A stretch of DNA of 64,000 nucleotides from Cloacibacillus sp. (GTDB lineage Bacteria; Synergistota; Synergistia; Synergistales; Synergistaceae): NCBI GenBank assembly GCA_036655895.1, contig JAVVPF010000016.1:1-64000 (forward strand). Reading direction: 5' to 3'. Within the stretch, counting starts at the first letter, position 1. Every line of letters starts with the position of its first letter. A model generated the notes under the pieces. That model worked only from the letters and a program-made list of their open reading frames with translations. It was not told where the DNA came from and did not search any database. This document shows positions 1-64,000 of this stretch, one piece after another. Made by a program: the position numbers and the translations under genes.

Positions 1-3000
1 AGCCAGAAGCGACAGCACCGCGAACCCGGCGTTGCAGCCGGAGCCGCTGGAGGAGTCAAGCGGCCTCCATAACTCTTGCGACTGGCTGGTGGAGTCGCCC
101 TGCTCGGAGCGAGAGAGATAGGGCGAAAAAGCTCGTACCGTCACACCGCTATCCGTTGGACACTGCGACGGGTCGTATACGAAACTGAAGGTGTAGTCGT
201 GACCCTCTTTCATCACTGGCCGATCGGCGGCTCCGAGGATAGCGGCAGAATCCTCACCCTTACCGGCAAAGAGGGCGCAGCGCAGCGCCGGTACATAGGC
301 TATCTGCCGTTCTTTGCCGCCCCTGATGATCTTTCCTCCGCTGAAGCCCACTGTGGCGTCGATCCGCAGCTGCTTGTGGCGCGCCTGTTCGTCGAGCTTC
401 GTCTCCTCGTAGCTGATGTCGCCGCTGGCGTCGCGCTTTATCTCATATACCTTGACCTCTTTGACCCTGATAGTGGGACGCTCGGCGGCCGGCAGCGAAG
501 CCTGCGCCGCAGCCGGGCCGTTGGAAACGGTGTTGCCCGAGGCGCCTCCCTTGAAGAGCGCCGGATCATAAGCGCCGACCAGCACCCAGCCGTGATTGTT
601 CTTCGTGCTGAGCTCTTTATCGTTGCATTCGACGACGGCGTGCACCCAGCCTAGTCCCTCTATATCGGGGGCGCGGAAGGTGGCCTCGGTGTTGACCCAG
701 TTGTCCCCTGTGTCAAAGTTCGTAGTACGCCCCAATATTACGCCCAGCGTCTTGGAATCAAATGGCTTATAGCCGTCGCGCGCAGGGTCGGTGGAGGGAT
801 AATTTCGTGTCCCGCTCTCATTGTTCCACGGCTGGAAGTAGAATTTCACCGTTACGCCAACAGCTGTTACAAAACTGTAATTGATGACGCGCAGCTTAAC
901 CTTATAATCCTTCCCCTTCTCCAACAGTTTGGGCGAAAGACCGTCTCCAGTGGTGGCGGTTACGGCGCTCTCCGTCGAGTCAGATTTTATAAAGGTTATG
1001 CCGCGCATCTGGTTTGACGTATATTTGTCTTGGTTCTCCTGAAGGTAGTTGCCCTTGGAATCTGGCTGTCCGGCCGCGCCTCCGTTCTTAATATCGTTAT
1101 TCCATCGGAAGGGCAGCAGCAGCCCAGGATCGGGGTGTGTGGCGTAGGGGCTGGACGGCCCCCAGATCTTGCTCCCGGCCTGCTTAAGTTTGGGCACCGC
1201 GTAACCGACGCAAATCGCGCCGTCGTCCTGCGTGAAATAGGCGGCATCCACGTAGAACTGCATATCTGACGCGCTCCAGTCTTTCGTGTGCTGCGTATAA
1301 TTCACCGCGCCTGGCCAGGACATTGTCACATCGAGCATTTTTGAAGCGTCGGCGGTCGTAGTAGAGTCGGTGCCCCACGCGTAGTCCCCGGTGAGGTCGA
1401 TATTGAGGTGCTGCCGATCATTGTGGCCAAAGGTAGGATGGAAATAGACATGCCCCCCAGCTGTTTGGCGGATCGAATCGTAATCCTGAGTGCCGCTAGA
1501 TGCGCTCGTCTTCATCGTAAATTCGCTGGCATCGGAGTTGCCGATTAGATTATTCTGGCCGCTGACAAATATTTTGCCGTTGAAATCGGCCCACGGATCG
1601 TATTTATCTGCTTCTAGCTTCGCCTCCTTACCCTGCGGGTAGCCTGTTATGTCGGCCAGCCGCTTGGGGTAGGTGAAGAGGTTGTAGGTGTCGTGCAGCG
1701 GCTCATACCACGAAATTTTTCGCCCCGGCGTCGGCGTGAAGACCGAAGCGGTCGTAGTAGGCACCACGTACTGCACATAGTTCTGAAGGGATACTATCTC
1801 CCCCGTCTTGTCGTCAGAGGTCGTAGAATAACGCTTCGATTCGGGCAGCAGGATAGGATAGCGGCAAAGATTGTAGCTGTTGCTCTTGTAATAGATCTGG
1901 TCATCCCTGTCAGCCTTGTATTTAACTTCGAAGCTTAGACTCGACGCATAATTTTTCGTTTGGTTATGGACCTCGTTTCTTGAGTACTGCATGCCAAGGT
2001 CCAGTAGCGGATCGTCCTGTGCATTATTGTTCGCGAACGCTTTTTTCAGCAAACCCTCTCTACGTTCCAAAGCATAGGAGCCTTCGAGACCAAAGTTGCC
2101 CTCGGAAACCTTTGTCGTTGTGCTGGCCTGACCGTAGCTGTCATTGAGCGCCATCGCTGTGTAATAATCTTGCGTTTGGAAGAGCGCGAAGGCATCAAGC
2201 GTCACGTCGCCGCTTGCGTCGGCGAGGGGGAGCAGTTCGCTGTCCGCGGCCGAAACCTTATCCCAATGCTTGGGCGGCGCCTGCGTCACCATGGAGAGTT
2301 CGATGTTGTCTTCCACCGTGAGCACGCTCGGCGAGCCGAGCACGAGGCTCTCGCCGTATAAGTCCACGGCGGCGACGCTGGCTCCCATATTGCCGTCCAT
2401 CTGGACGTTGTTATAGCTGGTATGTACCTGGGACAAGAGGCCTTTATCCTTTGACCAGGAGAGAATTCCGAAATCCATATTCGCAGTACCATTCTCCCCG
2501 TTGCCCATGTGAGCGAGCGCGATTTGATGCCGCACAAGGGAACCATTTGTTGGGTAACTGAAGAGGCCCGTCGCGAGGCTGTGGTGCTTGTGGAGCTTAT
2601 TGAGCCACCAGCCTAATTTCGTGGCGCTGTACTCATACTTAGTTCCCGTGTTGGCAATAGCCCCGCCCTGTGTGATATCCCAGTCATGCACCCAGAGCTT
2701 GAGATCGGTGCCTCCGTCGCCCGTGCCAGTAGACCAGACAAGCTCGCCCAAGCTGTCTCCGTCAAAGTCGGCTATCTTGACCTCGATGGAGGGCACAGAA
2801 CTCCACGCGGTCGTGTCTGTAAGGTAGAAACCCAACTTACCCAGAAAACTGCGGTCGACGTGCCGGATCAAAGTATAGCCTTTATTGTCTTTATTGTCTT
2901 TTTTGTTTTTTTTCAGCGAACAAATGCTCATATATACATAGGAATCTTTGTCGGTAACGCTCGGTGAATCGGCATGGATATAGACAAGTTCGTCACTGCC

Positions 3001-4137
3001 ATCGCCGTTGATGTCGCCCGCCGCAAGACCGACGCTGTTATGCTGCAGGAAGCTGCTGCCGTCCGCCATGTTTTGAGTGTTGTAGACGCACTCCCCCTGA
3101 TAACCCTTCTCAATATCATAATTCACGCGGTATATCTCAAGCTGGTTGGCGCGGCTCTGGTTGGCGCCGCCACCGTGGATGAGCGTGTAATAGATGGCGA
3201 TCTCGTCGCGTCCATCGCCGTCAAAGTCGCCCTTCGTCATACGGATGCTGTTTGCTGGCGTAACGCCGGACTGGCCGCCGACTACGCTGCTGCCGGTGGC
3301 GAGGATGCTGCTTTCGCTGCCGTTGACTTCCGTAGTGATGACGTCGCCAGAGCCCGTCGACATGTAGTTGTAGAGCGACTTGCCGTCGACAAGCAGTATC
3401 TTCACGAGCGGCTTGTCTTTGTTCTTCACATAGGTGAGGGCATAATCCGTATAGCCGTCGCCGTTCCAGTCAGAGGCGACCAGGTCGTGCGCGGTGTTCT
3501 GGTCGAGCGCGGGGGCGTCGCCCATAATACCGTCGCGGTTGTACTTAAACTGGTATACGGGGGAATACAGATGCTCGGGCAAATGGTATAGGCCAAGGTT
3601 TTTCCCGTCAGCCCACATGTCAAGCCAGATACTGTTTGTCCCGCCGTTGTGCCGCACCAGATAGGAGGTGACGAGCACGTTCTGCGGCACTCCTGTAAAC
3701 GTAGTGACGCCGTAGAACGCTTGATCCGCAGAGAGCGTCACCGTCTTCACCGGAGCCGTTCCTTCGGCTACGGAGGAGGCGAAGATGTAATTATTAGAGT
3801 CGCCCGCTCCGTATTCTACAGCCATTCTGACATGTTCTTCGTTTCCGGCACTTGGGGAAAAGACGCTCAGCTTTCCTTTGTCATCTTCCTTCGAGCCGAC
3901 GAAGGTCTTGATGTTGAATGCCGCGTCGCGGTAGGAGACGAGCAGCCTATGATGCGGCAGTATCCTCGACTTCCAGGCTCCGTTCATCGGGTCGACCTGC
4001 AGCTCTGTGGGAAGGCCGGTAATATCCGAGGCCACGCAGACGGCAGCTAAAATCACAAAAGAGAAAAACAACGCGCCAAACCATGTCCCCAGACGTTTCG
4101 CTGCGGGGAAGTTCCACTTCTTCAAACCAGACAACAT
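1..4137 (-). CDS. Large exported FG-GAP/VCBS-type protein with Synerg-CTERM-like tail (3' end outside window)
   Basis: I read an uninterrupted minus-strand frame of 1379 codons that leaves the window at its C-terminus. The ATG at 4137 has a strong GGAGGAGG ribosome site about 8 nt upstream. Residues 1-36 form a signal peptide (KK/KR n-region, hydrophobic core ending VCVA). Aspartate-rich calcium-loop motifs typical of FG-GAP/VCBS beta-propeller repeats occur near residues 223 (DWNGDGYTD), 303 (DFDGDGRDE), 380 (DINGDGSDE) and 460 (DFDGDS). Residues about 1080-1180 look like a CARDB/Ig-type beta-sandwich. The last visible residues, SSSGSGCNAGFAVLSLL from 1362, resemble the Synerg-CTERM sorting signal, with Cys1368 followed by a hydrophobic stretch. 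I infer a surface-anchored protein, possibly an adhesin or glycan-binding protein. The ligand is unknown. It has its own start region and no co-directional neighbour in view. Confidence 0.85.
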   Translation of the reverse strand, partial: MLSGLKKWNFPAAKRLGTWFGALFFSFVILAAVCVASDITGLPTELQVDPMNGAWKSRILPHHRLLVSYRDAAFNIKTFVGSKEDDKGKLSVFSPSAGNEEHVRMAVEYGAGDSNNYIFASSVAEGTAPVKTVTLSADQAFYGVTTFTGVPQNVLVTSYLVRHNGGTNSIWLDMWADGKNLGLYHLPEHLYSPVYQFKYNRDGIMGDAPALDQNTAHDLVASDWNGDGYTDYALTYVKNKDKPLVKILLVDGKSLYNYMSTGSGDVITTEVNGSESSILATGSSVVGGQSGVTPANSIRMTKGDFDGDGRDEIAIYYTLIHGGGANQSRANQLEIYRVNYDIEKGYQGECVYNTQNMADGSSFLQHNSVGLAAGDINGDGSDELVYIHADSPSVTDKDSYVYMSICSLKKNKKDNKDNKGYTLIRHVDRSFLGKLGFYLTDTTAWSSVPSIEVKIADFDGDSLGELVWSTGTGDGGTDLKLWVHDWDITQGGAIANTGTKYEYSATKLGWWLNKLHKHHSLATGLFSYPTNGSLVRHQIALAHMGNGENGTANMDFGILSWSKDKGLLSQVHTSYNNVQMDGNMGASVAAVDLYGESLVLGSPSVLTVEDNIELSMVTQAPPKHWDKVSAADSELLPLADASGDVTLDAFALFQTQDYYTAMALNDSYGQASTTTKVSEGNFGLEGSYALERREGLLKKAFANNNAQDDPLLDLGMQYSRNEVHNQTKNYASSLSFEVKYKADRDDQIYYKSNSYNLCRYPILLPESKRYSTTSDDKTGEIVSLQNYVQYVVPTTTASVFTPTPGRKISWYEPLHDTYNLFTYPKRLADITGYPQGKEAKLEADKYDPWADFNGKIFVSGQNNLIGNSDASEFTMKTSASSGTQDYDSIRQTAGGHVYFHPTFGHNDRQHLNIDLTGDYAWGTDSTTTADASKMLDVTMSWPGAVNYTQHTKDWSASDMQFYVDAAYFTQDDGAICVGYAVPKLKQAGSKIWGPSSPYATHPDPGLLLPFRWNNDIKNGGAAGQPDSKGNYLQENQDKYTSNQMRGITFIKSDSTESAVTATTGDGLSPKLLEKGKDYKVKLRVINYSFVTAVGVTVKFYFQPWNNESGTRNYPSTDPARDGYKPFDSKTLGVILGRTTNFDTGDNWVNTEATFRAPDIEGLGWVHAVVECNDKELSTKNNHGWVLVGAYDPALFKGGASGNTVSNGPAAAQASLPAAERPTIRVKEVKVYEIKRDASGDISYEETKLDEQARHKQLRIDATVGFSGGKIIRGGKERQIAYVPALRCALFAGKGEDSAAILGAADRPVMKEGHDYTFSFVYDPSQCPTDSGVTVRAFSPYLSRSEQGDSTSQSQELWRPLDSSSGSGCNAGFAVLSLLA

Positions 4138-4939
4138 CGCAACATCCTCCTCCACCGTTCTTTGTCTTGTATACCGCGCCTTGGCGCAGCATACCTTCGA
4201 GAACAGCGTAATAAAATATGGGCAAAAAGATAGCTTTTGTTTTGTAACCGCGTTTACTATTATCCGCTTATTATAATATAAATTTCGGCCGTTGTGCGCA
4301 TTTTATTGCACGTTATTACAATTGGCAATGCCATTTGCACGAAATATTACACACAAGGACGCACCAGTACCGCACGGCATGCAAAACCTTATTTTATCCA
4401 CCTAATACTGGAAGGCTCGCCGCGAGCGGCGGGCGGTATTTTCAGAATCCGCGCTGCGCGCCAGAGCGGCAACACAGTAAAGCGCCAATCCAGTCTCAAA
4501 TGTATGAGAAAATGTCACTCAAACGAGCCTTAAATCGTCTGAAACTATGTCACTTTTCATCGTCCTGTAAAACATGTGCAGACGAAGTCAACAATGCGGC
4601 CTTGTGGTCCTTTGGGCAAAGCTGGGAGATCGCGGGTACTCAAGAAGCATCGCTGCACTTTATCGCGTACCGAGAAAAGGGGATTGACAAGGAAGAAACC
4701 GGCGAATCAAAAAAATATATTATATTATTATATTTATATTATTATATATAGAAGGCTTTTTTGGTTGCCGTGTAACAGAGGTTTGACAAACCTACACAGA
4801 AACGCCGGGGGCGGTCGGCGAGAGCCATTGACAGGTCGTATCTTTATGCCTATAATTACGAGGTTCTAGAATACGCTTGGTGCGGGCCTTAAAAGCCATA
4901 GGGCTGCCTGACACACAGCGGAGGAGGGTATTGATAAGT
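4138..4939. other. AT-rich intergenic region between divergent genes
   Basis: This gap of about 800 bp separates the divergent secreted-protein gene and rplU. It contains a 37-bp run of only A and T near 4714-4750, a small G+C inverted repeat near 4413-4425, and two copies of ATGTCACT 35 bp apart (4512 and 4547). A convincing sigma70 promoter sits at the rplU end. A TATAAT-like hexamer near 4270 could serve the leftward gene, but no good -35 goes with it. I see no gene: the open frames here lack ribosome sites and run through the A/T tract. Confidence 0.6.
4828..4856 (+). promoter_or_regulatory. Consensus sigma70 promoter for rplU-rpmA
   Basis: TTGACA at 4828-4833 and TATAAT at 4851-4856 are both perfect consensus hexamers with the optimal 17-bp spacer. 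Transcription should start near 4863. That leaves a leader of about 77 nt before rplU. The strength fits a ribosomal-protein operon. Confidence 0.9.
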
Positions 4940-5251
4940 ATGTATGCAGTAATCGAACAGGGCGGTAAGCAGTACAGAGTCACAGAGGGCGACAAGTTCA
5001 GAATGGAAAAGATCCATGCTGAAGACGGAGCACAGGTAGCGTTTGACAAGGTAATTCTCCTCGGCAAAGACGACGGCGCGGTAATCGGCGCTCCTTATGT
5101 GGACGGAGCTTCGGTAACGGCAAAGGTTCTCGAAAGCGGAAAGGATGACAAAGTCATCGTCTTCAAGTACCGCAGAAAGAAGAACTACCGCAAATTCCGC
5201 GGTCACCGTCAGCAGTACACGCTCATTCAGATCGAATCAGTAAACGGTTAG
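4940..5251 (+). CDS. rplU: 50S ribosomal protein L21
   Basis: This encodes L21, a 23S rRNA-binding protein of the large subunit. The protein is 103 residues, the usual family length. It opens MYAVIEQGGKQYRV, the hallmark L21 N-terminus, and its C-terminal half holds the basic stretch KYRRKKNYRKFRGHRQ. I start at the ATG at 4940, about 11 nt after a GGAGGAGGG ribosome site. A longer upstream frame from 4877 would add residues that no L21 has. It is followed after 27 nt by rpmA, the universal L21-L27 pairing, and is driven by the consensus promoter at 4828-4856. Confidence 0.97.
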   Translation: MYAVIEQGGKQYRVTEGDKFRMEKIHAEDGAQVAFDKVILLGKDDGAVIGAPYVDGASVTAKVLESGKDDKVIVFKYRRKKNYRKFRGHRQQYTLIQIESVNG

Positions 5252-5278
5252 TTTTCTACACAAGGAGGATACCTGATT

Positions 5279-5536
5279 ATGGCACATAAAAAAGGACAAG
5301 GAAGTTCAACCAACGGTCGCGACAGTCAGCCTAAATATCTTGGCGTAAAGCGCGGCGACGGCTCTTTTGTAAACGCGGGCACAATAATCGTGCGTCAGAG
5401 GGGCACTAAGTTCCACCCCGGACAGCACACAGGACTTGGCCGCGACTTCACTATCTTCGCGCTCGTCCCCGGCAAGGTTCGTTTCCTGACAAAGGCTGAC
5501 CGCAAATACGTAACCATCGAGCCTGAATCACTCTAA
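5279..5536 (+). CDS. rpmA: 50S ribosomal protein L27
   Basis: This encodes L27, whose N-terminal tail reaches the peptidyl-transferase centre. The 85-residue protein begins [16 protein letters not shown], the conserved mature N-terminus. It lacks the cleaved leader seen in Firmicutes L27, and no Prp-type protease gene lies between rplU and rpmA, where Firmicutes carry one. A strong AGGAGG site precedes the ATG. A rho-independent terminator follows at 5562-5596, so rplU-rpmA appears to form a two-gene operon, with obgE transcribed separately or by read-through. Confidence 0.97.
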
Positions 5537-5561
5537 TAACAGTTTAACAAGACTATTGTAC

Positions 5562-5596
5562 AGGGGGCCCTCAATCGGAGCAGGCCCTCTTTTTTT
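5562..5596 (+). terminator. Rho-independent terminator after rpmA
   Basis: An 8-bp G+C stem (AGGGGGCC pairing with GGCCCTCT, one G-U pair) encloses a 12-nt loop and is followed by a run of seven T. It lies 26 nt after the rpmA stop. Confidence 0.85.
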
Positions 5597-5670
5597 CTGA
5601 TATTTACCGGACGCTTTTTAGGTAAATTAGGATTATGATACTATAGATTTTTATGAAATGAGGTGAAGCT

Positions 5671-7161
5671 ATGAAATTTATCGACTCAATGCGTATGTCC
5701 ATCAAGGCCGGACGCGGCGGAAACGGATGCATGAGCTTTCTGCGCGAACGGTTCAAGCCAAACGGAGGACCGGACGGCGGAAACGGAGGACGCGGCGGCA
5801 GCGTCATATTTGAAGCTACAAACAACCTGCAGACCTTAGCCGACCTTGAGTATATGCATCATATACGGGGAGAAAACGGCGGGCACGGCAAAGGCTCCAT
5901 GAGAAACGGCTCCGCCGGCGAAGATAAAATAATCTACGTTCCATGCGGAACGGTCATCTACGACGCGGAGACAAACGAAGGCTACGCGGACCTCGTTGAG
6001 CCGCACGACCGCTTTATGGCCGCGCGCGGCGGACGCGGAGGGCGCGGAAACAGATACTTCGCAAGCTCGGCGCGCAAAGCGCCGCGTTTCAGCGAAGAGG
6101 GGCGTCTCGGGGAAGAGGTGAAGCTGCGCCTTGAGCTGCGCCTCATAGCGGACGTAGGGCTGATAGGACTTCCCAACGTCGGCAAATCAAGCATTCTTGC
6201 CGCCATATCCAACGCGCAGCCGAAGATAGCGAACTATCCCTTCACGACGCTTTCGCCCAACCTGGGCGTTCTGAATACCGGCGATGAAAACATCGTCATA
6301 GCCGACATCCCCGGCCTCATCGAGGGCGCCTCGGAGAACAAGGGCCTCGGCCTCGAATTTCTGCGCCACGTGGACCGCACGCGCCTTCTTATCCATGTTT
6401 TGAGCCTTGAAAGCGGAGATTATGATACAATAATCAAAGACTTTGAGATCGTTCGGAATGAAATGAAGAGCTACGATCCAGAGATGGAAGAGCGCCCATA
6501 TTTCGTCGCGGCAAACAAGCTCGACGAAGTAGACGATGACACGGCACACCAGCTCGTTGAAAAGCTGACGGCCCATTTCGCGAACCTCGGAGTAAGGCTC
6601 ATAGCCTCAAGCGCGCTTACCGAAGAGGGGATACCGCAGCTTGTAAAAGAGATAATCTCGTTTACAAACGAGCATCCGCGCCCCGAAAGCAACGTGAGGC
6701 TCTTTGCGCTCGAAGAAAGAACTCCGGAAAAGACGCCGGTAAGAAGGCGCAACAAAATACAGATAATCACACTCCACGGCGGCGGCTTCAGGGTCATGCA
6801 CCATCAGCTCGAAGAGGCGGCGGAACGCTACGACTTCAGCCAGGAAGAGAACGCGGCGCGCTTTACAAGGCTGCTTCGCAAGTTCAAAGTAGAAGAGCTG
6901 CTCGCCGCGGCGGGCGCCATACCGGGAGATGCGGTAGCAATCGGGTACAAAGAATTTAACTTCTATCCCGACTATTATCCCGAAGAAATGCCGGCGGACG
7001 AGACGGACTACGACGATGCCGACACAGACGACGGCGCGCAGGAAGCCCTCTGCCAGACGGAATCAGGAAACGAAGCCGATACAGAAGACGGAGCATCGGA
7101 AAACGACGCCGTGCAGGAAGACGAAGCAGAGGCCGCAAACGCAGAAACGCAGGACCAATAA
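5671..7161 (+). CDS. obgE: Obg-family GTPase (ribosome assembly, stress control)
   Basis: Obg/CgtA binds the 50S subunit during assembly and links GTP level to growth. Residues 1-158 form the glycine-rich Obg fold. The GTPase domain follows with G1 GLPNVGKS (166-173), G3 DIPG (212-215) and G4 NKLD (282-285). The G5 region is near 314. An OCT domain spans roughly 345-425. From about residue 437 to 496 the protein ends in an Asp/Glu-rich low-complexity tail, which makes it (496 residues) longer than a typical Obg of about 430. The start at 5671 has an AGGTGA site. Position after L21-L27 is the classical rplU-rpmA-obg arrangement, and nadD follows by 23 nt. Confidence 0.96.
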   Translation: MKFIDSMRMSIKAGRGGNGCMSFLRERFKPNGGPDGGNGGRGGSVIFEATNNLQTLADLEYMHHIRGENGGHGKGSMRNGSAGEDKIIYVPCGTVIYDAETNEGYADLVEPHDRFMAARGGRGGRGNRYFASSARKAPRFSEEGRLGEEVKLRLELRLIADVGLIGLPNVGKSSILAAISNAQPKIANYPFTTLSPNLGVLNTGDENIVIADIPGLIEGASENKGLGLEFLRHVDRTRLLIHVLSLESGDYDTIIKDFEIVRNEMKSYDPEMEERPYFVAANKLDEVDDDTAHQLVEKLTAHFANLGVRLIASSALTEEGIPQLVKEIISFTNEHPRPESNVRLFALEERTPEKTPVRRRNKIQIITLHGGGFRVMHHQLEEAAERYDFSQEENAARFTRLLRKFKVEELLAAAGAIPGDAVAIGYKEFNFYPDYYPEEMPADETDYDDADTDDGAQEALCQTESGNEADTEDGASENDAVQEDEAEAANAETQDQ

Positions 7162-7184
7162 ATAACTGAATGGGAGCAATGGAT

Positions 7185-7796
7185 ATGACCGAAGAAATTC
7201 GAAAGATCGGCATAATGGGGGGAACGTTCGACCCGATCCACTATGGGCATCTTTTGGCCGCTGACGAAGCGAGGGCCGCTTTTGGCCTTTCCGAGGTCAT
7301 ATTCGTTCCCACGGGACAGCCGCCGCACAAAGCCGACAAAAAGGTGACCTCCGCAGAAGACCGCTTCATTATGACGGAACTTGCCACAGTAAGCTGCCCC
7401 TTTTTCAGCGTTTCGCGCGTTGAGAGAGACAGAAACGGCGCCAGCTACACGATAGACACGCTGCGTGAACTCAAAGCCATGCCGGAATATAACGGCGCCA
7501 AATTTTACTTCATCACAGGACTGGACGCCGTCCTGGACATCGTGACATGGAAAAACCCGGAAATATTGATGGACATGTGCCAGTTTGTAGCCGTGAGCCG
7601 TCACGGTTACACCAGGAAAAGGATGGAAGAACTGCCGCTTGAGATGCAGGCAAAGATAATCCCGCTTGAGATACCGCTGCTCGCTATTTCCAGCACAGAG
7701 CTGCGGGAACGGATAAGGCAGAACAGAAGCATCCGCTTTATGGTCCCGCCCGCCGTGGAACAGTACATAATGAAAAAATCCCTTTATCAGAACTAA
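7185..7796 (+). CDS. nadD: Nicotinate-nucleotide adenylyltransferase
   Basis: NadD converts nicotinate mononucleotide and ATP to deamido-NAD in NAD synthesis. The 203-residue protein carries the nucleotidyltransferase signature GGTFDPIHYGH near its N-terminus and the C-terminal ISSTELRERI motif, both diagnostic. Three in-frame ATGs lie at 7170, 7179 and 7185. Only 7185 is correctly spaced (8 nt) from GGGAG at 7172-7176, so I chose it. Genes obgE-nadD-LCP-rsfS are closely spaced and co-directional, a grouping common in Gram-positive and related genomes. Confidence 0.95.
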   Translation: MTEEIRKIGIMGGTFDPIHYGHLLAADEARAAFGLSEVIFVPTGQPPHKADKKVTSAEDRFIMTELATVSCPFFSVSRVERDRNGASYTIDTLRELKAMPEYNGAKFYFITGLDAVLDIVTWKNPEILMDMCQFVAVSRHGYTRKRMEELPLEMQAKIIPLEIPLLAISSTELRERIRQNRSIRFMVPPAVEQYIMKKSLYQN

Positions 7797-7811
7797 GACG
7801 GAGGAGTACTT

Positions 7812-9266
7812 TTGAAGCGTTACAAAACAATTATGCTGGTTGTTATACTCGGCCTATTCGCCGTAACCGCGGGAGCCGGGCTCAGGCTCTACTTCGCGTG
7901 GCATGCAAAGGGCGGCGACATCAAAAGCGCTCTCGAAAAAGACATCAATAAAGAGAGCGCCAACTACACAGCCTTAAAAGACCAGGGGAAATTCAACATC
8001 CTTTTGATGGGGGAAGACGACGTCGAAGGCTCTAGGAGATCCGACACCATCCTCTTCATAACCATCGACATAGACGACAAAAACATGAGGGTCATGTCGC
8101 TGCCGCGCGACACAAGGGTGGAGATACCGCACCACGGCACGCAGAAGCTGAACCACGCCTTTGCATTCGGCGGGCCGGACCTCATGAAGGCCACAGTTGA
8201 AAAATACCTTGACGAGCCTATCCTGTACACCGTAGTTGTTGACTATGACAGCTTTCCCGAGTTTGTAGACATGCTGGGCGGGGTAGAGGTGGACGTCCAA
8301 AAAAGAATGCGCTACGTCGACCGCGCCGGCAAGCTTGACATCAATATCCAGCCCGGCAAGCAGGTGCTGAACGGGACGACCGCCCTGCACTTCGTCCGCT
8401 TCAGAAAAGACGCGCTCGGCGACATCGGACGCATCCAAAGACAGCAGCAGTTCATAAAGGCGCTGATCAAAAAGGCCTACGACCCCAGAGTCATCATAAA
8501 GTTCCCGGAGCTTGCCACACAGGCCATGAAGATATTTAAAACCGACATGTCGCCCACGCTTGCCGTACAGCTTGCCGGCTTCGTCCAGAACGAACTTGGC
8601 CGCGACAACATGTACTTCTCGACGCTCCACGGCGAACCCGCCATGATAAACAGGCTCAGTTACTGGGTTGGCGACGTAAAATCGGCGCACGCCTTCATCA
8701 ACGCGCCTATTGCCGAACTGATCTCAGGAGACATCACGGAAAACGTGGGGAAGGGCAAGCGTCAGGTACATTTCTCAAACGCGCTTGACGAACTTGACGA
8801 CGGAACAAAGAACAAAGCGGCCGCAGCGTCGGCGGACAAAGGCGCTCCGGCTCCCGGCAAGCAGGAAGCGCAGACAAAGCAGATGACAAAAGAAGATATA
8901 ATTGCTATCATCCAATCAATGCCTGAATCGGTCGCGGTGCTCAACGGAACAGGGAAGAACGGCGTCAGCTCGGAAATCTCCACAAGGCTCCAGCAGCTTG
9001 GAGTAGACGTCACGTATTCCGGAAACGCGAAACACTTTGACTATCAGCACTGCAACGTCATCTATCCGACGAAGGCGGCGCCGGGCGTCGTAAAAACGGC
9101 AACGATATTGGGAAGCCTGCTTCAGGTACCTAAAAACCTTGTGAGGCCCAGCAACCAGGCCTTCTATGCGTCGATAATAGCGGGGCACGATTACAAAAAG
9201 CTTGTCGTTATTTTGGACGACATGCTGAAAATTTCAACTCAGAAAAAGACAAACCAGGAGGGATAA
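7812..9266 (+). CDS. LytR-CpsA-Psr (LCP) family protein with LytR_C domain
   Basis: LCP enzymes transfer lipid-linked glycopolymers to peptidoglycan or other acceptors outside the membrane. The 484-residue protein has one N-terminal membrane helix (about 7-29). An LCP catalytic domain follows (about 60-215), with the SLPRDTRVEI core, a GGVEVDV segment, the arginine-containing ALHFVRFRKD motif, and RIQRQQQFI. After a low-complexity linker, a LytR_C domain lies near 365-455. The start is TTG at 7812 behind GGAGGAG. It lies between nadD and rsfS, 15 nt after nadD and 5 nt before rsfS. The acceptor polymer cannot be told from sequence. Confidence 0.9.
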   Translation: MKRYKTIMLVVILGLFAVTAGAGLRLYFAWHAKGGDIKSALEKDINKESANYTALKDQGKFNILLMGEDDVEGSRRSDTILFITIDIDDKNMRVMSLPRDTRVEIPHHGTQKLNHAFAFGGPDLMKATVEKYLDEPILYTVVVDYDSFPEFVDMLGGVEVDVQKRMRYVDRAGKLDINIQPGKQVLNGTTALHFVRFRKDALGDIGRIQRQQQFIKALIKKAYDPRVIIKFPELATQAMKIFKTDMSPTLAVQLAGFVQNELGRDNMYFSTLHGEPAMINRLSYWVGDVKSAHAFINAPIAELISGDITENVGKGKRQVHFSNALDELDDGTKNKAAAASADKGAPAPGKQEAQTKQMTKEDIIAIIQSMPESVAVLNGTGKNGVSSEISTRLQQLGVDVTYSGNAKHFDYQHCNVIYPTKAAPGVVKTATILGSLLQVPKNLVRPSNQAFYASIIAGHDYKKLVVILDDMLKISTQKKTNQEG

Positions 9267-9271
9267 CTTTT

Positions 9272-9637
9272 ATGACACAACACAACGATGATTTTTTAGA
9301 ACAATACAAACCTATAGTAGATGCGCTGCTCGACAAGCACGCGCTTGAGGTGTCGGTCCACGACCTAAGCCAGTTATCGGGCTTTGCGGACATCTTCATA
9401 GTCGCAGTCTCGCGCTCGGACATACACGGCAGGACCCTCAAAGACACAGCCGAAGAGGCGCTGGACAAAATGGGCATCACATACAGAGTCGAGGGCGAAG
9501 GCAGCACAAAATGGACGCTCATCGACGCTGGAAACCTTATAGTAAACATATTAAGCCGCGAAGGCCGCGACTTTTACAGGCTTGATTCACTCTGGGGCGA
9601 CGCGCCTACAAAGAGATTCCACGACCAGGACGATTAA
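9272..9637 (+). CDS. rsfS: Ribosomal silencing factor RsfS
   Basis: RsfS binds ribosomal protein L14 and blocks subunit joining in starvation. The protein has 121 residues, the normal size. It shows the family pattern: VSVHDLSQLSGFADIFIVAV, then TYRVEGEGSTKWTLIDAG and FYRLDSLWGDAP near the C-terminus. It directly follows the LCP gene and precedes the HIT gene by 3 nt. The nadD to rsfS neighbourhood is a strongly conserved context for this family. Confidence 0.95.
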   Translation: MTQHNDDFLEQYKPIVDALLDKHALEVSVHDLSQLSGFADIFIVAVSRSDIHGRTLKDTAEEALDKMGITYRVEGEGSTKWTLIDAGNLIVNILSREGRDFYRLDSLWGDAPTKRFHDQDD

Positions 9638-9640
9638 CGT

Positions 9641-10012
9641 ATGGACTGCATCTTCTGTAAATTAAAAGATCATGCAGCCGCAAACGACCTCGCTTACGCG
9701 GTCTTTGACGCAATGCCGGTCAGTCCGGGACACATGCTCATCATCGCAAAGCGCCACGTACAGAACTTCTTTGAACTGACAAAAGAGGAAGAGGCGGCGA
9801 TGATGGAGCTTCTTCACAAATGCAAAGAAATACTGGACGAAAAATATAAGCCGGACGGATACAACGTCGGAGTCAACTGCAACGAATGCGCAGGACAGTC
9901 TGTGATGCACGTACACATGCACCTGATACCCAGATTCAAAGGAGACACGAAGTCGCCGTTAGGCGGAGTGCGCGGCGTCATACCAGAAAAAATGTTTTAC
10001 ACAAAACAATAA
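9641..10012 (+). CDS. HIT-family nucleotide hydrolase/transferase
   Basis: HIT (histidine triad) proteins hydrolyse nucleoside phosphoramidates and related nucleotides. The 123-residue protein has the CIFC start (possible metal-binding cysteines 3 and 6) and the histidine triad HVHMHLIPR near residue 91. The ATG lies only 3 nt after the rsfS stop, so the two are likely co-translated. The substrate is unknown; the closest general class is the Hint/HinT group. A terminator-like hairpin lies about 80 nt downstream. Confidence 0.93.
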   Translation: MDCIFCKLKDHAAANDLAYAVFDAMPVSPGHMLIIAKRHVQNFFELTKEEEAAMMELLHKCKEILDEKYKPDGYNVGVNCNECAGQSVMHVHMHLIPRFKGDTKSPLGGVRGVIPEKMFYTKQ

Positions 10013-10085
10013 AGCGCCTCACAAAAATTCTTCATCTTTCTAGCGCTCAGTTTTATAAAAGCTCAGCGTTGTAAATAAATATTGA

Positions 10086-10123
10086 AAAAAGATATCCGAG
10101 TAAGCTTCGGATATCTTTTTTTT
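10086..10123 (+). terminator. Rho-independent terminator of the obgE-HIT operon
   Basis: The stem AAAGATATCCGA pairs with TCGGATATCTTT around a short loop and is followed by a run of T. It lies about 80 nt after the HIT stop codon. Confidence 0.85.
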
Positions 10124-10336
10124 CTAGATTTTTCTAGTTTGTTCAAGTTTTACAGGCGCGCTCTGTGCGGGGAAGTGGAAATAATATAATGTCCTATAAT
10201 TTATCTTATGTTATACAAGCCCCTTCCGAAAACTGATTTTTGGCCTTTTGAGAGGGCTTTCGACGATTTTTCAGCCTTTTTTAACAAAGACGCTTTGTTG
10301 TTTTATACGTCATATTATCAGTCGTAAATCACAAAA

Positions 10337-10390
10337 TAAATAACAGAGTCCGCGCTTATCTCAAAAGAAATCGCGGACTCTGTTATTTTA
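10337..10390 (-). terminator. Terminator of the gap-pgk-tpiA operon
   Basis: A perfect 15-bp stem (ATAACAGAGTCCGCG pairing with its complement at 10372-10386) closes a 17-nt loop. On the minus strand it is followed by a T-rich stretch. It lies just after the tpiA stop at 10407. Confidence 0.8.
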
Positions 10391-10406
10391 TTAATCGCTT
10401 GTTCTA

Positions 10407-11192
10407 TTACAGAGCGTTCTTTACTATGTCGATGAAGACCTCGGGCTTGAGTGACGCGCCGCCTACGAGGACTCCGTCGATGTCGCGCTGGGACATTATA
10501 CCTGCCGTGTTTTCCGGCTTGACGCTTCCGCCGTACAGAATGATCAGGGCTTCGGCCGTCTTATCGTCGAAGTTTTCAGCGGCCAGCGCGCGTATGAAGC
10601 CGCATATCGCTTCAGCGTCCTCGCTGCTTGCCGTTTTGCCCGTGCCGATGGCCCACACAGGCTCATAGGCTATAATTACCTTCTTGGCCAGAGTGTGTTC
10701 GTCTATGTCTTTAAGGCCGCAGCAGAACTGCTTTTTTATGACGTCGTGCGCCTTGCCCGCCTCGCGCTCTTCAAGAGTTTCGCCTACGCAAAGCACCGCT
10801 GTAAGGCCGCCGTCAAGCGCCGCGTGCATCTTTTTGTTAAGTTCTTCGTCTATTTCGCGGAAGATGTGACGTCTTTCGCTGTGTCCTATAAGCACATGCG
10901 TCGCGCCGACCTCGGTGATCATCGGAACGGATATTTCGCCCGTGAAGGCTCCGTTTTTCTCCCAGTGAGTGTTTTGCGCGCCGATTATGACTGGCATCTC
11001 CTTTGCGCCTGTGGCGGCGGAAAGCAGCGATATAGCGGGCACAAAGAAGGCTATCTCTTCCTTGCCCTCTGAAACGGCCTCCTGGACCTCTTTTGAGGCT
11101 GCTATCTCCTCTTTAAACTTGTTAAGAAATTCACTTGTGGCCGCGGGCCCGTTGAACATTTTCCAGTTTCCTGCTATAAATTTTCTGCGCAT
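10407..11192 (-). CDS. tpiA: Triosephosphate isomerase
   Basis: TpiA interconverts dihydroxyacetone phosphate and glyceraldehyde 3-phosphate. The 261-residue TIM barrel shows the substrate-binding pair N9 and K11 (AGNWKM), the catalytic histidine in GHSERRH (H104), the catalytic glutamate in AYEPVWAIGTG (E177) and the phosphate loop YGGSVKPENT near the C-terminus. A GAGGGG site precedes the ATG. It is the last gene of the gap-pgk-tpiA set, separated from pgk by 69 nt that include a strong hairpin. Confidence 0.97.
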   Translation of the reverse strand: MRRKFIAGNWKMFNGPAATSEFLNKFKEEIAASKEVQEAVSEGKEEIAFFVPAISLLSAATGAKEMPVIIGAQNTHWEKNGAFTGEISVPMITEVGATHVLIGHSERRHIFREIDEELNKKMHAALDGGLTAVLCVGETLEEREAGKAHDVIKKQFCCGLKDIDEHTLAKKVIIAYEPVWAIGTGKTASSEDAEAICGFIRALAAENFDDKTAEALIILYGGSVKPENTAGIMSQRDIDGVLVGGASLKPEVFIDIVKNAL

Positions 11193-11211
11193 AGTATTCC
11201 CCTCTTTAACA

Positions 11212-11242
11212 AAACGGACGGATCAAAAAATCCGCCCGTTTC
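11212..11242 (-). terminator. Intercistronic hairpin between pgk and tpiA
   Basis: A 12-bp stem (AAACGGGCGGAT with ATCCGTCCGTTT, one G-U pair) has a 6-nt T-rich loop. The downstream U-run is short (TGTT), so it may act as a partial terminator or RNA-processing/stability element that lowers tpiA expression relative to pgk. Confidence 0.5.
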
Positions 11243-11261
11243 TATTTTAAGTGATGGATAG

Positions 11262-12452
11262 TTAGGCTATTACGTAAGGCTCTATTCCGGGAAGGCTTTT
11301 GCCTTCAAAGAACTCAAGGCTAGCGCCTCCGCCGGTTGAGACATGTGAAACCTTGTCTTCCATTTTAAACTGCGCTATGGCCGCGGCGGAGTCTCCCCCG
11401 CCGACAACTGTGAGGGCGCCTTTTTGAGTGGCCTCAACAAGAGCCTGAGCTACAGCCATTGTACCGGCGGCAAAGGCCGGCATTTCAAAGACGCCCATCG
11501 GACCGTTCCAAAGCACAGTACGCGCGGCCAGTATCTCCGCGGCAAAGCTGCGCGCCGTCTCAGGGCCGATGTCCAGACCCATCTGATCCGCCGGGATGCT
11601 CTCTGCGGCCACCGTCGCAGCGGGGGCGTCAGCTTTGAACTCGGGTGCGGTTATCACGTCCGTAGGAAGCAGTATCCTTACGCCGAGTTTTTCAGCGTCC
11701 TTGAGCATTTTTGCCGCGAAATCAAGCTTTTCCTCTTCGCAGAGAGATTTGCCTATGCAGAGTCCGCGCGCCTTTAGGAATGTAAAGGCCATGCCGCCTC
11801 CCACTAGTATCGTGTCGGCTTTGTGGAGCATGTTCTCCACCACGGCTATTTTATCAGAGACTTTGGCGCCGCCCAATATGAGCACAAAAGGCTTTTGAGG
11901 GTTGTCGCGAGCCGCAGAGAGCATCTCTATCTCTCTTTCGATCAGCTTTCCTGAATAGGAAGGCAGAAGCTCCGCCGCAGCTCTCGTCGAGGCGTGCGCC
12001 CTGTGCGAGGCGCTGAAGGCGTCCATTACGAAAACGTCAAAGTTCTTGGTCAGCTCTTTGGCAAATCCGGCGTCGTTTTTTTCCTCTTCTGGGTGGAAGC
12101 GGAGGTTCTCAAGGAGCAGCACCTCGTTATCCTTCCAGCCGCGCACCGCGTCGTCTACTGCGGAACCAACGCAGTCGGGAACAAAACGCACCTGCCATCC
12201 GGTCAGCTTTTCAAGCACAGCGGCTACGGGCGCGAGCGTGTATTTCATGTTGACTGCGCCCTTCGGCCTGCCGAGATGCGAAACGAGCGCCACCTTAGCG
12301 CCTGCCTCTATAAGCGCGCGCAGCGTAGCAAGATGGGCTTTTACGCGGGTATCGTCGCTCACTTTACCGTCGGCAAGGGGGACGTTGAAGTCCACCCTTA
12401 CCAGGACCTTTTTACCGGATACGTCAGATGGCGAAAAGGTCTTCAGGCGCAT
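11262..12452 (-). CDS. pgk: Phosphoglycerate kinase
   Basis: Pgk transfers phosphate between 1,3-bisphosphoglycerate and ADP. The 396-residue protein has the N-terminal signature [11 protein letters not shown] (D21, N23), the SHLGRPKG substrate loop, the hinge-region [11 protein letters not shown] motif and the C-terminal nucleotide-binding [10 protein letters not shown] motif. Length and motif order are normal. It begins 3 nt after the gap stop, so gap and pgk are clearly co-transcribed. Confidence 0.97.
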
Positions 12453-12455
12453 CGC

Positions 12456-13475
12456 CTACAGCCCCTTTTTGAAGATGTAGTTCGCGAGGTCGATGACTCT
12501 GTTGCTGTATCCGCACTCGTTGTCGTACCAGGAGAGTATCTTTACCATTTTGTCGCCCATTACCATTGTGTGCATAGGCGCAAATATCGACGAGTGGGTA
12601 TCGCCTACGAAGTCCATCGAGACGAGGTCTTCGGGTTCGTATTCAAGTATTCCCTTAAGCGCGCCTTCGGCGGCTTCCTTCATTGCGTTGTTTACCTCTT
12701 CGGCTGTGGCTGGCTTCTCAAGCATCACGGTGAGGTCCACGACTGATACGTCGGGCGTTGGGACGCGAAGCGCGAATCCGTTCAGTTTGCCTTTAAGTTC
12801 CGGCATTACTTCGGAGATGGCTTTCGCGGCTCCAGTGCTGGTCGGGATGATTGAAAGCGCGGCCGCTCTTCCGCGTGAGAGGTTCTTCTGCGGGAAGTCG
12901 AGCGTCTTCTGGTCGTTGGTGTAGGAATGGATCGTGTTCATAAGGCCCTCTTTGATGCCGAACTTGTCCTGGAGGACTTTGCATACGGGGGCGAGGCAGT
13001 TCGTCGTGCATGAGGCGTTGGAGATGATGTTGTCTTTTGCGGGATCATAAACGCCTTCATTGACGCCCATGACTATCGTGGCGTCCTGGTTCTTCGCGGG
13101 AGCCGAGATTATAACTTTCTTTGCTCCGGCTTCGATGTGGGCTTTCGCCTGATTTGCGTCTGTGTAGCGTCCCGTGGATTCGATGACGAGGTCTACCCCC
13201 ATCTCTTTCCAGGGAAGCTTTGAGGGATCCGGTTCGGCAAGCGCCTTGATACGCTGGCCATTGACTATGAGGTAATCGCCGTCTACTGAGACTTCACCGG
13301 GGAAACGGTGGAATACTGAGTCGTACTTAAGCAGATATGCAAGAGATGCCGGCGGTGTCAGGTCGTTTATTGCTACGATTTCAAATTCATTCTCTTTCCC
13401 GTTCGTGAAAAACGCGCGGAGTGAAAGACGTCCTATACGTCCAAACCCGTTGATTGCAACCTTGTACTTAGCCAT
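12456..13475 (-). CDS. gap: Glyceraldehyde-3-phosphate dehydrogenase, type I
   Basis: This enzyme oxidises glyceraldehyde 3-phosphate with phosphate and NAD(P). The 339-residue protein begins with the Rossmann motif INGFGRIGR and carries the catalytic cysteine in SNASCTTNC (C155), followed by the expected histidine of the catalytic domain in [16 protein letters not shown] precedes the ATG by 9 nt. It heads the gap-pgk-tpiA set, downstream of a terminator-like hairpin that ends the debranching-enzyme unit. I could not identify a convincing promoter in the short gap. Confidence 0.97.
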
Positions 13476-13515
13476 TGTAAGTGCCTCCTTAAAATTTTTA
13501 CGCCAATAGTTTGTG

Positions 13516-13550
13516 AAAAGAGGGATAAACGTATAATTTATCCCTCTTTT
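13516..13550 (-). terminator. Terminator-like hairpin between debranching enzyme and gap
   Basis: A perfect 14-bp stem (AAAAGAGGGATAAA with its complement) around a 7-nt loop ends in TTTT on the minus strand. It also reads as a terminator on the plus strand. It lies 76 nt after the debranching-enzyme stop and 40 nt before gap. Confidence 0.75.
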
Positions 13551-13626
13551 ATGATTTTGCTACTATATTCGAAATATGTCAAATGAAATCGACAATTTCG
13601 TCGGTTTTCATCAATTTTACGCTTTT

Positions 13627-15600
13627 TTATTGCTCCGTTTCGAGATTTTCGTGAAGAACGCGCAGCATCTCTCCAAGAGATATGGCGCTCAGGACATCTC
13701 CGTGCGGTCTGTACGGCATGATGCCGTCAAATACTTCCGCTACGCCGCCAAGGCATCCGTGACGCAGATGCGAGTTGAACGGGCGCATGAATATCCATCC
13801 AAGGTCTTTACGTGACGGATTGTATTTGAGGTAGGCCGTAATAAACTGCCCCAAAAGCCAAGGCCACGCCATCCCGCGAAAACGCGCCTTAAGACGCTGG
13901 TCGATGCGTCCCTCGGAACGTCCCTTGAATTTATCGTGACGCGGCTCGAGCGTGCGAAGCCCGTAGGTCGTGTAAAGCTCGTTCCAGCAAAGGCGAACGA
14001 CCTTCTGCGCGGCTTCGGGGGAAAGCGCGCTGAACGGAAGCGACGCGGCAAGTATCTGGTTGGGACGGATGGCCGTGTCGTTTTTGAAGGTCTCAGCGTC
14101 CACGCTGTCGTAGAGCCCGTTCATGTCGAAGCTCCAGAAGGTGTCGTTGAAGGCCTTTGCGCATTTCTCGGCCGCCGCTCCGAACTTCGCGGCGCTTTCC
14201 GCATCTTTGTACTTCGCGGCGTATTTTTCCGCGGTGCGCAGTGCGTTGTACCACAGGGCGTTTACGCCTACGAGATAGCCTTTGCGGCGCACTACGACCT
14301 CGTCGCCCGCTACGGCGTTCATCCACTGCCTCGCGGGGTTGTCGGAGGTAAGTTTGAGGAGCATGTTCGGCGTGCATTCCGTATCTATTTCCGCGGCGCC
14401 CGCCAGATATTTTTCAGTTATGTTTTTGACGGCGGCGTACAGCTCTTTTCCATCAGGCGCGTCGGGCACGTGGCTAAGATATTTATCCACGGCGTAGACG
14501 AACCAAAGTCCGTTGTCTATCGCGCCGAAGATATTCGATCCGTCGTCCGCTATTTTTTCCGGCATCACCCAGCCGCTTTTTTCCGCTATTTCAAGCCAGA
14601 ATTTGAGAGTTTTGGCAGCCGTCTCTTCTCTGCCTGTGGCAAGAAGAAGTCCGGGAAGCGCGATGAAGGTGTCGCGGCCCTTGACGTCGGCCGAGGGGTA
14701 TCCGGTATATATTGGAGCCGCGCTTTCTGGACGGTCGTCCACCAGATTGTAGGAGGCGGCTATCATATCCTGCTCCGCGCTGCTGTTGGCGGGGAGGTTG
14801 GACTCTTCGAGGATGTTTTCAAAACGGTCCACAGCCTCTTTTTCCATCGCCGCAAGCTCTTTCGCGGTGAAGCTCTGCGGTTTCTCGGAAAGAACGACAT
14901 AAACTACGTCGCCCTCTGAAATTTCGTTTGTGATATATCCGGGCGACCAGAGGTGGTCTACGGACTGAGATTCTGGACGGTCGTCCTGTTCGTAGATGAG
15001 GTTTTCAAACCACAGGGGCTTCAGCGACCACATACCGCCGGTGACTGAGCAGCAGCTTGTATTTGCTCTGCCTGTGACGCTGATGCTGTGTTCGTTCACG
15101 GCGGAGACGCTGAATTCGTTCCTTGTGGATTCGGAGCAGACCTCGTCGCTTTTTCTGTGCGCGAAGAGCGGGCGCAGATCAAGACGTACCTTGTCGGGCG
15201 CGGCAAGAAGTTCGTATTTTACCACTGTGCATTCTTTTCCGTGAGGCATGAATATGGACTTTTTGAGGAGGATACTATGGATTACAAACAACATGCTTGG
15301 GAATGGATTTCCCTGGTATTCCTGCAGATATCTGTAGCCGTCAGGATAAACCAGATCTTTGTAGCGATTTGTGGACAACTGGTATTTCTTGTTGTGGTCA
15401 AACAGCGTCTCTTCTATTTTGCTCACTAAAACTGAGTGCTGCTTGCCATCCTCCGGCCTGGCGACGAGAAGACCATGTTCCCTTCTTGTGTTCGCGCCTA
15501 TTACAGTGGAAAACCCATAATTTCCGCGTCCATTCGAGATAAGGAACTCCCTTCCGGCGCCTTTGTCATAGGTGTTAACGTCTGCCTTTCCTAAGTACAT
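13627..15600 (-). CDS. Glycogen debranching enzyme / amylo-alpha-1,6-glucosidase (GH133-type)
   Basis: The protein resembles bacterial GDE enzymes that hydrolyse alpha-1,6 branches in glycogen. An N-terminal beta-rich GDE_N domain covers roughly 15-230 (SNGRGNYGFSTVIGANTRREHGLL near the start). A C-terminal (alpha/alpha)6 barrel covers about 280-650, with conserved pieces such as ADGSNIFG-like DDGSNIFGAIDNGLWF, VGVNALWYNAL and GMAWPWLLGQF. I prefer the ATG at 15600: the GGGGG ribosome site sits 9 nt before it but abuts the alternative ATG at 15609. The gene overlaps the end of whiA by 26 nt. It is followed by gap-pgk-tpiA, so glycogen breakdown and lower glycolysis are neighbours. Confidence 0.88.
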   Translation of the reverse strand: MYLGKADVNTYDKGAGREFLISNGRGNYGFSTVIGANTRREHGLLVARPEDGKQHSVLVSKIEETLFDHNKKYQLSTNRYKDLVYPDGYRYLQEYQGNPFPSMLFVIHSILLKKSIFMPHGKECTVVKYELLAAPDKVRLDLRPLFAHRKSDEVCSESTRNEFSVSAVNEHSISVTGRANTSCCSVTGGMWSLKPLWFENLIYEQDDRPESQSVDHLWSPGYITNEISEGDVVYVVLSEKPQSFTAKELAAMEKEAVDRFENILEESNLPANSSAEQDMIAASYNLVDDRPESAAPIYTGYPSADVKGRDTFIALPGLLLATGREETAAKTLKFWLEIAEKSGWVMPEKIADDGSNIFGAIDNGLWFVYAVDKYLSHVPDAPDGKELYAAVKNITEKYLAGAAEIDTECTPNMLLKLTSDNPARQWMNAVAGDEVVVRRKGYLVGVNALWYNALRTAEKYAAKYKDAESAAKFGAAAEKCAKAFNDTFWSFDMNGLYDSVDAETFKNDTAIRPNQILAASLPFSALSPEAAQKVVRLCWNELYTTYGLRTLEPRHDKFKGRSEGRIDQRLKARFRGMAWPWLLGQFITAYLKYNPSRKDLGWIFMRPFNSHLRHGCLGGVAEVFDGIMPYRPHGDVLSAISLGEMLRVLHENLETEQ

Positions 15601-16495
15601 TGGCTTCATCCCCCTTTGATTGCTTTTTTAGCATTGCTTCTAACTTCCGCCACCTATATTCTACCGTACTTTTGCTAATTGGTCGCGGTAAATTTTGCCC
15701 AAGTTCTTTTAAAGATATGCTCGGATTTCTTTTGCGCGCGTATATAAGTTCCCTAAGCGGAGCTGGGAGCTCGTCGACCATGCCCATGTCCTCCATCTGG
15801 CGTATAAGCTTCATCTGGCTGCGCGCAGCTTCGAGGCTTTTGTTGATATTGGCCGCGTCGCAGTTGACCAGCTTGTTCGCGTGGTTGCGCATGGAGCGGT
15901 ATATGGCCGTCTCTTCAAGCGAAAGAGCCGTCTTGACGAGCCCTATGCGCGAAAGCAGAGTCACTATCTGCTGCTGGTCGCGCAGCATCAGCTCCTGACC
16001 GCCAAGCTTTTTCCTAAGCCCCACCGTGAAGCCGCAGGATTTTAAAATCGCGCGTATCCTCTCGGCAGAACCGTTGCCCGAAGGCGGCCTCAGCACGAGA
16101 TAGTAGCCGGCCTTTGGGATATACAGCGCGCCGCAGCTTCCGAAAAGGCCGCGGACCCAGCTCCAGTTTCTTGTGCGCTTGGACATCGACTGAGTGACGG
16201 AAAATATCTCAAGCGCGGTGCGTTTTCTGAGCGCAAATACTATGCGCCCCTTCTGCTGCGTATGGATAAGCCGGATGCCGGCGTTCTCCCCTTCGCTTTC
16301 CTTCCATTTCGAGTCGCTCCAAAGACGCATGAGCCTGCGCACGGCGAAGAGCCTCGACGAGGTGAAGTAATAATCGTCACCCTCTACATTATAGCTCAGC
16401 CCGTCAATTATTCCAGCTATTTCGTCACAGACTGGGTCTGCGGCCGCAAGTCCGCTCCATTCGTCCCATATTGTATGGTTAAGCCCCTCTATCAC
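15575..16495 (-). CDS. whiA: WhiA-family DNA-binding regulator
   Basis: WhiA proteins combine a degenerate LAGLIDADG homing-endonuclease fold with a C-terminal helix-turn-helix. They influence division and metabolism in Gram-positive bacteria. This 306-residue protein shows the endonuclease-like segment RGLFGSCGALYIPKAGYY near 115-132 and the C-terminal HTH segment SISLKELGQNLPRPISKST near 255-275. It probably starts with GTG at 16495, behind TGAGGCG, 9 nt after the yvcK stop. The order rapZ-yvcK-whiA is conserved far beyond this phylum and strongly supports the call, although the sequence is divergent. Confidence 0.88.
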   Translation of the reverse strand: MIEGLNHTIWDEWSGLAAADPVCDEIAGIIDGLSYNVEGDDYYFTSSRLFAVRRLMRLWSDSKWKESEGENAGIRLIHTQQKGRIVFALRKRTALEIFSVTQSMSKRTRNWSWVRGLFGSCGALYIPKAGYYLVLRPPSGNGSAERIRAILKSCGFTVGLRKKLGGQELMLRDQQQIVTLLSRIGLVKTALSLEETAIYRSMRNHANKLVNCDAANINKSLEAARSQMKLIRQMEDMGMVDELPAPLRELIYARKRNPSISLKELGQNLPRPISKSTVEYRWRKLEAMLKKQSKGDEANVLRKGRR

Positions 16496-16504
16496 AGCCG
16501 CGCC

Positions 16505-17626
16505 TCAATTCTTCTTATTCTCGCGCACCAGCTCCAGAATGGTCTCTGAAAGATGCTGCGCGTTGTGACGCAGATATTTGCCGTTTTTGATCTCACAGTA
16601 ATCACCGTAGACCACCGTCACGCCAAGCGATTCAAGATAGGCCTCTTCCTTAGCGGAAAGATACAAAGGCTCGGCCCCTATTTTGCTGTATCTCGAAAGG
16701 AACTCCTCCGGTATCGCCGACTGGTTCGCCAGCACGTAGTTAGGCACCGTGCCCAGAATGCCGGCTATCCAGTCCACATGCGCAACAATGTTCATGCCCT
16801 CCGTCTCCTTGGGCTGCGTCATGAGGTTCGCTATATAGACGACGGGAACGTTTGAATCGCGCATCATCTGCGTCATGCTGCTCAAAAGCAGGTTCGGGAG
16901 CACGCTTGTAAAGAGGCTGCCCGGCCCCAGCACTATTATCTCCGCCTCTTCAAAGGCGCGTTTTACTCCGTCAAGCGGCTCCGCGTTTGACGGCTCTATC
17001 CATAATTTCGCAAGATGGCTGCCGTTGTCCGAAATTTCAAGCTCTCCAGAAAGCCTGCGGCCGTCATCCGTCTCGCCTTTGAGCGTGACGTTCTCCGTCG
17101 TGACTGGCAGCACCTGCCCGCGGATGGCGAGCATTTTATTGAGCTCCTCCACCGCGCGCTGAAAATCTCCCATCATCTCAGTGGTGGCAAGCAGGATGAG
17201 GTTGCCGAGGCTGTGGCCTTTCAGCTCTCCTCGGTCGAATCTGAAATTGAGCAGGCTGTTCAAAGAGCTGTCGTTTTCGGCAAGCGCCACGATGCAGTTG
17301 CGTATGTCGCCGGGGGGCAGGACGCCCCACTCCTGACGAAGCCTGCCTGAGCTTCCGCCCTCGTCCGTCACCGCAACCACCGCCGTTATATTGCGCGTAA
17401 AGCCCTTAAGGCCGCCAAGCAGCGTCGAAAGGCCGGTGCCTCCACCTACGGCTACGACGTGCGGCCCCATAGAGAGCCGGTACTCCATCGCGTTAGTCAT
17501 TATCTTCCTGCGCGCGGACTGTTTTATCTTCACGCGAAACTTGCGCTTCGCCGAAAAATAAACGGCGGCGCCTCCGAGCAGAAACGCAGCTATGAAGACG
17601 ACGACCACTCCCGCCGCGTTCACCAT
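16505..17626 (-). CDS. yvcK: YvcK/CofD-like gluconeogenesis factor
   Basis: YvcK proteins bind UDP-sugars and affect cell-wall synthesis and growth on gluconeogenic carbon. The 373-residue protein has an N-terminal membrane helix (about 4-24). The CofD-like Rossmann domain follows, with VAVGGGTGLSTLLGGLK (58-74), TDEGGSSGRLR and PPGDIRNC motifs. Many homologues lack the membrane anchor. The gene overlaps rapZ by 7 nt and precedes whiA, the conserved trio. A CofD (F420 synthesis) role is unlikely in this context. Confidence 0.93.
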   Translation of the reverse strand: MVNAAGVVVVFIAAFLLGGAAVYFSAKRKFRVKIKQSARRKIMTNAMEYRLSMGPHVVAVGGGTGLSTLLGGLKGFTRNITAVVAVTDEGGSSGRLRQEWGVLPPGDIRNCIVALAENDSSLNSLLNFRFDRGELKGHSLGNLILLATTEMMGDFQRAVEELNKMLAIRGQVLPVTTENVTLKGETDDGRRLSGELEISDNGSHLAKLWIEPSNAEPLDGVKRAFEEAEIIVLGPGSLFTSVLPNLLLSSMTQMMRDSNVPVVYIANLMTQPKETEGMNIVAHVDWIAGILGTVPNYVLANQSAIPEEFLSRYSKIGAEPLYLSAKEEAYLESLGVTVVYGDYCEIKNGKYLRHNAQHLSETILELVRENKKN

Positions 17627-18513
17627 ATATTTCCTTTATCTATGTCGCGGTGCTGTACCTTTACGCGGCGGCCCGCCTGCGTCAGGCGCGCGCCTATGCG
17701 CTCCGCGACTGCGACGGAGCGATGACGGCCGCCTGTGCAGCCAATGCAGATATGGAGCTGTTTTTTACCAGTTTCGCTGTAGACCGAAGAGACAAATTCA
17801 AGCAGCGGCGCCGCCTTGGAAAGAAACTCGTCAAGCGCGGGGCACGCCGAAAGAAAATCCTGCACTGGCGCGTCGCGCCCCGAGAGCATGTGCAGTTCGT
17901 CTACGTAATTGGGGTTTGGAAGAAAGCGCACGTCAAAAATGTAATCCGCGTCCTGCGGCACGCCGTATTTAAAGCCGAAGGAGCTTACGATGACGGCCGG
18001 CTCCTCCACGGACATGCCTGCCGCGTCAAGCAGACGCGTCTTAAAATCGGGCAGTTTTAATTCCGATGTATCCAGCATGATGTCTGAATTTTTTATAACT
18101 TCTTTGAGCAGAGCGCGCTCTTTTTCTATTCCCTGAAGGATGGTGGAACAGTCGGCCAGAGGATGGCGGCGGCGGGTCGCTTCAAAACGCCGCACCAGCG
18201 TCTCGTCGGAGGCGTCGACGAAAAGTATCTCGACGTGCCTGCCGTTTTTGCGAAGACGCGCCACTACGTTTTCAAGGTCGTCCATCAGCTCTTTGCCGCG
18301 CACGTCTACAACGGCCGCTACGCCGCAGCGAATGGCCGCCTGGTGGTTCTCCAGCACGTCAAGCAGCTGCGGAAGCAGCGTCGGGGGCAAATTGTCTATC
18401 GAATAAAAGCCTTGATCCTCAAAGATATTCAACGCGGAGGATTTCCCCGCGCCTGACATGCCTGTAATGATAATACAGCGTTTTATCTCTTTCTTGTTTT
18501 CCAAACTGACCAT
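17620..18513 (-). CDS. rapZ: RNase adapter / nucleotide-binding protein RapZ (YvcJ)
   Basis: RapZ-family proteins have an N-terminal P-loop domain and a C-terminal sensor domain; in E. coli RapZ controls glucosamine-6-phosphate synthase mRNA decay. Here the Walker A motif GMSGAGKS lies at 18-25, and the C-terminal motif CIGCTGGRHRSVAVAERI precedes HRDIDKG. I start at the ATG at 18513 (297 residues). A TTG at 18531 would add six residues, and neither has an ideal ribosome site. It heads the rapZ-yvcK-whiA-debranching-enzyme run. Confidence 0.93.
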   Translation of the reverse strand: MVSLENKKEIKRCIIITGMSGAGKSSALNIFEDQGFYSIDNLPPTLLPQLLDVLENHQAAIRCGVAAVVDVRGKELMDDLENVVARLRKNGRHVEILFVDASDETLVRRFEATRRRHPLADCSTILQGIEKERALLKEVIKNSDIMLDTSELKLPDFKTRLLDAAGMSVEEPAVIVSSFGFKYGVPQDADYIFDVRFLPNPNYVDELHMLSGRDAPVQDFLSACPALDEFLSKAAPLLEFVSSVYSETGKKQLHICIGCTGGRHRSVAVAERIGARLTQAGRRVKVQHRDIDKGNIW

Positions 18514-18564
18514 CTCTCTTCGCAGGCGCAAGCCTCAGATCTTTGGTGTAACCGCTCTTGTATT

Positions 18565-18593
18565 AGTATATCAGCATACACCGCATAACTGAA
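18565..18593 (-). promoter_or_regulatory. Possible promoter of the rapZ operon
   Basis: On the minus strand TTCAGT and TATACT (5/6 match) are separated by exactly 17 bp, about 50 nt upstream of rapZ. The -35 hexamer matches only half the consensus. Confidence 0.4.
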
Positions 18594-18658
18594 TATTCCA
18601 AGCGAAATTATACACAACCGCATTTATGTGCATTATAACAAAAACTTACAGAAAACAC

Positions 18659-18687
18659 TTGATAGGGTGAGATTTATAGTAAAATAT
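18659..18687 (+). promoter_or_regulatory. Possible promoter of the DCCP-type operon
   Basis: TTGATA (5/6) lies 17 bp upstream of AAATAT, with the alternative -10 TAAAAT two bases earlier. The leader to the first gene would be about 195 nt, which is long. Confidence 0.4.
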
Positions 18688-18889
18688 AACAAACGAAAGG
18701 CGGTGACGCGCTGTGCATCCAAATACGATAGAAAATACATGATGCGGCTTTAGTGCAGGGACTGCATTAAACTGCGAACATATCGACTTTGTGATAGGGA
18801 GAGCGCGGGCTGCTTAACAAAAACCTTTCCTCCTCCCTTATTGCTTTGATTCTTAATACCACACAAAAGGCTAGGGGAGATTTTTTCAA

Positions 18890-20044
18890 ATGTACAATGA
18901 TATAGACAAGAATTTAAATGAAATGCGCGACGCAATTCACAACGCGCCTCTTGAAGTAAAGGCGCTAAAAGAAGCGGGAGTTCCTATCATAGGAACATAC
19001 TGTACCTTCACTCCATGGGAATTAATAAACGCAGCCGGGGGCGTCTCCGTCTCACTTTGCAGCACAAGCGACAAGCCGATAGCCGCTGCGGAAAAGCACC
19101 TCCCGCGCAATTTATGCCCGCTCATAAAGGCAAGCTACGGCTTCGCGCTCACAGACAGCTGCCCATATTTTCATTTCTGCGATATGGTCGTCGGAGAAAC
19201 TACCTGCGACGGCAAGAAAAAAATGTATGAATTACTGGCAAACCTCCGCGAGACGCATGTGATGCAGCTGCCGCAGTGCAAAGATCACCCGTTGAGTTTT
19301 GAACTATGGCGCCATGAGATAACAGCCCTTAAGAAACATCTTGAAATGCGCTTCGGCACGGAGATAACCGACGAAAAGCTGGCGAGATCTATCGCGCTGC
19401 GCAATTCCATACATGCCACGGCTATGCGCGTCTACGACTTAGCGACACTTCCTGAACCAATTGTCACAGGAAAAGAAATCATGCTGATCTCAGACTACCT
19501 GAAATTTTCATTTAATTACGAAACAAGCATCGCTAAGGTCAACGAACTTGTTGACAAACTGCTTGCCAACTATATAGATGGACAGCGGCGACAGGATATG
19601 GCGGCGCACCGAATACTGATAACCGGATGTCCGATGGGTAAATCTCTTGAGAAAATTGTAGACGCCATTGAATCTCCAGAATGTGGGGCCATTGTTGTAG
19701 GGTTTGAAAACTGCGGCAATCTGAAATGTTCGCACTTTCCAGTCCGCACCGACATTTCCCCCATCGACGCGATTACTGAAAAATATCTCTCGATCCCATG
19801 CTCCGTCATGTCGCCTAACTACGGCCGCAAAGAACTACTAAAGCACTACATCGACAAATACAGGGCGAACGGCGTCATTGACGTCATTTTGCAGGCCTGT
19901 CACACCTACAATGTCGAATCACACTCAATAAGACAGCTCTTAGCGGAGGAAGGCGTGCCCTATCTGGCGGTCGAAACCGATTATTCTCAAAGCGATACAG
20001 GTCAGCTTTCTACAAGATTCGGCGCCTTTTCGGAGATGCTCTAA
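18890..20044 (+). CDS. Double-cubane cluster protein / 2-hydroxyacyl-CoA dehydratase subunit-like (YjiM type)
   Basis: The 384-residue protein belongs to the HgdB/FldC/BcrB superfamily, whose members bind iron-sulfur clusters and reduce substrates with electrons energised by ATP. Seven cysteines cluster in the first third (38, 57, 76, 91, 97, 106, 130) in motifs such as GTYCTFTPWEL and DSCPYFHFC, and more lie at 247, 265, 275, 280, 304 and 337. Classical dehydratases need two different subunits. Here a single subunit is paired with an activator, which fits the double-cubane proteins (DCCP; E. coli YjiM is about the same length). The start has GGGGAG 10 nt upstream. It overlaps its activator gene by 1 nt. 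The physiological substrate is unknown. Confidence 0.85.
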   Translation: MYNDIDKNLNEMRDAIHNAPLEVKALKEAGVPIIGTYCTFTPWELINAAGGVSVSLCSTSDKPIAAAEKHLPRNLCPLIKASYGFALTDSCPYFHFCDMVVGETTCDGKKKMYELLANLRETHVMQLPQCKDHPLSFELWRHEITALKKHLEMRFGTEITDEKLARSIALRNSIHATAMRVYDLATLPEPIVTGKEIMLISDYLKFSFNYETSIAKVNELVDKLLANYIDGQRRQDMAAHRILITGCPMGKSLEKIVDAIESPECGAIVVGFENCGNLKCSHFPVRTDISPIDAITEKYLSIPCSVMSPNYGRKELLKHYIDKYRANGVIDVILQACHTYNVESHSIRQLLAEEGVPYLAVETDYSQSDTGQLSTRFGAFSEML

Positions 20045-20802
20045 TGGCCTGCATCGGTATAGACATAGGTTCGACCGCGACAAAGGGAGTTTTATGGAAT
20101 GGTCGGAGCTTTTCCTTTTATATTACGCCGACCGGTTGGACGCCCAATGAAAGCGCGAAAAAGGCCGTGGCGAAAATCCAAAAACGCGGGCGCATCATGC
20201 AAAACGACGGCCTTTTTATCACCGCGACGGGCTACGGCAGAAACGTTTTTCAAGCGGATAAACGCGTAACTGAGATAACTTGCCATGCGGCAGGCGCGCA
20301 TTACCTCCTGCCGGAGGCAACGACAGTGCTTGATATAGGCGGGCAGGACTCAAAAGTGATCTCTCTGGGACCAGACGGCAAAGTAACCGATTTTCTGATG
20401 AATGACAAATGCGCTGCCGGCACGGGCCGCTTTCTGCAAAATATGGCTGTGCATCTTGGATACACCCTTTCGGACTTCTGTTGTATCACGGAAAGCGCTG
20501 CGGCGCACCCCATAAACAATATGTGCGCCGTCTTTGCTGAATCTGAAGTCATAGGGCTTATATCGCAGGGCGTCTCAAAGGAGGCCATCTGCCTGGGGCT
20601 GCTTGACTCAGTAGCTCAGCGCGCCGTCAACCTGCTTTCAAGACTTTCAGAACACGGAGACATTTGCTTCTCTGGAGGTTGCGCGCAAAACGAGCTGCTC
20701 AGAAAGCTCATTGAGAAAAAGACTAAACGAAGAGTGGTAACACCAGACCGGGCGCAGTTCGTTGGGGCTATTGGAGCGGCGCTCATTGGAGCCGGGCTCT
20801 AA
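20044..20802 (+). CDS. ATP-dependent reductase/activator of the DCCP (BadF/HgdC/YjiL family)
   Basis: This 252-residue ASKHA-fold ATPase injects low-potential electrons into its partner while hydrolysing ATP. It has the phosphate-1 loop GIDIGSTATKG (5-15), the DIGGQDSK motif (97-104) and two cysteines, C123 (NDKCAAGTGRF) and C161 (NNMCAVFAESE). Homodimers use these to hold one bridging [4Fe-4S] cluster. The TAATG overlap with the upstream gene indicates translational coupling and a dedicated partnership. A bidirectional terminator lies 76 nt downstream. Confidence 0.92.
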   Translation: MACIGIDIGSTATKGVLWNGRSFSFYITPTGWTPNESAKKAVAKIQKRGRIMQNDGLFITATGYGRNVFQADKRVTEITCHAAGAHYLLPEATTVLDIGGQDSKVISLGPDGKVTDFLMNDKCAAGTGRFLQNMAVHLGYTLSDFCCITESAAAHPINNMCAVFAESEVIGLISQGVSKEAICLGLLDSVAQRAVNLLSRLSEHGDICFSGGCAQNELLRKLIEKKTKRRVVTPDRAQFVGAIGAALIGAGL

Positions 20803-20877
20803 GATGGTCGCCTCTATGGCGAGCGCGCCGTCTTTTAGCAAAAACCAATTACAGCCCGCATAGTACGCCCACATCAA

Positions 20878-20930
20878 ACGAGGCAACTCCGCTATTGTTC
20901 CTTGAGCGGAGCTGCCTCGTATTTATTATC
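20878..20930. terminator. Bidirectional terminator between convergent operons
   Basis: A 16-bp stem with one mismatch (ACGAGGCAACTCCGCT with AGCGGAGCTGCCTCGT) encloses an 11-nt loop. On the plus strand it is followed by ATTTATTATCTT. It can end the activator gene and also mogA from the other side. Confidence 0.75.
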
Positions 20931-21010
20931 TTATCTCTTATTATTCCTTTGCCACACACAACCCACCGCCACTTCGCCTAGAAGCATCAAAGCGACGATA
21001 GTTTATTGCG

Positions 21011-21826
21011 TTATTTTCCGGCGTTTCCGCATTCGCGGGAGCTTCCGATGAGCGTTTCCACCGCGTGCCGCAGGCCGCCAGTTATCGCGCCGAAGCACTG
21101 CCCCGCTCCGCGTCTGCTGCCGGGGAAGGCTATGACAAGAGAGGCGCCCAGCGTGACCGCTACCGAACGCGTCAGGAACGAACGCGGCGTGAACCTCAGC
21201 GTCTCCATGCGCATCATCTCTCCAAAGCCGGGGACTGTCTTCTCCGCTATTGAAAGGAGCGCCTCGGGCGTGTTGTCGCGCGGCGAAAGGCCAGTTCCGC
21301 CTGTGGTCAGGATGAGGTTTATACCGGAGGCCGCCCATTCTTTTACCGTTTCGCATATCGCGTCTTTGTCGTCGGGCACTATTTTTCTCGCCTCTGTTAC
21401 GCAGCCCTGCGAAAGCGCAAGCGCTTCAAGCTCAGGGCCAGCCGTGTCTATGCGTTCGCCGCGGCTGCCTTTGTCGCTCACAGTAAGCACGGCGCATCTT
21501 ATTGGACGCCATATCTCAACGGATTCAGAGACGCCGAGAAAGCCCGCCGTGCAGACGGAAAAGCGCCGCGTCTCTTCGTGCCACAAAAGCAGCGTGCCGG
21601 CGTCGCCAACAGAAAGAAAATCTCCATCGTGAAGTTTAGCCTCCGGCGAAAGGACTATCGTCATCGAACCCTCGTACAGCTCCCCGTCAAGCGGTTCGCC
21701 TGCTACTGCCGCGCAGACCGGCGTTGCCACCTCGTTGATGCAGGTGCTGCCCTCTTTGTTTGTATGAACGTAGCAAAGCGTGTGGTCGCCAATGAGCGAC
21801 GGCGCCCATAATCTCAATATCCTCAT
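21011..21826 (-). CDS. MogA/MoaB-type molybdopterin adenylyltransferase with extra N-terminal domain
   Basis: Residues 109-265 form a MogA/MoaB domain, which adenylylates molybdopterin before metal insertion. Motifs are CAVLTVSDKGSRGERID (from 111) and LTTGGTGLSPRDNTPEA (from 173). Residues 1-105 are an additional domain I do not recognise, and ordinary MogA is only about 165-195 residues long. The gene starts with ATG at 21826 and overlaps moaC by 4 nt (ATGA). It is the last gene of the Moco run; the hairpin at 20878-20930 lies about 80 nt beyond the stop. Confidence 0.88.
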   Translation of the reverse strand: MRILRLWAPSLIGDHTLCYVHTNKEGSTCINEVATPVCAAVAGEPLDGELYEGSMTIVLSPEAKLHDGDFLSVGDAGTLLLWHEETRRFSVCTAGFLGVSESVEIWRPIRCAVLTVSDKGSRGERIDTAGPELEALALSQGCVTEARKIVPDDKDAICETVKEWAASGINLILTTGGTGLSPRDNTPEALLSIAEKTVPGFGEMMRMETLRFTPRSFLTRSVAVTLGASLVIAFPGSRRGAGQCFGAITGGLRHAVETLIGSSRECGNAGK

Positions 21827-22314
21827 TTATTATATCCTCCCTCGGCGTTCCATTCTCCGCTTTTTCCGCCAGTCTTGCGCAGCAGGCGTATGTCGCGGAT
21901 CACCATGCCTTTGTCTATTCCCTTGCACATATCGTAGAAGGTGAGCGCGGCCACGGAGACGCCGGTAAGCGCCTCCATCTCGACGCCGGTCACCTCGGAG
22001 GCAGTCGCCTCGCAGGTTATTTTCAGCGCGCGTTTTTCGCAGTCCAGCTCACATCTCACCTTTATGTTGTCAAGCCTTATCGTGTGGCAGAGCGGAATAA
22101 GCTCCGGCGTCCTTTTGGCTCCCATGATGCCGCCAAGCTCCGCTATGGAAAACGGATCGCCCTTTTTTACCGAGCCCTGCGAGACGGTGTCATAGATCGC
22201 GTCAGGCAGGTCGAGCCACCCTTCGGCCCATGCTGTGCGTTTCGTGACGGACTTGCCGCTTACGTCCACCAGCGTGGGACGGCCCTCCGCGTCAAAATGC
22301 GTGTATTCGCCCAA
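21823..22314 (-). CDS. moaC: Cyclic pyranopterin monophosphate synthase MoaC
   Basis: MoaC completes cyclic pyranopterin monophosphate formation after MoaA. The 163-residue protein has the motifs GIMGAKRTPELIPLCH and YDMCKGIDKGM, which carry the conserved lysines and histidine of the active site. It starts with TTG at 22314 behind AGGGGG and lies 4 nt after moaA. It overlaps the mogA-like gene by 4 nt. Length and motif order match the family. Confidence 0.96.
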   Translation of the reverse strand: MGEYTHFDAEGRPTLVDVSGKSVTKRTAWAEGWLDLPDAIYDTVSQGSVKKGDPFSIAELGGIMGAKRTPELIPLCHTIRLDNIKVRCELDCEKRALKITCEATASEVTGVEMEALTGVSVAALTFYDMCKGIDKGMVIRDIRLLRKTGGKSGEWNAEGGYNK

Positions 22315-22318
22315 TCTT

Positions 22319-23314
22319 TTAACCCCCTATTCCGGACATGTGCAGATTGCCCGTGTTTATGTCGTTCCAGCAGCGCGGCTTTTCGCGCACGCTTTCCAGT
22401 ATCTTTTCCATGAGCGCCGCGCCGTCGCGCCTTATTATCAGCTCTTTCAGCTCCGTCTCTTTCGGGTTGAAGAGGCAGGTGCGGAGCTTGCCCTCGGCGG
22501 AGACGCGAAGCCGGTTGCAGCTTTGGCAGAAATGGTTTGAGACGGCTGTGATGATGCCGATGGTGTCTCCCGTCTTTTCGTTGAAATAATACTGCGCGGG
22601 GCCGTCTTCGCATGAGCTGTTGGTATTTTTGACCCATGAGGCGCCGTCCGGCAGCATCGAAAGTATCTCTTCGCCGCTTATGAAGGACTCTTTGTTCCAT
22701 ACTTCTTCCTCAAGCGGCATAAATTCGATGAGCCGCAGCAGCAGCCCCTCGCGGCGCGCAAAGAGGAGCAGGTCGGTTATCTCATGGTCGTTGAAGCCCC
22801 TTATGAGGACTGTGTTGAGCTTCATATTGTTTATGCCGGCGCTTTTTGCGGCCCTGATGCCGTCCAGCACCTCGTCAATCGTCCCGATGCGCGTCACGTT
22901 TTTAAATTTATCGGCGTCCAGCGTGTCGAGGCTGATATTTATTGAATGGAGCGAGGCCTCCGCGAGTTCGGGGGCGTATCTGCGAAGCAGCGACGCGTTT
23001 GTGGTTATCGCGGTCTTTATATTTGGATACGCCTCTTTAAGCTCTTTAAGAAAGGGGACCATTCCCTTTCTCACCAGCGGCTCTCCGCCGGTGAAGCGAA
23101 ATTTGCCGACGCCGAGCTTCGTAAAGATGCCGCAGAGAAACATGATGTCCTCGTAGCGCAGAATGTCGGAATGGCTGAGGCAGGTGACGCCCTCTTCCGG
23201 CATACAGTAGGTGCATCTGAAATTACACCTGTCCGTCACCGATATCCGAACGTAATTGAGGCGCCTGCCGAAATCGTCTTTTAGCTCCCTCTTTGCTTCC
23301 GTTAGTTGGGCCAT
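22319..23314 (-). CDS. moaA: GTP 3',8-cyclase MoaA (radical SAM)
   Basis: MoaA rearranges GTP to 3',8-cyclo-GTP, the first Moco step. The 331-residue protein has the radical SAM cluster motif C30-x3-C34-x2-C37 (TDRCNFRCTYC). A second set of cysteines for the substrate-binding [4Fe-4S] cluster lies in HFCQSCNRLR and LRTCLF. It ends in Gly-Gly (SGIGG), which is needed for activity in characterised MoaA. It overlaps the upstream moeA fusion by 13 nt and is followed by moaC. Confidence 0.97.
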   Translation of the reverse strand: MAQLTEAKRELKDDFGRRLNYVRISVTDRCNFRCTYCMPEEGVTCLSHSDILRYEDIMFLCGIFTKLGVGKFRFTGGEPLVRKGMVPFLKELKEAYPNIKTAITTNASLLRRYAPELAEASLHSINISLDTLDADKFKNVTRIGTIDEVLDGIRAAKSAGINNMKLNTVLIRGFNDHEITDLLLFARREGLLLRLIEFMPLEEEVWNKESFISGEEILSMLPDGASWVKNTNSSCEDGPAQYYFNEKTGDTIGIITAVSNHFCQSCNRLRVSAEGKLRTCLFNPKETELKELIIRRDGAALMEKILESVREKPRCWNDINTGNLHMSGIGG

Positions 23315-25224
23315 CTGTATCCACCCATTTCGTCAACTTTTTTGCGCCACTCTTCGTCGTTCAGCGCCTCAAGCAGCGCCGCGATGCCGGGGTGGCCGAT
23401 GAATGCCTCTGGAATGACAAGCTCGTACGGCTCCTCGGCAAGAGGGATGAAGTCAAGGCCAAGCGCGTCGGCCGCGGACTTTATGCCAAGCGTCGCGTCC
23501 GCAAGGCCGGTGTATACGCGGTTTGCCGCCTCCATGTGCGTGGTGCATATCTGCGAGTAGCCCTTTATCGCCTCCGGCGCGGTTTTGTTTTCGCGCAGAA
23601 GGTGGTCAAAAAGCACCCGCGTGCCCGCCCCCGGCTGTCTGTTTGAAAAAACTATATCCTTTGTGCATAGGTCTTTGAAATTTTCTATTTGCTTCGGGTT
23701 CCCGCGCTGGACGATGATGCCCTGAGTTCTGTAGAAGACGAGCACGCGGCGCCACTTTTGCCCCTTTGAAAAACGCTCGATGAAGGAATCGTTGTAGAGG
23801 CCGCTCTCTTCGTCAAGAAGATGGGCCGCCGCCACGTGGCATTCTCCGCGCGAGAGCGCGGCCAGGCCGCCCATGCTGCCCACAGCGCGCGAAGCAAGAT
23901 CCGCTCCGCGCCTGCGTATAGGCGTCACAAGAAGCTGTATAGCCGGGTCGTCCGAGCCTTGAAAGAGCGCGCGGCGTTCTATATCCGGCCTGCGCGTCAT
24001 CCAGAGTTCTACGTCCGTCCCCTTTTCGCATTCAAGGGCGGAGGCAGGAAGCATCGCGATGCCGTCCGCCTCCGCGAGCGCCCATAGCACGCTCGCGCCC
24101 GATGTCAGCGCCCATGAGTAGAGCGTGCCGCCGACAAGGGCCGTCTTCATACGCAGCCATTCTTCAATGCCCTGCCCCGAAGAATGCTGCACAAGCAGCT
24201 TCGTATGCCATATATCTTTTGTTCCGAGCGCTTTTTTTATCTGAGAGACAAGCGCCTCCCGTTCTCCAGAAAACTGCAAAAGCAGCGGATATACGAGCGA
24301 CCACAGCGCGACCGTGGTGGACATCGGAAAGCCGGGCAGACATATAACGGGCTTGCCCTCTATCTCCGCCGCCATCGCCGGACGTCCCGGCTTCATGCGC
24401 ACGCCTCTGAAAAGAACGCGCCCAAGTTCCGAAAAGACCTCTATCGTGTGGTCGCGCTTGCCCTTTGCAGAGCCTGCGCCCACCATTACGAGGTCATAGT
24501 ACTCCGCGCCCTTTTTGACGTATTCTTTTAATATCTGGGGATTGTCGGGCAGTATCGGTGCAACGTCCACCTCAAAGCCCCACTCTTTGAACGAGGCCGA
24601 GACAAAAAGTGAGTTGCTCTCCGCCACCGTGCCGGACTTCTGATGTTCTTTTGCAAGCCATTCCTCGCGGGATATTATCTCATCCCCCGTAGGGATGAAG
24701 AGTGAACGTATCCTTCTTTTTACAGGAACGGCGTCGATGCCGGAGCAGAGAAAAAGAGACACGAGCGCCGGAGTTACGACGTCGCCCTCGCGCGCTATTA
24801 TCTGACCGGCCATCACATCCTCTCCAAGAGGCCGCACGTTTGCGGAGGGCGTCAGTGGCTTATAAATGACCAGCGTATCATCTTCAAGCGATGAGTCCTC
24901 CACCATAAGCACAGAATCGGCCCAGTCCGGCAGCGCAGCTCCAGTGTTCATCCACTGGTATTGTCCACTCGCTGCGCGCGTGGGAGTAGCGGCGGACGCG
25001 CCCGCTGTAGCGGCCGACGCAAGCGCGTATCCGTCTACCGCGGAGGCCGCGTAATGCGGAACGTTGCGCCCCGCCGTTATATCGCGCGTAAGCACATGTC
25101 CGAGAGCCGCCGTTATCTCCGTCATGCGCTCCGGGTCGAATGCGCCCTTTGCGAATGTCGAAGAAAGTATCTTCCACGCTTCATCTAAAGTTATATGTTC
25201 AGGAAAGTTCACTGCCACAGCCAT
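23302..25224 (-). CDS. MoeA-type molybdopterin molybdotransferase fused to a periplasmic-binding-protein-like domain
   Basis: The 640-residue protein has a MoeA core of about 400 residues. The linker contains AVDGYA, the MoCF domain contains IPTGDEI and VMVGAGSAKGKRD, and LPGFPMST follows. MoeA inserts molybdate or tungstate into adenylylated molybdopterin. From about 415 to 640 a COG1910-type PBP-like (LysR-substrate-like) domain follows, including SNRQPGAGTRVLFDHLL and GLADATLGIKSAADALGL. In this family the PBP-like domain may bind the oxyanion or sense it. The gene overlaps the upstream moeA by 16 nt and moaA by 13 nt. In the family motif GGSSVG this copy reads GAGSAK. Confidence 0.9.
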   Translation of the reverse strand: MAVAVNFPEHITLDEAWKILSSTFAKGAFDPERMTEITAALGHVLTRDITAGRNVPHYAASAVDGYALASAATAGASAATPTRAASGQYQWMNTGAALPDWADSVLMVEDSSLEDDTLVIYKPLTPSANVRPLGEDVMAGQIIAREGDVVTPALVSLFLCSGIDAVPVKRRIRSLFIPTGDEIISREEWLAKEHQKSGTVAESNSLFVSASFKEWGFEVDVAPILPDNPQILKEYVKKGAEYYDLVMVGAGSAKGKRDHTIEVFSELGRVLFRGVRMKPGRPAMAAEIEGKPVICLPGFPMSTTVALWSLVYPLLLQFSGEREALVSQIKKALGTKDIWHTKLLVQHSSGQGIEEWLRMKTALVGGTLYSWALTSGASVLWALAEADGIAMLPASALECEKGTDVELWMTRRPDIERRALFQGSDDPAIQLLVTPIRRRGADLASRAVGSMGGLAALSRGECHVAAAHLLDEESGLYNDSFIERFSKGQKWRRVLVFYRTQGIIVQRGNPKQIENFKDLCTKDIVFSNRQPGAGTRVLFDHLLRENKTAPEAIKGYSQICTTHMEAANRVYTGLADATLGIKSAADALGLDFIPLAEEPYELVIPEAFIGHPGIAALLEALNDEEWRKKVDEMGGYRWPN

Positions 25225-26447
25225 ACCTCCGTATCTTCTCCCGCCCTTTTCGTTTCGGCGTCCTCAGCTATACGGATAAGGCCGTCCGCCTTGGAAAGCA
25301 CCGATATATACCCTGATTTCGCGGAAAGCGGGCGCGCTTTGCCGTCCGGGGTGAGGGCGCAGGGGATGAACTCCTCCGGGCCAGTTCTTGCCGCAACGTC
25401 GCAGGCAAGCGGAAGCCGCGTGCGCACGCCGCAGAAAAATGGTTCTTCGCACGCCATTCGCGCAATCAGTGGAAGCAGAAAGACAAAGGCCGCCGTAAGG
25501 CACGAAAGCGGATGTCCGGGCAGGCTTACCGCGATTTTGCGCGCGCAGGCGTCTGCTGCGGCAAGCGTAGGCTTGCCCGGCACGATGTTGAGGCCCCGTA
25601 CAAGCAGCCCTGGGGCGGGCATCGCCTCCAGGAGCTGCGAACAGCGGTCGCGCATCCCGACGGAGGAACCGCCGCTAAGTATAAGAATGTCGCACGAGGC
25701 AAGCTCTTTGTGAAAACGCGCCTCAAACTCCGCGCCGTCGTCGCTCACTATTCCGCGGTAATCCGCGTGAAAGCCGTAGGAGGCAAGCAGCGCCTTAAGG
25801 TTCCAGCCGTTGACGTCGCGTATGGAGCCGGGCGGTACCTCTTTTGTCTCCGACGGCACTATTTCGTCGCCAGTAGATAGAATAGAAATTTTGGGAGCCA
25901 TCACGGAAAGTTCTGTGAGGCCCGCGGTGGCGAGCAGCCCTATAGTCTTGAAATCTACGAGGCTGCCTTTCTCAAGCAGCCTCTGCCCCGCCTTTATCTC
26001 CTCGCCCTTATGGATGACGTTTTCTCCGGCCTGAACGCCGCGGCGCACCTCTATCCAGCCTCCGGTGCAGTCCGTGTCTTCAAGCATGACTACTGCGTCC
26101 GCGCCCTCTGGCAGCAGGCCGCCGGTAGGAATGGAGGCGGCCTCCGATGCTGAAACGGCAAAATCAGGCACGACGCCCATGCGGACCTCGCCGCGTTTAT
26201 TCAGAAAAAGGGGCGTGCCTTGCGTAGCGCCGTTCGCGTCCGCATGGCGCACCGCGTAACCGTCCCTCAGGCTTCTGCTGTAGGGCGGGTAGTCCTCCGC
26301 GCTCGTCACCTCTGCTGCGCAGCGCCTGCCTATCGCGTCGCCAAGCGGCAGGACCGTCTGCCTCACGTTCCACGGAAAAGAGAGCGCAAGCGAAATTTCA
26401 TCCAGCGCCTCTTTTCTTGAGATGACTTTTTTTACAAATCCGGCCAT
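25209..26447 (-). CDS. moeA: Molybdopterin molybdenumtransferase MoeA
   Basis: This is a standalone 412-residue MoeA with the full set of motifs: SLRDGYAV, the IPTGG of the beta domain, ILSTGDEIV and LSGGSSVGMRD in the MoCF domain, and VSLPGHPLSC. It is the second MoeA in tandem. In some prokaryotes paired MoeA proteins are thought to separate molybdenum and tungsten loading, but the metal cannot be read from sequence. It follows the SPOR gene by 35 nt and overlaps the MoeA-PBP gene. Confidence 0.94.
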   Translation of the reverse strand: MAGFVKKVISRKEALDEISLALSFPWNVRQTVLPLGDAIGRRCAAEVTSAEDYPPYSRSLRDGYAVRHADANGATQGTPLFLNKRGEVRMGVVPDFAVSASEAASIPTGGLLPEGADAVVMLEDTDCTGGWIEVRRGVQAGENVIHKGEEIKAGQRLLEKGSLVDFKTIGLLATAGLTELSVMAPKISILSTGDEIVPSETKEVPPGSIRDVNGWNLKALLASYGFHADYRGIVSDDGAEFEARFHKELASCDILILSGGSSVGMRDRCSQLLEAMPAPGLLVRGLNIVPGKPTLAAADACARKIAVSLPGHPLSCLTAAFVFLLPLIARMACEEPFFCGVRTRLPLACDVAARTGPEEFIPCALTPDGKARPLSAKSGYISVLSKADGLIRIAEDAETKRAGEDTEVWLWQ

Positions 26448-26482
26448 TGTTTCAACGACCTTTCGTTTTTAATTCTTAAAAT

Positions 26483-27250
26483 TTAACGTTTCACCGCAAT
26501 GATGTATACGGGAAAACCCGCGGCGGAGAGCCTTGCCGCAGTGACGGCCGCCTCGGTTTTATCCTCCGCGCCCTTCACCCTCACTTTGTAAAACGGCTTG
26601 CCGTCGCGCACGTCCTGAACCACATAGGCGGCAAAACCGCCCTCTTTGGCCTGTTTTATCGTAAGTTCCGCGCCGGCCTTTTCGGCAAATCCGCCTATCT
26701 GTACGTCCCAGCGCTCTTGTAACTTTGCCGGTTCTTTTATTTGGACGGTATTTTTTGCCGTTGTGCGCGGAATTTTCTGCTGTACGCTTTCTTTTTGCGC
26801 CGTTTCTTTTTTAACGGCACTCTTGCTCTCTTCTTTTTTTACGCGCAAAACCTTGACCTCTGTTTTAACGCCGGCGTTTGCTGCGGGCTTTGGCGTCTCT
26901 TTTTGCACTCTGTCCTCTTTTTTATCTTTTTTATCATTGTTCTGGGATTTTTGGATGGGCTTTTCCACCGTCGTTGTTGCCGCGGTTCTTTTTTTGGGGG
27001 TGACGACTGCGGCGTCAGCCTCGTCGATATCCTCGGCGGGGTGCTCGAAGGAGTGCTGCGGCGCAGGCGCTTCTGCCGTAGTTGCCTCGTTTGTGACGTT
27101 CATTGCGATTTCGGAAGGGGCGAAGAAAAACAACTTGACGCTCAGGTACAGCAGCGCAAGCGCCATAATGGCCGCAAGGGGCAGAATCATCCGTCCAAAG
27201 GCCGTTATAGGCTTTCTTTCTTTATAGGTTCGTGTCCTGCGGGTAACCAA
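26483..27250 (-). CDS. SPOR-domain membrane protein
   Basis: The 255-residue protein has a basic N-terminus, a single membrane helix (about 22-43), a Lys/Glu/Thr-rich periplasmic linker (45-178) and a C-terminal SPOR domain (about 180-255, starting WDVQIGGFAEKAGAE). SPOR domains bind denuded glycan strands at division sites. The position downstream of ftsZ and a radical SAM gene fits a septal role. The start is probably TTG at 27250 behind AGGAAG. The partner and exact function are unknown. Confidence 0.85.
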   Translation of the reverse strand: MVTRRTRTYKERKPITAFGRMILPLAAIMALALLYLSVKLFFFAPSEIAMNVTNEATTAEAPAPQHSFEHPAEDIDEADAAVVTPKKRTAATTTVEKPIQKSQNNDKKDKKEDRVQKETPKPAANAGVKTEVKVLRVKKEESKSAVKKETAQKESVQQKIPRTTAKNTVQIKEPAKLQERWDVQIGGFAEKAGAELTIKQAKEGGFAAYVVQDVRDGKPFYKVRVKGAEDKTEAAVTAARLSAAGFPVYIIAVKR

Positions 27251-27293
27251 AAGGGGCCACTTCCTTTCGTCCTGTTTTTAAATCATTCGTCCT

Positions 27294-28718
27294 CTATGAA
27301 AAACGGCTCAGTTCGTCCATCGTCCGCGTTCGTTCCGACTGAGGCAGCGCAAAAACGTCGTTTTCGATATTTTCCGCAAGCGCCGCGCTTTCCGCAAAGC
27401 CGTACCACGCGAGATTAAATTCAGTCTCGGCCTCTTTTATCCCTGTCAGCCGAAGCTGCGGCGTCCGTTTGCCGATGGTGCGCATCTCTTTTTTTATTTT
27501 CTCATATTTTTGCCGTATTGTCTGTTTTCCTGCGAAAATCTCGCCTTCCCACGGAGTGCCGGGCTTTGGTATGAACGGATTGACGGAGAGCGTCAGGCTT
27601 TGTCCCGTTTCAGCTATTGCGCGGCGGCAAAGCTCCGTCATCTTTGTTATATCCTCGTCAGTCTCGCCGGGAAGGCCTATCATGAAATACATTTTCACCT
27701 TGTCAATTCCAAGTTCCTTTGCGAGAGACAATTTTTCGATTATAAGGTCGTCTGTGAATTTTTTGCCGCAGGCAAAGCGAAGCTCTTCTCCGCCCGTCTC
27801 CGGCGCTACCGTGATGCTTTTTCTGCCGCTTCCTGCAAGCGCCTCTATCATTTTTTTGTTGAGCCTGTCAAGCCGGAGCGAAGCAAAAGAAACTCCGATA
27901 TTTTTATCAAGAAGATCGTCGATGAGACGCGGCAAAAACGGATAGTCGCCCGCCTCCGGCGTCACTAGGCCGGCCTGGGGCACGTCAAAGCGCCCCGTTA
28001 TCTCATCAAGCGCGTTTTTGATAAGTTCGTATCCGCGAAAACGCATACGGCCGAAACATCTGGGCAGTGTGCAGTAGCTGCACGAGCGCGCGCAGCCCCT
28101 TTGGAGCTCCAGCAAAAGCGATTTGCCGAAGGCCCCGCGAGGCGTCATCCACGCGCTGTGCATCGGATAGGCGCCGTTTAGGTCAAGCGTGCGCGATACG
28201 GCAAGGGGGCGCGCGAGGCCTCCGTCCGCGACATCAAGAGGAGGCACAAAGACGTTTGGATTTTCGGCTAGATTCTCCCACAGGCCGCGCCTCGTGCAGG
28301 CGCCCCGCTCGTATCTTCGCAGACAATCGGCCACGTGAGGCAGCGCGTCAAGGCCGTCGCCAAGAATGATGAAGTCGCAGACGCCCGATGCGGCAAGCGG
28401 GTTTATATAGGTGAGCGCGCCGCCCATGCCGACTACGGGAAAAGCTCCGTTTTCACGCGCCGCTGCCGAAAGCGGCACGCCGCCGTCCGCAAGCCATTTA
28501 TAAAATACCGGTATGTCGCCCTCGTAGGCTATGCTTGCGGTGATGACGGAAAAGCGCTCCAGCATTGTGTCGAAATCAACGGAACGGTATGGGAAAGGCG
28601 CCGCGAAAAAGCGTTCAGCGGCGGCTCCCAGACGCCGAAGCGTCTGAAAAACATAATGGAAGCCGAGATTTGCGGAGCCAATGGAATAATCCGCAGGATA
28701 AAAGAGCGCCCAAGGCAA
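27294..28718 (-). CDS. B12-binding-like radical SAM protein (start uncertain)
   Basis: The protein has an N-terminal cobalamin-binding-like Rossmann segment (ALFYPADYSIGSANLGF), then a radical SAM core with C209-x3-C213-x2-C216 (GCARSCSYC) and the downstream AdoMet motifs APETGGEELR and MIGLPGETDED. It resembles the TIGR03960-type family, whose reaction is unknown. The stated start is TTG at 28718. The frame stays open and looks coding upstream, reaching a CTG at 28832 inside the ftsZ stop (CTGA overlap) behind GGAGG. The real protein may be about 38 residues longer. It lies directly between ftsZ and the SPOR gene. Confidence 0.85.
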   Translation of the reverse strand: MPWALFYPADYSIGSANLGFHYVFQTLRRLGAAAERFFAAPFPYRSVDFDTMLERFSVITASIAYEGDIPVFYKWLADGGVPLSAAARENGAFPVVGMGGALTYINPLAASGVCDFIILGDGLDALPHVADCLRRYERGACTRRGLWENLAENPNVFVPPLDVADGGLARPLAVSRTLDLNGAYPMHSAWMTPRGAFGKSLLLELQRGCARSCSYCTLPRCFGRMRFRGYELIKNALDEITGRFDVPQAGLVTPEAGDYPFLPRLIDDLLDKNIGVSFASLRLDRLNKKMIEALAGSGRKSITVAPETGGEELRFACGKKFTDDLIIEKLSLAKELGIDKVKMYFMIGLPGETDEDITKMTELCRRAIAETGQSLTLSVNPFIPKPGTPWEGEIFAGKQTIRQKYEKIKKEMRTIGKRTPQLRLTGIKEAETEFNLAWYGFAESAALAENIENDVFALPQSERTRTMDELSRFS

Positions 28719-28828
28719 ATCTCCTCCCCTGGGCAGCTCCGTTATCCATTCTTCGTCTCTTCTGTAATCCTCCCAGCTCTGCCAGGCCGTTATTTTTGCC
28801 GGCCTTTTAGCTGGCCCGCGCCGCTGTT

Positions 28829-30145
28829 TCAGGATTTCTGCCTCCGTCTGAGGTAGGCTGGGATGTCGTACTGATCCGTAGGCGCGCCGCTTTGTTTGAA
28901 AAGGTCTTCGTCTATTCCCGCGGGCTGTGTGATGGGCGTCGTCTTCTGCGGCGCTTCAGCCTGTTTCGTGACGACGCCGTCGGCGTTTTCCTGCGGCTCT
29001 TTACGCGTTTCGGCCGCCGCCGATTTGGCTGCGGTGTAGTTATTCAGAGTTTTTACCGCGGCGAGGTCGAGTCCCTGAGTGGTGACGCCGTTTGAGGCGC
29101 TTTTTGGGGCTGGCTGTCTGCGCGTCGCCGGGGCTTCCACGAACTCTTCCACCTGCGCTTGGGCGTCGATGTCGTCGTCAAATCCGGTTGCGATTACTGT
29201 TATCTGGATGGAATCTTCCATCTCGGGGTCAAAGACGTGGCCCCAGATGATGAAGGCGTCTTCGTCGGCCGCTTCTGTTATTATGCTTATAGCTTCGTTT
29301 ATCTCATGGATGCCGACGCTCGCGCCTCCCGTGATGTTGAAGAGGATGCCCTTTGCGCCCGTCATCCTGCTGTCCATGAGCGGGCTGTTTATGGCGTTGA
29401 AGGCGGCTGTGGCCGCGCGTTTTTCGCCAAAGCCCTCGCCTATGCCCATGATGGCGGTGCCGGCGTTTGACATTATAGTCTTGACGTCCGCGAAGTCCAC
29501 GTTCACGAGGCCGGGGCGTTTGATGAGGTCGGTGACGCCCTGCACAGCCTGATGCAGCACTCCGTCCGCCATCCTGAACGCGTCGTTGACGGAGGTTTTC
29601 TTATCGGAGATGCCCAGCAGCCTGTCGTTTGGTATTATGATGAGCGCGTCCACCTTGTCTTTGAGCTGGAGGACGCCCGCCTCAGCCTGCTTGATCCTCC
29701 TGCGCCCCTCGAAGGTGAAGGGGACTGTGACGACGGCCACGACAAGCGCGCCCGCCTCTTTTGCGATGCCGGCTATTACGGGCGCAGCTCCAGTGCCAGT
29801 CCCGCCGCCCATGCCCGCGGCTACGAAGATCATGTCTGCGCCGTCGACTACGGCGCGAAGTTCCTCGCGCGACTCCATCGCCGACTTGCAGCCTATCTCG
29901 GGGTTTGAGCCGGCGCCCAGGCCCTTCGTCAGCTCTTTGCCCAGTATGATGCGGCAAGGCGCCTCAGAAAGCTCCAGATGCGCTATATCCGTGTTTGCCG
30001 CTATAAACTCGACGCCGGATACGCCTCCGCGGATTATATGGTTGAGCGCGTTGTTGCCGGCTCCGCCGACGCCTACTACCTTTATCACTTCCCTCGTCGG
30101 GAAGTTCGCTTTATCAAGCTGAAAAATTTCTGACATTGAGCCCAT
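28829..30145 (-). CDS. ftsZ: Cell division GTPase FtsZ
   Basis: FtsZ polymerises into the cytokinetic ring. The 438-residue protein has the tubulin signature GGGTGTG at 113-119, NTD and GAGSNPEIG nucleotide-contact segments, and a T7-loop [12 protein letters not shown] variable linker runs from about 320. The C-terminal peptide [11 protein letters not shown] is the docking site for FtsA. AGGAGG lies 6 nt before the ATG at 30145. It follows ftsA by 29 nt. Confidence 0.98.
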
Positions 30146-30174
30146 GGTATGCCTCCTGATTCCAGAACTGGCCT

Positions 30175-31518
30175 CTAAAAGAGGTCGCCAAAGAGTTTTT
30201 TAAACGCGTCGACGGGACTGAAGCTTGGGCCGTCCTTCTCCTTGCCGGACATCGGCGTGCCGGAAAGCGGCGGCACGTAGACCGGTGAGGACTTCGGCTG
30301 TTCGTTCTTTCCTATCATCGGATTGTCGAGATAGCGGAAGGGGTCGCGTTCGCGCTCCAATATGTATTTGATGATGCCGGCGGCCGAGGCGTATTCCTGC
30401 GTGTTGCGGCCGGGAGGCATTCTGTTCGCGTCAAGCGGCATCACCGCCCTTGCCGGAAGGTCCATCATATCTACGACGAAGTCATCTATGCCGTCGGTCT
30501 TTGAGACGCCGCCCGTGAGCAAAATGCCGCCGGGCAGAAGGGAAATCTTCGCCGCTTTTATCTCGGGCCGTATCAGCACCTCAGCCAGCTCTTCAAGACG
30601 GCATTTGACGATCTCGTACAGATCTTCTTTAGCGATGCTGTAGTCGCGCGTCTTGTGCGTGAAGTCCATCGTCTCGCCCTGTTCAAAGTCATGCTTCAAT
30701 GAGACGGAGCGCTTTATCTCCTCCGCCTTGTTGAGGGGCAGGCGCAGAACGCTGCCAAGGTCGTTTGTGATATGGTCGCCGCCAACTGGAAGCAGGCCCA
30801 GATGTTTTGGGCGTCCGTCCGCAAAGACCGCTATGCCAGTGGTGCCTCCGCCTATATCGATGACGACGGCGCCCGCCAGCGCGTCCTCTGGCGAGAGCAC
30901 TCCAAGGGCCGCGGCGAGCGGTTTGATGACGAGGCTCGTCACTTCAAGGCCCGCGCGATTGACGCAGTTCAGTACGTTTTGGATTGTGGCAGTGGGGACT
31001 ATTATCGACTGTAGTTCGATGTCGAGGCGCATAGCGTTCATTCCGAGGGGGTCGTCGATGCCGACGTTTCCGTCAAGCGAATATTCGACTGGAATGGTGT
31101 GCAGTATGCTTTGATTGGTCGGCACCACGACGTCAGCCTGCGCCGCGTCTATGACGCGTTCGATGTCAAGGCGCATGACCGAGCGCGGCGTGCGTCCAAG
31201 AGAGACCATGCCCTTTGAACGGATGCTCGTCACTTCGCCGCCGCCGAAGGCTACGGTGACTTCGTTCAAATCCTGCCCGACCATGTTCTGCGCGTCGCTT
31301 ATCGCCTGACGCACCGACCTTACGGCCTGGTCGAGATTTACGATAAGGCCTTTTCTTATTCCGTTTGACGGCGCCTGTCCAACTCCGATGACCTGCGCTT
31401 CTTCTCCGTCAAGTTCACGTTCCGCTACCACCACTGTAACCTTACTGGTTCCAAGATCAAGGCCGACGAGCAGATCAGGTTCTCTATTTTGCTGATAAGC
31501 CGCTTGCTTTTTAAACAA
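30175..31518 (-). CDS. ftsA: Cell division protein FtsA
   Basis: FtsA is an actin-like ATPase that tethers FtsZ to the membrane. The 447-residue protein shows the phosphate-1 motif [14 protein letters not shown], the adenosine-side motifs [15 protein letters not shown] and [12 protein letters not shown], and a C-terminal amphipathic stretch ([12 protein letters not shown]) that fits the membrane-targeting helix. It starts with TTG at 31518, 8 nt after AGGGGG. The 124-bp gap upstream holds a possible extra promoter, so ftsA-ftsZ may be expressed partly apart from the mur genes. Confidence 0.96.
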
Positions 31519-31542
31519 AGAAAATGCCCCCTCTTCCTAGGG

Positions 31543-31571
31543 ATTATATATCCCTCATATTCTACCCTAAA
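31543..31571 (-). promoter_or_regulatory. Possible internal promoter for ftsA-ftsZ
   Basis: A consensus TATAAT (31543-31548, minus strand) lies 17 bp from a weak -35, TTTAGG (31566-31571). The ftsQ-ftsA gap is unusually long and AT-rich for this cluster. Confidence 0.4.
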
Positions 31572-31642
31572 ACTCTGACTTTAGAAATAAATATATTCCG
31601 TAACATCCGAATAAAATTTAAAAATATGTATATATATTACAT

Positions 31643-32521
31643 TCATTGTACCGCCTTTTTAGAAAAAGCGCCTACGTTATTGCCGCTGATGTCCGCGCTC
31701 TGCGGCTTGACGTTTTTGATAAGTATCTTGCCGTTATAGGTACAGTCTATATAGAGGTCGGGAGGCAGGTTTGCTATGCCGCCGTATAATTTTTTGATGG
31801 CAACGGCCGCCTCGTCCCAAAGTTTGGCGTCCTCCGGCAGTATCATCGCGGCTCCGTTCTCATCCCCCGCCGTATAGAATATTATGCGCACGACGGGCGT
31901 GCCTTCACGAATGGCCGCCTGGATGAACTTGATGGACCTGTTCCAGCCAAGCTGCTCCGTCTTTGAGTACCAGCTTTTTATGAGAGGCAGCGGCAGGCTG
32001 GAGGTAAAGATGTTCCCCGGCGCACCTGCGAGGTTTATTGGCGTTGCGCGTTCTTCAGACCATGACAATATGGGCAGCTTGTCAGCGTTGTGCGCCGCAA
32101 GCAGCGTATTTGCCGCAAGCGAAGAGGGCCAGACCTTTCCGTTCTCCGCAAGGTACCAGAATTTCCCCGCCCAAAAAATCTTATAAAGCGGAGAAAGAGG
32201 CGCGACGGTCAGGCTGAATTTCCCCCAGCCGCAGATCTCGGGCGCTACCGTCACCGGATAATAGGCCTCTATGAGGCCCTTATATTCGTTTTTCGCAAAC
32301 CAGAAGGAGGGCCAGAATGCCTCCTGCGCCGGCGAAAGCGTCCCCCACACCGCATACTGCGGCAGGATGTGCGCCGGCGTCACCTGTATGTCGCTTATGC
32401 GCATCACAGAAAAACGTCCCTCTGCCGCCGCCATGAAGCCAAGCGCGGCTGCCGCCAAAACGAGCAGAAATTTTTTCAGTCTTCTATAGCGCCGGAAACT
32501 CGCCAATGATCTTAATTTCAT
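31643..32521 (-). CDS. ftsQ: Divergent FtsQ/DivIB-like divisome protein
   Basis: The call rests mainly on position (between murB and ftsA) and architecture. It has a short basic cytoplasmic N-terminus, one membrane helix (about 17-34) and about 255 extracytoplasmic residues. FtsQ/DivIB joins FtsL and the septal synthase complex. The POTRA-like part would begin near MRISDIQVTPAHILP, close to the membrane as expected. I start at the ATG at 32521, 7 nt after AAGG; a TTG two codons earlier is possible. It overlaps murB by 38 nt. Sequence similarity by eye is weak, so the name is an inference. Confidence 0.7.
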   Translation of the reverse strand: MKLRSLASFRRYRRLKKFLLVLAAAALGFMAAAEGRFSVMRISDIQVTPAHILPQYAVWGTLSPAQEAFWPSFWFAKNEYKGLIEAYYPVTVAPEICGWGKFSLTVAPLSPLYKIFWAGKFWYLAENGKVWPSSLAANTLLAAHNADKLPILSWSEERATPINLAGAPGNIFTSSLPLPLIKSWYSKTEQLGWNRSIKFIQAAIREGTPVVRIIFYTAGDENGAAMILPEDAKLWDEAAVAIKKLYGGIANLPPDLYIDCTYNGKILIKNVKPQSADISGNNVGAFSKKAVQ

Positions 32522-33374
32522 ATTCAAGCCTTATTCCATATCTGTCATAGACGCGCGCGCGGCACAGCTCGGCCAGTTTGAAGATGTCGTCCGCCTTCGC
32601 TCCGCCGCGGTTTTCTATAAAATTCGCGTGGCTGGGGCAGACGCGCGCCTCGCCTACGAAAAGTTCCTTGCACCCGCACGAGTCAAGCAGCGCGCCCGCG
32701 GCGTTTCCCGCGGGATTTTTAAAGACGCAGCCCGCGGTCATAGCCCCTATCGGCTGACCTTTTTTAAGTTTTGCAAAATGTCTTATATTCTTGATAATAT
32801 TTTGTTTATCCTCAAGAGGAAAACGAAAAGTCGCGCCGGTTATAAAAAGCGGAGGGCGTTTCCACGGAGAATTTCTGTAGCGCCACTCAAGTTCGCCGCG
32901 CTCCCATTTCCGAACCTCTCCGTCCTCCGTGACCGCCGTTATGCTTTCTACGGAGGGCGCGAAGCTGCGGCCGTCAGCTCCAGCGTTGCCAAAGAGCGCG
33001 CCGCCCACCGTGCCCGGGATGCCGGTAAGAAATTCCGTGCCGCCCCAGCCGTTTGCAAACGACAAGGCTAGCAGCGCCTTTACGGAAAAACCGGCGCCTG
33101 TCTGCACGTATACGCAGCCGTCCCCCGCCTCCGCCGTTACGTCGGCAAGATTTGAGGAAGAAAGCACTCCAGCCTCTATCTGCCCCTCCTGCACAAGCAC
33201 GTTGGAACCGCCGCCAAGGACGAACAGCTGCGTTCCGTCATTTGCGGAGGAACGTATGAGCCCAGCCGCCTCGTCCGCGGACGCGGGCGCGGCGAACCAG
33301 AGGCAGCGGCCGCCGCAGCCCCAGCTGTTAAGCTCCCTCAATGGATAATCGCGGATGCGAAGCGTTTGTGACAT
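32484..33374 (-). CDS. murB: UDP-N-acetylenolpyruvoylglucosamine reductase
   Basis: MurB reduces the enolpyruvyl group to give UDP-MurNAc, using FAD and NADPH. The 296-residue protein has the FAD-binding segments LGGGSNVLV and LTGIPGTVGGALFGNAGA and a YRNSPW motif. It also has the catalytic-loop motif AGCVFKNPAG, in which cysteine takes the place of the usual serine; this substitution occurs in other type II MurB enzymes. The start adjoins the murC stop with no gap. Confidence 0.96.
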   Translation of the reverse strand: MSQTLRIRDYPLRELNSWGCGGRCLWFAAPASADEAAGLIRSSANDGTQLFVLGGGSNVLVQEGQIEAGVLSSSNLADVTAEAGDGCVYVQTGAGFSVKALLALSFANGWGGTEFLTGIPGTVGGALFGNAGADGRSFAPSVESITAVTEDGEVRKWERGELEWRYRNSPWKRPPLFITGATFRFPLEDKQNIIKNIRHFAKLKKGQPIGAMTAGCVFKNPAGNAAGALLDSCGCKELFVGEARVCPSHANFIENRGGAKADDIFKLAELCRARVYDRYGIRLEYEIKIIGEFPAL

Positions 33375-34793
33375 TTATTTTTGCATCTCTGTCAGCTTGT
33401 CGACTATTTTATTTCCAAGCGTTCCGATGGAGCCGGCGCCCACCGTCAGTATTATGTCTCCAGAACGCGCCGCCTGACAGACAGAGGTGATGAGGTCGTC
33501 AAAATTTCCAGACAGCTCGTAGTGCGAGCGCATGTCGTCCGAAGCGGCGTCAAAGATGAGCTTTGAGGAGACTCCCTCTATAGGCCTTTCGTCTGAGCCA
33601 TATATGGGCAGTATAAACGCTCTGTCCGCAAGGGAAAGTGCGTCCGCAAACTCTTTATAGAGTGCGGCTGTGCGGCTGAAGCGATGCGGCTGGAAGATAG
33701 CCACAACGCGCCGCTCGGGGAATATTTTGCGGACCGTGCTAAGCGTAGCCGATATTTCATTTGGGTGATGTCCGTAATCGTCGTAGATGAGGATGCCGTT
33801 CACCTCTCCGCACTTTTGAAGACGGCGCTTCGCTCCGATGAAGAGTTTAAGCCCCTCGCGGATATCGTCGTCGCCTATCCCCATTTCTACAGCCGCCGCG
33901 TAAGCGGCAAGCGAGTTCAGCACGTTATGTTCGCCGGAAACTTTGAGTTCGACTATGCCCCTGTCCTCTCCGTTGCAGAAGAGCCTGTAGGAGACGCCGC
34001 CTCCGGCAAAGTGCGTCACCTCGGCGGCGCCCCAGTTCCATCCGCGCCCCCAGCCGTAGGTGATTATGTTCTTTGAGACGCTGTACTCTTCGCAGAGGCG
34101 GCGCACTCCGCCGTCCTCCATGCACATGATCGTCTTGCCGCCGGTCTTTGAGTGCGAAAGAAACTCCGCAAAGGCGTCCGTAACGGCCTTAAAGGTCATG
34201 TAGTGGTCTCTGTGGTCCCAGTCGATATTCGTTATGACGGAGATCTCCGGGTGGAAGTAGACGAACGAGCGGTCGCTCTCGTCAAGCTCCGCCACCATAA
34301 AGTCGCTCTTGCCGAGCTTTGCGTTAGTGCCTATCTGAAGCAGTTCTCCGCCGATGGCCACGGTCGGGTCAGTTCCCGCGTGTTCCGCAATGAGCGAGAT
34401 CATCGACGACGTGGTCGTCTTTCCGTGCGTGCCGGCCACTCCAACTCCGCGCCTTACGTTGAATATCTGGCTTAAGACCTCGGCCCTGCGTGAGACCTGT
34501 ATCCCCTGCTGCCACGCCTTGAGTATCTCCGGGTGGTCGTTCGGGATGGCGCTTGAATATACCAGAATGTTCGGCATGAACTCGTCGATATGCCGCGCGT
34601 CGTGTCCAATGATCACAGGGATGTTGCGTTCTTCCATGTGCTTCATGTAGGCGGTTTTGATAGAGTCGCATCCAGAGACCTTCGCGCCTATCTGGTCAAG
34701 AAGTATGGCAAGACCGCTCATGCCAGCTCCGCCTACACCCATCAAGTGTATGCTCTTATTTTTCAAACCGCTGTCCCTGTTTTCCATCTTCAT
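33375..34793 (-). CDS. murC: UDP-N-acetylmuramate-L-alanine ligase
   Basis: MurC adds L-alanine to UDP-MurNAc. The 472-residue protein has the N-terminal Rossmann motif LMGVGGAGMSG, the ATP loop GVAGTHGKTTTSSM, the ligase-core DESDRSF segment and YDDYGHHPNEI, a MurC-specific motif. The ATG at 34793 follows AAGGGAG closely, and an ATG two codons on is also possible. It lies 13 nt after murG. Confidence 0.97.
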   Translation of the reverse strand: MKMENRDSGLKNKSIHLMGVGGAGMSGLAILLDQIGAKVSGCDSIKTAYMKHMEERNIPVIIGHDARHIDEFMPNILVYSSAIPNDHPEILKAWQQGIQVSRRAEVLSQIFNVRRGVGVAGTHGKTTTSSMISLIAEHAGTDPTVAIGGELLQIGTNAKLGKSDFMVAELDESDRSFVYFHPEISVITNIDWDHRDHYMTFKAVTDAFAEFLSHSKTGGKTIMCMEDGGVRRLCEEYSVSKNIITYGWGRGWNWGAAEVTHFAGGGVSYRLFCNGEDRGIVELKVSGEHNVLNSLAAYAAAVEMGIGDDDIREGLKLFIGAKRRLQKCGEVNGILIYDDYGHHPNEISATLSTVRKIFPERRVVAIFQPHRFSRTAALYKEFADALSLADRAFILPIYGSDERPIEGVSSKLIFDAASDDMRSHYELSGNFDDLITSVCQAARSGDIILTVGAGSIGTLGNKIVDKLTEMQK

Positions 34794-34806
34794 CAGGCTC
34801 CCTTAT

Positions 34807-35892
34807 CTATCCCGCAGGAAAAAGCGCGCTCCATAAATTTTCACAGATGACCTTTTCCTGTCCTTTGAGGCATCCGCCCCCGTTTTTGTTTTCTCTTATT
34901 TTATTAAGTTCCTTCAAGGCGGAGGCAAGCGCAGAGGCGTCCTCTTCCTCGTTAAAAAGCACTCCTATATTTTCGCTGACGAATGCAAGCGCATTGTGGT
35001 ACTGGTGATTGTCGGCGGCGCCCCTCCACGGTATGACGAGCGCCGGAATGCCTAGCACTCCCGCCTCCGTCAAAGTGGAGCCTCCGCCGCGAAGCACCAG
35101 CATGTCCGCCGCGGAATAAAGCGGCGACGCGTCCCATACTTTAGGCAGGAGCCAGACGTTACGCTCCGCCTTACGCACCGTATCTGAGACCGCGGGCAGT
35201 ATAAAGCCCCAATCCGCAAAGGCGGCGTTGCGGGCCGTCTCGCATATTTTATCCTTTATAGACTGGCTGCCCAAAGAGCCGGTGAAGACGACCACCTTCG
35301 GGCCGGAGGGCATCTCCTCCGCAATCTCCAGCGCCTTCCACGCGGAGGCCTGCTGCGTGCGCGCGAACTGACGCACCGGCACTCCGGTGCGTAGGACGCG
35401 CGCCTCTGAAAGCGGCGGGCATTCACCCCAGCCGCAGTAAATATCGACGCCAAGCTTCGCGGCGACCCGAGTCACCTTGCCAGCCCTTGCGTTCTGCTCA
35501 TGCATAGCGCAGCGGACGCCGGCGCGTTTGCAGGCAAGCATCATCGGAAATGAGAGATAACCTCCGAAAAGCAGCGCCGCCTCCGGCTTGAATCGCGAAA
35601 ACGCGTCGCGCGCAAAACGGTATGACGAATAGAGCGAACAAAGACGGCCGAGCCTCTGTGTGACGTTTCTGCCAGAAAGCGGCGAACCGTCTATAGGCAG
35701 CACAAGCGGCTCTTCGCCTGCCGCGGCGTATATCTCACGCTCTAAAGGCCTGCTGCCGCAGACGTAGCGCACGCGGCATTCAGGGTGGCGGGATTTTATC
35801 CAGCGGCCGAACGAGATAGCGGGCCAGATGTGGCCGCCAGTGCCGCCCGCCGCAAGCAATAAATTTTTAGCGGCCGTATTTGCGTCATTCAT
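34807..35892 (-). CDS. murG: Lipid II synthase MurG
   Basis: MurG transfers GlcNAc from UDP-GlcNAc to lipid I on the cytoplasmic membrane face. The 361-residue GT28 protein shows GGTGGHIWPA (from 16), FGGYLSFPM, HEQNARAGKVTR, GSLGSQ and the donor-binding LRGGGSTLTEAGVLGIPALVIPW region. I start at the ATG at 35892, 9 nt after GAGG and inside the ftsW stop (8-nt overlap). The frame is open to 35943, but the extra residues do not look native. The protein has the normal family length. Confidence 0.96.
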   Translation of the reverse strand: MNDANTAAKNLLLAAGGTGGHIWPAISFGRWIKSRHPECRVRYVCGSRPLEREIYAAAGEEPLVLPIDGSPLSGRNVTQRLGRLCSLYSSYRFARDAFSRFKPEAALLFGGYLSFPMMLACKRAGVRCAMHEQNARAGKVTRVAAKLGVDIYCGWGECPPLSEARVLRTGVPVRQFARTQQASAWKALEIAEEMPSGPKVVVFTGSLGSQSIKDKICETARNAAFADWGFILPAVSDTVRKAERNVWLLPKVWDASPLYSAADMLVLRGGGSTLTEAGVLGIPALVIPWRGAADNHQYHNALAFVSENIGVLFNEEEDASALASALKELNKIRENKNGGGCLKGQEKVICENLWSALFPAG

Positions 35893-37024
35893 CGAAAGTA
35901 TCCTCAAGAACGCTGTCTTTTTCAAGCCGCAGCATAAGCCCAACGCGCGACCACATAGTCACAAGCGACGTGCCTCCGTAGCTTATAAAGGGCAGCGGCA
36001 TGCCGGTCAGCGGTATCATCTTCGTGACGCCCGCGACGTTGATGACGAGCGGCAGCAGCACCGTAAGCGAGATGCCCCATATAAGCGAGGCGCGAAACGG
36101 GTCCTGCGTGCGGAAATAGCTTGCGCGGGTCTGGAGCAGCCAGAAGCCGAACAGCAAAATGATGCAGAGCGTGCCTATAAGCCCCAGCTCCTCGCCGACG
36201 GCGGCGTAAATGAAGTCCGTATAGGCTGCGGGCAGATAGTTCAGTTTTTGAAAGCCGTGCCCCAGGCCCGAGCCCCACACTCCGCCGTTTGAAAAGGCGA
36301 TAAGCCCCTGTATAGCCTGAAAGCCCTTATCCAGCGGGTCCTGCCACGGGTCGAGAAAGGCGGCGACGCGCCTCATGCGGTAAGGCTCTATCAATATGAG
36401 CAGTGGGAAAACGACGCCTCCAAGGACGCCCCCCGCAATCAGCGGATAGCGCCAGCCGATGCGTTCGACGTACATTCCCATCGACACGGTGAAGACAAGT
36501 ATCGTAGTGCCGAGGTCTGGCTGGGCAAGCAGCGGCAGCACGGCGAGAGTTATAATAACAATAGTTTTTACAAAGCTTTTCAAAGGATCGCGGTCGCCAT
36601 CGCGGGCGAAAAGTTTCGCTAGATGCAGCGCAACGGCAAGGCAAAGCAACTCTCCCGGCTGCAAAGAGACGCCGAGCCCCGGGAGCTTTATCCAGCGCCG
36701 CGCGCCTCCTATCGCCTCTCCTATGCCTGGCACAAGCGGCAGCCACGCCAGCACCCACATCAAAATGAGCAGCGGGGCGGAAAAACGGTACCAGATGCGC
36801 ACAGGTATGGAATATATGACGCACATGCCGCACATCGCAATAAAGAGCCACTGAGTCTGCTTTATGCCCATCTGAAAAGGCGTGCCCGTATATAGGAACG
36901 AGGTCGGACTGGTGGTGGAGGTTATCATCAAAATGCCGATGCCGCTTAAAATGAGCGGTATCGCCCATATAAACGGATTGGCTTTATATCTGCTTCCCTC
37001 CTGCCCCAGCGGATTTATTTCCAT
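35885..37024 (-). CDS. ftsW: Septal peptidoglycan polymerase FtsW (SEDS family)
   Basis: FtsW polymerises lipid II together with its class B PBP partner at the septum. The 379-residue protein has about ten membrane helices and the SEDS motifs ARRWIKLPGLGVSLQPGEL, LIEPYRMRRVAAFLDPW, GVWGSGLGHGFQKLNYLP and YTDFIYAAVGEELG, and it ends with the conserved MPLPFISYGGTS. It lies between murD and murG in the dcw order and forms a pair with the PBP at 42344-44038. Confidence 0.96.
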   Translation of the reverse strand: MEINPLGQEGSRYKANPFIWAIPLILSGIGILMITSTTSPTSFLYTGTPFQMGIKQTQWLFIAMCGMCVIYSIPVRIWYRFSAPLLILMWVLAWLPLVPGIGEAIGGARRWIKLPGLGVSLQPGELLCLAVALHLAKLFARDGDRDPLKSFVKTIVIITLAVLPLLAQPDLGTTILVFTVSMGMYVERIGWRYPLIAGGVLGGVVFPLLILIEPYRMRRVAAFLDPWQDPLDKGFQAIQGLIAFSNGGVWGSGLGHGFQKLNYLPAAYTDFIYAAVGEELGLIGTLCIILLFGFWLLQTRASYFRTQDPFRASLIWGISLTVLLPLVINVAGVTKMIPLTGMPLPFISYGGTSLVTMWSRVGLMLRLEKDSVLEDTFDE

Positions 37025-37027
37025 ATA

Positions 37028-38410
37028 TTATTCTCCGGCTGCGGCAAGTTCTTTCACTATAGCACAGAAATGATCGCCGCGCGCGTTGTAGCTGGGGTAC
37101 ATATCCCAACTGGTGCAGGCCGGCGAAAGCAACACCGTATCGCCGGGAACGGCCGCGTCAAAGGCGGCTTTTACCGCCTCTTCCATATCATTTACCAGCC
37201 TGTAGTTTACAACGCCCGCCGCGGCTAGCGCCTCCGCCATTTTTTGCTTTTCGGAGCCAAGAAGCACCGCCGCGTGAGTATATTCTTTTACTGCTGCGGC
37301 AAGCGGAGCGTAGTCCTCGCCCTTGCCCTGACCGCCCAGAATGATCACCTTGTCGCCGGCAAGAGAGGTCATTGCGGCGATAGTGGCCGCCACGTTCGTG
37401 CCCTTTGAGTCGTCCACAAAGGAGACGCCGCCCGTCTTGCCCGCGAACGCGCATCTGTGCTTCGGCGGCACGTATGAGGCGAGCAGTTCGCCCGTCACCT
37501 CAGGCGTGTTGAAGAGAGCAAGCGCCGCAAGCGCCATCCCTGCGTTCTCGAGGTTGTGTTTTCCAAGCAGCTTCACGTCGTCAAAGAGAAAAAGCTTCTG
37601 CTTCATGCGGCAGCCGCCGCCGTTTATCCAAGCCGCGTGAACGCCGTCGTCAAGATAGACGCCCTGCTTGTGCGGGTCGCTTTCGCCCCACGCAAGCGGG
37701 AAACGTTCGACGCCGGCCTTTATGTCAAGCGCCTCTTCGTCGCGCTCCTGATAGATGGCAGCTCCCCCCGGCGCAAGGCATGATATGAGCTTTGCTTTCG
37801 CCGCTATGTAATTTTCATAAGAGCCGTGCCAGTCTATATGGTCTGGGGCGAGGTTGGTGACGACGGCCAGGTCGCACATAAAATCCTTCGCCCAGTAAAG
37901 CTGGAAGCTCGAAAGTTCGAGCACGATAAAGTCAAAATCTTTTCCGGCGGCAAGCGCCACAGCGTTGCCGATGTTCCCTCCGGTCATTACGGAATAACCA
38001 AGTTTTTCAAGCAGATAGCCTATCATCGAGGTAGTCGTCGTCTTGCCGTTGCTTCCGGTGACGCCTATCACTATGCCCGAAAGATACGGGTTTACAAAAT
38101 CCAGCTCGCCTGTGACTGGCACGTTGTTTTTGCCGGCGGCGGCTAGGACCGGTATCTTAGGCGATATGCCGGAGCTTACCACTATCTGGTCAGCGCAGAG
38201 CGCGCGGTCGGTGTTGCCGCCCTCTTCCCAGTTTATCCCGGAGGCGGCGAAAGCGGCCTTCGTCTCTTCTTTTATCTCTTTTGCGTCGGAGACAAATACA
38301 TCCGCGCCAAGCGAGGCCGCAAGTTCGGCAAGGGCTCTGCCGCTCACTCCGGCGCCTATCACGGATATGCGTTTGCCTGTCAAAACTTTATCTTCTGTCA
38401 CTACAACCAA
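37028..38410 (-). CDS. murD: UDP-N-acetylmuramoylalanine-D-glutamate ligase
   Basis: MurD adds D-glutamate to UDP-MurNAc-L-Ala. The 460-residue protein has the Rossmann-like start SVIGAGVSGRALA, the ATP loop GVTGSNGKTTTTSM, ELSSFQL, and the C-terminal VDDSKGTN and LLSPACTSWDMYPSYNARG motifs typical of MurD. The start is uncertain. TTG at 38410 sits 3 nt from GGAAGG, while a GTG three codons on (12 nt away) is an alternative. It lies 50 nt after mraY. Confidence 0.95.
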   Translation of the reverse strand: MVVVTEDKVLTGKRISVIGAGVSGRALAELAASLGADVFVSDAKEIKEETKAAFAASGINWEEGGNTDRALCADQIVVSSGISPKIPVLAAAGKNNVPVTGELDFVNPYLSGIVIGVTGSNGKTTTTSMIGYLLEKLGYSVMTGGNIGNAVALAAGKDFDFIVLELSSFQLYWAKDFMCDLAVVTNLAPDHIDWHGSYENYIAAKAKLISCLAPGGAAIYQERDEEALDIKAGVERFPLAWGESDPHKQGVYLDDGVHAAWINGGGCRMKQKLFLFDDVKLLGKHNLENAGMALAALALFNTPEVTGELLASYVPPKHRCAFAGKTGGVSFVDDSKGTNVAATIAAMTSLAGDKVIILGGQGKGEDYAPLAAAVKEYTHAAVLLGSEKQKMAEALAAAGVVNYRLVNDMEEAVKAAFDAAVPGDTVLLSPACTSWDMYPSYNARGDHFCAIVKELAAAGE

Positions 38411-38460
38411 CGACCTTCCGAATAGAACGTTCTAATAAAAAATCAAGATATAATCATACC

Positions 38461-39429
38461 TCAAAAGTCTCTAAGCGTAAAATAAAAGAGGCACGACATG
38501 AGCAGGCAGATGCCCAGGATGTGGATTATCCAAAAACGCGTCACGATCTCCGTCTCTTTCCAGCCGGACATTTCAAAATGATGGTGTATCGGGCTCATTT
38601 TGAAGACCTTCCTGTGGAAGCGGCGAATGGCTATTATTTGGACGGCCACGGAAAATATCTCAACTCCAAAGAAAAATCCCAGCGGTATGACGAAGACAAA
38701 GACGCCGGAATTTATACATATCGAAAGCAGCAGCCCCGCAAAAAAATGCGCGCCGACATCTCCCATAAAAACGGAGGCCGGGTTTGCGTTGTGCCACAAA
38801 AAGGCTAGGCAGACGCCGCACGAGGCGGAAATGACAAGCATCATAAGCGGCCCGCATTCTATAAACGAAAGCGCCGCTATGAGCGAAATCAGAGTGCAGC
38901 CCGCGGCAAGCCCGTCAAGGCCGTCGGTCACGTTGACCGCGTTTTGCAGGCCGACGCCGACGAAGACGACGCAGAGGATATATAATATTCTGGGCAGTTC
39001 AAAGCCTGGCACTATCATATATGGAGGCACGGAAACCCAGACGGCCCACGGAACAGTGACCAAAATTTGCAGCCCCAGCTTTTGAAGGCTGGTAAGGCCG
39101 TCGCTTGAACGCCTCGTATGTTTGAGCCAGTCGTCGATGAAGCCCACCGCCGCGGCGAGCACGGGATAGGAGATTATCCTGCCGGCCGCCTCCCATGAAA
39201 AATCAGGAGCGAACGTCATAAAAAGAGGCAGACAGAGAAGAATGACGGGAATAAAGACGATGCCGCCCATCGTGGGCGTACCCATCTTCGTCTTTTCGTG
39301 CCAGCAGGGGCCGTAAAGCTTCGTCACCTGCTCTATCTTCATCTTGTGCATGACGGCTATCCAGTATTTCTGTAAGACAAGTTCGCAGACAAAGGCGAAC
39401 ATGAGAAGCAGAGTAAATTCTATAAGCAT
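38461..39429 (-). CDS. mraY: Phospho-N-acetylmuramoyl-pentapeptide transferase
   Basis: MraY makes lipid I by moving phospho-MurNAc-pentapeptide to undecaprenyl phosphate. The 322-residue polytopic protein is at the short end of the family (usually 320-360). It has TPTMGGIVF, the aspartate motif GFIDDWLKHTRRSSDGL, the VTDGLDGLAAG loop, FMGDVGAHFF and the cytoplasmic IHHHFEMSGWKE loop with the catalytic histidines. A GGAGG site lies 6 nt before the ATG, which is 1 nt after the murF stop. Confidence 0.96.
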   Translation of the reverse strand: MLIEFTLLLMFAFVCELVLQKYWIAVMHKMKIEQVTKLYGPCWHEKTKMGTPTMGGIVFIPVILLCLPLFMTFAPDFSWEAAGRIISYPVLAAAVGFIDDWLKHTRRSSDGLTSLQKLGLQILVTVPWAVWVSVPPYMIVPGFELPRILYILCVVFVGVGLQNAVNVTDGLDGLAAGCTLISLIAALSFIECGPLMMLVISASCGVCLAFLWHNANPASVFMGDVGAHFFAGLLLSICINSGVFVFVIPLGFFFGVEIFSVAVQIIAIRRFHRKVFKMSPIHHHFEMSGWKETEIVTRFWIIHILGICLLMSCLFYFTLRDF

Positions 39430-39430
39430 C

Positions 39431-40825
39431 TTACGCCTCCGTTAAAGCCCCGACCACTTTTTTCAGGCCATAGGAATTGGAGCCTTTGACAAGTATGACG
39501 CGGCGGGAGAGGTCTGTGTAGTCGATGGCGCCTATGATGTCTTCCAGCGAAAGGTAGACTGCGGCGCTCTTGCCGACAGGCGCTCCGCACTCCGCCCACT
39601 CCCGGCCAAGCAGCATCACGGCGTCAAAATCCGACACTTCGGAAATGATTTTAGCGTGCCACTCGGCGGTGCTTTCGCCAAGCTCCCTCATGCCGCCAAG
39701 AATAGCGCATTTTTTTACGCCGAGCTTTTCCGCCGCGGAGCGCGCGTTCTTTATGGCGGCCGACATAGAGGCCGGATTTGCGTTATAGGCCTCGTCTATC
39801 ACCCAGCCCTGCGCGCCGCACCTGCGGCAGAGGCCGCGTCCCGATATCGGCGGCATCGCGGCGAAGGCCTGCGCCGTCTCTTTTTTGGAAACTCCGGAAA
39901 GCTCCGCCGCGCAGCAGGCATAGGCCATGTTATAGGCGTGCTGGATGCCAAAGAGCGTGCTTTCCAGTGTAAAGCGCTCTCCTTTTTCCTCATAGAGCGC
40001 CGTCGTGCGCGGGCCGCCCTCGTCCAGCGTGATATAGCTGTCGATTATCCTGATGTCGCTTCCCTCGTCGTAACCTATGGAATATTTTGTAATGTTATTA
40101 TAATTATATGACATATACTCGCGAATCAGCGGATTGTCGTTGTTGAAGATGATTTTTTCAAGCGCCGGGCTTTTGCATATCTCCATTTTGGCGCGCAGAA
40201 CGCCATGGATGTCACCAAAGCCTTCAAGATGCGCGGGAACGACCTCCGTAATTATCACGGTCTGCGGCTGAAAATGCTCCACAAGCTCCGATATCTCCCC
40301 AAAATGGTTGGTGCCGAGTTCTAGCACAAGCTCCTGAGTATCCTCCGGCATCGCAAGCACGGTCAGGCTGCATCCGATGAGCGTGTTGAAGCTGCGTATC
40401 GCGCTGTGCAGGCGCAGACGCTTTTTCATAGCCGCCGCCGTCAGCTCGCGCGTCGTCGTCTTTCCAACGCTGCCTGTTATAGCCGTCACATGCGGCGCTA
40501 CGCCTCTTAAATATTCTTCCGCTATTTTCGACAAAGCCCGCACAGTATCCTCCGCCGCGATGAAGGTGATGCCGGCGTATTCTGGACGGCGCAGTTCAAG
40601 GCGCTCCATCTCGGAGGCGTTGACGAGCAGCAGCTTCGCGCCGTTGTTCACCGCCTGCTGTAAAAATAGATGGCCGTCCGTCACGTCGCCCTTTATGGCG
40701 ACGAAGGCGTCTCCGTGCGAAACCTCACGGCTGTCGCTCTTCCACCCACGGCATATTTTTATATCAGGGCCGCAGAGGCTCCCGCCGCACGCGGATGCGG
40801 CGGCGGAGGCAGTAAAGGGGGTCAC
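39431..40825 (-). CDS. murF: UDP-MurNAc-tripeptide-D-Ala-D-Ala ligase
   Basis: MurF attaches D-Ala-D-Ala to the tripeptide precursor. The 464-residue protein has the ATP loop AITGSVGKTTTREL, ELGTNHFGEI (MurF-specific), VIDEAYNANPASM and ILGGMRELGE near the C-terminal domain. It starts with GTG at 40825 and overlaps murE by 4 nt (GTGA). Confidence 0.96.
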   Translation of the reverse strand: MTPFTASAAASACGGSLCGPDIKICRGWKSDSREVSHGDAFVAIKGDVTDGHLFLQQAVNNGAKLLLVNASEMERLELRRPEYAGITFIAAEDTVRALSKIAEEYLRGVAPHVTAITGSVGKTTTRELTAAAMKKRLRLHSAIRSFNTLIGCSLTVLAMPEDTQELVLELGTNHFGEISELVEHFQPQTVIITEVVPAHLEGFGDIHGVLRAKMEICKSPALEKIIFNNDNPLIREYMSYNYNNITKYSIGYDEGSDIRIIDSYITLDEGGPRTTALYEEKGERFTLESTLFGIQHAYNMAYACCAAELSGVSKKETAQAFAAMPPISGRGLCRRCGAQGWVIDEAYNANPASMSAAIKNARSAAEKLGVKKCAILGGMRELGESTAEWHAKIISEVSDFDAVMLLGREWAECGAPVGKSAAVYLSLEDIIGAIDYTDLSRRVILVKGSNSYGLKKVVGALTEA

Positions 40826-42327
40826 CTTGCCGTCCTCTTTCCATGCGCGGCAAGCCAGTCCTCCATTATTTCTTTATCTACAAGAGGGATAGGCCCATCC
40901 TTCAAGATCTGGTGCGTCTCGGGGCCGCGCCCCGCTATCACAAGCATGTCGCCCTCGCCTATCTGCTCCAGCCCGTAATAGATGGCCGCGCGGCGATCCT
41001 CTATCATCACATAGGGCGTGTCGTGCTCTTTTACGCCAGGCTCTATGGCCTTCATGATCGCGGTCGGGTCTTCGCTTCTTGGGTTGTCGGAGGTGACCAC
41101 CACATAGTCGCCAAGGCGCGACGCTATCTCGCCCATAACGGGACGCTTCGTCGTGTCTCTGTCGCCGCCCGCTCCAAACAGCACATAGAGCTTCTTTTTA
41201 CAGATGGGGCGCACCGCCGTCAGCACCTTTTCAAGCCCGTCGGAGCTGTGCGCAAAGTCGATGACGCATACGCCTGAACCCTCTATCGCATAGCGTTCAA
41301 GCCGTCCTGGCACCTGCCGCATATTTTCAAGCGCTTCAAGCGCGGTCTGCGACGAGACGCCTAGAGACCACGCAAGCGAGAGCGCCTGCAGCGCGTTCGA
41401 GACATTGTAGGCGCCGAGCACCGGCAGAGTGACCTTCTGTGTTTTCGGCAAGTCCGGCGTTTTGACCTCAAGGTCGAGGCCGCCGACGCTTATATTTTTG
41501 ATAGAGGCCCAGAAATCTGCGCTTTCGTTCACCATGCTGTAGGTAATGGCGCGCGCGCCCAATGCGTCGCGCAGCCGCTGGCCGTATGCGTCGTCGATGT
41601 TGACGCAGGCCTTCCAGTTGTTTCTCATATATTTGTCAAAGAGCGCCTTTTTAGCGAGGAAATAATTTTCCATAGTCTTATGGTAGTCGAGATGATCCAG
41701 AGTGAGGTTCGTAAAGCCGGCCCTGTCGAAGCTTATGCCGTTTATGCGCCCCTGGTCTATGGCGTGGGACGACGCCTCCATGACGCAGGCCTTGCAGCCG
41801 TTTTCCGTCATTCTGGCAAGTATATTCTGAACGTCGCTGCCCTCTGGCGTCGTGTGCTCCGCCTCTTCCTGCGTTTTCCCGTCGTCGTAGATGATGGTGC
41901 CCATAAGCCCCGTCTTTATGCCGGCGTGGTTCAGTATGCTCTGCGTCATAAAGGTGGAGGTCGTCTTTCCGTTCGTGCCGGTAAGCGCTATCATCGTCAA
42001 TTTTTTCGCAGGCTCGTCGTGGACGAGCGAGCATATATACCCCATAGCCGCGCGAACGTCGTCCGTTATAAGCTGCGGAACGGGGCAGTCTGTCTCTCTT
42101 TCGCATAAAACGGCGGAAGTTCCTTTTGCGACAGCGCCCGCGATAAAGTCGTGTGCGTCGACATGTCCGCCCTTGGTGGCCGCGAACATCATGCCCGGGG
42201 CAGCTTTTCTGCTGTCGCACACCACGCCCTCCACATTTATAGCCTCAAGGACGCAACCTTCCGGAAGATGGAGTCTAACCTTTATAGGCAGTTTTTCGGC
42301 CGCCTGAGCCACTTTGTTCAACAACAT
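40822..42327 (-). CDS. murE: UDP-MurNAc-L-Ala-D-Glu ligase MurE (meso-diaminopimelate type)
   Basis: MurE adds the third stem-peptide residue. The 501-residue protein has the ATP loop TGTNGKTT (116-123), MEASSHAI, and DNPR at 414-417. The DNPR signature marks enzymes that use meso-diaminopimelate rather than lysine, so I predict DAP-type peptidoglycan. The conserved central-domain SSHAID/LDHLDYH segments are intact. A GAGGGGGG site precedes the ATG. It starts 16 nt after the PBP gene. Confidence 0.96.
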   Translation of the reverse strand: MLLNKVAQAAEKLPIKVRLHLPEGCVLEAINVEGVVCDSRKAAPGMMFAATKGGHVDAHDFIAGAVAKGTSAVLCERETDCPVPQLITDDVRAAMGYICSLVHDEPAKKLTMIALTGTNGKTTSTFMTQSILNHAGIKTGLMGTIIYDDGKTQEEAEHTTPEGSDVQNILARMTENGCKACVMEASSHAIDQGRINGISFDRAGFTNLTLDHLDYHKTMENYFLAKKALFDKYMRNNWKACVNIDDAYGQRLRDALGARAITYSMVNESADFWASIKNISVGGLDLEVKTPDLPKTQKVTLPVLGAYNVSNALQALSLAWSLGVSSQTALEALENMRQVPGRLERYAIEGSGVCVIDFAHSSDGLEKVLTAVRPICKKKLYVLFGAGGDRDTTKRPVMGEIASRLGDYVVVTSDNPRSEDPTAIMKAIEPGVKEHDTPYVMIEDRRAAIYYGLEQIGEGDMLVIAGRGPETHQILKDGPIPLVDKEIMEDWLAAHGKRTAR

Positions 42328-42343
42328 AACATATACCCCCCTC

Positions 42344-44038
42344 TTATATTTTCCCAGGATTTATCTGAACGATATCTTCCACTATAGACTTAAATACCGG
42401 AGCGGCTATCTGCCCTCCGTAATATCTGGCGCCCTTTGGTTCGCCTATGGATATCAGCATCACATACTGCGGTCTGTCCGCGGGCCAGAAACCGACGAAC
42501 GAGGCCACGTACTGCCCCTTTTGATACTCGCCGGACTGAGCCACCTGCGCCGTTCCGGTCTTTCCGGCAACGGCCACCTTAGTGGATTTAGCCAGCTTTC
42601 CGCCGCCCTCCGCGACGACCATCTTCATAGCCTGCCTCACAAAATCGGAGGTCTTTTGAGAGATCACCTGATAGCGCGCGCGCTTCGTTCCTCTATGGAT
42701 CATCTTCCCGGCGCTGTCCCTTACCTCTTCCACAATATACGGCTTAAGCAGCGTGCCTCCGTTTGCGATAGAGGCGATGGCCATCACCTCCTGAAGAGGC
42801 GTAACAGCAATGCCCTGTCCGATAAATATGTTGGCGGGCACAGTGCCTAGCCATTCTTCCGGCTGCTTGATAAGCCCGGCCTCTTCGCCGGCTATTTCGA
42901 CCTCGGTCTTGTCGCCGAAGCCAAACTGTTTAAGCATACCATAGGCCTGATACCTTGGCACCCCCATAGACATTTTGGACATCCCGATATTGCAGGAATT
43001 CATAAGAACGTGAGTGAGGTCCTGAACGCCGTGCGCCTTTCTGTGCACTTCACTCATCGTCTTGTCAAAGAGTATCATCGAACCGCCGCACTGAAACGTA
43101 CTGTTCGCACTAACTGCGCCCGTCTCCATCGCTATCGCCATCGTTATCGGCTTAAAAACGGAGCCGGGCTCAAAGACGCGGCCAACAGCGTTGTTGCGCA
43201 CGGCGTCGGTGTGGATGAGATTTTTTCTGTTGTTGGGGTTCAGCGTCGGGTAGCTTGCAAGTGCGATTATCTGCCCTGTGTGCGGGTCGACGCAGACGCC
43301 GGCGGCCCATCCCGCCTCGGAGGCCTTTGCCCCTTCACTCAGACGCCATTCAAGTATCTGTTGGATGCGCGAATCAATGGTCAGCTTTATTGAACCGGCC
43401 GTATCCTTCACAACTCCAGATTTTCCGCTCATGATGTCAAGCGCGTTCCCCTTGGAATCCCTCGTCATGAACCTCGAACGCGGCGGCGAATATAAAATAT
43501 GATTCCAGGCAAGCTCTACGCCCGCCTGGCCGTACTGGTCTATGTCGCAAAAGCCGAGGACGTGGAACGCCAGCGACTCGTGCGGATATATCCTTCTTTT
43601 TTCCGTCTGGGTATAGAGGCCGGGAACCTTCTGCTTTGCGAGCGTGTTCGCCTTGTCCACCGGGATGTTGCGCGCCACCCAGTAAAAACGTCCGGGCCGT
43701 TCCTGCGCGAATTTAGAGCCTACTGCCTTCCCGAAAAAGGGCGACAGAACTTTATCAGAGCTTGCGGGGTCCCAGAATTTAGGGTCGATGAAAAAACTTG
43801 TAGTCGGAACGGATATTGCAAGCGGGATGCCGTTTCTGTCCTCTATCCTGCCGCGCGACGGGCTCACCGCCACATTCGCCCAATACTGTTTTTGTGACTG
43901 TAAGACAATTCGCCGGTCAGGCCAAAGCTGGATCTTGGCTGTTCCGGCGGCTAAGACAAACAATGTCAGGAAAGCTGCGAACCATACTGCTTTAGAATGG
44001 CGGGGGCCTCTCTCCTGCTCTTTCCTAATTTTTGGCAT
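42344..44038 (-). CDS. Class B penicillin-binding protein, FtsI/SpoVD type
   Basis: This is the septal transpeptidase that crosslinks peptidoglycan. The 564-residue protein has an N-terminal membrane helix (about 17-37), a PBP dimerisation/pedestal domain (opening SRGRIEDRNGIPLA, about 61-210) and the transpeptidase domain. The catalytic motifs are SVFK (S293-K296), SCN (348-350) and KTG (493-495). There are no C-terminal PASTA repeats. It overlaps ftsL by 14 nt and precedes murE, the standard dcw position for ftsI/pbpB. Confidence 0.95.
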   Translation of the reverse strand: MPKIRKEQERGPRHSKAVWFAAFLTLFVLAAGTAKIQLWPDRRIVLQSQKQYWANVAVSPSRGRIEDRNGIPLAISVPTTSFFIDPKFWDPASSDKVLSPFFGKAVGSKFAQERPGRFYWVARNIPVDKANTLAKQKVPGLYTQTEKRRIYPHESLAFHVLGFCDIDQYGQAGVELAWNHILYSPPRSRFMTRDSKGNALDIMSGKSGVVKDTAGSIKLTIDSRIQQILEWRLSEGAKASEAGWAAGVCVDPHTGQIIALASYPTLNPNNRKNLIHTDAVRNNAVGRVFEPGSVFKPITMAIAMETGAVSANSTFQCGGSMILFDKTMSEVHRKAHGVQDLTHVLMNSCNIGMSKMSMGVPRYQAYGMLKQFGFGDKTEVEIAGEEAGLIKQPEEWLGTVPANIFIGQGIAVTPLQEVMAIASIANGGTLLKPYIVEEVRDSAGKMIHRGTKRARYQVISQKTSDFVRQAMKMVVAEGGGKLAKSTKVAVAGKTGTAQVAQSGEYQKGQYVASFVGFWPADRPQYVMLISIGEPKGARYYGGQIAAPVFKSIVEDIVQINPGKI

Positions 44039-44426
44039 GTGCCTTCTTTACGAAGGGGTTCAGATTCTCAAAAAGGCCTCCATCCTGAATCTCTTCTTTT
44101 TCACTGACTTGAGCTACACGCACCTCGCTGGGATCTATCCTTACGACCTTTACATTTTCCGCGTTGACCATTCCAAGATTCGTGCGGGCGTAGTTATAGA
44201 CCCTCGCCGGAGACAAAAGCTGAGAATATCTGCGTGAAAGCTCGAGATTCTCCTCCTTGCAGGCCTCAATGCGTCCCGTAGTCTCGGATATGCGGTTTTC
44301 AAGATAAAGTCCGTAGAGCCTGAGCGATCCAAGCGCCGCCGCGCAAAAAAAGACGCAAAGAAAACTAAGCAACAAAAGCGACGACTGTCTTGTTTCATCT
44401 TCATGTTTAAATTCGGTATTACGCAT
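44025..44426 (-). CDS. ftsL: FtsL-like small bitopic divisome protein
   Basis: The 133-residue protein has a short cytoplasmic segment, one membrane helix (about 16-36), then a coiled coil (ENRISETTGRIEACKEENLE) followed by LSPARVYNYARTNLGM, which resembles the FtsL/DivIC pattern. FtsL links FtsQ to the FtsW-FtsI pair. I start at the ATG at 44426, 9 nt after GAGGAGG and overlapping the rsmH end. The longer frame to 44459 would read rsmH codons out of frame. Position between rsmH and the PBP is the main support. Confidence 0.85.
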   Translation of the reverse strand: MRNTEFKHEDETRQSSLLLLSFLCVFFCAAALGSLRLYGLYLENRISETTGRIEACKEENLELSRRYSQLLSPARVYNYARTNLGMVNAENVKVVRIDPSEVRVAQVSEKEEIQDGGLFENLNPFVKKAHAKN

Positions 44427-45378
44427 CTTCACTGTCCTCCTCTGAGCCATCCGTCTCATACTCTGTATCTTCTTCGTACTTCTGAAAAATCCTCATCTTA
44501 GCGCTGCGAGACTTATAATTCGCCTCTATCTCCTCTTCGCATGGCACGAGCGCCTTCCTTGGCGCCGGCTCCCCCGCTTCCTCATCCTTCCACTTGCGGA
44601 AACGCAGCTTGACCATTCTGTCCTCAAGCGAATGATAGGAGATGACGATCATCTTGCCGCCCGGCTTCAGCACTTCCAGCGCACCGTCAAGCGCCTCGTT
44701 AAGAGCGTTTATCTCATCATTGACGGCTATGCGCAGCGCCTGAAAGACCTTGCGGGCAGGATGTCCGCCCATCTTTCGCTGCACCGGCGCGGGCAGGATG
44801 CGGCGGATAAGCTCCACAAGCTCCGTCGTCGTATGCAGTTCGCCCCCGTGCTCACGGCTGCGGACGATGCCCCTTGCTATCTCATAGGCGTAGCGCTCCT
44901 CGCCGTAATTGCGAAAAATCTCCGTAAGTTCCTTGATGTCGGCGTTCTGAAGGATCTCTTCGGCTCTTCTGTGATGCTCCGTAGAATCCTCGGAGTCCAT
45001 CCTCATATCGAGCGGCCCGTCATTCTGAAATGAAAAGCCGCGTTCCGGCTCCGTTATCTGCAAGTTTGAAACACCGAGGTCAAAGAGGATCACATCGGCG
45101 CCGTCAAAATCGTCTCTTTCGCGAAGCTCCGATATCGTGCGGAAATTCTGCGCCACGATCTCAAAGCGTCCCTCAAACGGAGCAAGCCGCTCTCCCGCTA
45201 TTTCACGCGCCTCCGCGTCCTGGTCGAAGCCAAAAAGACGGGCGCTTGCGCATTTTTCAAGTATCTTGATGCTGTGGCCGGCAAGCCCTAAAGTGGCGTC
45301 GACGACGCACAAGACCTTTTCAGGTTCGTCAATGGCCTCAAGCACCTCGTTCAGCATCACCGACAGATGTTCTTTCAT
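44419..45378 (-). CDS. rsmH: 16S rRNA (cytosine1402-N4)-methyltransferase RsmH (MraW)
   Basis: RsmH methylates C1402 of 16S rRNA using AdoMet. The 319-residue protein starts with the typical HLSVMLNEVLEAI. It shows the AdoMet loop DATLGLAGHS, FGFDQDAEAREIA, ILFDLGVSNLQIT, ERGFSFQNDGPLDMRMD, GGHPARKVFQALRIAVN and ISYHSLEDRMVK, in family order. It ends in an acidic tail. It overlaps mraZ by 4 nt. Confidence 0.97.
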   Translation of the reverse strand: MKEHLSVMLNEVLEAIDEPEKVLCVVDATLGLAGHSIKILEKCASARLFGFDQDAEAREIAGERLAPFEGRFEIVAQNFRTISELRERDDFDGADVILFDLGVSNLQITEPERGFSFQNDGPLDMRMDSEDSTEHHRRAEEILQNADIKELTEIFRNYGEERYAYEIARGIVRSREHGGELHTTTELVELIRRILPAPVQRKMGGHPARKVFQALRIAVNDEINALNEALDGALEVLKPGGKMIVISYHSLEDRMVKLRFRKWKDEEAGEPAPRKALVPCEEEIEANYKSRSAKMRIFQKYEEDTEYETDGSEEDSEDA

Positions 45379-45800
45379 ATTTCGTCCAGCTCTTCCGCCA
45401 TATCAGAGAAATCCGCCAGCACTTCGCCGCGGTGTTCCTCCCACTTCTGCGTGTCCCACAACTCCATGTGGTCTTCCGCGCCTATCAGAGTAACGTCGCT
45501 CTCCGTGCCCGCGTAATCGCGCAGCACCTGAGGGATAAGGATACGTCCCGCGCCGTCTATCTCCTGCTCCGTCGCCATCGACAGAAGCACGCGCCTGAAA
45601 TCACGCGTCTTTTTTTTGAACGTTGAGAGTTCCTTTAATTTATTTATAAGTTCTTCCCAGCGGGGAAGAGGATACAAAGCGATGCAGCGGTCTATGCCGA
45701 TAGTTGCCACAACCGATGAGCCAAGCTCGCCCCTGAACTTCGCGGGGAGAACCGTGCGGCCTTTTCCATCAAGTTTATGGTTATAACTACCCACCAGCAT
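45375..45800 (-). CDS. mraZ: Transcriptional regulator MraZ
   Basis: MraZ is a ring-forming SpoVT/AbrB-like repressor of its own dcw operon. The 141-residue protein has two AbrB-like halves, with DGKGRTVLPAKFR in the first and EIDGAGRILIPQVLRDYA in the second. I start at the ATG at 45800, because MLVGSYNHKLD is the conserved N-terminus. A GTG at 45815 would add five residues. The ribosome site is weak, and the predicted MraZ boxes reach to within 9 nt of the start, so operator and translation start nearly overlap. Confidence 0.95.
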   Translation of the reverse strand: MLVGSYNHKLDGKGRTVLPAKFRGELGSSVVATIGIDRCIALYPLPRWEELINKLKELSTFKKKTRDFRRVLLSMATEQEIDGAGRILIPQVLRDYAGTESDVTLIGAEDHMELWDTQKWEEHRGEVLADFSDMAEELDEI

Positions 45801-45809
45801 ACCAAATAC

Positions 45810-45854
45810 ACCCACTTTCTGACACTTTACCCCACTACGTCACACATTACCCTC
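45810..45854 (-). promoter_or_regulatory. Predicted MraZ operator: pentamer boxes with 10-bp period
   Basis: Reading the minus strand toward mraZ, pentamers GAGGG, TGTGA, TGGGG, TGTCA and TGGGT are spaced by exactly five bases (TAATG, CGTAG, TAAAG, GAAAG). This matches the TGGGN-N5 direct-repeat architecture bound by MraZ in E. coli; two boxes match exactly and the others partly. A weak promoter (TTGCGT, 17 bp, TAATGT) overlaps the distal boxes. Confidence 0.6.
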
Positions 45855-46225
45855 ACAAGAGGCAATACGCAACAGCTTCGTTTTACAAAGTCATAAATTT
45901 TATTGAGCCTCTAGGCCTATTATATTTACAAACCCACACTGCGCGCGGCTTTTGGGTACTTTAGAGGCGCATTTACGCAGAGTATTGCCTCAGTGTATGC
46001 ATACAAGTTTTTTTAAGATTCTTTATTTAAATAGGTAGAAATACATATCACTTATCAAACATTAAGAATGAGATATGACAAAGCCCCCCGCGGCAAAAAA
46101 CACCTCATAAACGGCCCTATGCTGACAGCAATAAGCCACGGCGTACGCCGTGGCTTATTGCTGTCACATTTAACTTAAATCATTAACTTAGGATTTATAA
46201 CAGAACGTTAGCACTAAGCCTTAAA
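45855..46225. other. Intergenic region between rnpB and mraZ
   Basis: I see no gene here. It holds a 44-nt perfect palindrome (46123-46166), a 10-nt inverted repeat GAGGCAATAC at 45859-45868 with its complement at 45982-45991, and the short palindrome GTATGCATAC near 45996. The inverted repeat lies just beyond the MraZ boxes. Confidence 0.5.
46123..46166. repeat. 44-nt perfect palindrome without a loop
   Basis: The two 22-nt arms (46123-46144 beginning TGACAGCAATAAGCC, 46145-46166 ending GGCTTATTGCTGTCA) are exactly complementary with no spacer. No T-run follows on either strand, so it is not a standard terminator. Its role is unknown: REP-like element, cruciform, or binding site. Confidence 0.75.
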
Positions 46226-46266
46226 CCGCAAGTCAGCCGCAACGTTACGTTGCGGCTGACTTGCGG
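46226..46266 (-). terminator. Strong hairpin terminator after rnpB
   Basis: A perfect 19-bp stem beginning CCGCAAGTCAGCCG closes a 3-nt loop immediately downstream of the RNase P RNA 3' end. The following tail is only TTTAAGG, so termination may rely on the stem strength. Confidence 0.65.
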
Positions 46267-46267
46267 T

Positions 46268-46618
46268 CGGAGCACTCAGTAAGCCGGGTTTTGTAAGGAG
46301 CTTGCGCTCCCTCCGGTCATTTATCTAACCCTGCCTTTGCAGACAGGAATGAGCGGTCGTACCCGGAAGTCGGCGGGCCGCCTCATCCTTCCCTATTCGA
46401 CCTTGCTCCGGATGGGGTTTGCCAGGCACGCGGGTTCCCCTCGCGTCCGGTGGGCTCTTACCCCGCCTTTTCACCCTTGCCGCGCACGCGCGGCGGTTTG
46501 CTTTTCTGCGGCACTTTCCCTGGGTTCGCACCCGCAGGAATTTCTCCTGCATCCTGCCCTTTGGAGCCCGGACTTTCCTCTCGCGTTTAACGCCAGCGAC
46601 CGGATCGAGTACTCCGAA
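46268..46618 (-). ncRNA. rnpB: RNase P RNA, bacterial type A
   Basis: This is the catalytic RNA that matures tRNA 5' ends. The minus strand contains the universal core GAGGAAAGTCCGGGCTCC near its 5' end and ends with ACAAAACCCGGCTTACTGAG. The termini pair as helix P1 (10 bp: 46607-46616 with 46268-46277, one G-U). The length of about 350 nt is normal. The exact ends are inferred from P1 and the promoter position. Confidence 0.95.
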
Positions 46619-46623
46619 CGGAC

Positions 46624-46629
46624 ATTATA
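46624..46629 (-). promoter_or_regulatory. -10 element of the rnpB promoter
   Basis: A consensus TATAAT on the minus strand lies 7 nt before the predicted rnpB 5' end. The -35 region falls inside the V-ATPase terminator stem (TGCCTT) and is weak. Confidence 0.55.
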
Positions 46630-46643
46630 ACACAGCTTAAAAT

Positions 46644-46683
46644 AAAAAGGCAGTGCGTCCATTTGCGGGAACGCGCTGCCTTT
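46644..46683 (-). terminator. Terminator of the V-ATPase operon
   Basis: The stem AAAGGCAG-C-GCGT pairs with ACGC-A-CTGCCTTT (one mismatch) around a 12-nt loop, followed by TTTATTTT. It lies 22 nt after the subunit D stop and directly precedes rnpB. Confidence 0.85.
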
Positions 46684-46705
46684 GTCATTGTTTCGTCTTT
46701 TGCCT

Positions 46706-47332
46706 TTAGTGGTTTCTGACTATTTCCTTTATGACCATGAGCCTGCTGAGCGTGGAACGTTCCATTTCGTCCAGCTTCATCGTGATCGAACGTATGGCCT
46801 CCGTGAACGAAGGTATCATGACGTGTTCGAGCGCGTTGACGCGGCGGCGGGTGCGTTCTATTTCAAGGGCCATAGCGCGTATCGCCTTTTCGGCGGCGGC
46901 CAGACGAACCAGCTTCGGCATGACTTTGAGAAATTTCTCAAGCGCTACGTCGAGGCTTCCGGGAGAGGTAGCGAGTCCGTAGTTGAGCTCCGCGTGAAGC
47001 TCGGGAAGCTCGTACTTCGGCACTCTTACGCTCATTACGTTTTTGTGCTCCACCTCTACTCTTAGGTCTCCGCCTGATGCCATGAGCGTTTGCTCAAGCA
47101 TCTGCGGAAGCGTCTGCGCCCGCGCCATAAGGAATCCGCCATAGCAGTCGCCAAGCTCCCGCTCCACCTCGCGGCGGAGGTCGTAGACGGAACGCGCGCG
47201 TTCGAGAAATTCTTTTACAAGCGCGTCCTGCTTGTCCTTCAGAAGTTTATGGCCCCTCTTCGCGGTGACAAGCTGTCTTTTGAGCTTCGAGAGCTCCATT
47301 CTGTTGGGGTTGACATTAAGCGCCTTTGCCAT
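46706..47332 (-). CDS. atpD: V-type ATP synthase subunit D
   Basis: Subunit D forms the central rotor shaft inside the A3B3 head. The 208-residue protein opens with the family signature NVNPNRMELSKLKRQL and is made of two long helices, with the C-terminal helix EIERTRRRVNALEHVMIP. It is the last gene of the operon, 16 nt after subunit B. NtpD is the Enterococcus name. Confidence 0.95.
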   Translation of the reverse strand: MAKALNVNPNRMELSKLKRQLVTAKRGHKLLKDKQDALVKEFLERARSVYDLRREVERELGDCYGGFLMARAQTLPQMLEQTLMASGGDLRVEVEHKNVMSVRVPKYELPELHAELNYGLATSPGSLDVALEKFLKVMPKLVRLAAAEKAIRAMALEIERTRRRVNALEHVMIPSFTEAIRSITMKLDEMERSTLSRLMVIKEIVRNH

Positions 47333-47348
47333 CAGAGGTCACCCCTTC

Positions 47349-48767
47349 CTACGGCCGTGCCAGCTGTTCGAGATCCTCTTTTGCCGCCTCTAGCGGTTTC
47401 AGGTACTTCTCTATGTACTCGTCTCTTACGCGCTTTAGTTCGCGGACGGGAACGATCGTGAGAAGCTCCCATCCAAGAAGAAGAGTATCTTCGATGGTGC
47501 GGTTTTCGTATTCGCCCTGACGGACATAGCGGTCTTCAAACTGATCCGCGAACTTTGCGAAGGCCTTGTCTTCATCTGAGAGCGCGCCTTCGCCGAGAAT
47601 GACGGAGAGCTCTTTGGCCTCTTTACCGCGCGAGTAGGCGGCGAAGAGCTGGTTCATGAGGTCCGCGTGATCTTCGCGCGTCTTGCCTTTGCCGATACCC
47701 TTGTCTTTGAGCCTTGAGAGCGACGGCATGACGTCGACCGGCGGGTAGATGCCCTTGCGGTGCAGCGCGCGCGAAAGGATTATCTGTCCCTCCGTTATAT
47801 ATCCGGTAAGGTCGGGGATAGGGTGGGTCTTGTCGTCTTCGGGCATCGTCAGTATCGGTATCTGGGTGATCGAGCCTTTTTTGCCGCGAAGGCGTCCGGC
47901 GCGCTCGTACATCGTAGCGAGGTCGGTGTAGAGGTAGCCTGGGTAGCCGCGGCGTCCGGGGACTTCCTTACGCGCGGCGGAGATCTCGCGAAGAGCTTCG
48001 CTGTAGTTTGTAAGGTCGGTCATTATGACAAGGACGTGCATACCCTGTTCAAACGCGAGATATTCAGCCGCCGTCAGAGCAAGCCGCGGCGTGGAGATAC
48101 GTTCGATCGCAGGGTCGTCCGCGAGGTTGACGTACATGACGGTACGTTCGAGAGCGCCCGTCTTGCGGAAGTCTTCCATAAAGAAGGAGGCTTCTTCAAA
48201 CGTGATGCCCATCGCGGCAAACACGACGGCGAAGTCGGAATGTCCGCTGATGACGGTCGCCTGACGCGCTATCTGCGCCGCCATTTTATTGTGGGGCATA
48301 CCGCTTCCAGAGAAGATGGGGAGCTTCTGGCCGCGGACTAGAGGGTTCATGCCGTCGATGGTGGAGATGCCCGTCTGTATAAATTCCGACGGGAAGTCAC
48401 GCGAGAAGGGGTTCATCGGGTTTCCGTTGACGTCAAGGTAGGCGTCGGGAATGATGGCAGGTCCTCCGTCTATTGGGTCGCCGCGTCCGTTGAAGATGCG
48501 TCCGAGCATGTTTTTTGAGACTGGCAGCTTCAAAACGTCGCCAAGGAAACGCACCTGCGTCGAGTTTACGTCGATGCCGCTGCTTCCTTCGTAGACCTGT
48601 ACGAGCGCCCTGTCCTTGTCTATTTCAAGAACGCGTCCGCGGCGGTGTTCGCCGTCGGCGAGCGTGATCTCGGCCAGTTCGTCAAAGCTGACGTCCCTGA
48701 CCTTATTGACCATCATAAGCGGGCCCGACAGGTTGGTAATCGTTCTATATTCCTCAGGCAACCTCAT
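47349..48767 (-). CDS. atpB: V-type ATP synthase subunit B
   Basis: Subunit B is the non-catalytic head subunit. The 472-residue protein (from the ATG at 48767, 8 nt after GGGAGG) begins [18 protein letters not shown] and has [16 protein letters not shown], where the catalytic P-loop lysine motif is replaced as expected for B. The conserved [19 protein letters not shown] stretch is present. It overlaps subunit A by 14 nt. A frame open to 48788 would add seven unlikely residues. Confidence 0.97.
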
Positions 48768-50553
48768 CGTGCTCACCTCCCATTGCAAGCAGTTTGCCGA
48801 ATTCGGCTTTTATCTTTGTATCAAGTTCGTCGAGTTTGAAGATGTCGCCCTCTTCGACGTAGCGCATACGCGAAATCTCTTCGCGGACCGGCAGGTCGAA
48901 TACGGAGCGGAGCGTGCCGCCGCGCTGCAGCACCTGCATCCCCAGTTCATGGAACGAAAGGATGTTGCGCAGCATTTTGAACTGCTTGTCCATCGAGGCG
49001 TAGGTGTCTATCTCATGGAAAGAGTTCTGATGCAGGAAGTCCTCACGAATGGACTTTGAGGTTTCAAGCACCATGCGTTCGTCCTTTGAGAGCGCGTCGA
49101 CGCCAACGAGGCGGACGATCTCTTTGAGCTTGTCTTCGTCTTCAAGCAGAGCCATTGCCTGCGTGCGGAAGACGCTCCACTCTCCGTCGTAGAAGCCGTC
49201 CCAGTATTCTCCGAGCTTCTGAGCGTAGAGAGAATAGCTGTTGAGCCAGTTGATGGCCGGGAAGTGGCGCTGATAGGCAAGCTGCGCGTCGAGGCCCCAG
49301 AAGACCTTCGTAACGCGGAGCGTGTTCTGCGTGACAGGCTCGGAAAGGTCGCCGCCGGGAGGCGAGACGGCTCCGATGACAGAAACGGCGCCTTCGCGTC
49401 CGTCTTTGCCAAAGCAGATGGCGCGTCCGGCTCTTTCATAGAAGGAGGCAAGACGTGTGCCGAGGTAGGCGGGATAGCCCTCTTCACCGGGCATTTCTTC
49501 AAGTCGGCCCGACATTTCGCGCAGAGCCTCGGCCCAGCGTGAGGTGGAGTCGGCCATAAGGGCGACCGAGTATCCCATGTCGCGGAAATATTCCGCTATC
49601 GTGATGCCGGTGTAGATAGAGGCTTCGCGCGCGGCGACCGGCATGTTTGAAGTGTTCGCTATAAGCAGCGTCCTCTTCATAAGCGGCTGGCCGGAGCGCG
49701 GGTCTTCGAGTTCCGGGAATTCAAGAAGAACGTCCGTCATCTCGTTTCCGCGTTCGCCGCAGCCGATGTAAACGACTATTTCAGCGTCGGCCCACTTCGC
49801 GAGCTGGTGCTGGATGACCGTCTTTCCAGAGCCGAACGGCCCGGGAACGCAGGCGGTGCCGCCGCGTGCTATCGGGAAGAAGGTGTCTACCACGCGCTGC
49901 CCTGTTACGAGCGGAACCTCCGGCGGCAGGCGTTTTACGACGGGGCGCGGCTTACGAACGGGCCAGCGCTGGAGCAGAGAGATCTGGTGCTCGCGGCCTT
50001 TTTCGTCGACCACGACGGCTACAGTCTCTTCGACCGTGAACTCGCCTGATTTGATTTCTTTTATCTTCCCCTTGACGCGATGGGGAACCATTATCTTATG
50101 CTCGACAAGCACCGTCTCTTTTACAGAACCGATGATGTCTCCGGGCGCCACCTCGTCGCCCTCTTTGAGCCATGACTCAAAGGGCCACTTTCTTGTGCGG
50201 CTGACGGCGGGAACGCTGATGCCCCTCAATATATAGGGGCTTTGCGCCTTTTCTTCGATAGCTTCAAGCGGACGCTGGATGCCGTCGAAGAACTCTTCGA
50301 TGAGTCCGGGCGCGAGCTCCACGCTCAAAGGTTCGCCCGTGCTTACGACAGGCTCGCCGGGGGCAAGGCCTGATGTCTCTTCATATACCTGAATAGAGGC
50401 TTTGTCCTCTTTCAGTTCGATTATTTCTCCGATAAGCCCCGCGTTGCCTATTTTAACGACATCGAACATGCAGGCGCCAGCCATTCCGCCGGCAATTACC
50501 AGCGGGCCGGAAATTTTTTCGATGTACCCAGTAACGGCGTTGGGTGTAGTCAA
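48754..50553 (-). CDS. atpA: V-type ATP synthase catalytic subunit A
   Basis: Subunit A hydrolyses or makes ATP. The 599-residue protein has the Walker A motif GPFGSGKT (238-245) and the A-type bulge region ([13 protein letters not shown]). It also shows [11 protein letters not shown] and [19 protein letters not shown]. The start is TTG at 50553, 8 nt after GGAGG. It lies between subunits F and B in the usual order. Confidence 0.97.
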
Positions 50554-50576
50554 TTACATCGCCTCCATCATTTTCA

Positions 50577-50918
50577 TCATTTATCACCAAATATATCCAT
50601 ACCCACCGCGCGTTCGACATTGCGGCGTATTGATTCGATACCGATCTCCAGGGAGCCCCTCTGGTTCGGGACCGGGATGATGCTGAGATCCGAATTTTCG
50701 TTTATCTCGTCCACCGTATCCCTGAATCTCTCAAAAAGCTCCTCTTCAAGAAAGAGCGCCGCGTAGCCTGAGCGGGAAAATTTTTGCAGCGCAAAGCCGG
50801 TGCTGTCATAATTTTCCTCGGTGACCACCACCACATCAAGCCCAATAGCCTTAAAGGGCAGGATGCTTTCGTAGCTGCCGACGGCCGCCATCGGGGCCTT
50901 GTGTTTAGACGTAGACAT
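50577..50918 (-). CDS. atpF: V-type ATP synthase subunit F
   Basis: Subunit F (NtpG) binds subunit D in the central stalk. The 113-residue protein has a Rossmann-like fold, with a GSYESILPFKAIGLDV start and AALFLEEELFERF, as in the family. An AAGGAGG site lies 10 nt before the ATG, and the start overlaps subunit C by 14 nt. An internal ATG (50891) is a less likely start. Confidence 0.92.
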   Translation of the reverse strand: MSTSKHKAPMAAVGSYESILPFKAIGLDVVVVTEENYDSTGFALQKFSRSGYAALFLEEELFERFRDTVDEINENSDLSIIPVPNQRGSLEIGIESIRRNVERAVGMDIFGDK

Positions 50919-51921
50919 GGCGCAGGAGCCTCCTTACCAGATCTTTGTCTTTTTTGTTAGATTTGGAGACAACGATCATGCGGATATTCTTGACCTCAAG
51001 CTCTTTCGCCCACAGGTACGCAATAACGTTCCCCGGAGCGTCGGGGCTGTATTTGCTCTTTGACACTGAATCGAGATAGAAATCGTCAAGGTCTCTTTCA
51101 AGATCCATTATCACGTCCGCAAATCCGGCGCCCGCGTCTATAGAGCCCAGAAGCTGAGAGAAGTCCGAAAATTCCAGTATTCTAGCCCATGTTTCAAATG
51201 GCTCTGAAATCAACGGCACCAGTATGTTTAAGTCTATTCTGCCGCCATCATTCATGAAGGGCCAGGCGCGTCCGGCGTCGAAGCCGAACCTTTTGAGCCT
51301 GAGGAGCGAGCGGATGTTTTCCCCGTCCGTCCTAGTGCGCACCCAGCCTAGTATCTCCGGCATATTGAGAGACTCCGCCTCTTTCAACATAACATCGTAC
51401 ATCTGCCTGTCCATGAGCCTTTCGGTCTCCAGGACGTCCTTGCTCTGCTCCCATATCGAGACGCACTTTGGATACAGAGTGTTTAGGCCGAACGGCAGAA
51501 GCTGATAATCTTCAGCCTCAATGTCTGCGATGAGCCTGTCAACCGGGTACGAGGCAAGCGATGTCAGAAGATCCCATCTCTTTTTGCCCCCGTTCCTTAC
51601 GTTGAAATAGCTCTTCAGCATCACCTTCGCGTTGCTGAAATCGTACGGCAGACGCAGAAGGCTGATCAGCTCTTTGTTCGGGACAAACGAATCCAGCTCT
51701 TCATAAGTATCATGCAGCGCCGTTTCGAGTATCTTGTCAAAAGCGGTGTCGCCGGAGACTGATGTCAGCACTGACGCATAAGATGTCTCCCCGAGTATCT
51801 TGAGGACGGAGGCCGTATCATCGGCATCCAGCAGCCTTGCGAAGGCCGCGGCATCAAGAAGGCGCAGTTCCATGGCGCGGATTCGAGCCACGGCATAACC
51901 ATAAGCCTCCTTACTTGACAT
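50905..51921 (-). CDS. atpC: V-type ATP synthase subunit C
   Basis: Subunit C (V1/Vo connector, the V-ATPase d-type subunit) links the central stalk to the membrane ring. The 338-residue, mostly helical protein opens with YGYAVARIRAMELRLLD, has NAKVMLKSYFNVRNGG, and ends with the typical EVKNIRMIVVSKSN. It lies between E and F as in other NtpC operons. Confidence 0.92.
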   Translation of the reverse strand: MSSKEAYGYAVARIRAMELRLLDAAAFARLLDADDTASVLKILGETSYASVLTSVSGDTAFDKILETALHDTYEELDSFVPNKELISLLRLPYDFSNAKVMLKSYFNVRNGGKKRWDLLTSLASYPVDRLIADIEAEDYQLLPFGLNTLYPKCVSIWEQSKDVLETERLMDRQMYDVMLKEAESLNMPEILGWVRTRTDGENIRSLLRLKRFGFDAGRAWPFMNDGGRIDLNILVPLISEPFETWARILEFSDFSQLLGSIDAGAGFADVIMDLERDLDDFYLDSVSKSKYSPDAPGNVIAYLWAKELEVKNIRMIVVSKSNKKDKDLVRRLLRHVYV

Positions 51922-51937
51922 CAGACCACCTCCTTCA

Positions 51938-52522
51938 TCATTCTGACGGGAACAAACGCTTTACAACGTCAGATTCCTGTTTTTCCTGCTGTACGGTGAG
52001 CAGCATTTCCCATGAGCAGTTGACGCTTATCTTGTCTTTTGAGAGGATGAAGCCGCCTTCTATCTCCGCGGGCTCCTCCGCCAGCTCCAGGTTCGTGCCG
52101 TGCTGTTCGTTGTAGACGCGCAGCCACTCGCCGTCCAGATACTTTTCATCCTTTGCGACGGAGACCTTTTCATCCTTTGAGGAGACCGCCTCGTCGAGAA
52201 GGCGCGCGCAGAAATCGAGATATTCTTCTTTAGGAAGGACCTTCATCATTGCAAGCGTCTTTTTATAGACGTCTTCAATGAGATCTCTCTTCGCGCGCAG
52301 GCTCATCTTTTCAACGTCAAGATGCGCCACTATTTCCCTGCGCCTGATTATTTCGGGACGCTCAGCGTCAAAACGGGCGTCAAAACCTGCCTTTATCTCA
52401 TCGCACTCCTGACCGGCCTTTTGTGTGATGAGCTCCACCTGTCCTTTAGCCTTTGAGAGAACCTCATCAGCCTCTTTCTGAGCATCATTTTTTATTTTTT
52501 CTGTGATCTGGGCTAAAGACAT
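51938..52522 (-). CDS. atpE: V-type ATP synthase subunit E
   Basis: Subunit E is part of the peripheral stator stalk with the H/G-type subunit. The 194-residue protein has a long N-terminal coiled coil (ITEKIKNDAQKEADEVLSKA) and a globular C-terminal half (GGFILSKDKISVNCSWEMLL) that contacts the head. It lies between K and C. Confidence 0.92.
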   Translation of the reverse strand: MSLAQITEKIKNDAQKEADEVLSKAKGQVELITQKAGQECDEIKAGFDARFDAERPEIIRRREIVAHLDVEKMSLRAKRDLIEDVYKKTLAMMKVLPKEEYLDFCARLLDEAVSSKDEKVSVAKDEKYLDGEWLRVYNEQHGTNLELAEEPAEIEGGFILSKDKISVNCSWEMLLTVQQEKQESDVVKRLFPSE

Positions 52523-52540
52523 AATTTCACGTCTTCTCGG

Positions 52541-53041
52541 TTACAGCTTGATTCCGTTGAGCATCAGGATACTGACGAGAAGCCCAAAGACGGCGTAAGT
52601 TTCGCACATGGCCGGAAGGATGACCGCCTTGCCTATCTGTTCGGGACGCTTTGCAATCATAAGGATGGACGCGGCCGAGGACTTTCCCTGCCAAATGGCG
52701 GAATAAAAGCCTGAAATCGCTATCGGGAGACAGGCAAAGCAGATGCCCAGCCCCTGCCATACGGTAAGCACCGCGCCGCCGGCTCCAAGAAGGCCGGCCT
52801 TCTGCATGGCGAGAACCGCGACGAGCAGTCCGTAGATGCCCTGTGTGCCCGGGAGCGCGAGAAGCACGAGCGCGTAGCCGAATTTCTTTGGATCCTCTGT
52901 CATGACGCCTGCGGCCGCTTCATTGGCTATGCCTATGCCCCACGCCGAGCCTGAACCTGCAAAGCCCACAGCGAGAGCGCCTCCAAGTATTACAAGCATC
53001 TGTCCAAGCTGTTCTGTCATTGTTGCGATTATTGTTTCCAT
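52541..53041 (-). CDS. atpK: V-type ATP synthase membrane-ring subunit K, Na+-type ligand set
   Basis: K subunits form the rotor ring that carries the coupling ion. The 166-residue protein is a fused double hairpin with four membrane helices. All residues matching the Enterococcus hirae NtpK Na+ site are present: L63, T66 and Q67 in ALPGTQG, Q118 in AIWQGK and E147 in CETYAVFG. Only the second hairpin has the ion-binding carboxylate, as in NtpK. I therefore predict Na+ coupling. It lies between subunits I and E. Confidence 0.95.
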   Translation of the reverse strand: METIIATMTEQLGQMLVILGGALAVGFAGSGSAWGIGIANEAAAGVMTEDPKKFGYALVLLALPGTQGIYGLLVAVLAMQKAGLLGAGGAVLTVWQGLGICFACLPIAISGFYSAIWQGKSSAASILMIAKRPEQIGKAVILPAMCETYAVFGLLVSILMLNGIKL

Positions 53042-53082
53042 TATGAACTTTACCTCCTTGAATGAATGATCCTAATATTTTG

Positions 53083-55098
53083 TTAGTTTACAGACGAATC
53101 TTCCTGTATCCGCGAATACTGCGCGGCGTTGCGAAGCGGCGTGAAATCCTTGCCCGCTGCGTTGTAGAACTTGCCGAAGAACTCGACATACTGGAGCCTC
53201 AGCGAATGTATGAACGCGCCTAAGAGGTTCACCATGATGCTGAAAAGATGTCCCAGCACGAAAATCAGTATCGCGCAGGGGATGCCGACATAAGGCGCAG
53301 ACGACACGAGGTTCGCCAGAAGGTTGATGACCATGCCCACTGCGGCGGAGCCGAGTCCGAGCGCCAGAAGGCGGCTGTAGCTGAGCACGTCTCCCAGAAA
53401 GCCCGTAACGTTGTAAAGGCTGAGGACGCCGGAGAAGAGCTTCGCTCCAATACCCTGCTTTTCCCTGCCCTGAGTGGCTACGAGAAGAAGAGCGCCCGCG
53501 CCCGCAATAAGCTTCGACGGCATCGCAAGAGAGGCTGGGATGCTCCCAGTCATAGCGCAGCCCATAAGCACAAGCCCGCAGAGGAAGATTATCCATCCGC
53601 CCTGATCGGAAACGGCCGCCATCTTGTCGCCCGCCTTCCAGTTGTCCTTAAAGGCGATGAGCAGCCCGAAAATGACCTGGATGAAGCCCAGCGCAAGCGA
53701 GATCATAAGCAGCGTTATCGGGTCGTTCATCGGGTCGAGCTTCTGCATACTCTTAAAGAACGGAGCCACGCCGCTAAGGAACGGGAAAGCCGTCACCGCG
53801 TCTCCAAACCATGAGCCCGTCAGCGCGCCGAATATGACCGACATCAGCATACCGACCGTCATCATTATGAAAAACTTGCGCAGAGTCGGCGAAAGCTGAT
53901 GCTTGACGAGCAGATAGCCCAGAATGCCCGCGACGAGCAGACCGTAGCCCGCGTCTCCGAAACACATGCCCAGGAAGACGAAGAAGAACGGCGCCATAAG
54001 CGACGTCGGATCCACCTTGCCGTAAGTGGGCGTGCCGTACATTATCGTAAGCGGTTCAAGGCACGACGACCACGGTTTGTTCTTTAGCAGCGTCGGGGGA
54101 AGCTCTCCCTCCTCGGGCGCCACCTCCGCAAACTCCGTGAAAGCGTCGTAGTCGTGAACGACCGCCTCGACCTTTTTCCAAAGCTCCTTGGGCGCCCAGA
54201 ACTCCCAAATGAGGACGTCCTCGGTAGGAACTCCAGTCTCCATCGCTTCAAGCCTGTCGCGCAGAATAAGCCAGTAGTCGCCGTAATTGCGCGCCATAAC
54301 AAGCCCTTCGTCGGCGGAAGCCTCCAGCTCCTTGACGCAGACGGCCTCGCGGCTCTCGCACTCGCCTATTTTTTCAGCGAGGCGTTCTTTTTCCACCGAG
54401 GCTGTCTTCGCAAAATCCTTCGGAACCTCTATGCGCGCCGCTCCGAAGTCCGCGGCTATCGCCTGGACGCTTTCAAAACTTGGCTTTTCATAGAGAACTG
54501 CGAAGGTTTCGTTTGGATCTTTTTCCGAACCGGAAAGCTCCTGAAACTCCACAAGATCGCCCAAGTCCTTTGTGATGCGCGCGGCCATCGCCGGCGCATA
54601 GACCTTAGGCACAGAATAGACGGCGCCAGCTATCATATCCGTTCCCGTGGTGAAGAACTCAAGCGGATACTTTATGCTCTCAAAAAGCAAAATCTGGGCA
54701 AGCAGCCCCCTGAGGCGGGAAAGCTCCGCGCGCGTCTCGGTGAGACGTCTTTCGACATCTCTTATGTAAGTTGTAAATTCTTTGAATTTTATTTCGTTGA
54801 CCTGCGCCGCAAGCTGATCAAAGCTTTGAGTCGGGACCTCTCCCAGCATCTTCGCAAGCGAACCCTCTTTTTTTGATTCGTAGGGTTCAAGCAGACGCTG
54901 GATAAATTTTGTGTCGCCGATCAGCTCGTCAACATGATGACGTTTTTCACGCAGGCGGAACATAGCGCCGCCATGTTCCCTGTCGCCGTCCCTGTAGATG
55001 AACTCGCAGCAGCCTAAAGCCTGAAGCTTTGCCGCCAGCTCGTCCGCCACAGATTTGTGAACGGCTATACGCGCCTTACACATCTCGGCGAGAGCCAT
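53083..55098 (-). CDS. atpI: V-type ATP synthase subunit I
   Basis: Subunit I (a-type) holds the stator and the ion half-channels. The 671-residue protein has a cytoplasmic coiled-coil half (1-about 330) and a C-terminal half with about seven to eight membrane helices. Conserved pieces include GTPTYGKVDPTSLMAPFFFVF, FGDAGYGLL, LSYSRLLALGLGSAA with the essential-type arginine, and LGHLFSIMVNLLGAFIHSLRLQYVEFF. It overlaps the H subunit by 23 nt. Confidence 0.95.
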   Translation of the reverse strand: MALAEMCKARIAVHKSVADELAAKLQALGCCEFIYRDGDREHGGAMFRLREKRHHVDELIGDTKFIQRLLEPYESKKEGSLAKMLGEVPTQSFDQLAAQVNEIKFKEFTTYIRDVERRLTETRAELSRLRGLLAQILLFESIKYPLEFFTTGTDMIAGAVYSVPKVYAPAMAARITKDLGDLVEFQELSGSEKDPNETFAVLYEKPSFESVQAIAADFGAARIEVPKDFAKTASVEKERLAEKIGECESREAVCVKELEASADEGLVMARNYGDYWLILRDRLEAMETGVPTEDVLIWEFWAPKELWKKVEAVVHDYDAFTEFAEVAPEEGELPPTLLKNKPWSSCLEPLTIMYGTPTYGKVDPTSLMAPFFFVFLGMCFGDAGYGLLVAGILGYLLVKHQLSPTLRKFFIMMTVGMLMSVIFGALTGSWFGDAVTAFPFLSGVAPFFKSMQKLDPMNDPITLLMISLALGFIQVIFGLLIAFKDNWKAGDKMAAVSDQGGWIIFLCGLVLMGCAMTGSIPASLAMPSKLIAGAGALLLVATQGREKQGIGAKLFSGVLSLYNVTGFLGDVLSYSRLLALGLGSAAVGMVINLLANLVSSAPYVGIPCAILIFVLGHLFSIMVNLLGAFIHSLRLQYVEFFGKFYNAAGKDFTPLRNAAQYSRIQEDSSVN

Positions 55099-55420
55099 AA
55101 GCCGCCATCACCTCTCTAACCAGCCATTTTGCTACTGCTTCCGTTTCATTTTTCTTCTTTTCGTAGAACGCTTTCGCGTCGGTCTCACCGCGAGCCGTAA
55201 TAACCTGAGCTTTTTCTTCGGCCTCTTTGTCCGCCGCGGCAACTTTCTCGCGCCACTGTCTGTGACATTGCTGTTTTGTGCTTTTGACAGACTGCTCCGC
55301 GTTTGCATGAGCGGCAGCCACCGACTTTGCAGCCTCCGATTTTGCGTTGGATACTATACTCTTTGCAAGAGCCTCTTGATCTCTGATCTCCTGTGCCAGA
55401 TTCTCTGCCAACAAGATCAC
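55076..55420 (-). CDS. V-type ATP synthase peripheral-stalk subunit (H/G type)
   Basis: The 114-residue protein is almost entirely alpha-helical, rich in Ala, Glu and Lys (EAAKSVAAAHANAEQSVKS), and predicted to form a right-handed-type coiled coil with subunit E. This matches NtpF/subunit H of bacterial V-ATPases, which is poorly conserved. It is the first gene of the operon and overlaps subunit I. The start at 55420 follows GGAGGGGAGGTGATC. Confidence 0.85.
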   Translation of the reverse strand: MILLAENLAQEIRDQEALAKSIVSNAKSEAAKSVAAAHANAEQSVKSTKQQCHRQWREKVAAADKEAEEKAQVITARGETDAKAFYEKKKNETEAVAKWLVREVMAAYGSRRDV

Positions 55421-55461
55421 CTCCCCTCCATAATCATAGGGTTACCCATAATACAAAATAG

Positions 55462-55490
55462 ATTTTACCTTTATCTTTAAATTGCGTCAA
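55462..55490 (-). promoter_or_regulatory. Sigma70 promoter of the V-ATPase operon
   Basis: On the minus strand TTGACG (5/6) and TAAAAT (5/6) are separated by exactly 17 bp. The predicted start lies about 35 nt upstream of the first gene. Confidence 0.8.
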
Positions 55491-55855
55491 TTTTCACACA
55501 TTAGGCATAAATGGCGCTGAATAGTTTATTAGAACTATTTAAAAACCTTTTCAGGCTGTTATATCGTCAAAAACATAAAAAAATAATGTATAACAAATCT
55601 CACGGCAAAATTGCAAAAATTCGCCGATTCCAGCGCGTATATTGTTTTTGCTTAAAGAAAGAGGCCTTATTTCTGCTAAGGCCTCTTTTTTATATGTATT
55701 GATTTATGTTGTCATTTCCGTGGAGATTATAAAAATTACGCAGTATGCCCCTTATAAATTGATGGATTTTTAAATTTAAGGGGCAACTTCTTCGTTGATG
55801 CAAAAGATGGGGGCAAAGAGTTTATTTATTCTTTCGCACAAAGTTGACGCGGCAT
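55491..55855. other. Intergenic region upstream of the V-ATPase promoter
   Basis: No gene is recognisable. It holds a strong hairpin with a T-run on the plus strand (55659-55691) and a second hairpin with an internal bulge (55747-55784, GCCCCTTA arm). Both lie downstream of addA on the minus strand and may end that operon. Confidence 0.55.
55659..55691. terminator. Terminator hairpin, best U-run on plus strand
   Basis: GAGGCCTTA and TAAGGCCTC form a perfect stem, extended by A-T pairs, around a 7-nt loop. Six or more T follow on the plus strand; the minus strand has TTTCTTT. It could end addA transcription or an unannotated plus-strand transcript. Confidence 0.65.
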
Positions 55856-58800
55856 TTATTTTTTTACGCGTTCAGTGCAGTCTTTTCGCCACGGACAGGC
55901 GGCGCAGCGCGCGGCGCTCGTCTCATACTCTGAAGCGAGCGCCGTGCGCGCCGCCTCTTCTATACTTTTTTCTATCTCGTCAAAGGCGTCGTCGCCGTAC
56001 ACCTTGACCTTACGCGCCGCCTCAGGCGAACGCAGATAAATGACGGCGGAATCTATTGGAAGGCCCTTCGTCCCCCCAGCCTCGTAAAAACGGCGGAGCG
56101 CATAGGCGTAAAAATCAAGCTGCTTTTCATAATAGAAGGCGGGCGCGTAGCGCTCGTCGGAACTTTTCCAGTCGCGCAGATGCAGCACGGAGCCGTCATA
56201 CCAAAAAAGGTCCGTAGCGCCGATGAGCGTCATTCCGGCGGCCGGCACGCGAAAAGGCATCTCACGCCACAGCTTCACGGCGCTGTCGCAAGAGGCCATA
56301 GCCGCGAAGTCGCGCGCCTCCTCCGTCTGTGAATAATCAGAAAGAAGCCGGCGTATCTCGGCTCGTTTCGCGCGGGAGGCAAATTCGTCGCGAAGCTCCA
56401 CGGGAACTTTAGCGGCGGCCCTTTCAAAGGCCGCGCCGCCGTTTTCGTGCGGCAAAAGCGGCGGCAGAGCCTCCGCCGTGAAATCCCAGCGCGCAAGCGC
56501 CCAGTGCGTGAGGCTGCCGAACTCAGAGCCTTCGCCCTCACCGCCCTTCACAGTCCAGCCAATAGTCCGCCCCTGACGGTAGACCATCCTGTAGGCGGCG
56601 GGACACCATGAAACAAGCGCGTAGGCGGAGGCGGAGAGCCTCGCCAGCATCGCGGGCGCCGTATCTTTGAGCGTCATGCGCGGCGCTTCGGGCTTCTGCA
56701 CATAAGGCGCGTACTTTAAAAGCTCGCCCGGCCCTTTTGCCGCCTCGCGCGTTTCGTCGGGCAGCCCCGCCTCCGCCGCCATCGTCATCAGCGTATTCTT
56801 GCGCGCGGAGCAAAGAATGAGCTTGTCCTGCGCGCGCGTGAAGCCGACATACCAGAGCCGTCTGCGTTCGGCCTCCTCGGCCTCGTTCTCCTCCTCGCTC
56901 TCCCAAAGCCACGCGGAGGTCTTTATCTCTTCGCCCGCGCCGCTCAAAAAATCGGGCACGCTCTGCGCTATGACGCCGTATTTTTTTGAGACGCGCAGCC
57001 TATCTCTGTTGCAGCTCGACCTGTCCGCGCAGACAAGAGCCGTCACCGGAAATTCAAGGCCCTTTGAGGCGTGTATCGTCATGACGCGCACCGCGTCCGT
57101 CTCGTCGTCCGCCGTATCCGGCTCCTCTTTTGCGCCTGAGGCGGCCACGGCGCCGTGCAGATAGGCGGCGCAGCCGGAAAGAGAGCGCCCCTGAGACGAC
57201 TCGTACTCCGCCGCCAGCTGCGCGAGGAATATTATGTTCGCGTTGACGCGCCTTCTGCGAAGCCCCGCGTAGCGTTCAAGGAAGAAGGGCCTCTTTAAAA
57301 GCTCGAGGATGAGCGCAGAGACGCCGTTCAAAAGCGCGAGCCTGCGGAGCGACAAAAGCCGCTCCCACTCGCGCGGATATTTTTCCATAACGAGCGCCGC
57401 GATCGGAAAGGCCTTTTTGCCGTCCGACGCGGCCTCCGCCTCCGCGTGCAAAAGCTCCGCCTCGGCCTGAGAGATGCCGCTGAAGGCGGAGGCGAGCCAC
57501 CCAGCCAGATAAAGCGGGTCCTCCGGCTCGGCGAGCAGCGATATAAGGTTCACCATGTCCGCAATCTCGCCGCGCGCGAAGTAGCTTTTGTTCGTAGACA
57601 ATATATAGGGCACGCCAAGACGCTCAAAGGCGCGTTCAATGTCGCCGTACTGAGCGCGCGACGGCACAAGCACGGCGAAGTCGCGCCAGCGCGCCTTTGC
57701 GAACTTTTTTTCGCCTTTGTTCCATAGCATCGTCCCCTCCTCGCGCAGCGCGGCAAAGCGCAGCCCAAGCTCCGTATAGAGCAGAAGCCGCAGCTCGGAG
57801 GCCGTAGCGGCTGCCGCATTCTTGTCGTCGGAGGGAACGGCGGCAATCGTTTCAAGCTGCGGCGGGCCGGCCATTGCGTTGCGCGTCGCGCGAAAAGCCG
57901 CGTCCTCAGGCGGCAGAAGATCCTCGTAGACGATACCGTCGTTTTTTTCGCTCCACAGAGGACCGAAGAGGCCGTTGAACTTTTCAAGCAGCCCGCTTGC
58001 CGTGCGGAAGTTTTGATCAAGAGGCACGTAGTGATATATTTTTTCATCCGCGCCCCGGCATTTTTCTATATAACGGCCGAAGAGCGTCAGGTCCGCGTGA
58101 CGGAACCTGTATATAGACTGTTTCTGGTCGCCGACGACAAAAAGCGTGTTCTGAAAGCCGGAGCCGCTCTCCGGCGCCACCCAGAGCGCCTCTATCAGAG
58201 AGTTTTGCAGCGGGTCGGTATCCTGAAATTCGTCGACCATTATATGTTTGAACTTGCGCTTATAATCCGGAGAAGAAGAGAGCACCTTCCCCGCGTAAAA
58301 AATAAGGTCGGAGAGCGAAAGCAGCCGCTCGCGCCTGCGGAACTCGTCCCAGCAGGCCCAGCCGACAGCCGACAGCCGGCAGAGCGCCGCGTGAAGCCTG
58401 CGTTCAGCCTCGGTAGGCGGCGCGGCAAGCGCCATCTTCTTCACGGCGTCGTCGCGCCACTCTTTGACGGGAGCGCCCAGCGCCTCCGCTATAGCCTCTT
58501 TGAGCTTGCTATTGCCGGGAAGTTTTTTCAAAAAAACGCAAAGCAGATCATCCATGAAATTCGCCGCGTTTTCGAGGGCGAAAGGCCTTTTTTGCCACCG
58601 TCCCGCAAACTGGCGCGCCGCCTCCGCAAAGACGCCCGGTTTTTCCATCGCGGGGCAGGCCGCCGCGGCGGGCAGCACCACTTCCATCCAGAGTTTATAT
58701 ATCTCGTCCTTTACGCCGGCAAGCGACGCCGTAGAGGCCGTGATGTTTTCGTCGTCGTGCAGCCAAAGCTCCTCCGGCGTGCGCCCAGCGCAGTAGAGTT

Positions 58801-59407
58801 TTTCGGAGGCCTCTTTTGCGGCGGCCGCCAGGCTCTTTGGCCCGAACTCGTTTATCAAAGAAAAAAGCTCGCCCTCATCGGCAAACTCACGAAGGCGCGG
58901 CCTCCAGTCGGCGGGAAGCGCCTCCTCCATCCTTTTGAACGACGACTCCGAGAGCATATTTTGATACTCTTCCCACCATATCTCCTCCTTAGGAGCGGGC
59001 ATGATGGTAGACATCGGGTCTATGTCGAGAGCAAGGCCCGACTCGCGTATCATCTTCATGGCAAACGAATGTATGGTGGATATATAGCCGTCCTCAATGC
59101 AGTCCGCGCTTTTTTTGAGACGCGCAAGCTCATCGGGGCGCTTTTCGCTCCAGGCGCGCAGCGTAGTTTTAATGCGCTCCTGCATCTCGCGCGCCGCCTT
59201 TTTGGTGAAGGTGAGCACGAGTATCTCGTTCACGCCGCAGTTTTCGTCAGAGGCCAAAAGCCACGCGTAGCGCTGTGCAAGCGTCTGCGTCTTGCCGGTG
59301 CCGGCGCCCGCGCTCACCACCGTAAGCGCGCTTTCGCTCGTCAGCGCCTCCACCTGCCTATTTGTGCCGGAGATGAGGCCGTTCCAGACCGCGGCGTCAT
59401 TCATCAT
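55856..59407 (-). CDS. addA: AddA-like UvrD-type helicase-nuclease with Fe-S cysteine motif
   Basis: AddA is the ATP-driven motor and one nuclease of the AddAB double-strand-break resection machine. The 1183-residue protein has the Walker A motif SAGAGTGKTQTL near its N-terminus, ILVLTFTKKAAREMQERI, VDEFQDTDPLQ, and VMTIHASKGLEFPV. The C-terminal PD-(D/E)XK nuclease has GATDLFWYDG, LRDWKSS and KQLDFYAYAL. It also has SWCPAAY and C-terminal CAACPWRKDC, a four-cysteine iron-sulfur pattern more usual in AddB. I start at the ATG at 59407, 9 nt after GGAGG and inside the addB end. The frame is open to 59560 but lacks a site. Confidence 0.9.
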   Translation of the reverse strand: MMNDAAVWNGLISGTNRQVEALTSESALTVVSAGAGTGKTQTLAQRYAWLLASDENCGVNEILVLTFTKKAAREMQERIKTTLRAWSEKRPDELARLKKSADCIEDGYISTIHSFAMKMIRESGLALDIDPMSTIMPAPKEEIWWEEYQNMLSESSFKRMEEALPADWRPRLREFADEGELFSLINEFGPKSLAAAAKEASEKLYCAGRTPEELWLHDDENITASTASLAGVKDEIYKLWMEVVLPAAAACPAMEKPGVFAEAARQFAGRWQKRPFALENAANFMDDLLCVFLKKLPGNSKLKEAIAEALGAPVKEWRDDAVKKMALAAPPTEAERRLHAALCRLSAVGWACWDEFRRRERLLSLSDLIFYAGKVLSSSPDYKRKFKHIMVDEFQDTDPLQNSLIEALWVAPESGSGFQNTLFVVGDQKQSIYRFRHADLTLFGRYIEKCRGADEKIYHYVPLDQNFRTASGLLEKFNGLFGPLWSEKNDGIVYEDLLPPEDAAFRATRNAMAGPPQLETIAAVPSDDKNAAAATASELRLLLYTELGLRFAALREEGTMLWNKGEKKFAKARWRDFAVLVPSRAQYGDIERAFERLGVPYILSTNKSYFARGEIADMVNLISLLAEPEDPLYLAGWLASAFSGISQAEAELLHAEAEAASDGKKAFPIAALVMEKYPREWERLLSLRRLALLNGVSALILELLKRPFFLERYAGLRRRRVNANIIFLAQLAAEYESSQGRSLSGCAAYLHGAVAASGAKEEPDTADDETDAVRVMTIHASKGLEFPVTALVCADRSSCNRDRLRVSKKYGVIAQSVPDFLSGAGEEIKTSAWLWESEEENEAEEAERRRLWYVGFTRAQDKLILCSARKNTLMTMAAEAGLPDETREAAKGPGELLKYAPYVQKPEAPRMTLKDTAPAMLARLSASAYALVSWCPAAYRMVYRQGRTIGWTVKGGEGEGSEFGSLTHWALARWDFTAEALPPLLPHENGGAAFERAAAKVPVELRDEFASRAKRAEIRRLLSDYSQTEEARDFAAMASCDSAVKLWREMPFRVPAAGMTLIGATDLFWYDGSVLHLRDWKSSDERYAPAFYYEKQLDFYAYALRRFYEAGGTKGLPIDSAVIYLRSPEAARKVKVYGDDAFDEIEKSIEEAARTALASEYETSAARCAACPWRKDCTERVKK

Positions 59408-62327
59408 CCGAACCATCCTCCAGCGCCTCCGTGAACCTCGCGTCCTCGCGCTTGCGGCACATGACGAAAAAGCCGCATCTCTGACAGCGCTTGTCCTTTG
59501 GGTCGTAATTGGGGACAAAACAGCCGTTCTTGACCGCCTCCGCCATCTGCGCCATCGCAACCCCCGCCTCTTCTATTCTTTCAGACACAGTCTGCTTGCG
59601 TCCCGTGTTGGGGCAGCCGTATATATCGCCGTATCCGTCGTCAAAATACCCCTTTATCGAAGTGTCCCTGTGGCCGAGCCAGCCCACGCCCTTTATGGCA
59701 ACGCCGCTTGTCTCCTTCAGTATCTTGCAGTAGGCCGGTATTTGAAGTTCAGAAACGTGGTTTTCGGCCTTTCCAAGTTTATAGTCGAGCACCACCGCGT
59801 CGCCGCCGTAATAATCCACACGGTCGGCCGCAGCGCGGAAAAGCACGCCGTCTATCTCATAGTCGTCAAGACGCAGCTCCGTCTCCACGCCGCTTCTTCC
59901 GGCGCAGACGGCCCGTTCCTCTATCTCGTCCTCAAAGGCCGCCATCGCCGTCATCTGGCGTCTCAGCATCAGCTCGTACCGCGCAAGACGCGGCTCGCGC
60001 GCAAGCTCCGGGTAAAGCTCCTCTTTGAAGCGTTCCCAGTTCGCCGCGGCGTAGCTCTGGATAAGTATACGCTCGCCCGCCGCCCGTTTCGTCAGACATT
60101 CCTCCCATATCCTGTGAAAGAGGACGCCCGCCCGCCTCGGGTCGTAAAGCGAAAGACGCGGGCTTTCAAGGCGCAGCTTCGCCGTACACCAGTAAAGATA
60201 GGGGCAGCTCCGCCACAGGTCGAGATCGCTTATGCGCACCACCGGCTTTTCGCGCGGCGGCGCTGCGCCTACCGGCGGGCGCGGCTGCTCCCCGCGGCTG
60301 AAGGGGCTGCAAACCACCTCCGCCTCGGGGAACCACGGCGAACCTCCGTCGGGAAGCGCGCAGTCGGAGGGATAATTGACGCAAAGAGCCTCAGGCCAGC
60401 TCCTGTCGGCCTCCTTCTTAACCGTGTTTTTCGCAGCGTCCGCGTATGTCACCATAGACTGGACGAACTGCGATTCCCCCACCGGGTCTTTCTTCATATC
60501 AGTAAGCGACCGCGCGATGATCAGCCCCTCGCGCGCCGTCGCCGTCAGGCGGCGAAAAACCGCCTCCTTCTGCTCGCGCTCCTCGCGCGGCTCTGGAAGG
60601 TGCGAAACGCCGCCTGACAAATCGTCAAAAACGCCAGCCTTCGCCCGCTCCGCCTCCGCCGCGTTGAACTTCGCCTTATTCGCGCCGCGCATCAAAAGCG
60701 ACTCGCGCATCGTGCCCGGCCACGTGTTGTAATCGACGTCCGTCATTATCCAAAAACGGTGCGAGGCGAGTATCGGCGGCGCGCCCGCGTAGAGCGTCAC
60801 AGAACGGCGCTGCGGCGCCGATATCGGAAGAGTGGCCGTAGCGCCCCAGTCTGTGATGAAGGCGGCGGCCTCCGCGCCGCGCAGAGGCACACGGGCGGCG
60901 GGGCCTATCTCCTTAGCCTCGTCCGAAAGATTCTTGATTTTTTTCTTAAGTTCATAGACGGCGTAAAATATATCCTTGACGCAGCCGTCAAGCTGCGGCA
61001 GACGCCCGGCTGCATCTGCGCAGCGCGCGGCGGCGCCGGATTTTTCGATAAAGGCAAGCCACAGCGAAAGCAGTTCCACCGGCGTGCCGCCGCGTTCGAA
61101 GCCTTCGCACAGCTTGCGCGCCGCGCGCAGATTCTTTTTCTCATCGCCGCGCAAAACATCATGCCACGCCTCAAAATTATCGGGAAAGACCCCCTCCGGC
61201 GCAAGCGGCGTAGTGGAATCGGCGCGCGCAAAAAGCAGCGGATTTGCAAGAAGCAGCTTCGTATGGTAATGATCCCAGCCCGAGCGAAACGCGCCCCAGA
61301 GCGCCGCCGGCAGCTCGCCAAGCAGCGTCTCCCCCACCGTGCCGCGCGCCTGCGCGTTGTAGGGGATGTTATAGCGCCCAAGCGCATACTCCAAAAGCGC
61401 CATCCTGTGCGGCTGCGCCATCACGCCGATGTCGCCGTAATCCACAGCGTCCGCGCAAAGCGGCGCAAAAACGCCGCCGCCGTCCGCCCATAGCGCAAGC
61501 TCGCGCGCCAGCGCCTCAAATTCAAGATGCGCGCCCGAAGCGCTGAAAAGCGCCGTAGGCAGCCTCCACTTCGGACGCGCCAGATACGGCGCGCCAAGCT
61601 GCTTGATGCCGTCGTGAAAATCGTCAAGCCCCGTCTCCGGCTGAAGCATCGTCGTATGACAAATATCCGCTATCGCGCGCGCAAGCTTGAGCTGCGCGCC
61701 AGTGAAAGACAAAAATCCGGCAAAGAGGACATGCTTTTCGCAAAGCCACGAAGCCGCCTCCGCGCATAAAAGCGACTGACGCGCAAGCGTGGCTATCTGC
61801 GCCGCGTCAGCAAGGCCGTACTCGGCCAGGTAATCCAAATATTTTTCATAAAGTTCAAGCAGCAGCGCCTCGGGCGCGTCCGCCGCAGGCTCCTCTTCGC
61901 CAAAAAGCGCCTCGCGCAGCCGCGCGGGCGACGCCTCTTCGTTCAGCATATCCTTTATATTGTCGCCAAGCACCGAAACGAAGCCCTTGTGATAGACGCC
62001 TCCGGCAAGGCTCAGGCCGCGCGCCGCAGCCTCCGCAAAAAACCGCTCCAGCAGATACTTGATTATCAGATTGTGGTCGGGCGGGTCGATAACGCGCAGC
62101 CGCGCGCCCGACAAGCGCGAAAGCTCCTTATACAGGTCGCCCGTCGTCATCACCTGCGGCCGCGCGCCGAAATAGGCCGTCTCTCCGCAGACGAGCGCAA
62201 GCAGCGCCTCCTTATCAAGCCCCGAAGGCACGATAAAAAGCGCGCAGCCGCCGTGCTCCGCGTAGAAACTTTGCAGCAGCTCCGTCTTTTCGTTTATATT
62301 AAAATAAGTCTCAACAGTAAGAGCCAT
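59397..62327 (-). CDS. addB: AddB-like PD-(D/E)XK nuclease/helicase partner
   Basis: This is the AddB-type partner of AddA. The 976-residue protein has a helicase-like N-terminal region without an intact Walker A motif (FIVPSGLDKEALLALV in that place) and a C-terminal nuclease. The nuclease holds LWRSCPYLYWC, ADRVDYYGGDAVVLDYKLG and LQIPAYCKIL, plus the Fe-S set ending CQRCGFFVMC. The motor is probably structural or inactive, while the nuclease residues look intact. It starts 9 nt after the HD-GYP gene and overlaps addA by 11 nt. Confidence 0.85.
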   Translation of the reverse strand: MALTVETYFNINEKTELLQSFYAEHGGCALFIVPSGLDKEALLALVCGETAYFGARPQVMTTGDLYKELSRLSGARLRVIDPPDHNLIIKYLLERFFAEAAARGLSLAGGVYHKGFVSVLGDNIKDMLNEEASPARLREALFGEEEPAADAPEALLLELYEKYLDYLAEYGLADAAQIATLARQSLLCAEAASWLCEKHVLFAGFLSFTGAQLKLARAIADICHTTMLQPETGLDDFHDGIKQLGAPYLARPKWRLPTALFSASGAHLEFEALARELALWADGGGVFAPLCADAVDYGDIGVMAQPHRMALLEYALGRYNIPYNAQARGTVGETLLGELPAALWGAFRSGWDHYHTKLLLANPLLFARADSTTPLAPEGVFPDNFEAWHDVLRGDEKKNLRAARKLCEGFERGGTPVELLSLWLAFIEKSGAAARCADAAGRLPQLDGCVKDIFYAVYELKKKIKNLSDEAKEIGPAARVPLRGAEAAAFITDWGATATLPISAPQRRSVTLYAGAPPILASHRFWIMTDVDYNTWPGTMRESLLMRGANKAKFNAAEAERAKAGVFDDLSGGVSHLPEPREEREQKEAVFRRLTATAREGLIIARSLTDMKKDPVGESQFVQSMVTYADAAKNTVKKEADRSWPEALCVNYPSDCALPDGGSPWFPEAEVVCSPFSRGEQPRPPVGAAPPREKPVVRISDLDLWRSCPYLYWCTAKLRLESPRLSLYDPRRAGVLFHRIWEECLTKRAAGERILIQSYAAANWERFKEELYPELAREPRLARYELMLRRQMTAMAAFEDEIEERAVCAGRSGVETELRLDDYEIDGVLFRAAADRVDYYGGDAVVLDYKLGKAENHVSELQIPAYCKILKETSGVAIKGVGWLGHRDTSIKGYFDDGYGDIYGCPNTGRKQTVSERIEEAGVAMAQMAEAVKNGCFVPNYDPKDKRCQRCGFFVMCRKREDARFTEALEDGSDDE

Positions 62328-62336
62328 AGGCCACCT

Positions 62337-63647
62337 CTAGCGAACGGGCGCGGGCGCGTCCGAAAAGAACAGGTCGGAATTGTGATAAATATCCTTGCAG
62401 CCCGATAAATATTCCTCGCGGCATATCTCAAACTCGTTCTTCAAAGCCTCGTAACAGCGTACGGTGTCGGACGAATTTATTTCGCAGGCTCGGATTATAT
62501 CGTCATACGCCTCCGTCATCACAGCCACGACGCAGGCGTCAAGCAGCCCGCCCGCCGCCATATTCTTCAACAGCCGCACCACGCTCTCCTTCGGCATCTT
62601 ATCGCGGTAGGAACGGCGGCTGAAAAGCGCGCTCGTGATGTCCGCCACCGCCATAATGCGCTGCGGAAGCGTAAGCTCCGCCGCCTTGAGCTTCTGCGGA
62701 TAGCCCGCGCCGTTCAGCTTCTCGTGATGGCGCGCCGCGATCTCTACCATCTCCGGCGCGACCTTGTTTTCCAATATCTGGCGTGTATAAGTGACGTGCA
62801 TCTGCATCACGCGCATCTCCTCCGGCGTAAGCGCGCCAGGCTTCTCCAAAATGGCCACCGGTATCTTTATCTTGCCTATATCGTGCAGCAGCCCCGAATA
62901 ATACAAAAGAGTGCGCCCCTGCTCGTCAAAGCCCATGCGCTCGCCCAGCAAAGAGGCGAAACTCGCGGTCTGGAGCGTGTGCAGCACAGTCTGCTCGCTG
63001 CGGAAGTCTATCGCGAAAACAAGAGTGCGGACAAGCGCCATCACCTCGCGCTCCGTAAAGGCGAGCGCGTCGTAGCAGTCCCTTATATCCGCCTCGTAAG
63101 CGCCGCTGCGTATATTCTCCAGAATATGGAAACGTTCGTTCGCCCTCTTGAAATCACGCACGTCGCGCGGGTCAAACTGCGAACCGGAAAGCGCTTCTAT
63201 CATCGCGACGACGCGCGCGTCGTCCGCCTCGCCAAGCGCGCAGATATCCACACGGTCGGCAAGATGCAGCTTAAGCGCCAGCTCCTTTGAGCGTGACGAA
63301 CAGCGCCCCGACTCAGCATAGCTCATGTGATGATACAAAACCGCCTCCGCTTCGCCCTTAAGCGGCGAGAGATACTTTAAAAAAAGATAGCCGTAGACGG
63401 AATGGGCGAGAGTATCCTCCGTCTCGAAACTAAGCAGGCTGTCTATCTCATCAGTTTTATTTGCGCCGACGTCGTGAAAGACCGCAAGCATGAGCGCGTT
63501 GCGCAGCTCCTCGCGGCAAAGGCCGCCGTCGAGCGACAGCATACATTTTAAAATATAGGCCGCGCGAACGCCGTGGTCCAGCAGTTTTCCGTTTATCAGC
63601 ATCAGTATTTCTTTTGTGACGTTAAAGGCTGAGTCTTTTAAGAACAT
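62337..63647 (-). CDS. Tandem HD / HD-GYP domain phosphohydrolase
   Basis: HD-GYP proteins degrade cyclic di-GMP. The 436-residue protein has two HD domains. The first (about 20-140) keeps metal-ligand positions H25, H58-D59, H82, H106-H107 and D131 but lacks GYP. The second (about 215-360) has H223, HDIGK (H255-D256), H284, and HHEKLNGAGYP (H307-H308, GYP 315-317), close to the canonical HHE-GYP motif. No sensor, receiver or membrane segment is visible. The substrate of the first domain is unknown. It is likely co-transcribed with addB-addA. Confidence 0.88.
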   Translation of the reverse strand: MFLKDSAFNVTKEILMLINGKLLDHGVRAAYILKCMLSLDGGLCREELRNALMLAVFHDVGANKTDEIDSLLSFETEDTLAHSVYGYLFLKYLSPLKGEAEAVLYHHMSYAESGRCSSRSKELALKLHLADRVDICALGEADDARVVAMIEALSGSQFDPRDVRDFKRANERFHILENIRSGAYEADIRDCYDALAFTEREVMALVRTLVFAIDFRSEQTVLHTLQTASFASLLGERMGFDEQGRTLLYYSGLLHDIGKIKIPVAILEKPGALTPEEMRVMQMHVTYTRQILENKVAPEMVEIAARHHEKLNGAGYPQKLKAAELTLPQRIMAVADITSALFSRRSYRDKMPKESVVRLLKNMAAGGLLDACVVAVMTEAYDDIIRACEINSSDTVRCYEALKNEFEICREEYLSGCKDIYHNSDLFFSDAPAPVR

Positions 63648-63677
63648 CTTGATTTCCGTCCAATCGGCATCGTGCTA

Positions 63678-63706
63678 GTTATAGAAATAAAATTCATTTG
63701 AGGCAA
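63678..63706 (-). promoter_or_regulatory. Promoter of the HD-GYP-addB-addA operon
   Basis: On the minus strand TTGCCT (4/6) and TATAAC (5/6) are separated by 17 bp, about 30 nt upstream of the HD-GYP start. Confidence 0.6.
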
Positions 63707-63729
63707 TTCTATCATATCTTTTTATGATT

Positions 63730-63760
63730 TTTACACTTATTATTTAAAATAAGTTATAAT
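63730..63760 (+). promoter_or_regulatory. Possible promoter of hydE
   Basis: TTTACA (5/6) at 63730-63735 and a consensus TATAAT at 63755-63760 are separated by 19 bp, slightly long. The divergent promoter of the HD-GYP operon lies just to the left. Confidence 0.5.
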
Positions 63761-63799
63761 TTTAGAAAACGACCCTGCGGGATCAAAGAGGTGTATTCA

Positions 63800-64000
63800 T
63801 TGGACGCGGAAAAAATCATCGACAAACTAAACAGCGAACACAACGCGGAGGCGGACGAACTCGCCCACCTCATAGACAACAGAAAACAGTGCGACAGCGA
63901 AAAACTCTTCGCCTTCGCGCGCGAGGCCGCCGTCGCCTCTTACGGCAAAAAAATCTACGTGCGCGGCCTCATCGAAATGACGAACTACTGCCGCAACGAC
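63800..64000 (+). CDS. hydE: [FeFe]-hydrogenase H-cluster maturase HydE, 5' end only
   Basis: HydE is a radical SAM enzyme that takes part in building the di-iron subcluster of [FeFe]-hydrogenase. Only the first 67 codons are in the window. The segment KKIYVRGLIEMTNYCRND (50-67) is the characteristic HydE stretch, leading into the CxxxCxxC cluster motif, with the first cysteine at residue 64. The start is TTG at 63800, 6 nt after GAGGTG. BioB and ThiH relatives lack the VRGLIE-TNYC form. The rest of the gene lies to the right. Confidence 0.88.
   Translation, partial: MDAEKIIDKLNSEHNAEADELAHLIDNRKQCDSEKLFAFAREAAVASYGKKIYVRGLIEMTNYCRND

Follow-up and report, generated by a model that had tools for sequence, protein, structure and literature searches.

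A stand-alone double-cubane-cluster protein and its ATP-driven reductase with a probable role in selenium metabolism

Double-cubane-cluster proteins (DCCPs) carry a double-cubane cluster that receives electrons in an ATP-driven transfer from a reductase, DCCP-R (PMC11971306 and the solved complexes). In vitro, members of the family reduce acetylene, azide and hydrazine; the physiological relevance of these activities has been called unclear (PMC11971306), which agrees with the statement in a first-pass annotation of the DNA studied here that the physiological role of such proteins is largely unresolved. The [8Fe-9S] cluster is rare, ATP is spent on the reduction, and the cellular job of these proteins is a long-standing question. 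Earlier hints of a link to selenium are found in a STRING table containing dehydratase-like and activase genes (PMC5322559) and in the description of the family as 'provisionally linked to selenium metabolism' (PMC10418091).

The pair of genes described here lies in a stretch of 64,000 nucleotides (the window), which is contig 16 of the 2.9 Mb genome of a gut-type anaerobe; this genome is 99.3% complete and its closest named relatives are Synergistaceae MAGs. The encoded proteins have the equivalog family, the fold (TM 0.93-0.94), the six cluster ligands and the reductase partner in common with the DCCP:DCCP-R system of C. hydrogenoformans (PDB 6eno, 7yyl, 7yzm); however, the two DCCPs are 34% identical and fall on opposite branches of the family tree, and position 247 is Thr in the C. 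hydrogenoformans protein but Cys in the window protein, with the last ligand followed by Gln-Pro in the former and by His-Thr in the latter. With E. coli YjiM/YjiL the window pair shares the tree branch, Cys247, the CHTY motif and the adjacent reductase gene, but the E. coli operon also includes ytiA, encoding a Se/S carrier, behind yjiM-yjiL, and the window pair has no such neighbor. Genes for DCCPs of the same family adjoin selenium genes within selenium operons and within type I mlp clusters (PMC5322559, PMC10418091), whereas the window pair stands alone between rapZ and moa genes. The BzdN subunit of benzoyl-CoA reductase (PDB 8s02) also holds an [8Fe-9S] cluster, with six matching cysteines; in contrast to the window DCCP, to which it is 21% identical, it pairs with BzdO as a heterodimer, and its substrate is known.

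Identity and setting of the DCCP/DCCP-R pair

The overlapping reading frames of 384 and 252 codons reported in the first-pass annotation are both present where it had placed them (Table 1), and share a single base in the sequence TGATG. The DCCP scores 484.9 bits against the NCBIfam double_cubane equivalog model NF040772, above its cut-off of 350, and 351.8 bits against PF06050 (HGD-D). All six double-cubane cysteines are present (C38, C76, C106, C275, C304 and C337), as numbered by alignment with the [8Fe-9S] ligands of BzdN named in PMC11971306; in the solved DCCP from C. hydrogenoformans, the counterparts of these ligands are likewise six cysteines. Five of these cysteines are conserved in 123/123 aligned relatives and C38 in 122/123. 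The ligands had earlier been placed within the ranges C38-C130 and C247-C337; the six ligands are indeed there, but the ranges serve as outer bounds only, with C130 (conserved in 2% of the aligned relatives) and C247 (85%) not being ligands. An AlphaFold model built from the alignment has a pLDDT of 93.4 (35 in a single-sequence run), and its best match among solved structures is the DCCP:DCCP-R complex (7yzm_A, TM 0.94), with 6eno at TM 0.93. We conclude that the first gene encodes a genuine double-cubane-cluster protein, and infer that this copy assembles the cluster.

Table 1. Features of the DCCP locus and its leader, in window coordinates.
Feature	Position	Strand	Description and basis
20-bp identical block	18623..18642		alignment of four genomes; possible promoter
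Putative 9-codon leader ORF	18713..18742	+	GTG CAT CCA AAT ACG ATA GAA AAT ACA TGA
SECIS-like hairpin behind leader UGA	18749..18771	+	10-bp stem, GGA loop, fold -16.2 kcal/mol, z -3.4
DCCP gene	18890..20044	+	384 aa, ATG start, YjiM branch; NF040772, ligand map, tree, AlphaFold model
DCCP-R gene (HgdC/YjiL-type activase)	20044..20802	+	252 aa, ATG; PDB match, TIGR00241, cysteines C123 and C161

The second gene encodes a protein of the BcrAD_BadFG/acyl-CoA dehydratase activase family (TIGR00241, 247 bits), whose best PDB match is the DCCP reductase itself (7yyl_E). The two cluster cysteines claimed for it, C123 (MNDKCAAGTG) and C161 (INNMCAVFAES), are both in place by alignment with the cluster cysteines of HgdC-type activators. 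Judged from the E-values of the PDB matches (1e-64 for DCCP and 1e-51 for DCCP-R) and from the orthologs of the pair found in related genomes, the identity of the two proteins is far beyond chance. The passed NF040772 cut-off, the six ligands, the fold and the adjacent activase thus bear out the original reading of a DCCP-type protein with a dedicated reductase. The genome's sole other clear activase-family protein is a 1452-residue frame on contig 4 (60380-62095, reverse strand; L083 and L084), with two activase-like stretches that are 26-31% identical to DCCP-R.

A DCCP tree, made by a quick method, has two branches. The larger contains the window protein and E. coli YjiM, and the smaller the solved C. 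hydrogenoformans protein together with the second DCCP that some Clostridium operons encode; the window protein belongs to a group of 13 from Synergistota (SH-aLRT 99) within the DCCP/YjiM branch and outside HadC and BzdN, a placement on which the first-pass reading depended. Most members of the YjiM branch resemble the window protein in having Cys247 and a His-Thr pair behind the last ligand; the solved DCCP has Thr and Gln-Pro at these places. The position of C247 is that of BzdN Ser239, which lines the channel to the BzdN cluster (PMC11971306). Because position 247 differs between the branches and its BzdN counterpart lines the cluster channel, the solved DCCP may be no faithful guide to the active site of the YjiM branch. 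Five clostridial operons (L010, L019, L020, L028, L029) encode two DCCPs of different branches together with a Se/S carrier and one reductase, and their two DCCPs may form a heteromer.

The DCCP sequence is 79% shared with the nearest complete genomes. On the 5' side of its gene lie, divergently, rapZ, yvcK and a whiA-like gene (the last called by eye only), and on the 3' side of the DCCP-R gene, convergently, moaB-like, moaC, moaA and two moeA-type genes; no selenium gene was found beside the pair, between these rapZ/yvcK and moa flanks. The rapZ side of the locus is conserved in three relatives (G137, G138 and G167). In the first two, moa genes also lie downstream of the pair, past one or two additional ORFs, and in the third a different gene follows and the contig ends shortly after. 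The two moeA-type genes adjoin on the reverse strand (23302-25224 and 25209-26447), and the first encodes a long fusion of the PRK14498 type (539 bits, cut-off 534). Elsewhere in the window, the reverse strand encodes a bacterial class A RNase P RNA (46264-46616, 267 bits).

Co-occurrence with SelD and selenium operons

When the gene neighborhoods of relatives were clustered, selD, yedF and selenocysteine-lyase-like genes came up, as did genes for Se/S carriers (PF11823) and ABC transporters, and the co-occurrence of DCCP with SelD was therefore counted. Among 188 Synergistota genomes, DCCP exceeds the cut-off in 80 and SelD is present in 124. In those at least 95% complete (n=96), SelD accompanies DCCP in 51/51 cases, compared with 24/45 genomes without DCCP (p 5e-9); in a sample of 195 Clostridia the corresponding counts are 27/27 and 22/168 (p 5e-20). 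These p-values ignore shared ancestry and, because the genomes are related, overstate independence. When the Synergistota are stratified by genus the link persists (CMH p 6e-6), mostly through a single genus, g38, without which p is 0.03. Nine Synergistota genomes have DCCP with no SelD detected, every one of them less than 95% complete, and SelD is present in 39/40 further DCCP-bearing genomes. The family is thus almost restricted to SelD-positive genomes, in the near-complete genomes of both the Synergistota and the sampled Clostridia.

Several controls were counted in the same way. MoaA has no link to DCCP in the same Synergistota genomes. Among the Clostridia, SelD is found in 11/45 genomes that have only other HGD-D proteins, compared with 11/123 without any HGD-D match, a much weaker link than that of DCCP. 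Of 14 control genomes, E. coli and M. jannaschii are the two that have DCCP, and these two are also the ones with the Se/S carrier. Given SelD, YqeB is present in 15/27 Clostridia with DCCP and 11/22 without. Among SelD-positive Clostridia DCCP thus shows no dependence on YqeB, so that its tie is with selenium use at large; a connection confined to the selenium-dependent molybdenum hydroxylase trait was dropped. Many SelD-positive genomes are without DCCP, which is therefore not essential for selenium use. The genome of the window itself encodes, on contigs other than this one, a SelD with an in-frame TGA, three copies of YqeB, one YedF and one Se/S carrier.

The link is also seen in gene order. 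In the Synergistota genome G161 (L131), whose DCCP belongs to the window protein's own group of 13, selD, yedF, a mocA-like gene, a lyase-like gene, a Se/S carrier gene, DCCP and DCCP-R form a run with yqeB just past selD. An annotated clostridial run (G283, L145) comprises yqeC, yqeB, yedF, selD, DCCP, DCCP-R, a mocA-like and an xdhC-like gene, and is a locus of the kind that makes the selenium-dependent molybdenum cofactor; its yedF-selD-DCCP-DCCP-R-mocA-like core recurs in two further Clostridia (G420 and G359), with yqeB close by. In another genome (G415, L147) DCCP and DCCP-R are followed by selD, a selenium-associated LysR regulator gene, a lyase-like gene and yedF. Relative to the earlier hints, what is new is the count, the controls and the extension of the selenium link to the clade of the window protein. 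The first-pass view of this locus as an under-described system can be made more specific: the family is almost confined to genomes that use selenium.

Proposed role and alternatives

We propose that the pair probably functions in selenium metabolism as a stand-alone DCCP/DCCP-R system, and that its most likely role is to deliver very-low-potential electrons to a selenium (or sulfur) compound. From the genome data, the physiological substrate is rather likely to be a selenium compound on its way to selenide. Taking over the electron-transfer chemistry by homology, a DCCP-R dimer with one [4Fe-4S] cluster would be reduced by a low-potential carrier and then bind ATP, and the ATP-bound form would dock on the DCCP dimer. 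Hydrolysis would push single electrons onto the [8Fe-9S] double-cubane clusters, and the super-reduced cluster would reduce a compound that is otherwise hard to reduce, most likely a selenium compound, inorganic or organic (or a sulfur analog), en route to selenide, the substrate of SelD. Among the points against a role in selenium metabolism are the relatedness of the genomes counted, the nine DCCP-bearing Synergistota genomes without a detected SelD, the mixed transporter families beside DCCP in relatives, the lack of a selenium gene next to the pair in this genome, and the in vitro substrates known, which are non-selenium compounds only. The near-absolute restriction of the family to selenium-using genomes in two phyla, with controls, nevertheless offers a specific and testable hypothesis for its role.

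An unlikely alternative is that the system is a general ATP-driven reductase of small or toxic molecules resembling acetylene, azide and hydrazine, with the selenium co-occurrence a by-product of a strictly anaerobic, metal-rich metabolism. Reductions of this kind are the family's only cited activities, and their physiological relevance is the one called unclear (PMC11971306); in Calderihabitans, expression of DCCP and DCCP-R is lower under CO (PMC7306483). On such a reading, however, the repeated operons with selD, yedF and Se-carrier genes would be unexpected. MoaA, another anaerobe-rich trait, shows no association with DCCP in the Synergistota genomes counted, and the association of SelD with other HGD-D proteins is only weak (11/45).

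It is also doubtful that the pair reduces an imported organosulfur or other organic compound, supplied by a dedicated ABC importer, to release sulfur or carbon. Genes for an SsuA/NMT1-type binding protein, a permease and an ATPase lie directly 5' of DCCP at five loci (L012, L016, L017, L023 and L130), the close orthologs in genus g6 have a Pst-like importer before DCCP, and transporter genes directly precede DCCP in several Clostridia as well. The transporter families differ among these relatives, and therefore indicate at most an imported substrate; none is found beside the window's pair, and the SelD link holds whatever the neighbors. Import of an organoselenium compound would suit this reading and the selenium reading alike.

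That the DCCP is a 2-hydroxyacyl-CoA dehydratase or an enzyme of the benzoyl-CoA reductase type, with which it shares its Pfam family and fold (TM 0.87-0.88 between the model and BzdN and HadC), is highly improbable, and we dropped this reading: the DCCP is the single HGD-D protein in a 99.3% complete genome, its scores are far under the cut-offs of the HadC (78 of 700 bits), BzdN (53 of 454) and BcrC (43.5 of 421) models, it retains six of the six ligands where HadC of a dehydratase has lost two of these positions, and the tree places it elsewhere. With a single PF06050 match, the genome has no dehydratase partner for it, as the stand-alone reading of the first-pass annotation implies. No second subunit was found beside the close orthologs examined; among more distant Clostridium DCCPs, a second DCCP paralog can adjoin.

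The leader upstream of the DCCP gene

The four genomes with this locus (the window, L118, L119 and L122) were aligned across the gap of 358 bases that separates rapZ from DCCP, in which they are 53-69% identical. Two long blocks are identical throughout, the one listed in Table 1 and a second at 18754-18768. The first may possibly be a promoter, although a consensus scan for sigma-70 promoters and for terminators gave nothing useful upstream of DCCP and nothing at the position of this block; no known regulatory RNA in Rfam matched the upstream region.

The second block begins 11 nt past the TGA of a putative leader ORF and holds the core of a hairpin. A Shine-Dalgarno-like site before this ORF (18696-18706), its length of nine codons and its UGA end are present in four of four genomes, as is the hairpin core TGCAG-GGA-CTGCA, which in the window is part of a 10-bp stem; the four cores are identical and so show no covariation. 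The distance from the UGA to the loop is 16 nt and the loop is GGA, compared with 17 nt and GGC in the SelD SECIS of the same lineage. SelD of this genome (contig 3, near 80102; L143, from 9603 onwards) is itself a selenoprotein, and behind its in-frame TGA lies a hairpin with a 6-bp stem and a GGC loop. The hairpin falls within the limits of the published bSECIS model (loop of 3-9 nt with G in the first two positions, stem of 4-16 bp, 16-37 nt from the UGA, MFE <= -7.5; PMC13188914), as do 15% of all TGAs in the window, so that this agreement is weak by itself. Requiring a 10-bp stem in the strict form leaves a single occurrence in the window, where 0.017 would be expected, for an element found by looking rather than predicted. 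The exact pattern TGA-N11-TGCAG-N3/4-CTGCA recovers solely copies of this leader among the loci compared, and a scan for the geometry upstream of 20 more distant DCCP genes, in other clades, did not recover the element and gave one chance-like hit.

These features are suggestive of a candidate SECIS: with bacterial SECIS elements the hairpin has in common the UGA, the 16-nt distance, a small loop starting with GG and a stable stem, but it follows a nine-codon leader ORF without a conserved downstream peptide, whereas bacterial SECIS elements lie in selenoprotein genes. The frame past the UGA is open in 4/4 genomes and the residues after it are conserved only within the hairpin; the leader as a real selenoprotein was therefore dropped.

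We tentatively put forward, as a possibility rather than a probability, that DCCP/DCCP-R is a selenium-supply enzyme whose mRNA leader senses selenium. With selenium plentiful, SelB and Sec-tRNA would read through the leader UGA; with selenium scarce, translation would terminate there, and either outcome could set DCCP expression. If real, such a UGA-SECIS switch would be a control element that we did not find described in the literature searched, where no title returned was relevant to bacterial leader peptides with a UGA that respond to selenocysteine, and would be direct evidence that DCCP expression answers to selenium.

A good rival, to which we give a little under an even chance, is that a LysR-type regulator uses the palindrome TGCAG-GGA-CTGCA as its DNA operator (of the T-N11-A form) and that the short ORF is incidental. 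The core is perfectly dyad-symmetric, L147 has a gene for a selenium-associated LysR regulator next to DCCP-R and selD, a LysR-like gene is part of the DCCP unit of Calderihabitans (PMC7306483), and the loose bSECIS model is met by chance at the frequency given above. An operator would, however, leave aside the retention of the Shine-Dalgarno-like site, start codon, nine-codon length and UGA in four genomes across a gap of such limited identity, as well as the UGA-to-loop distance, which is within one base of that in the lineage's own SelD SECIS.
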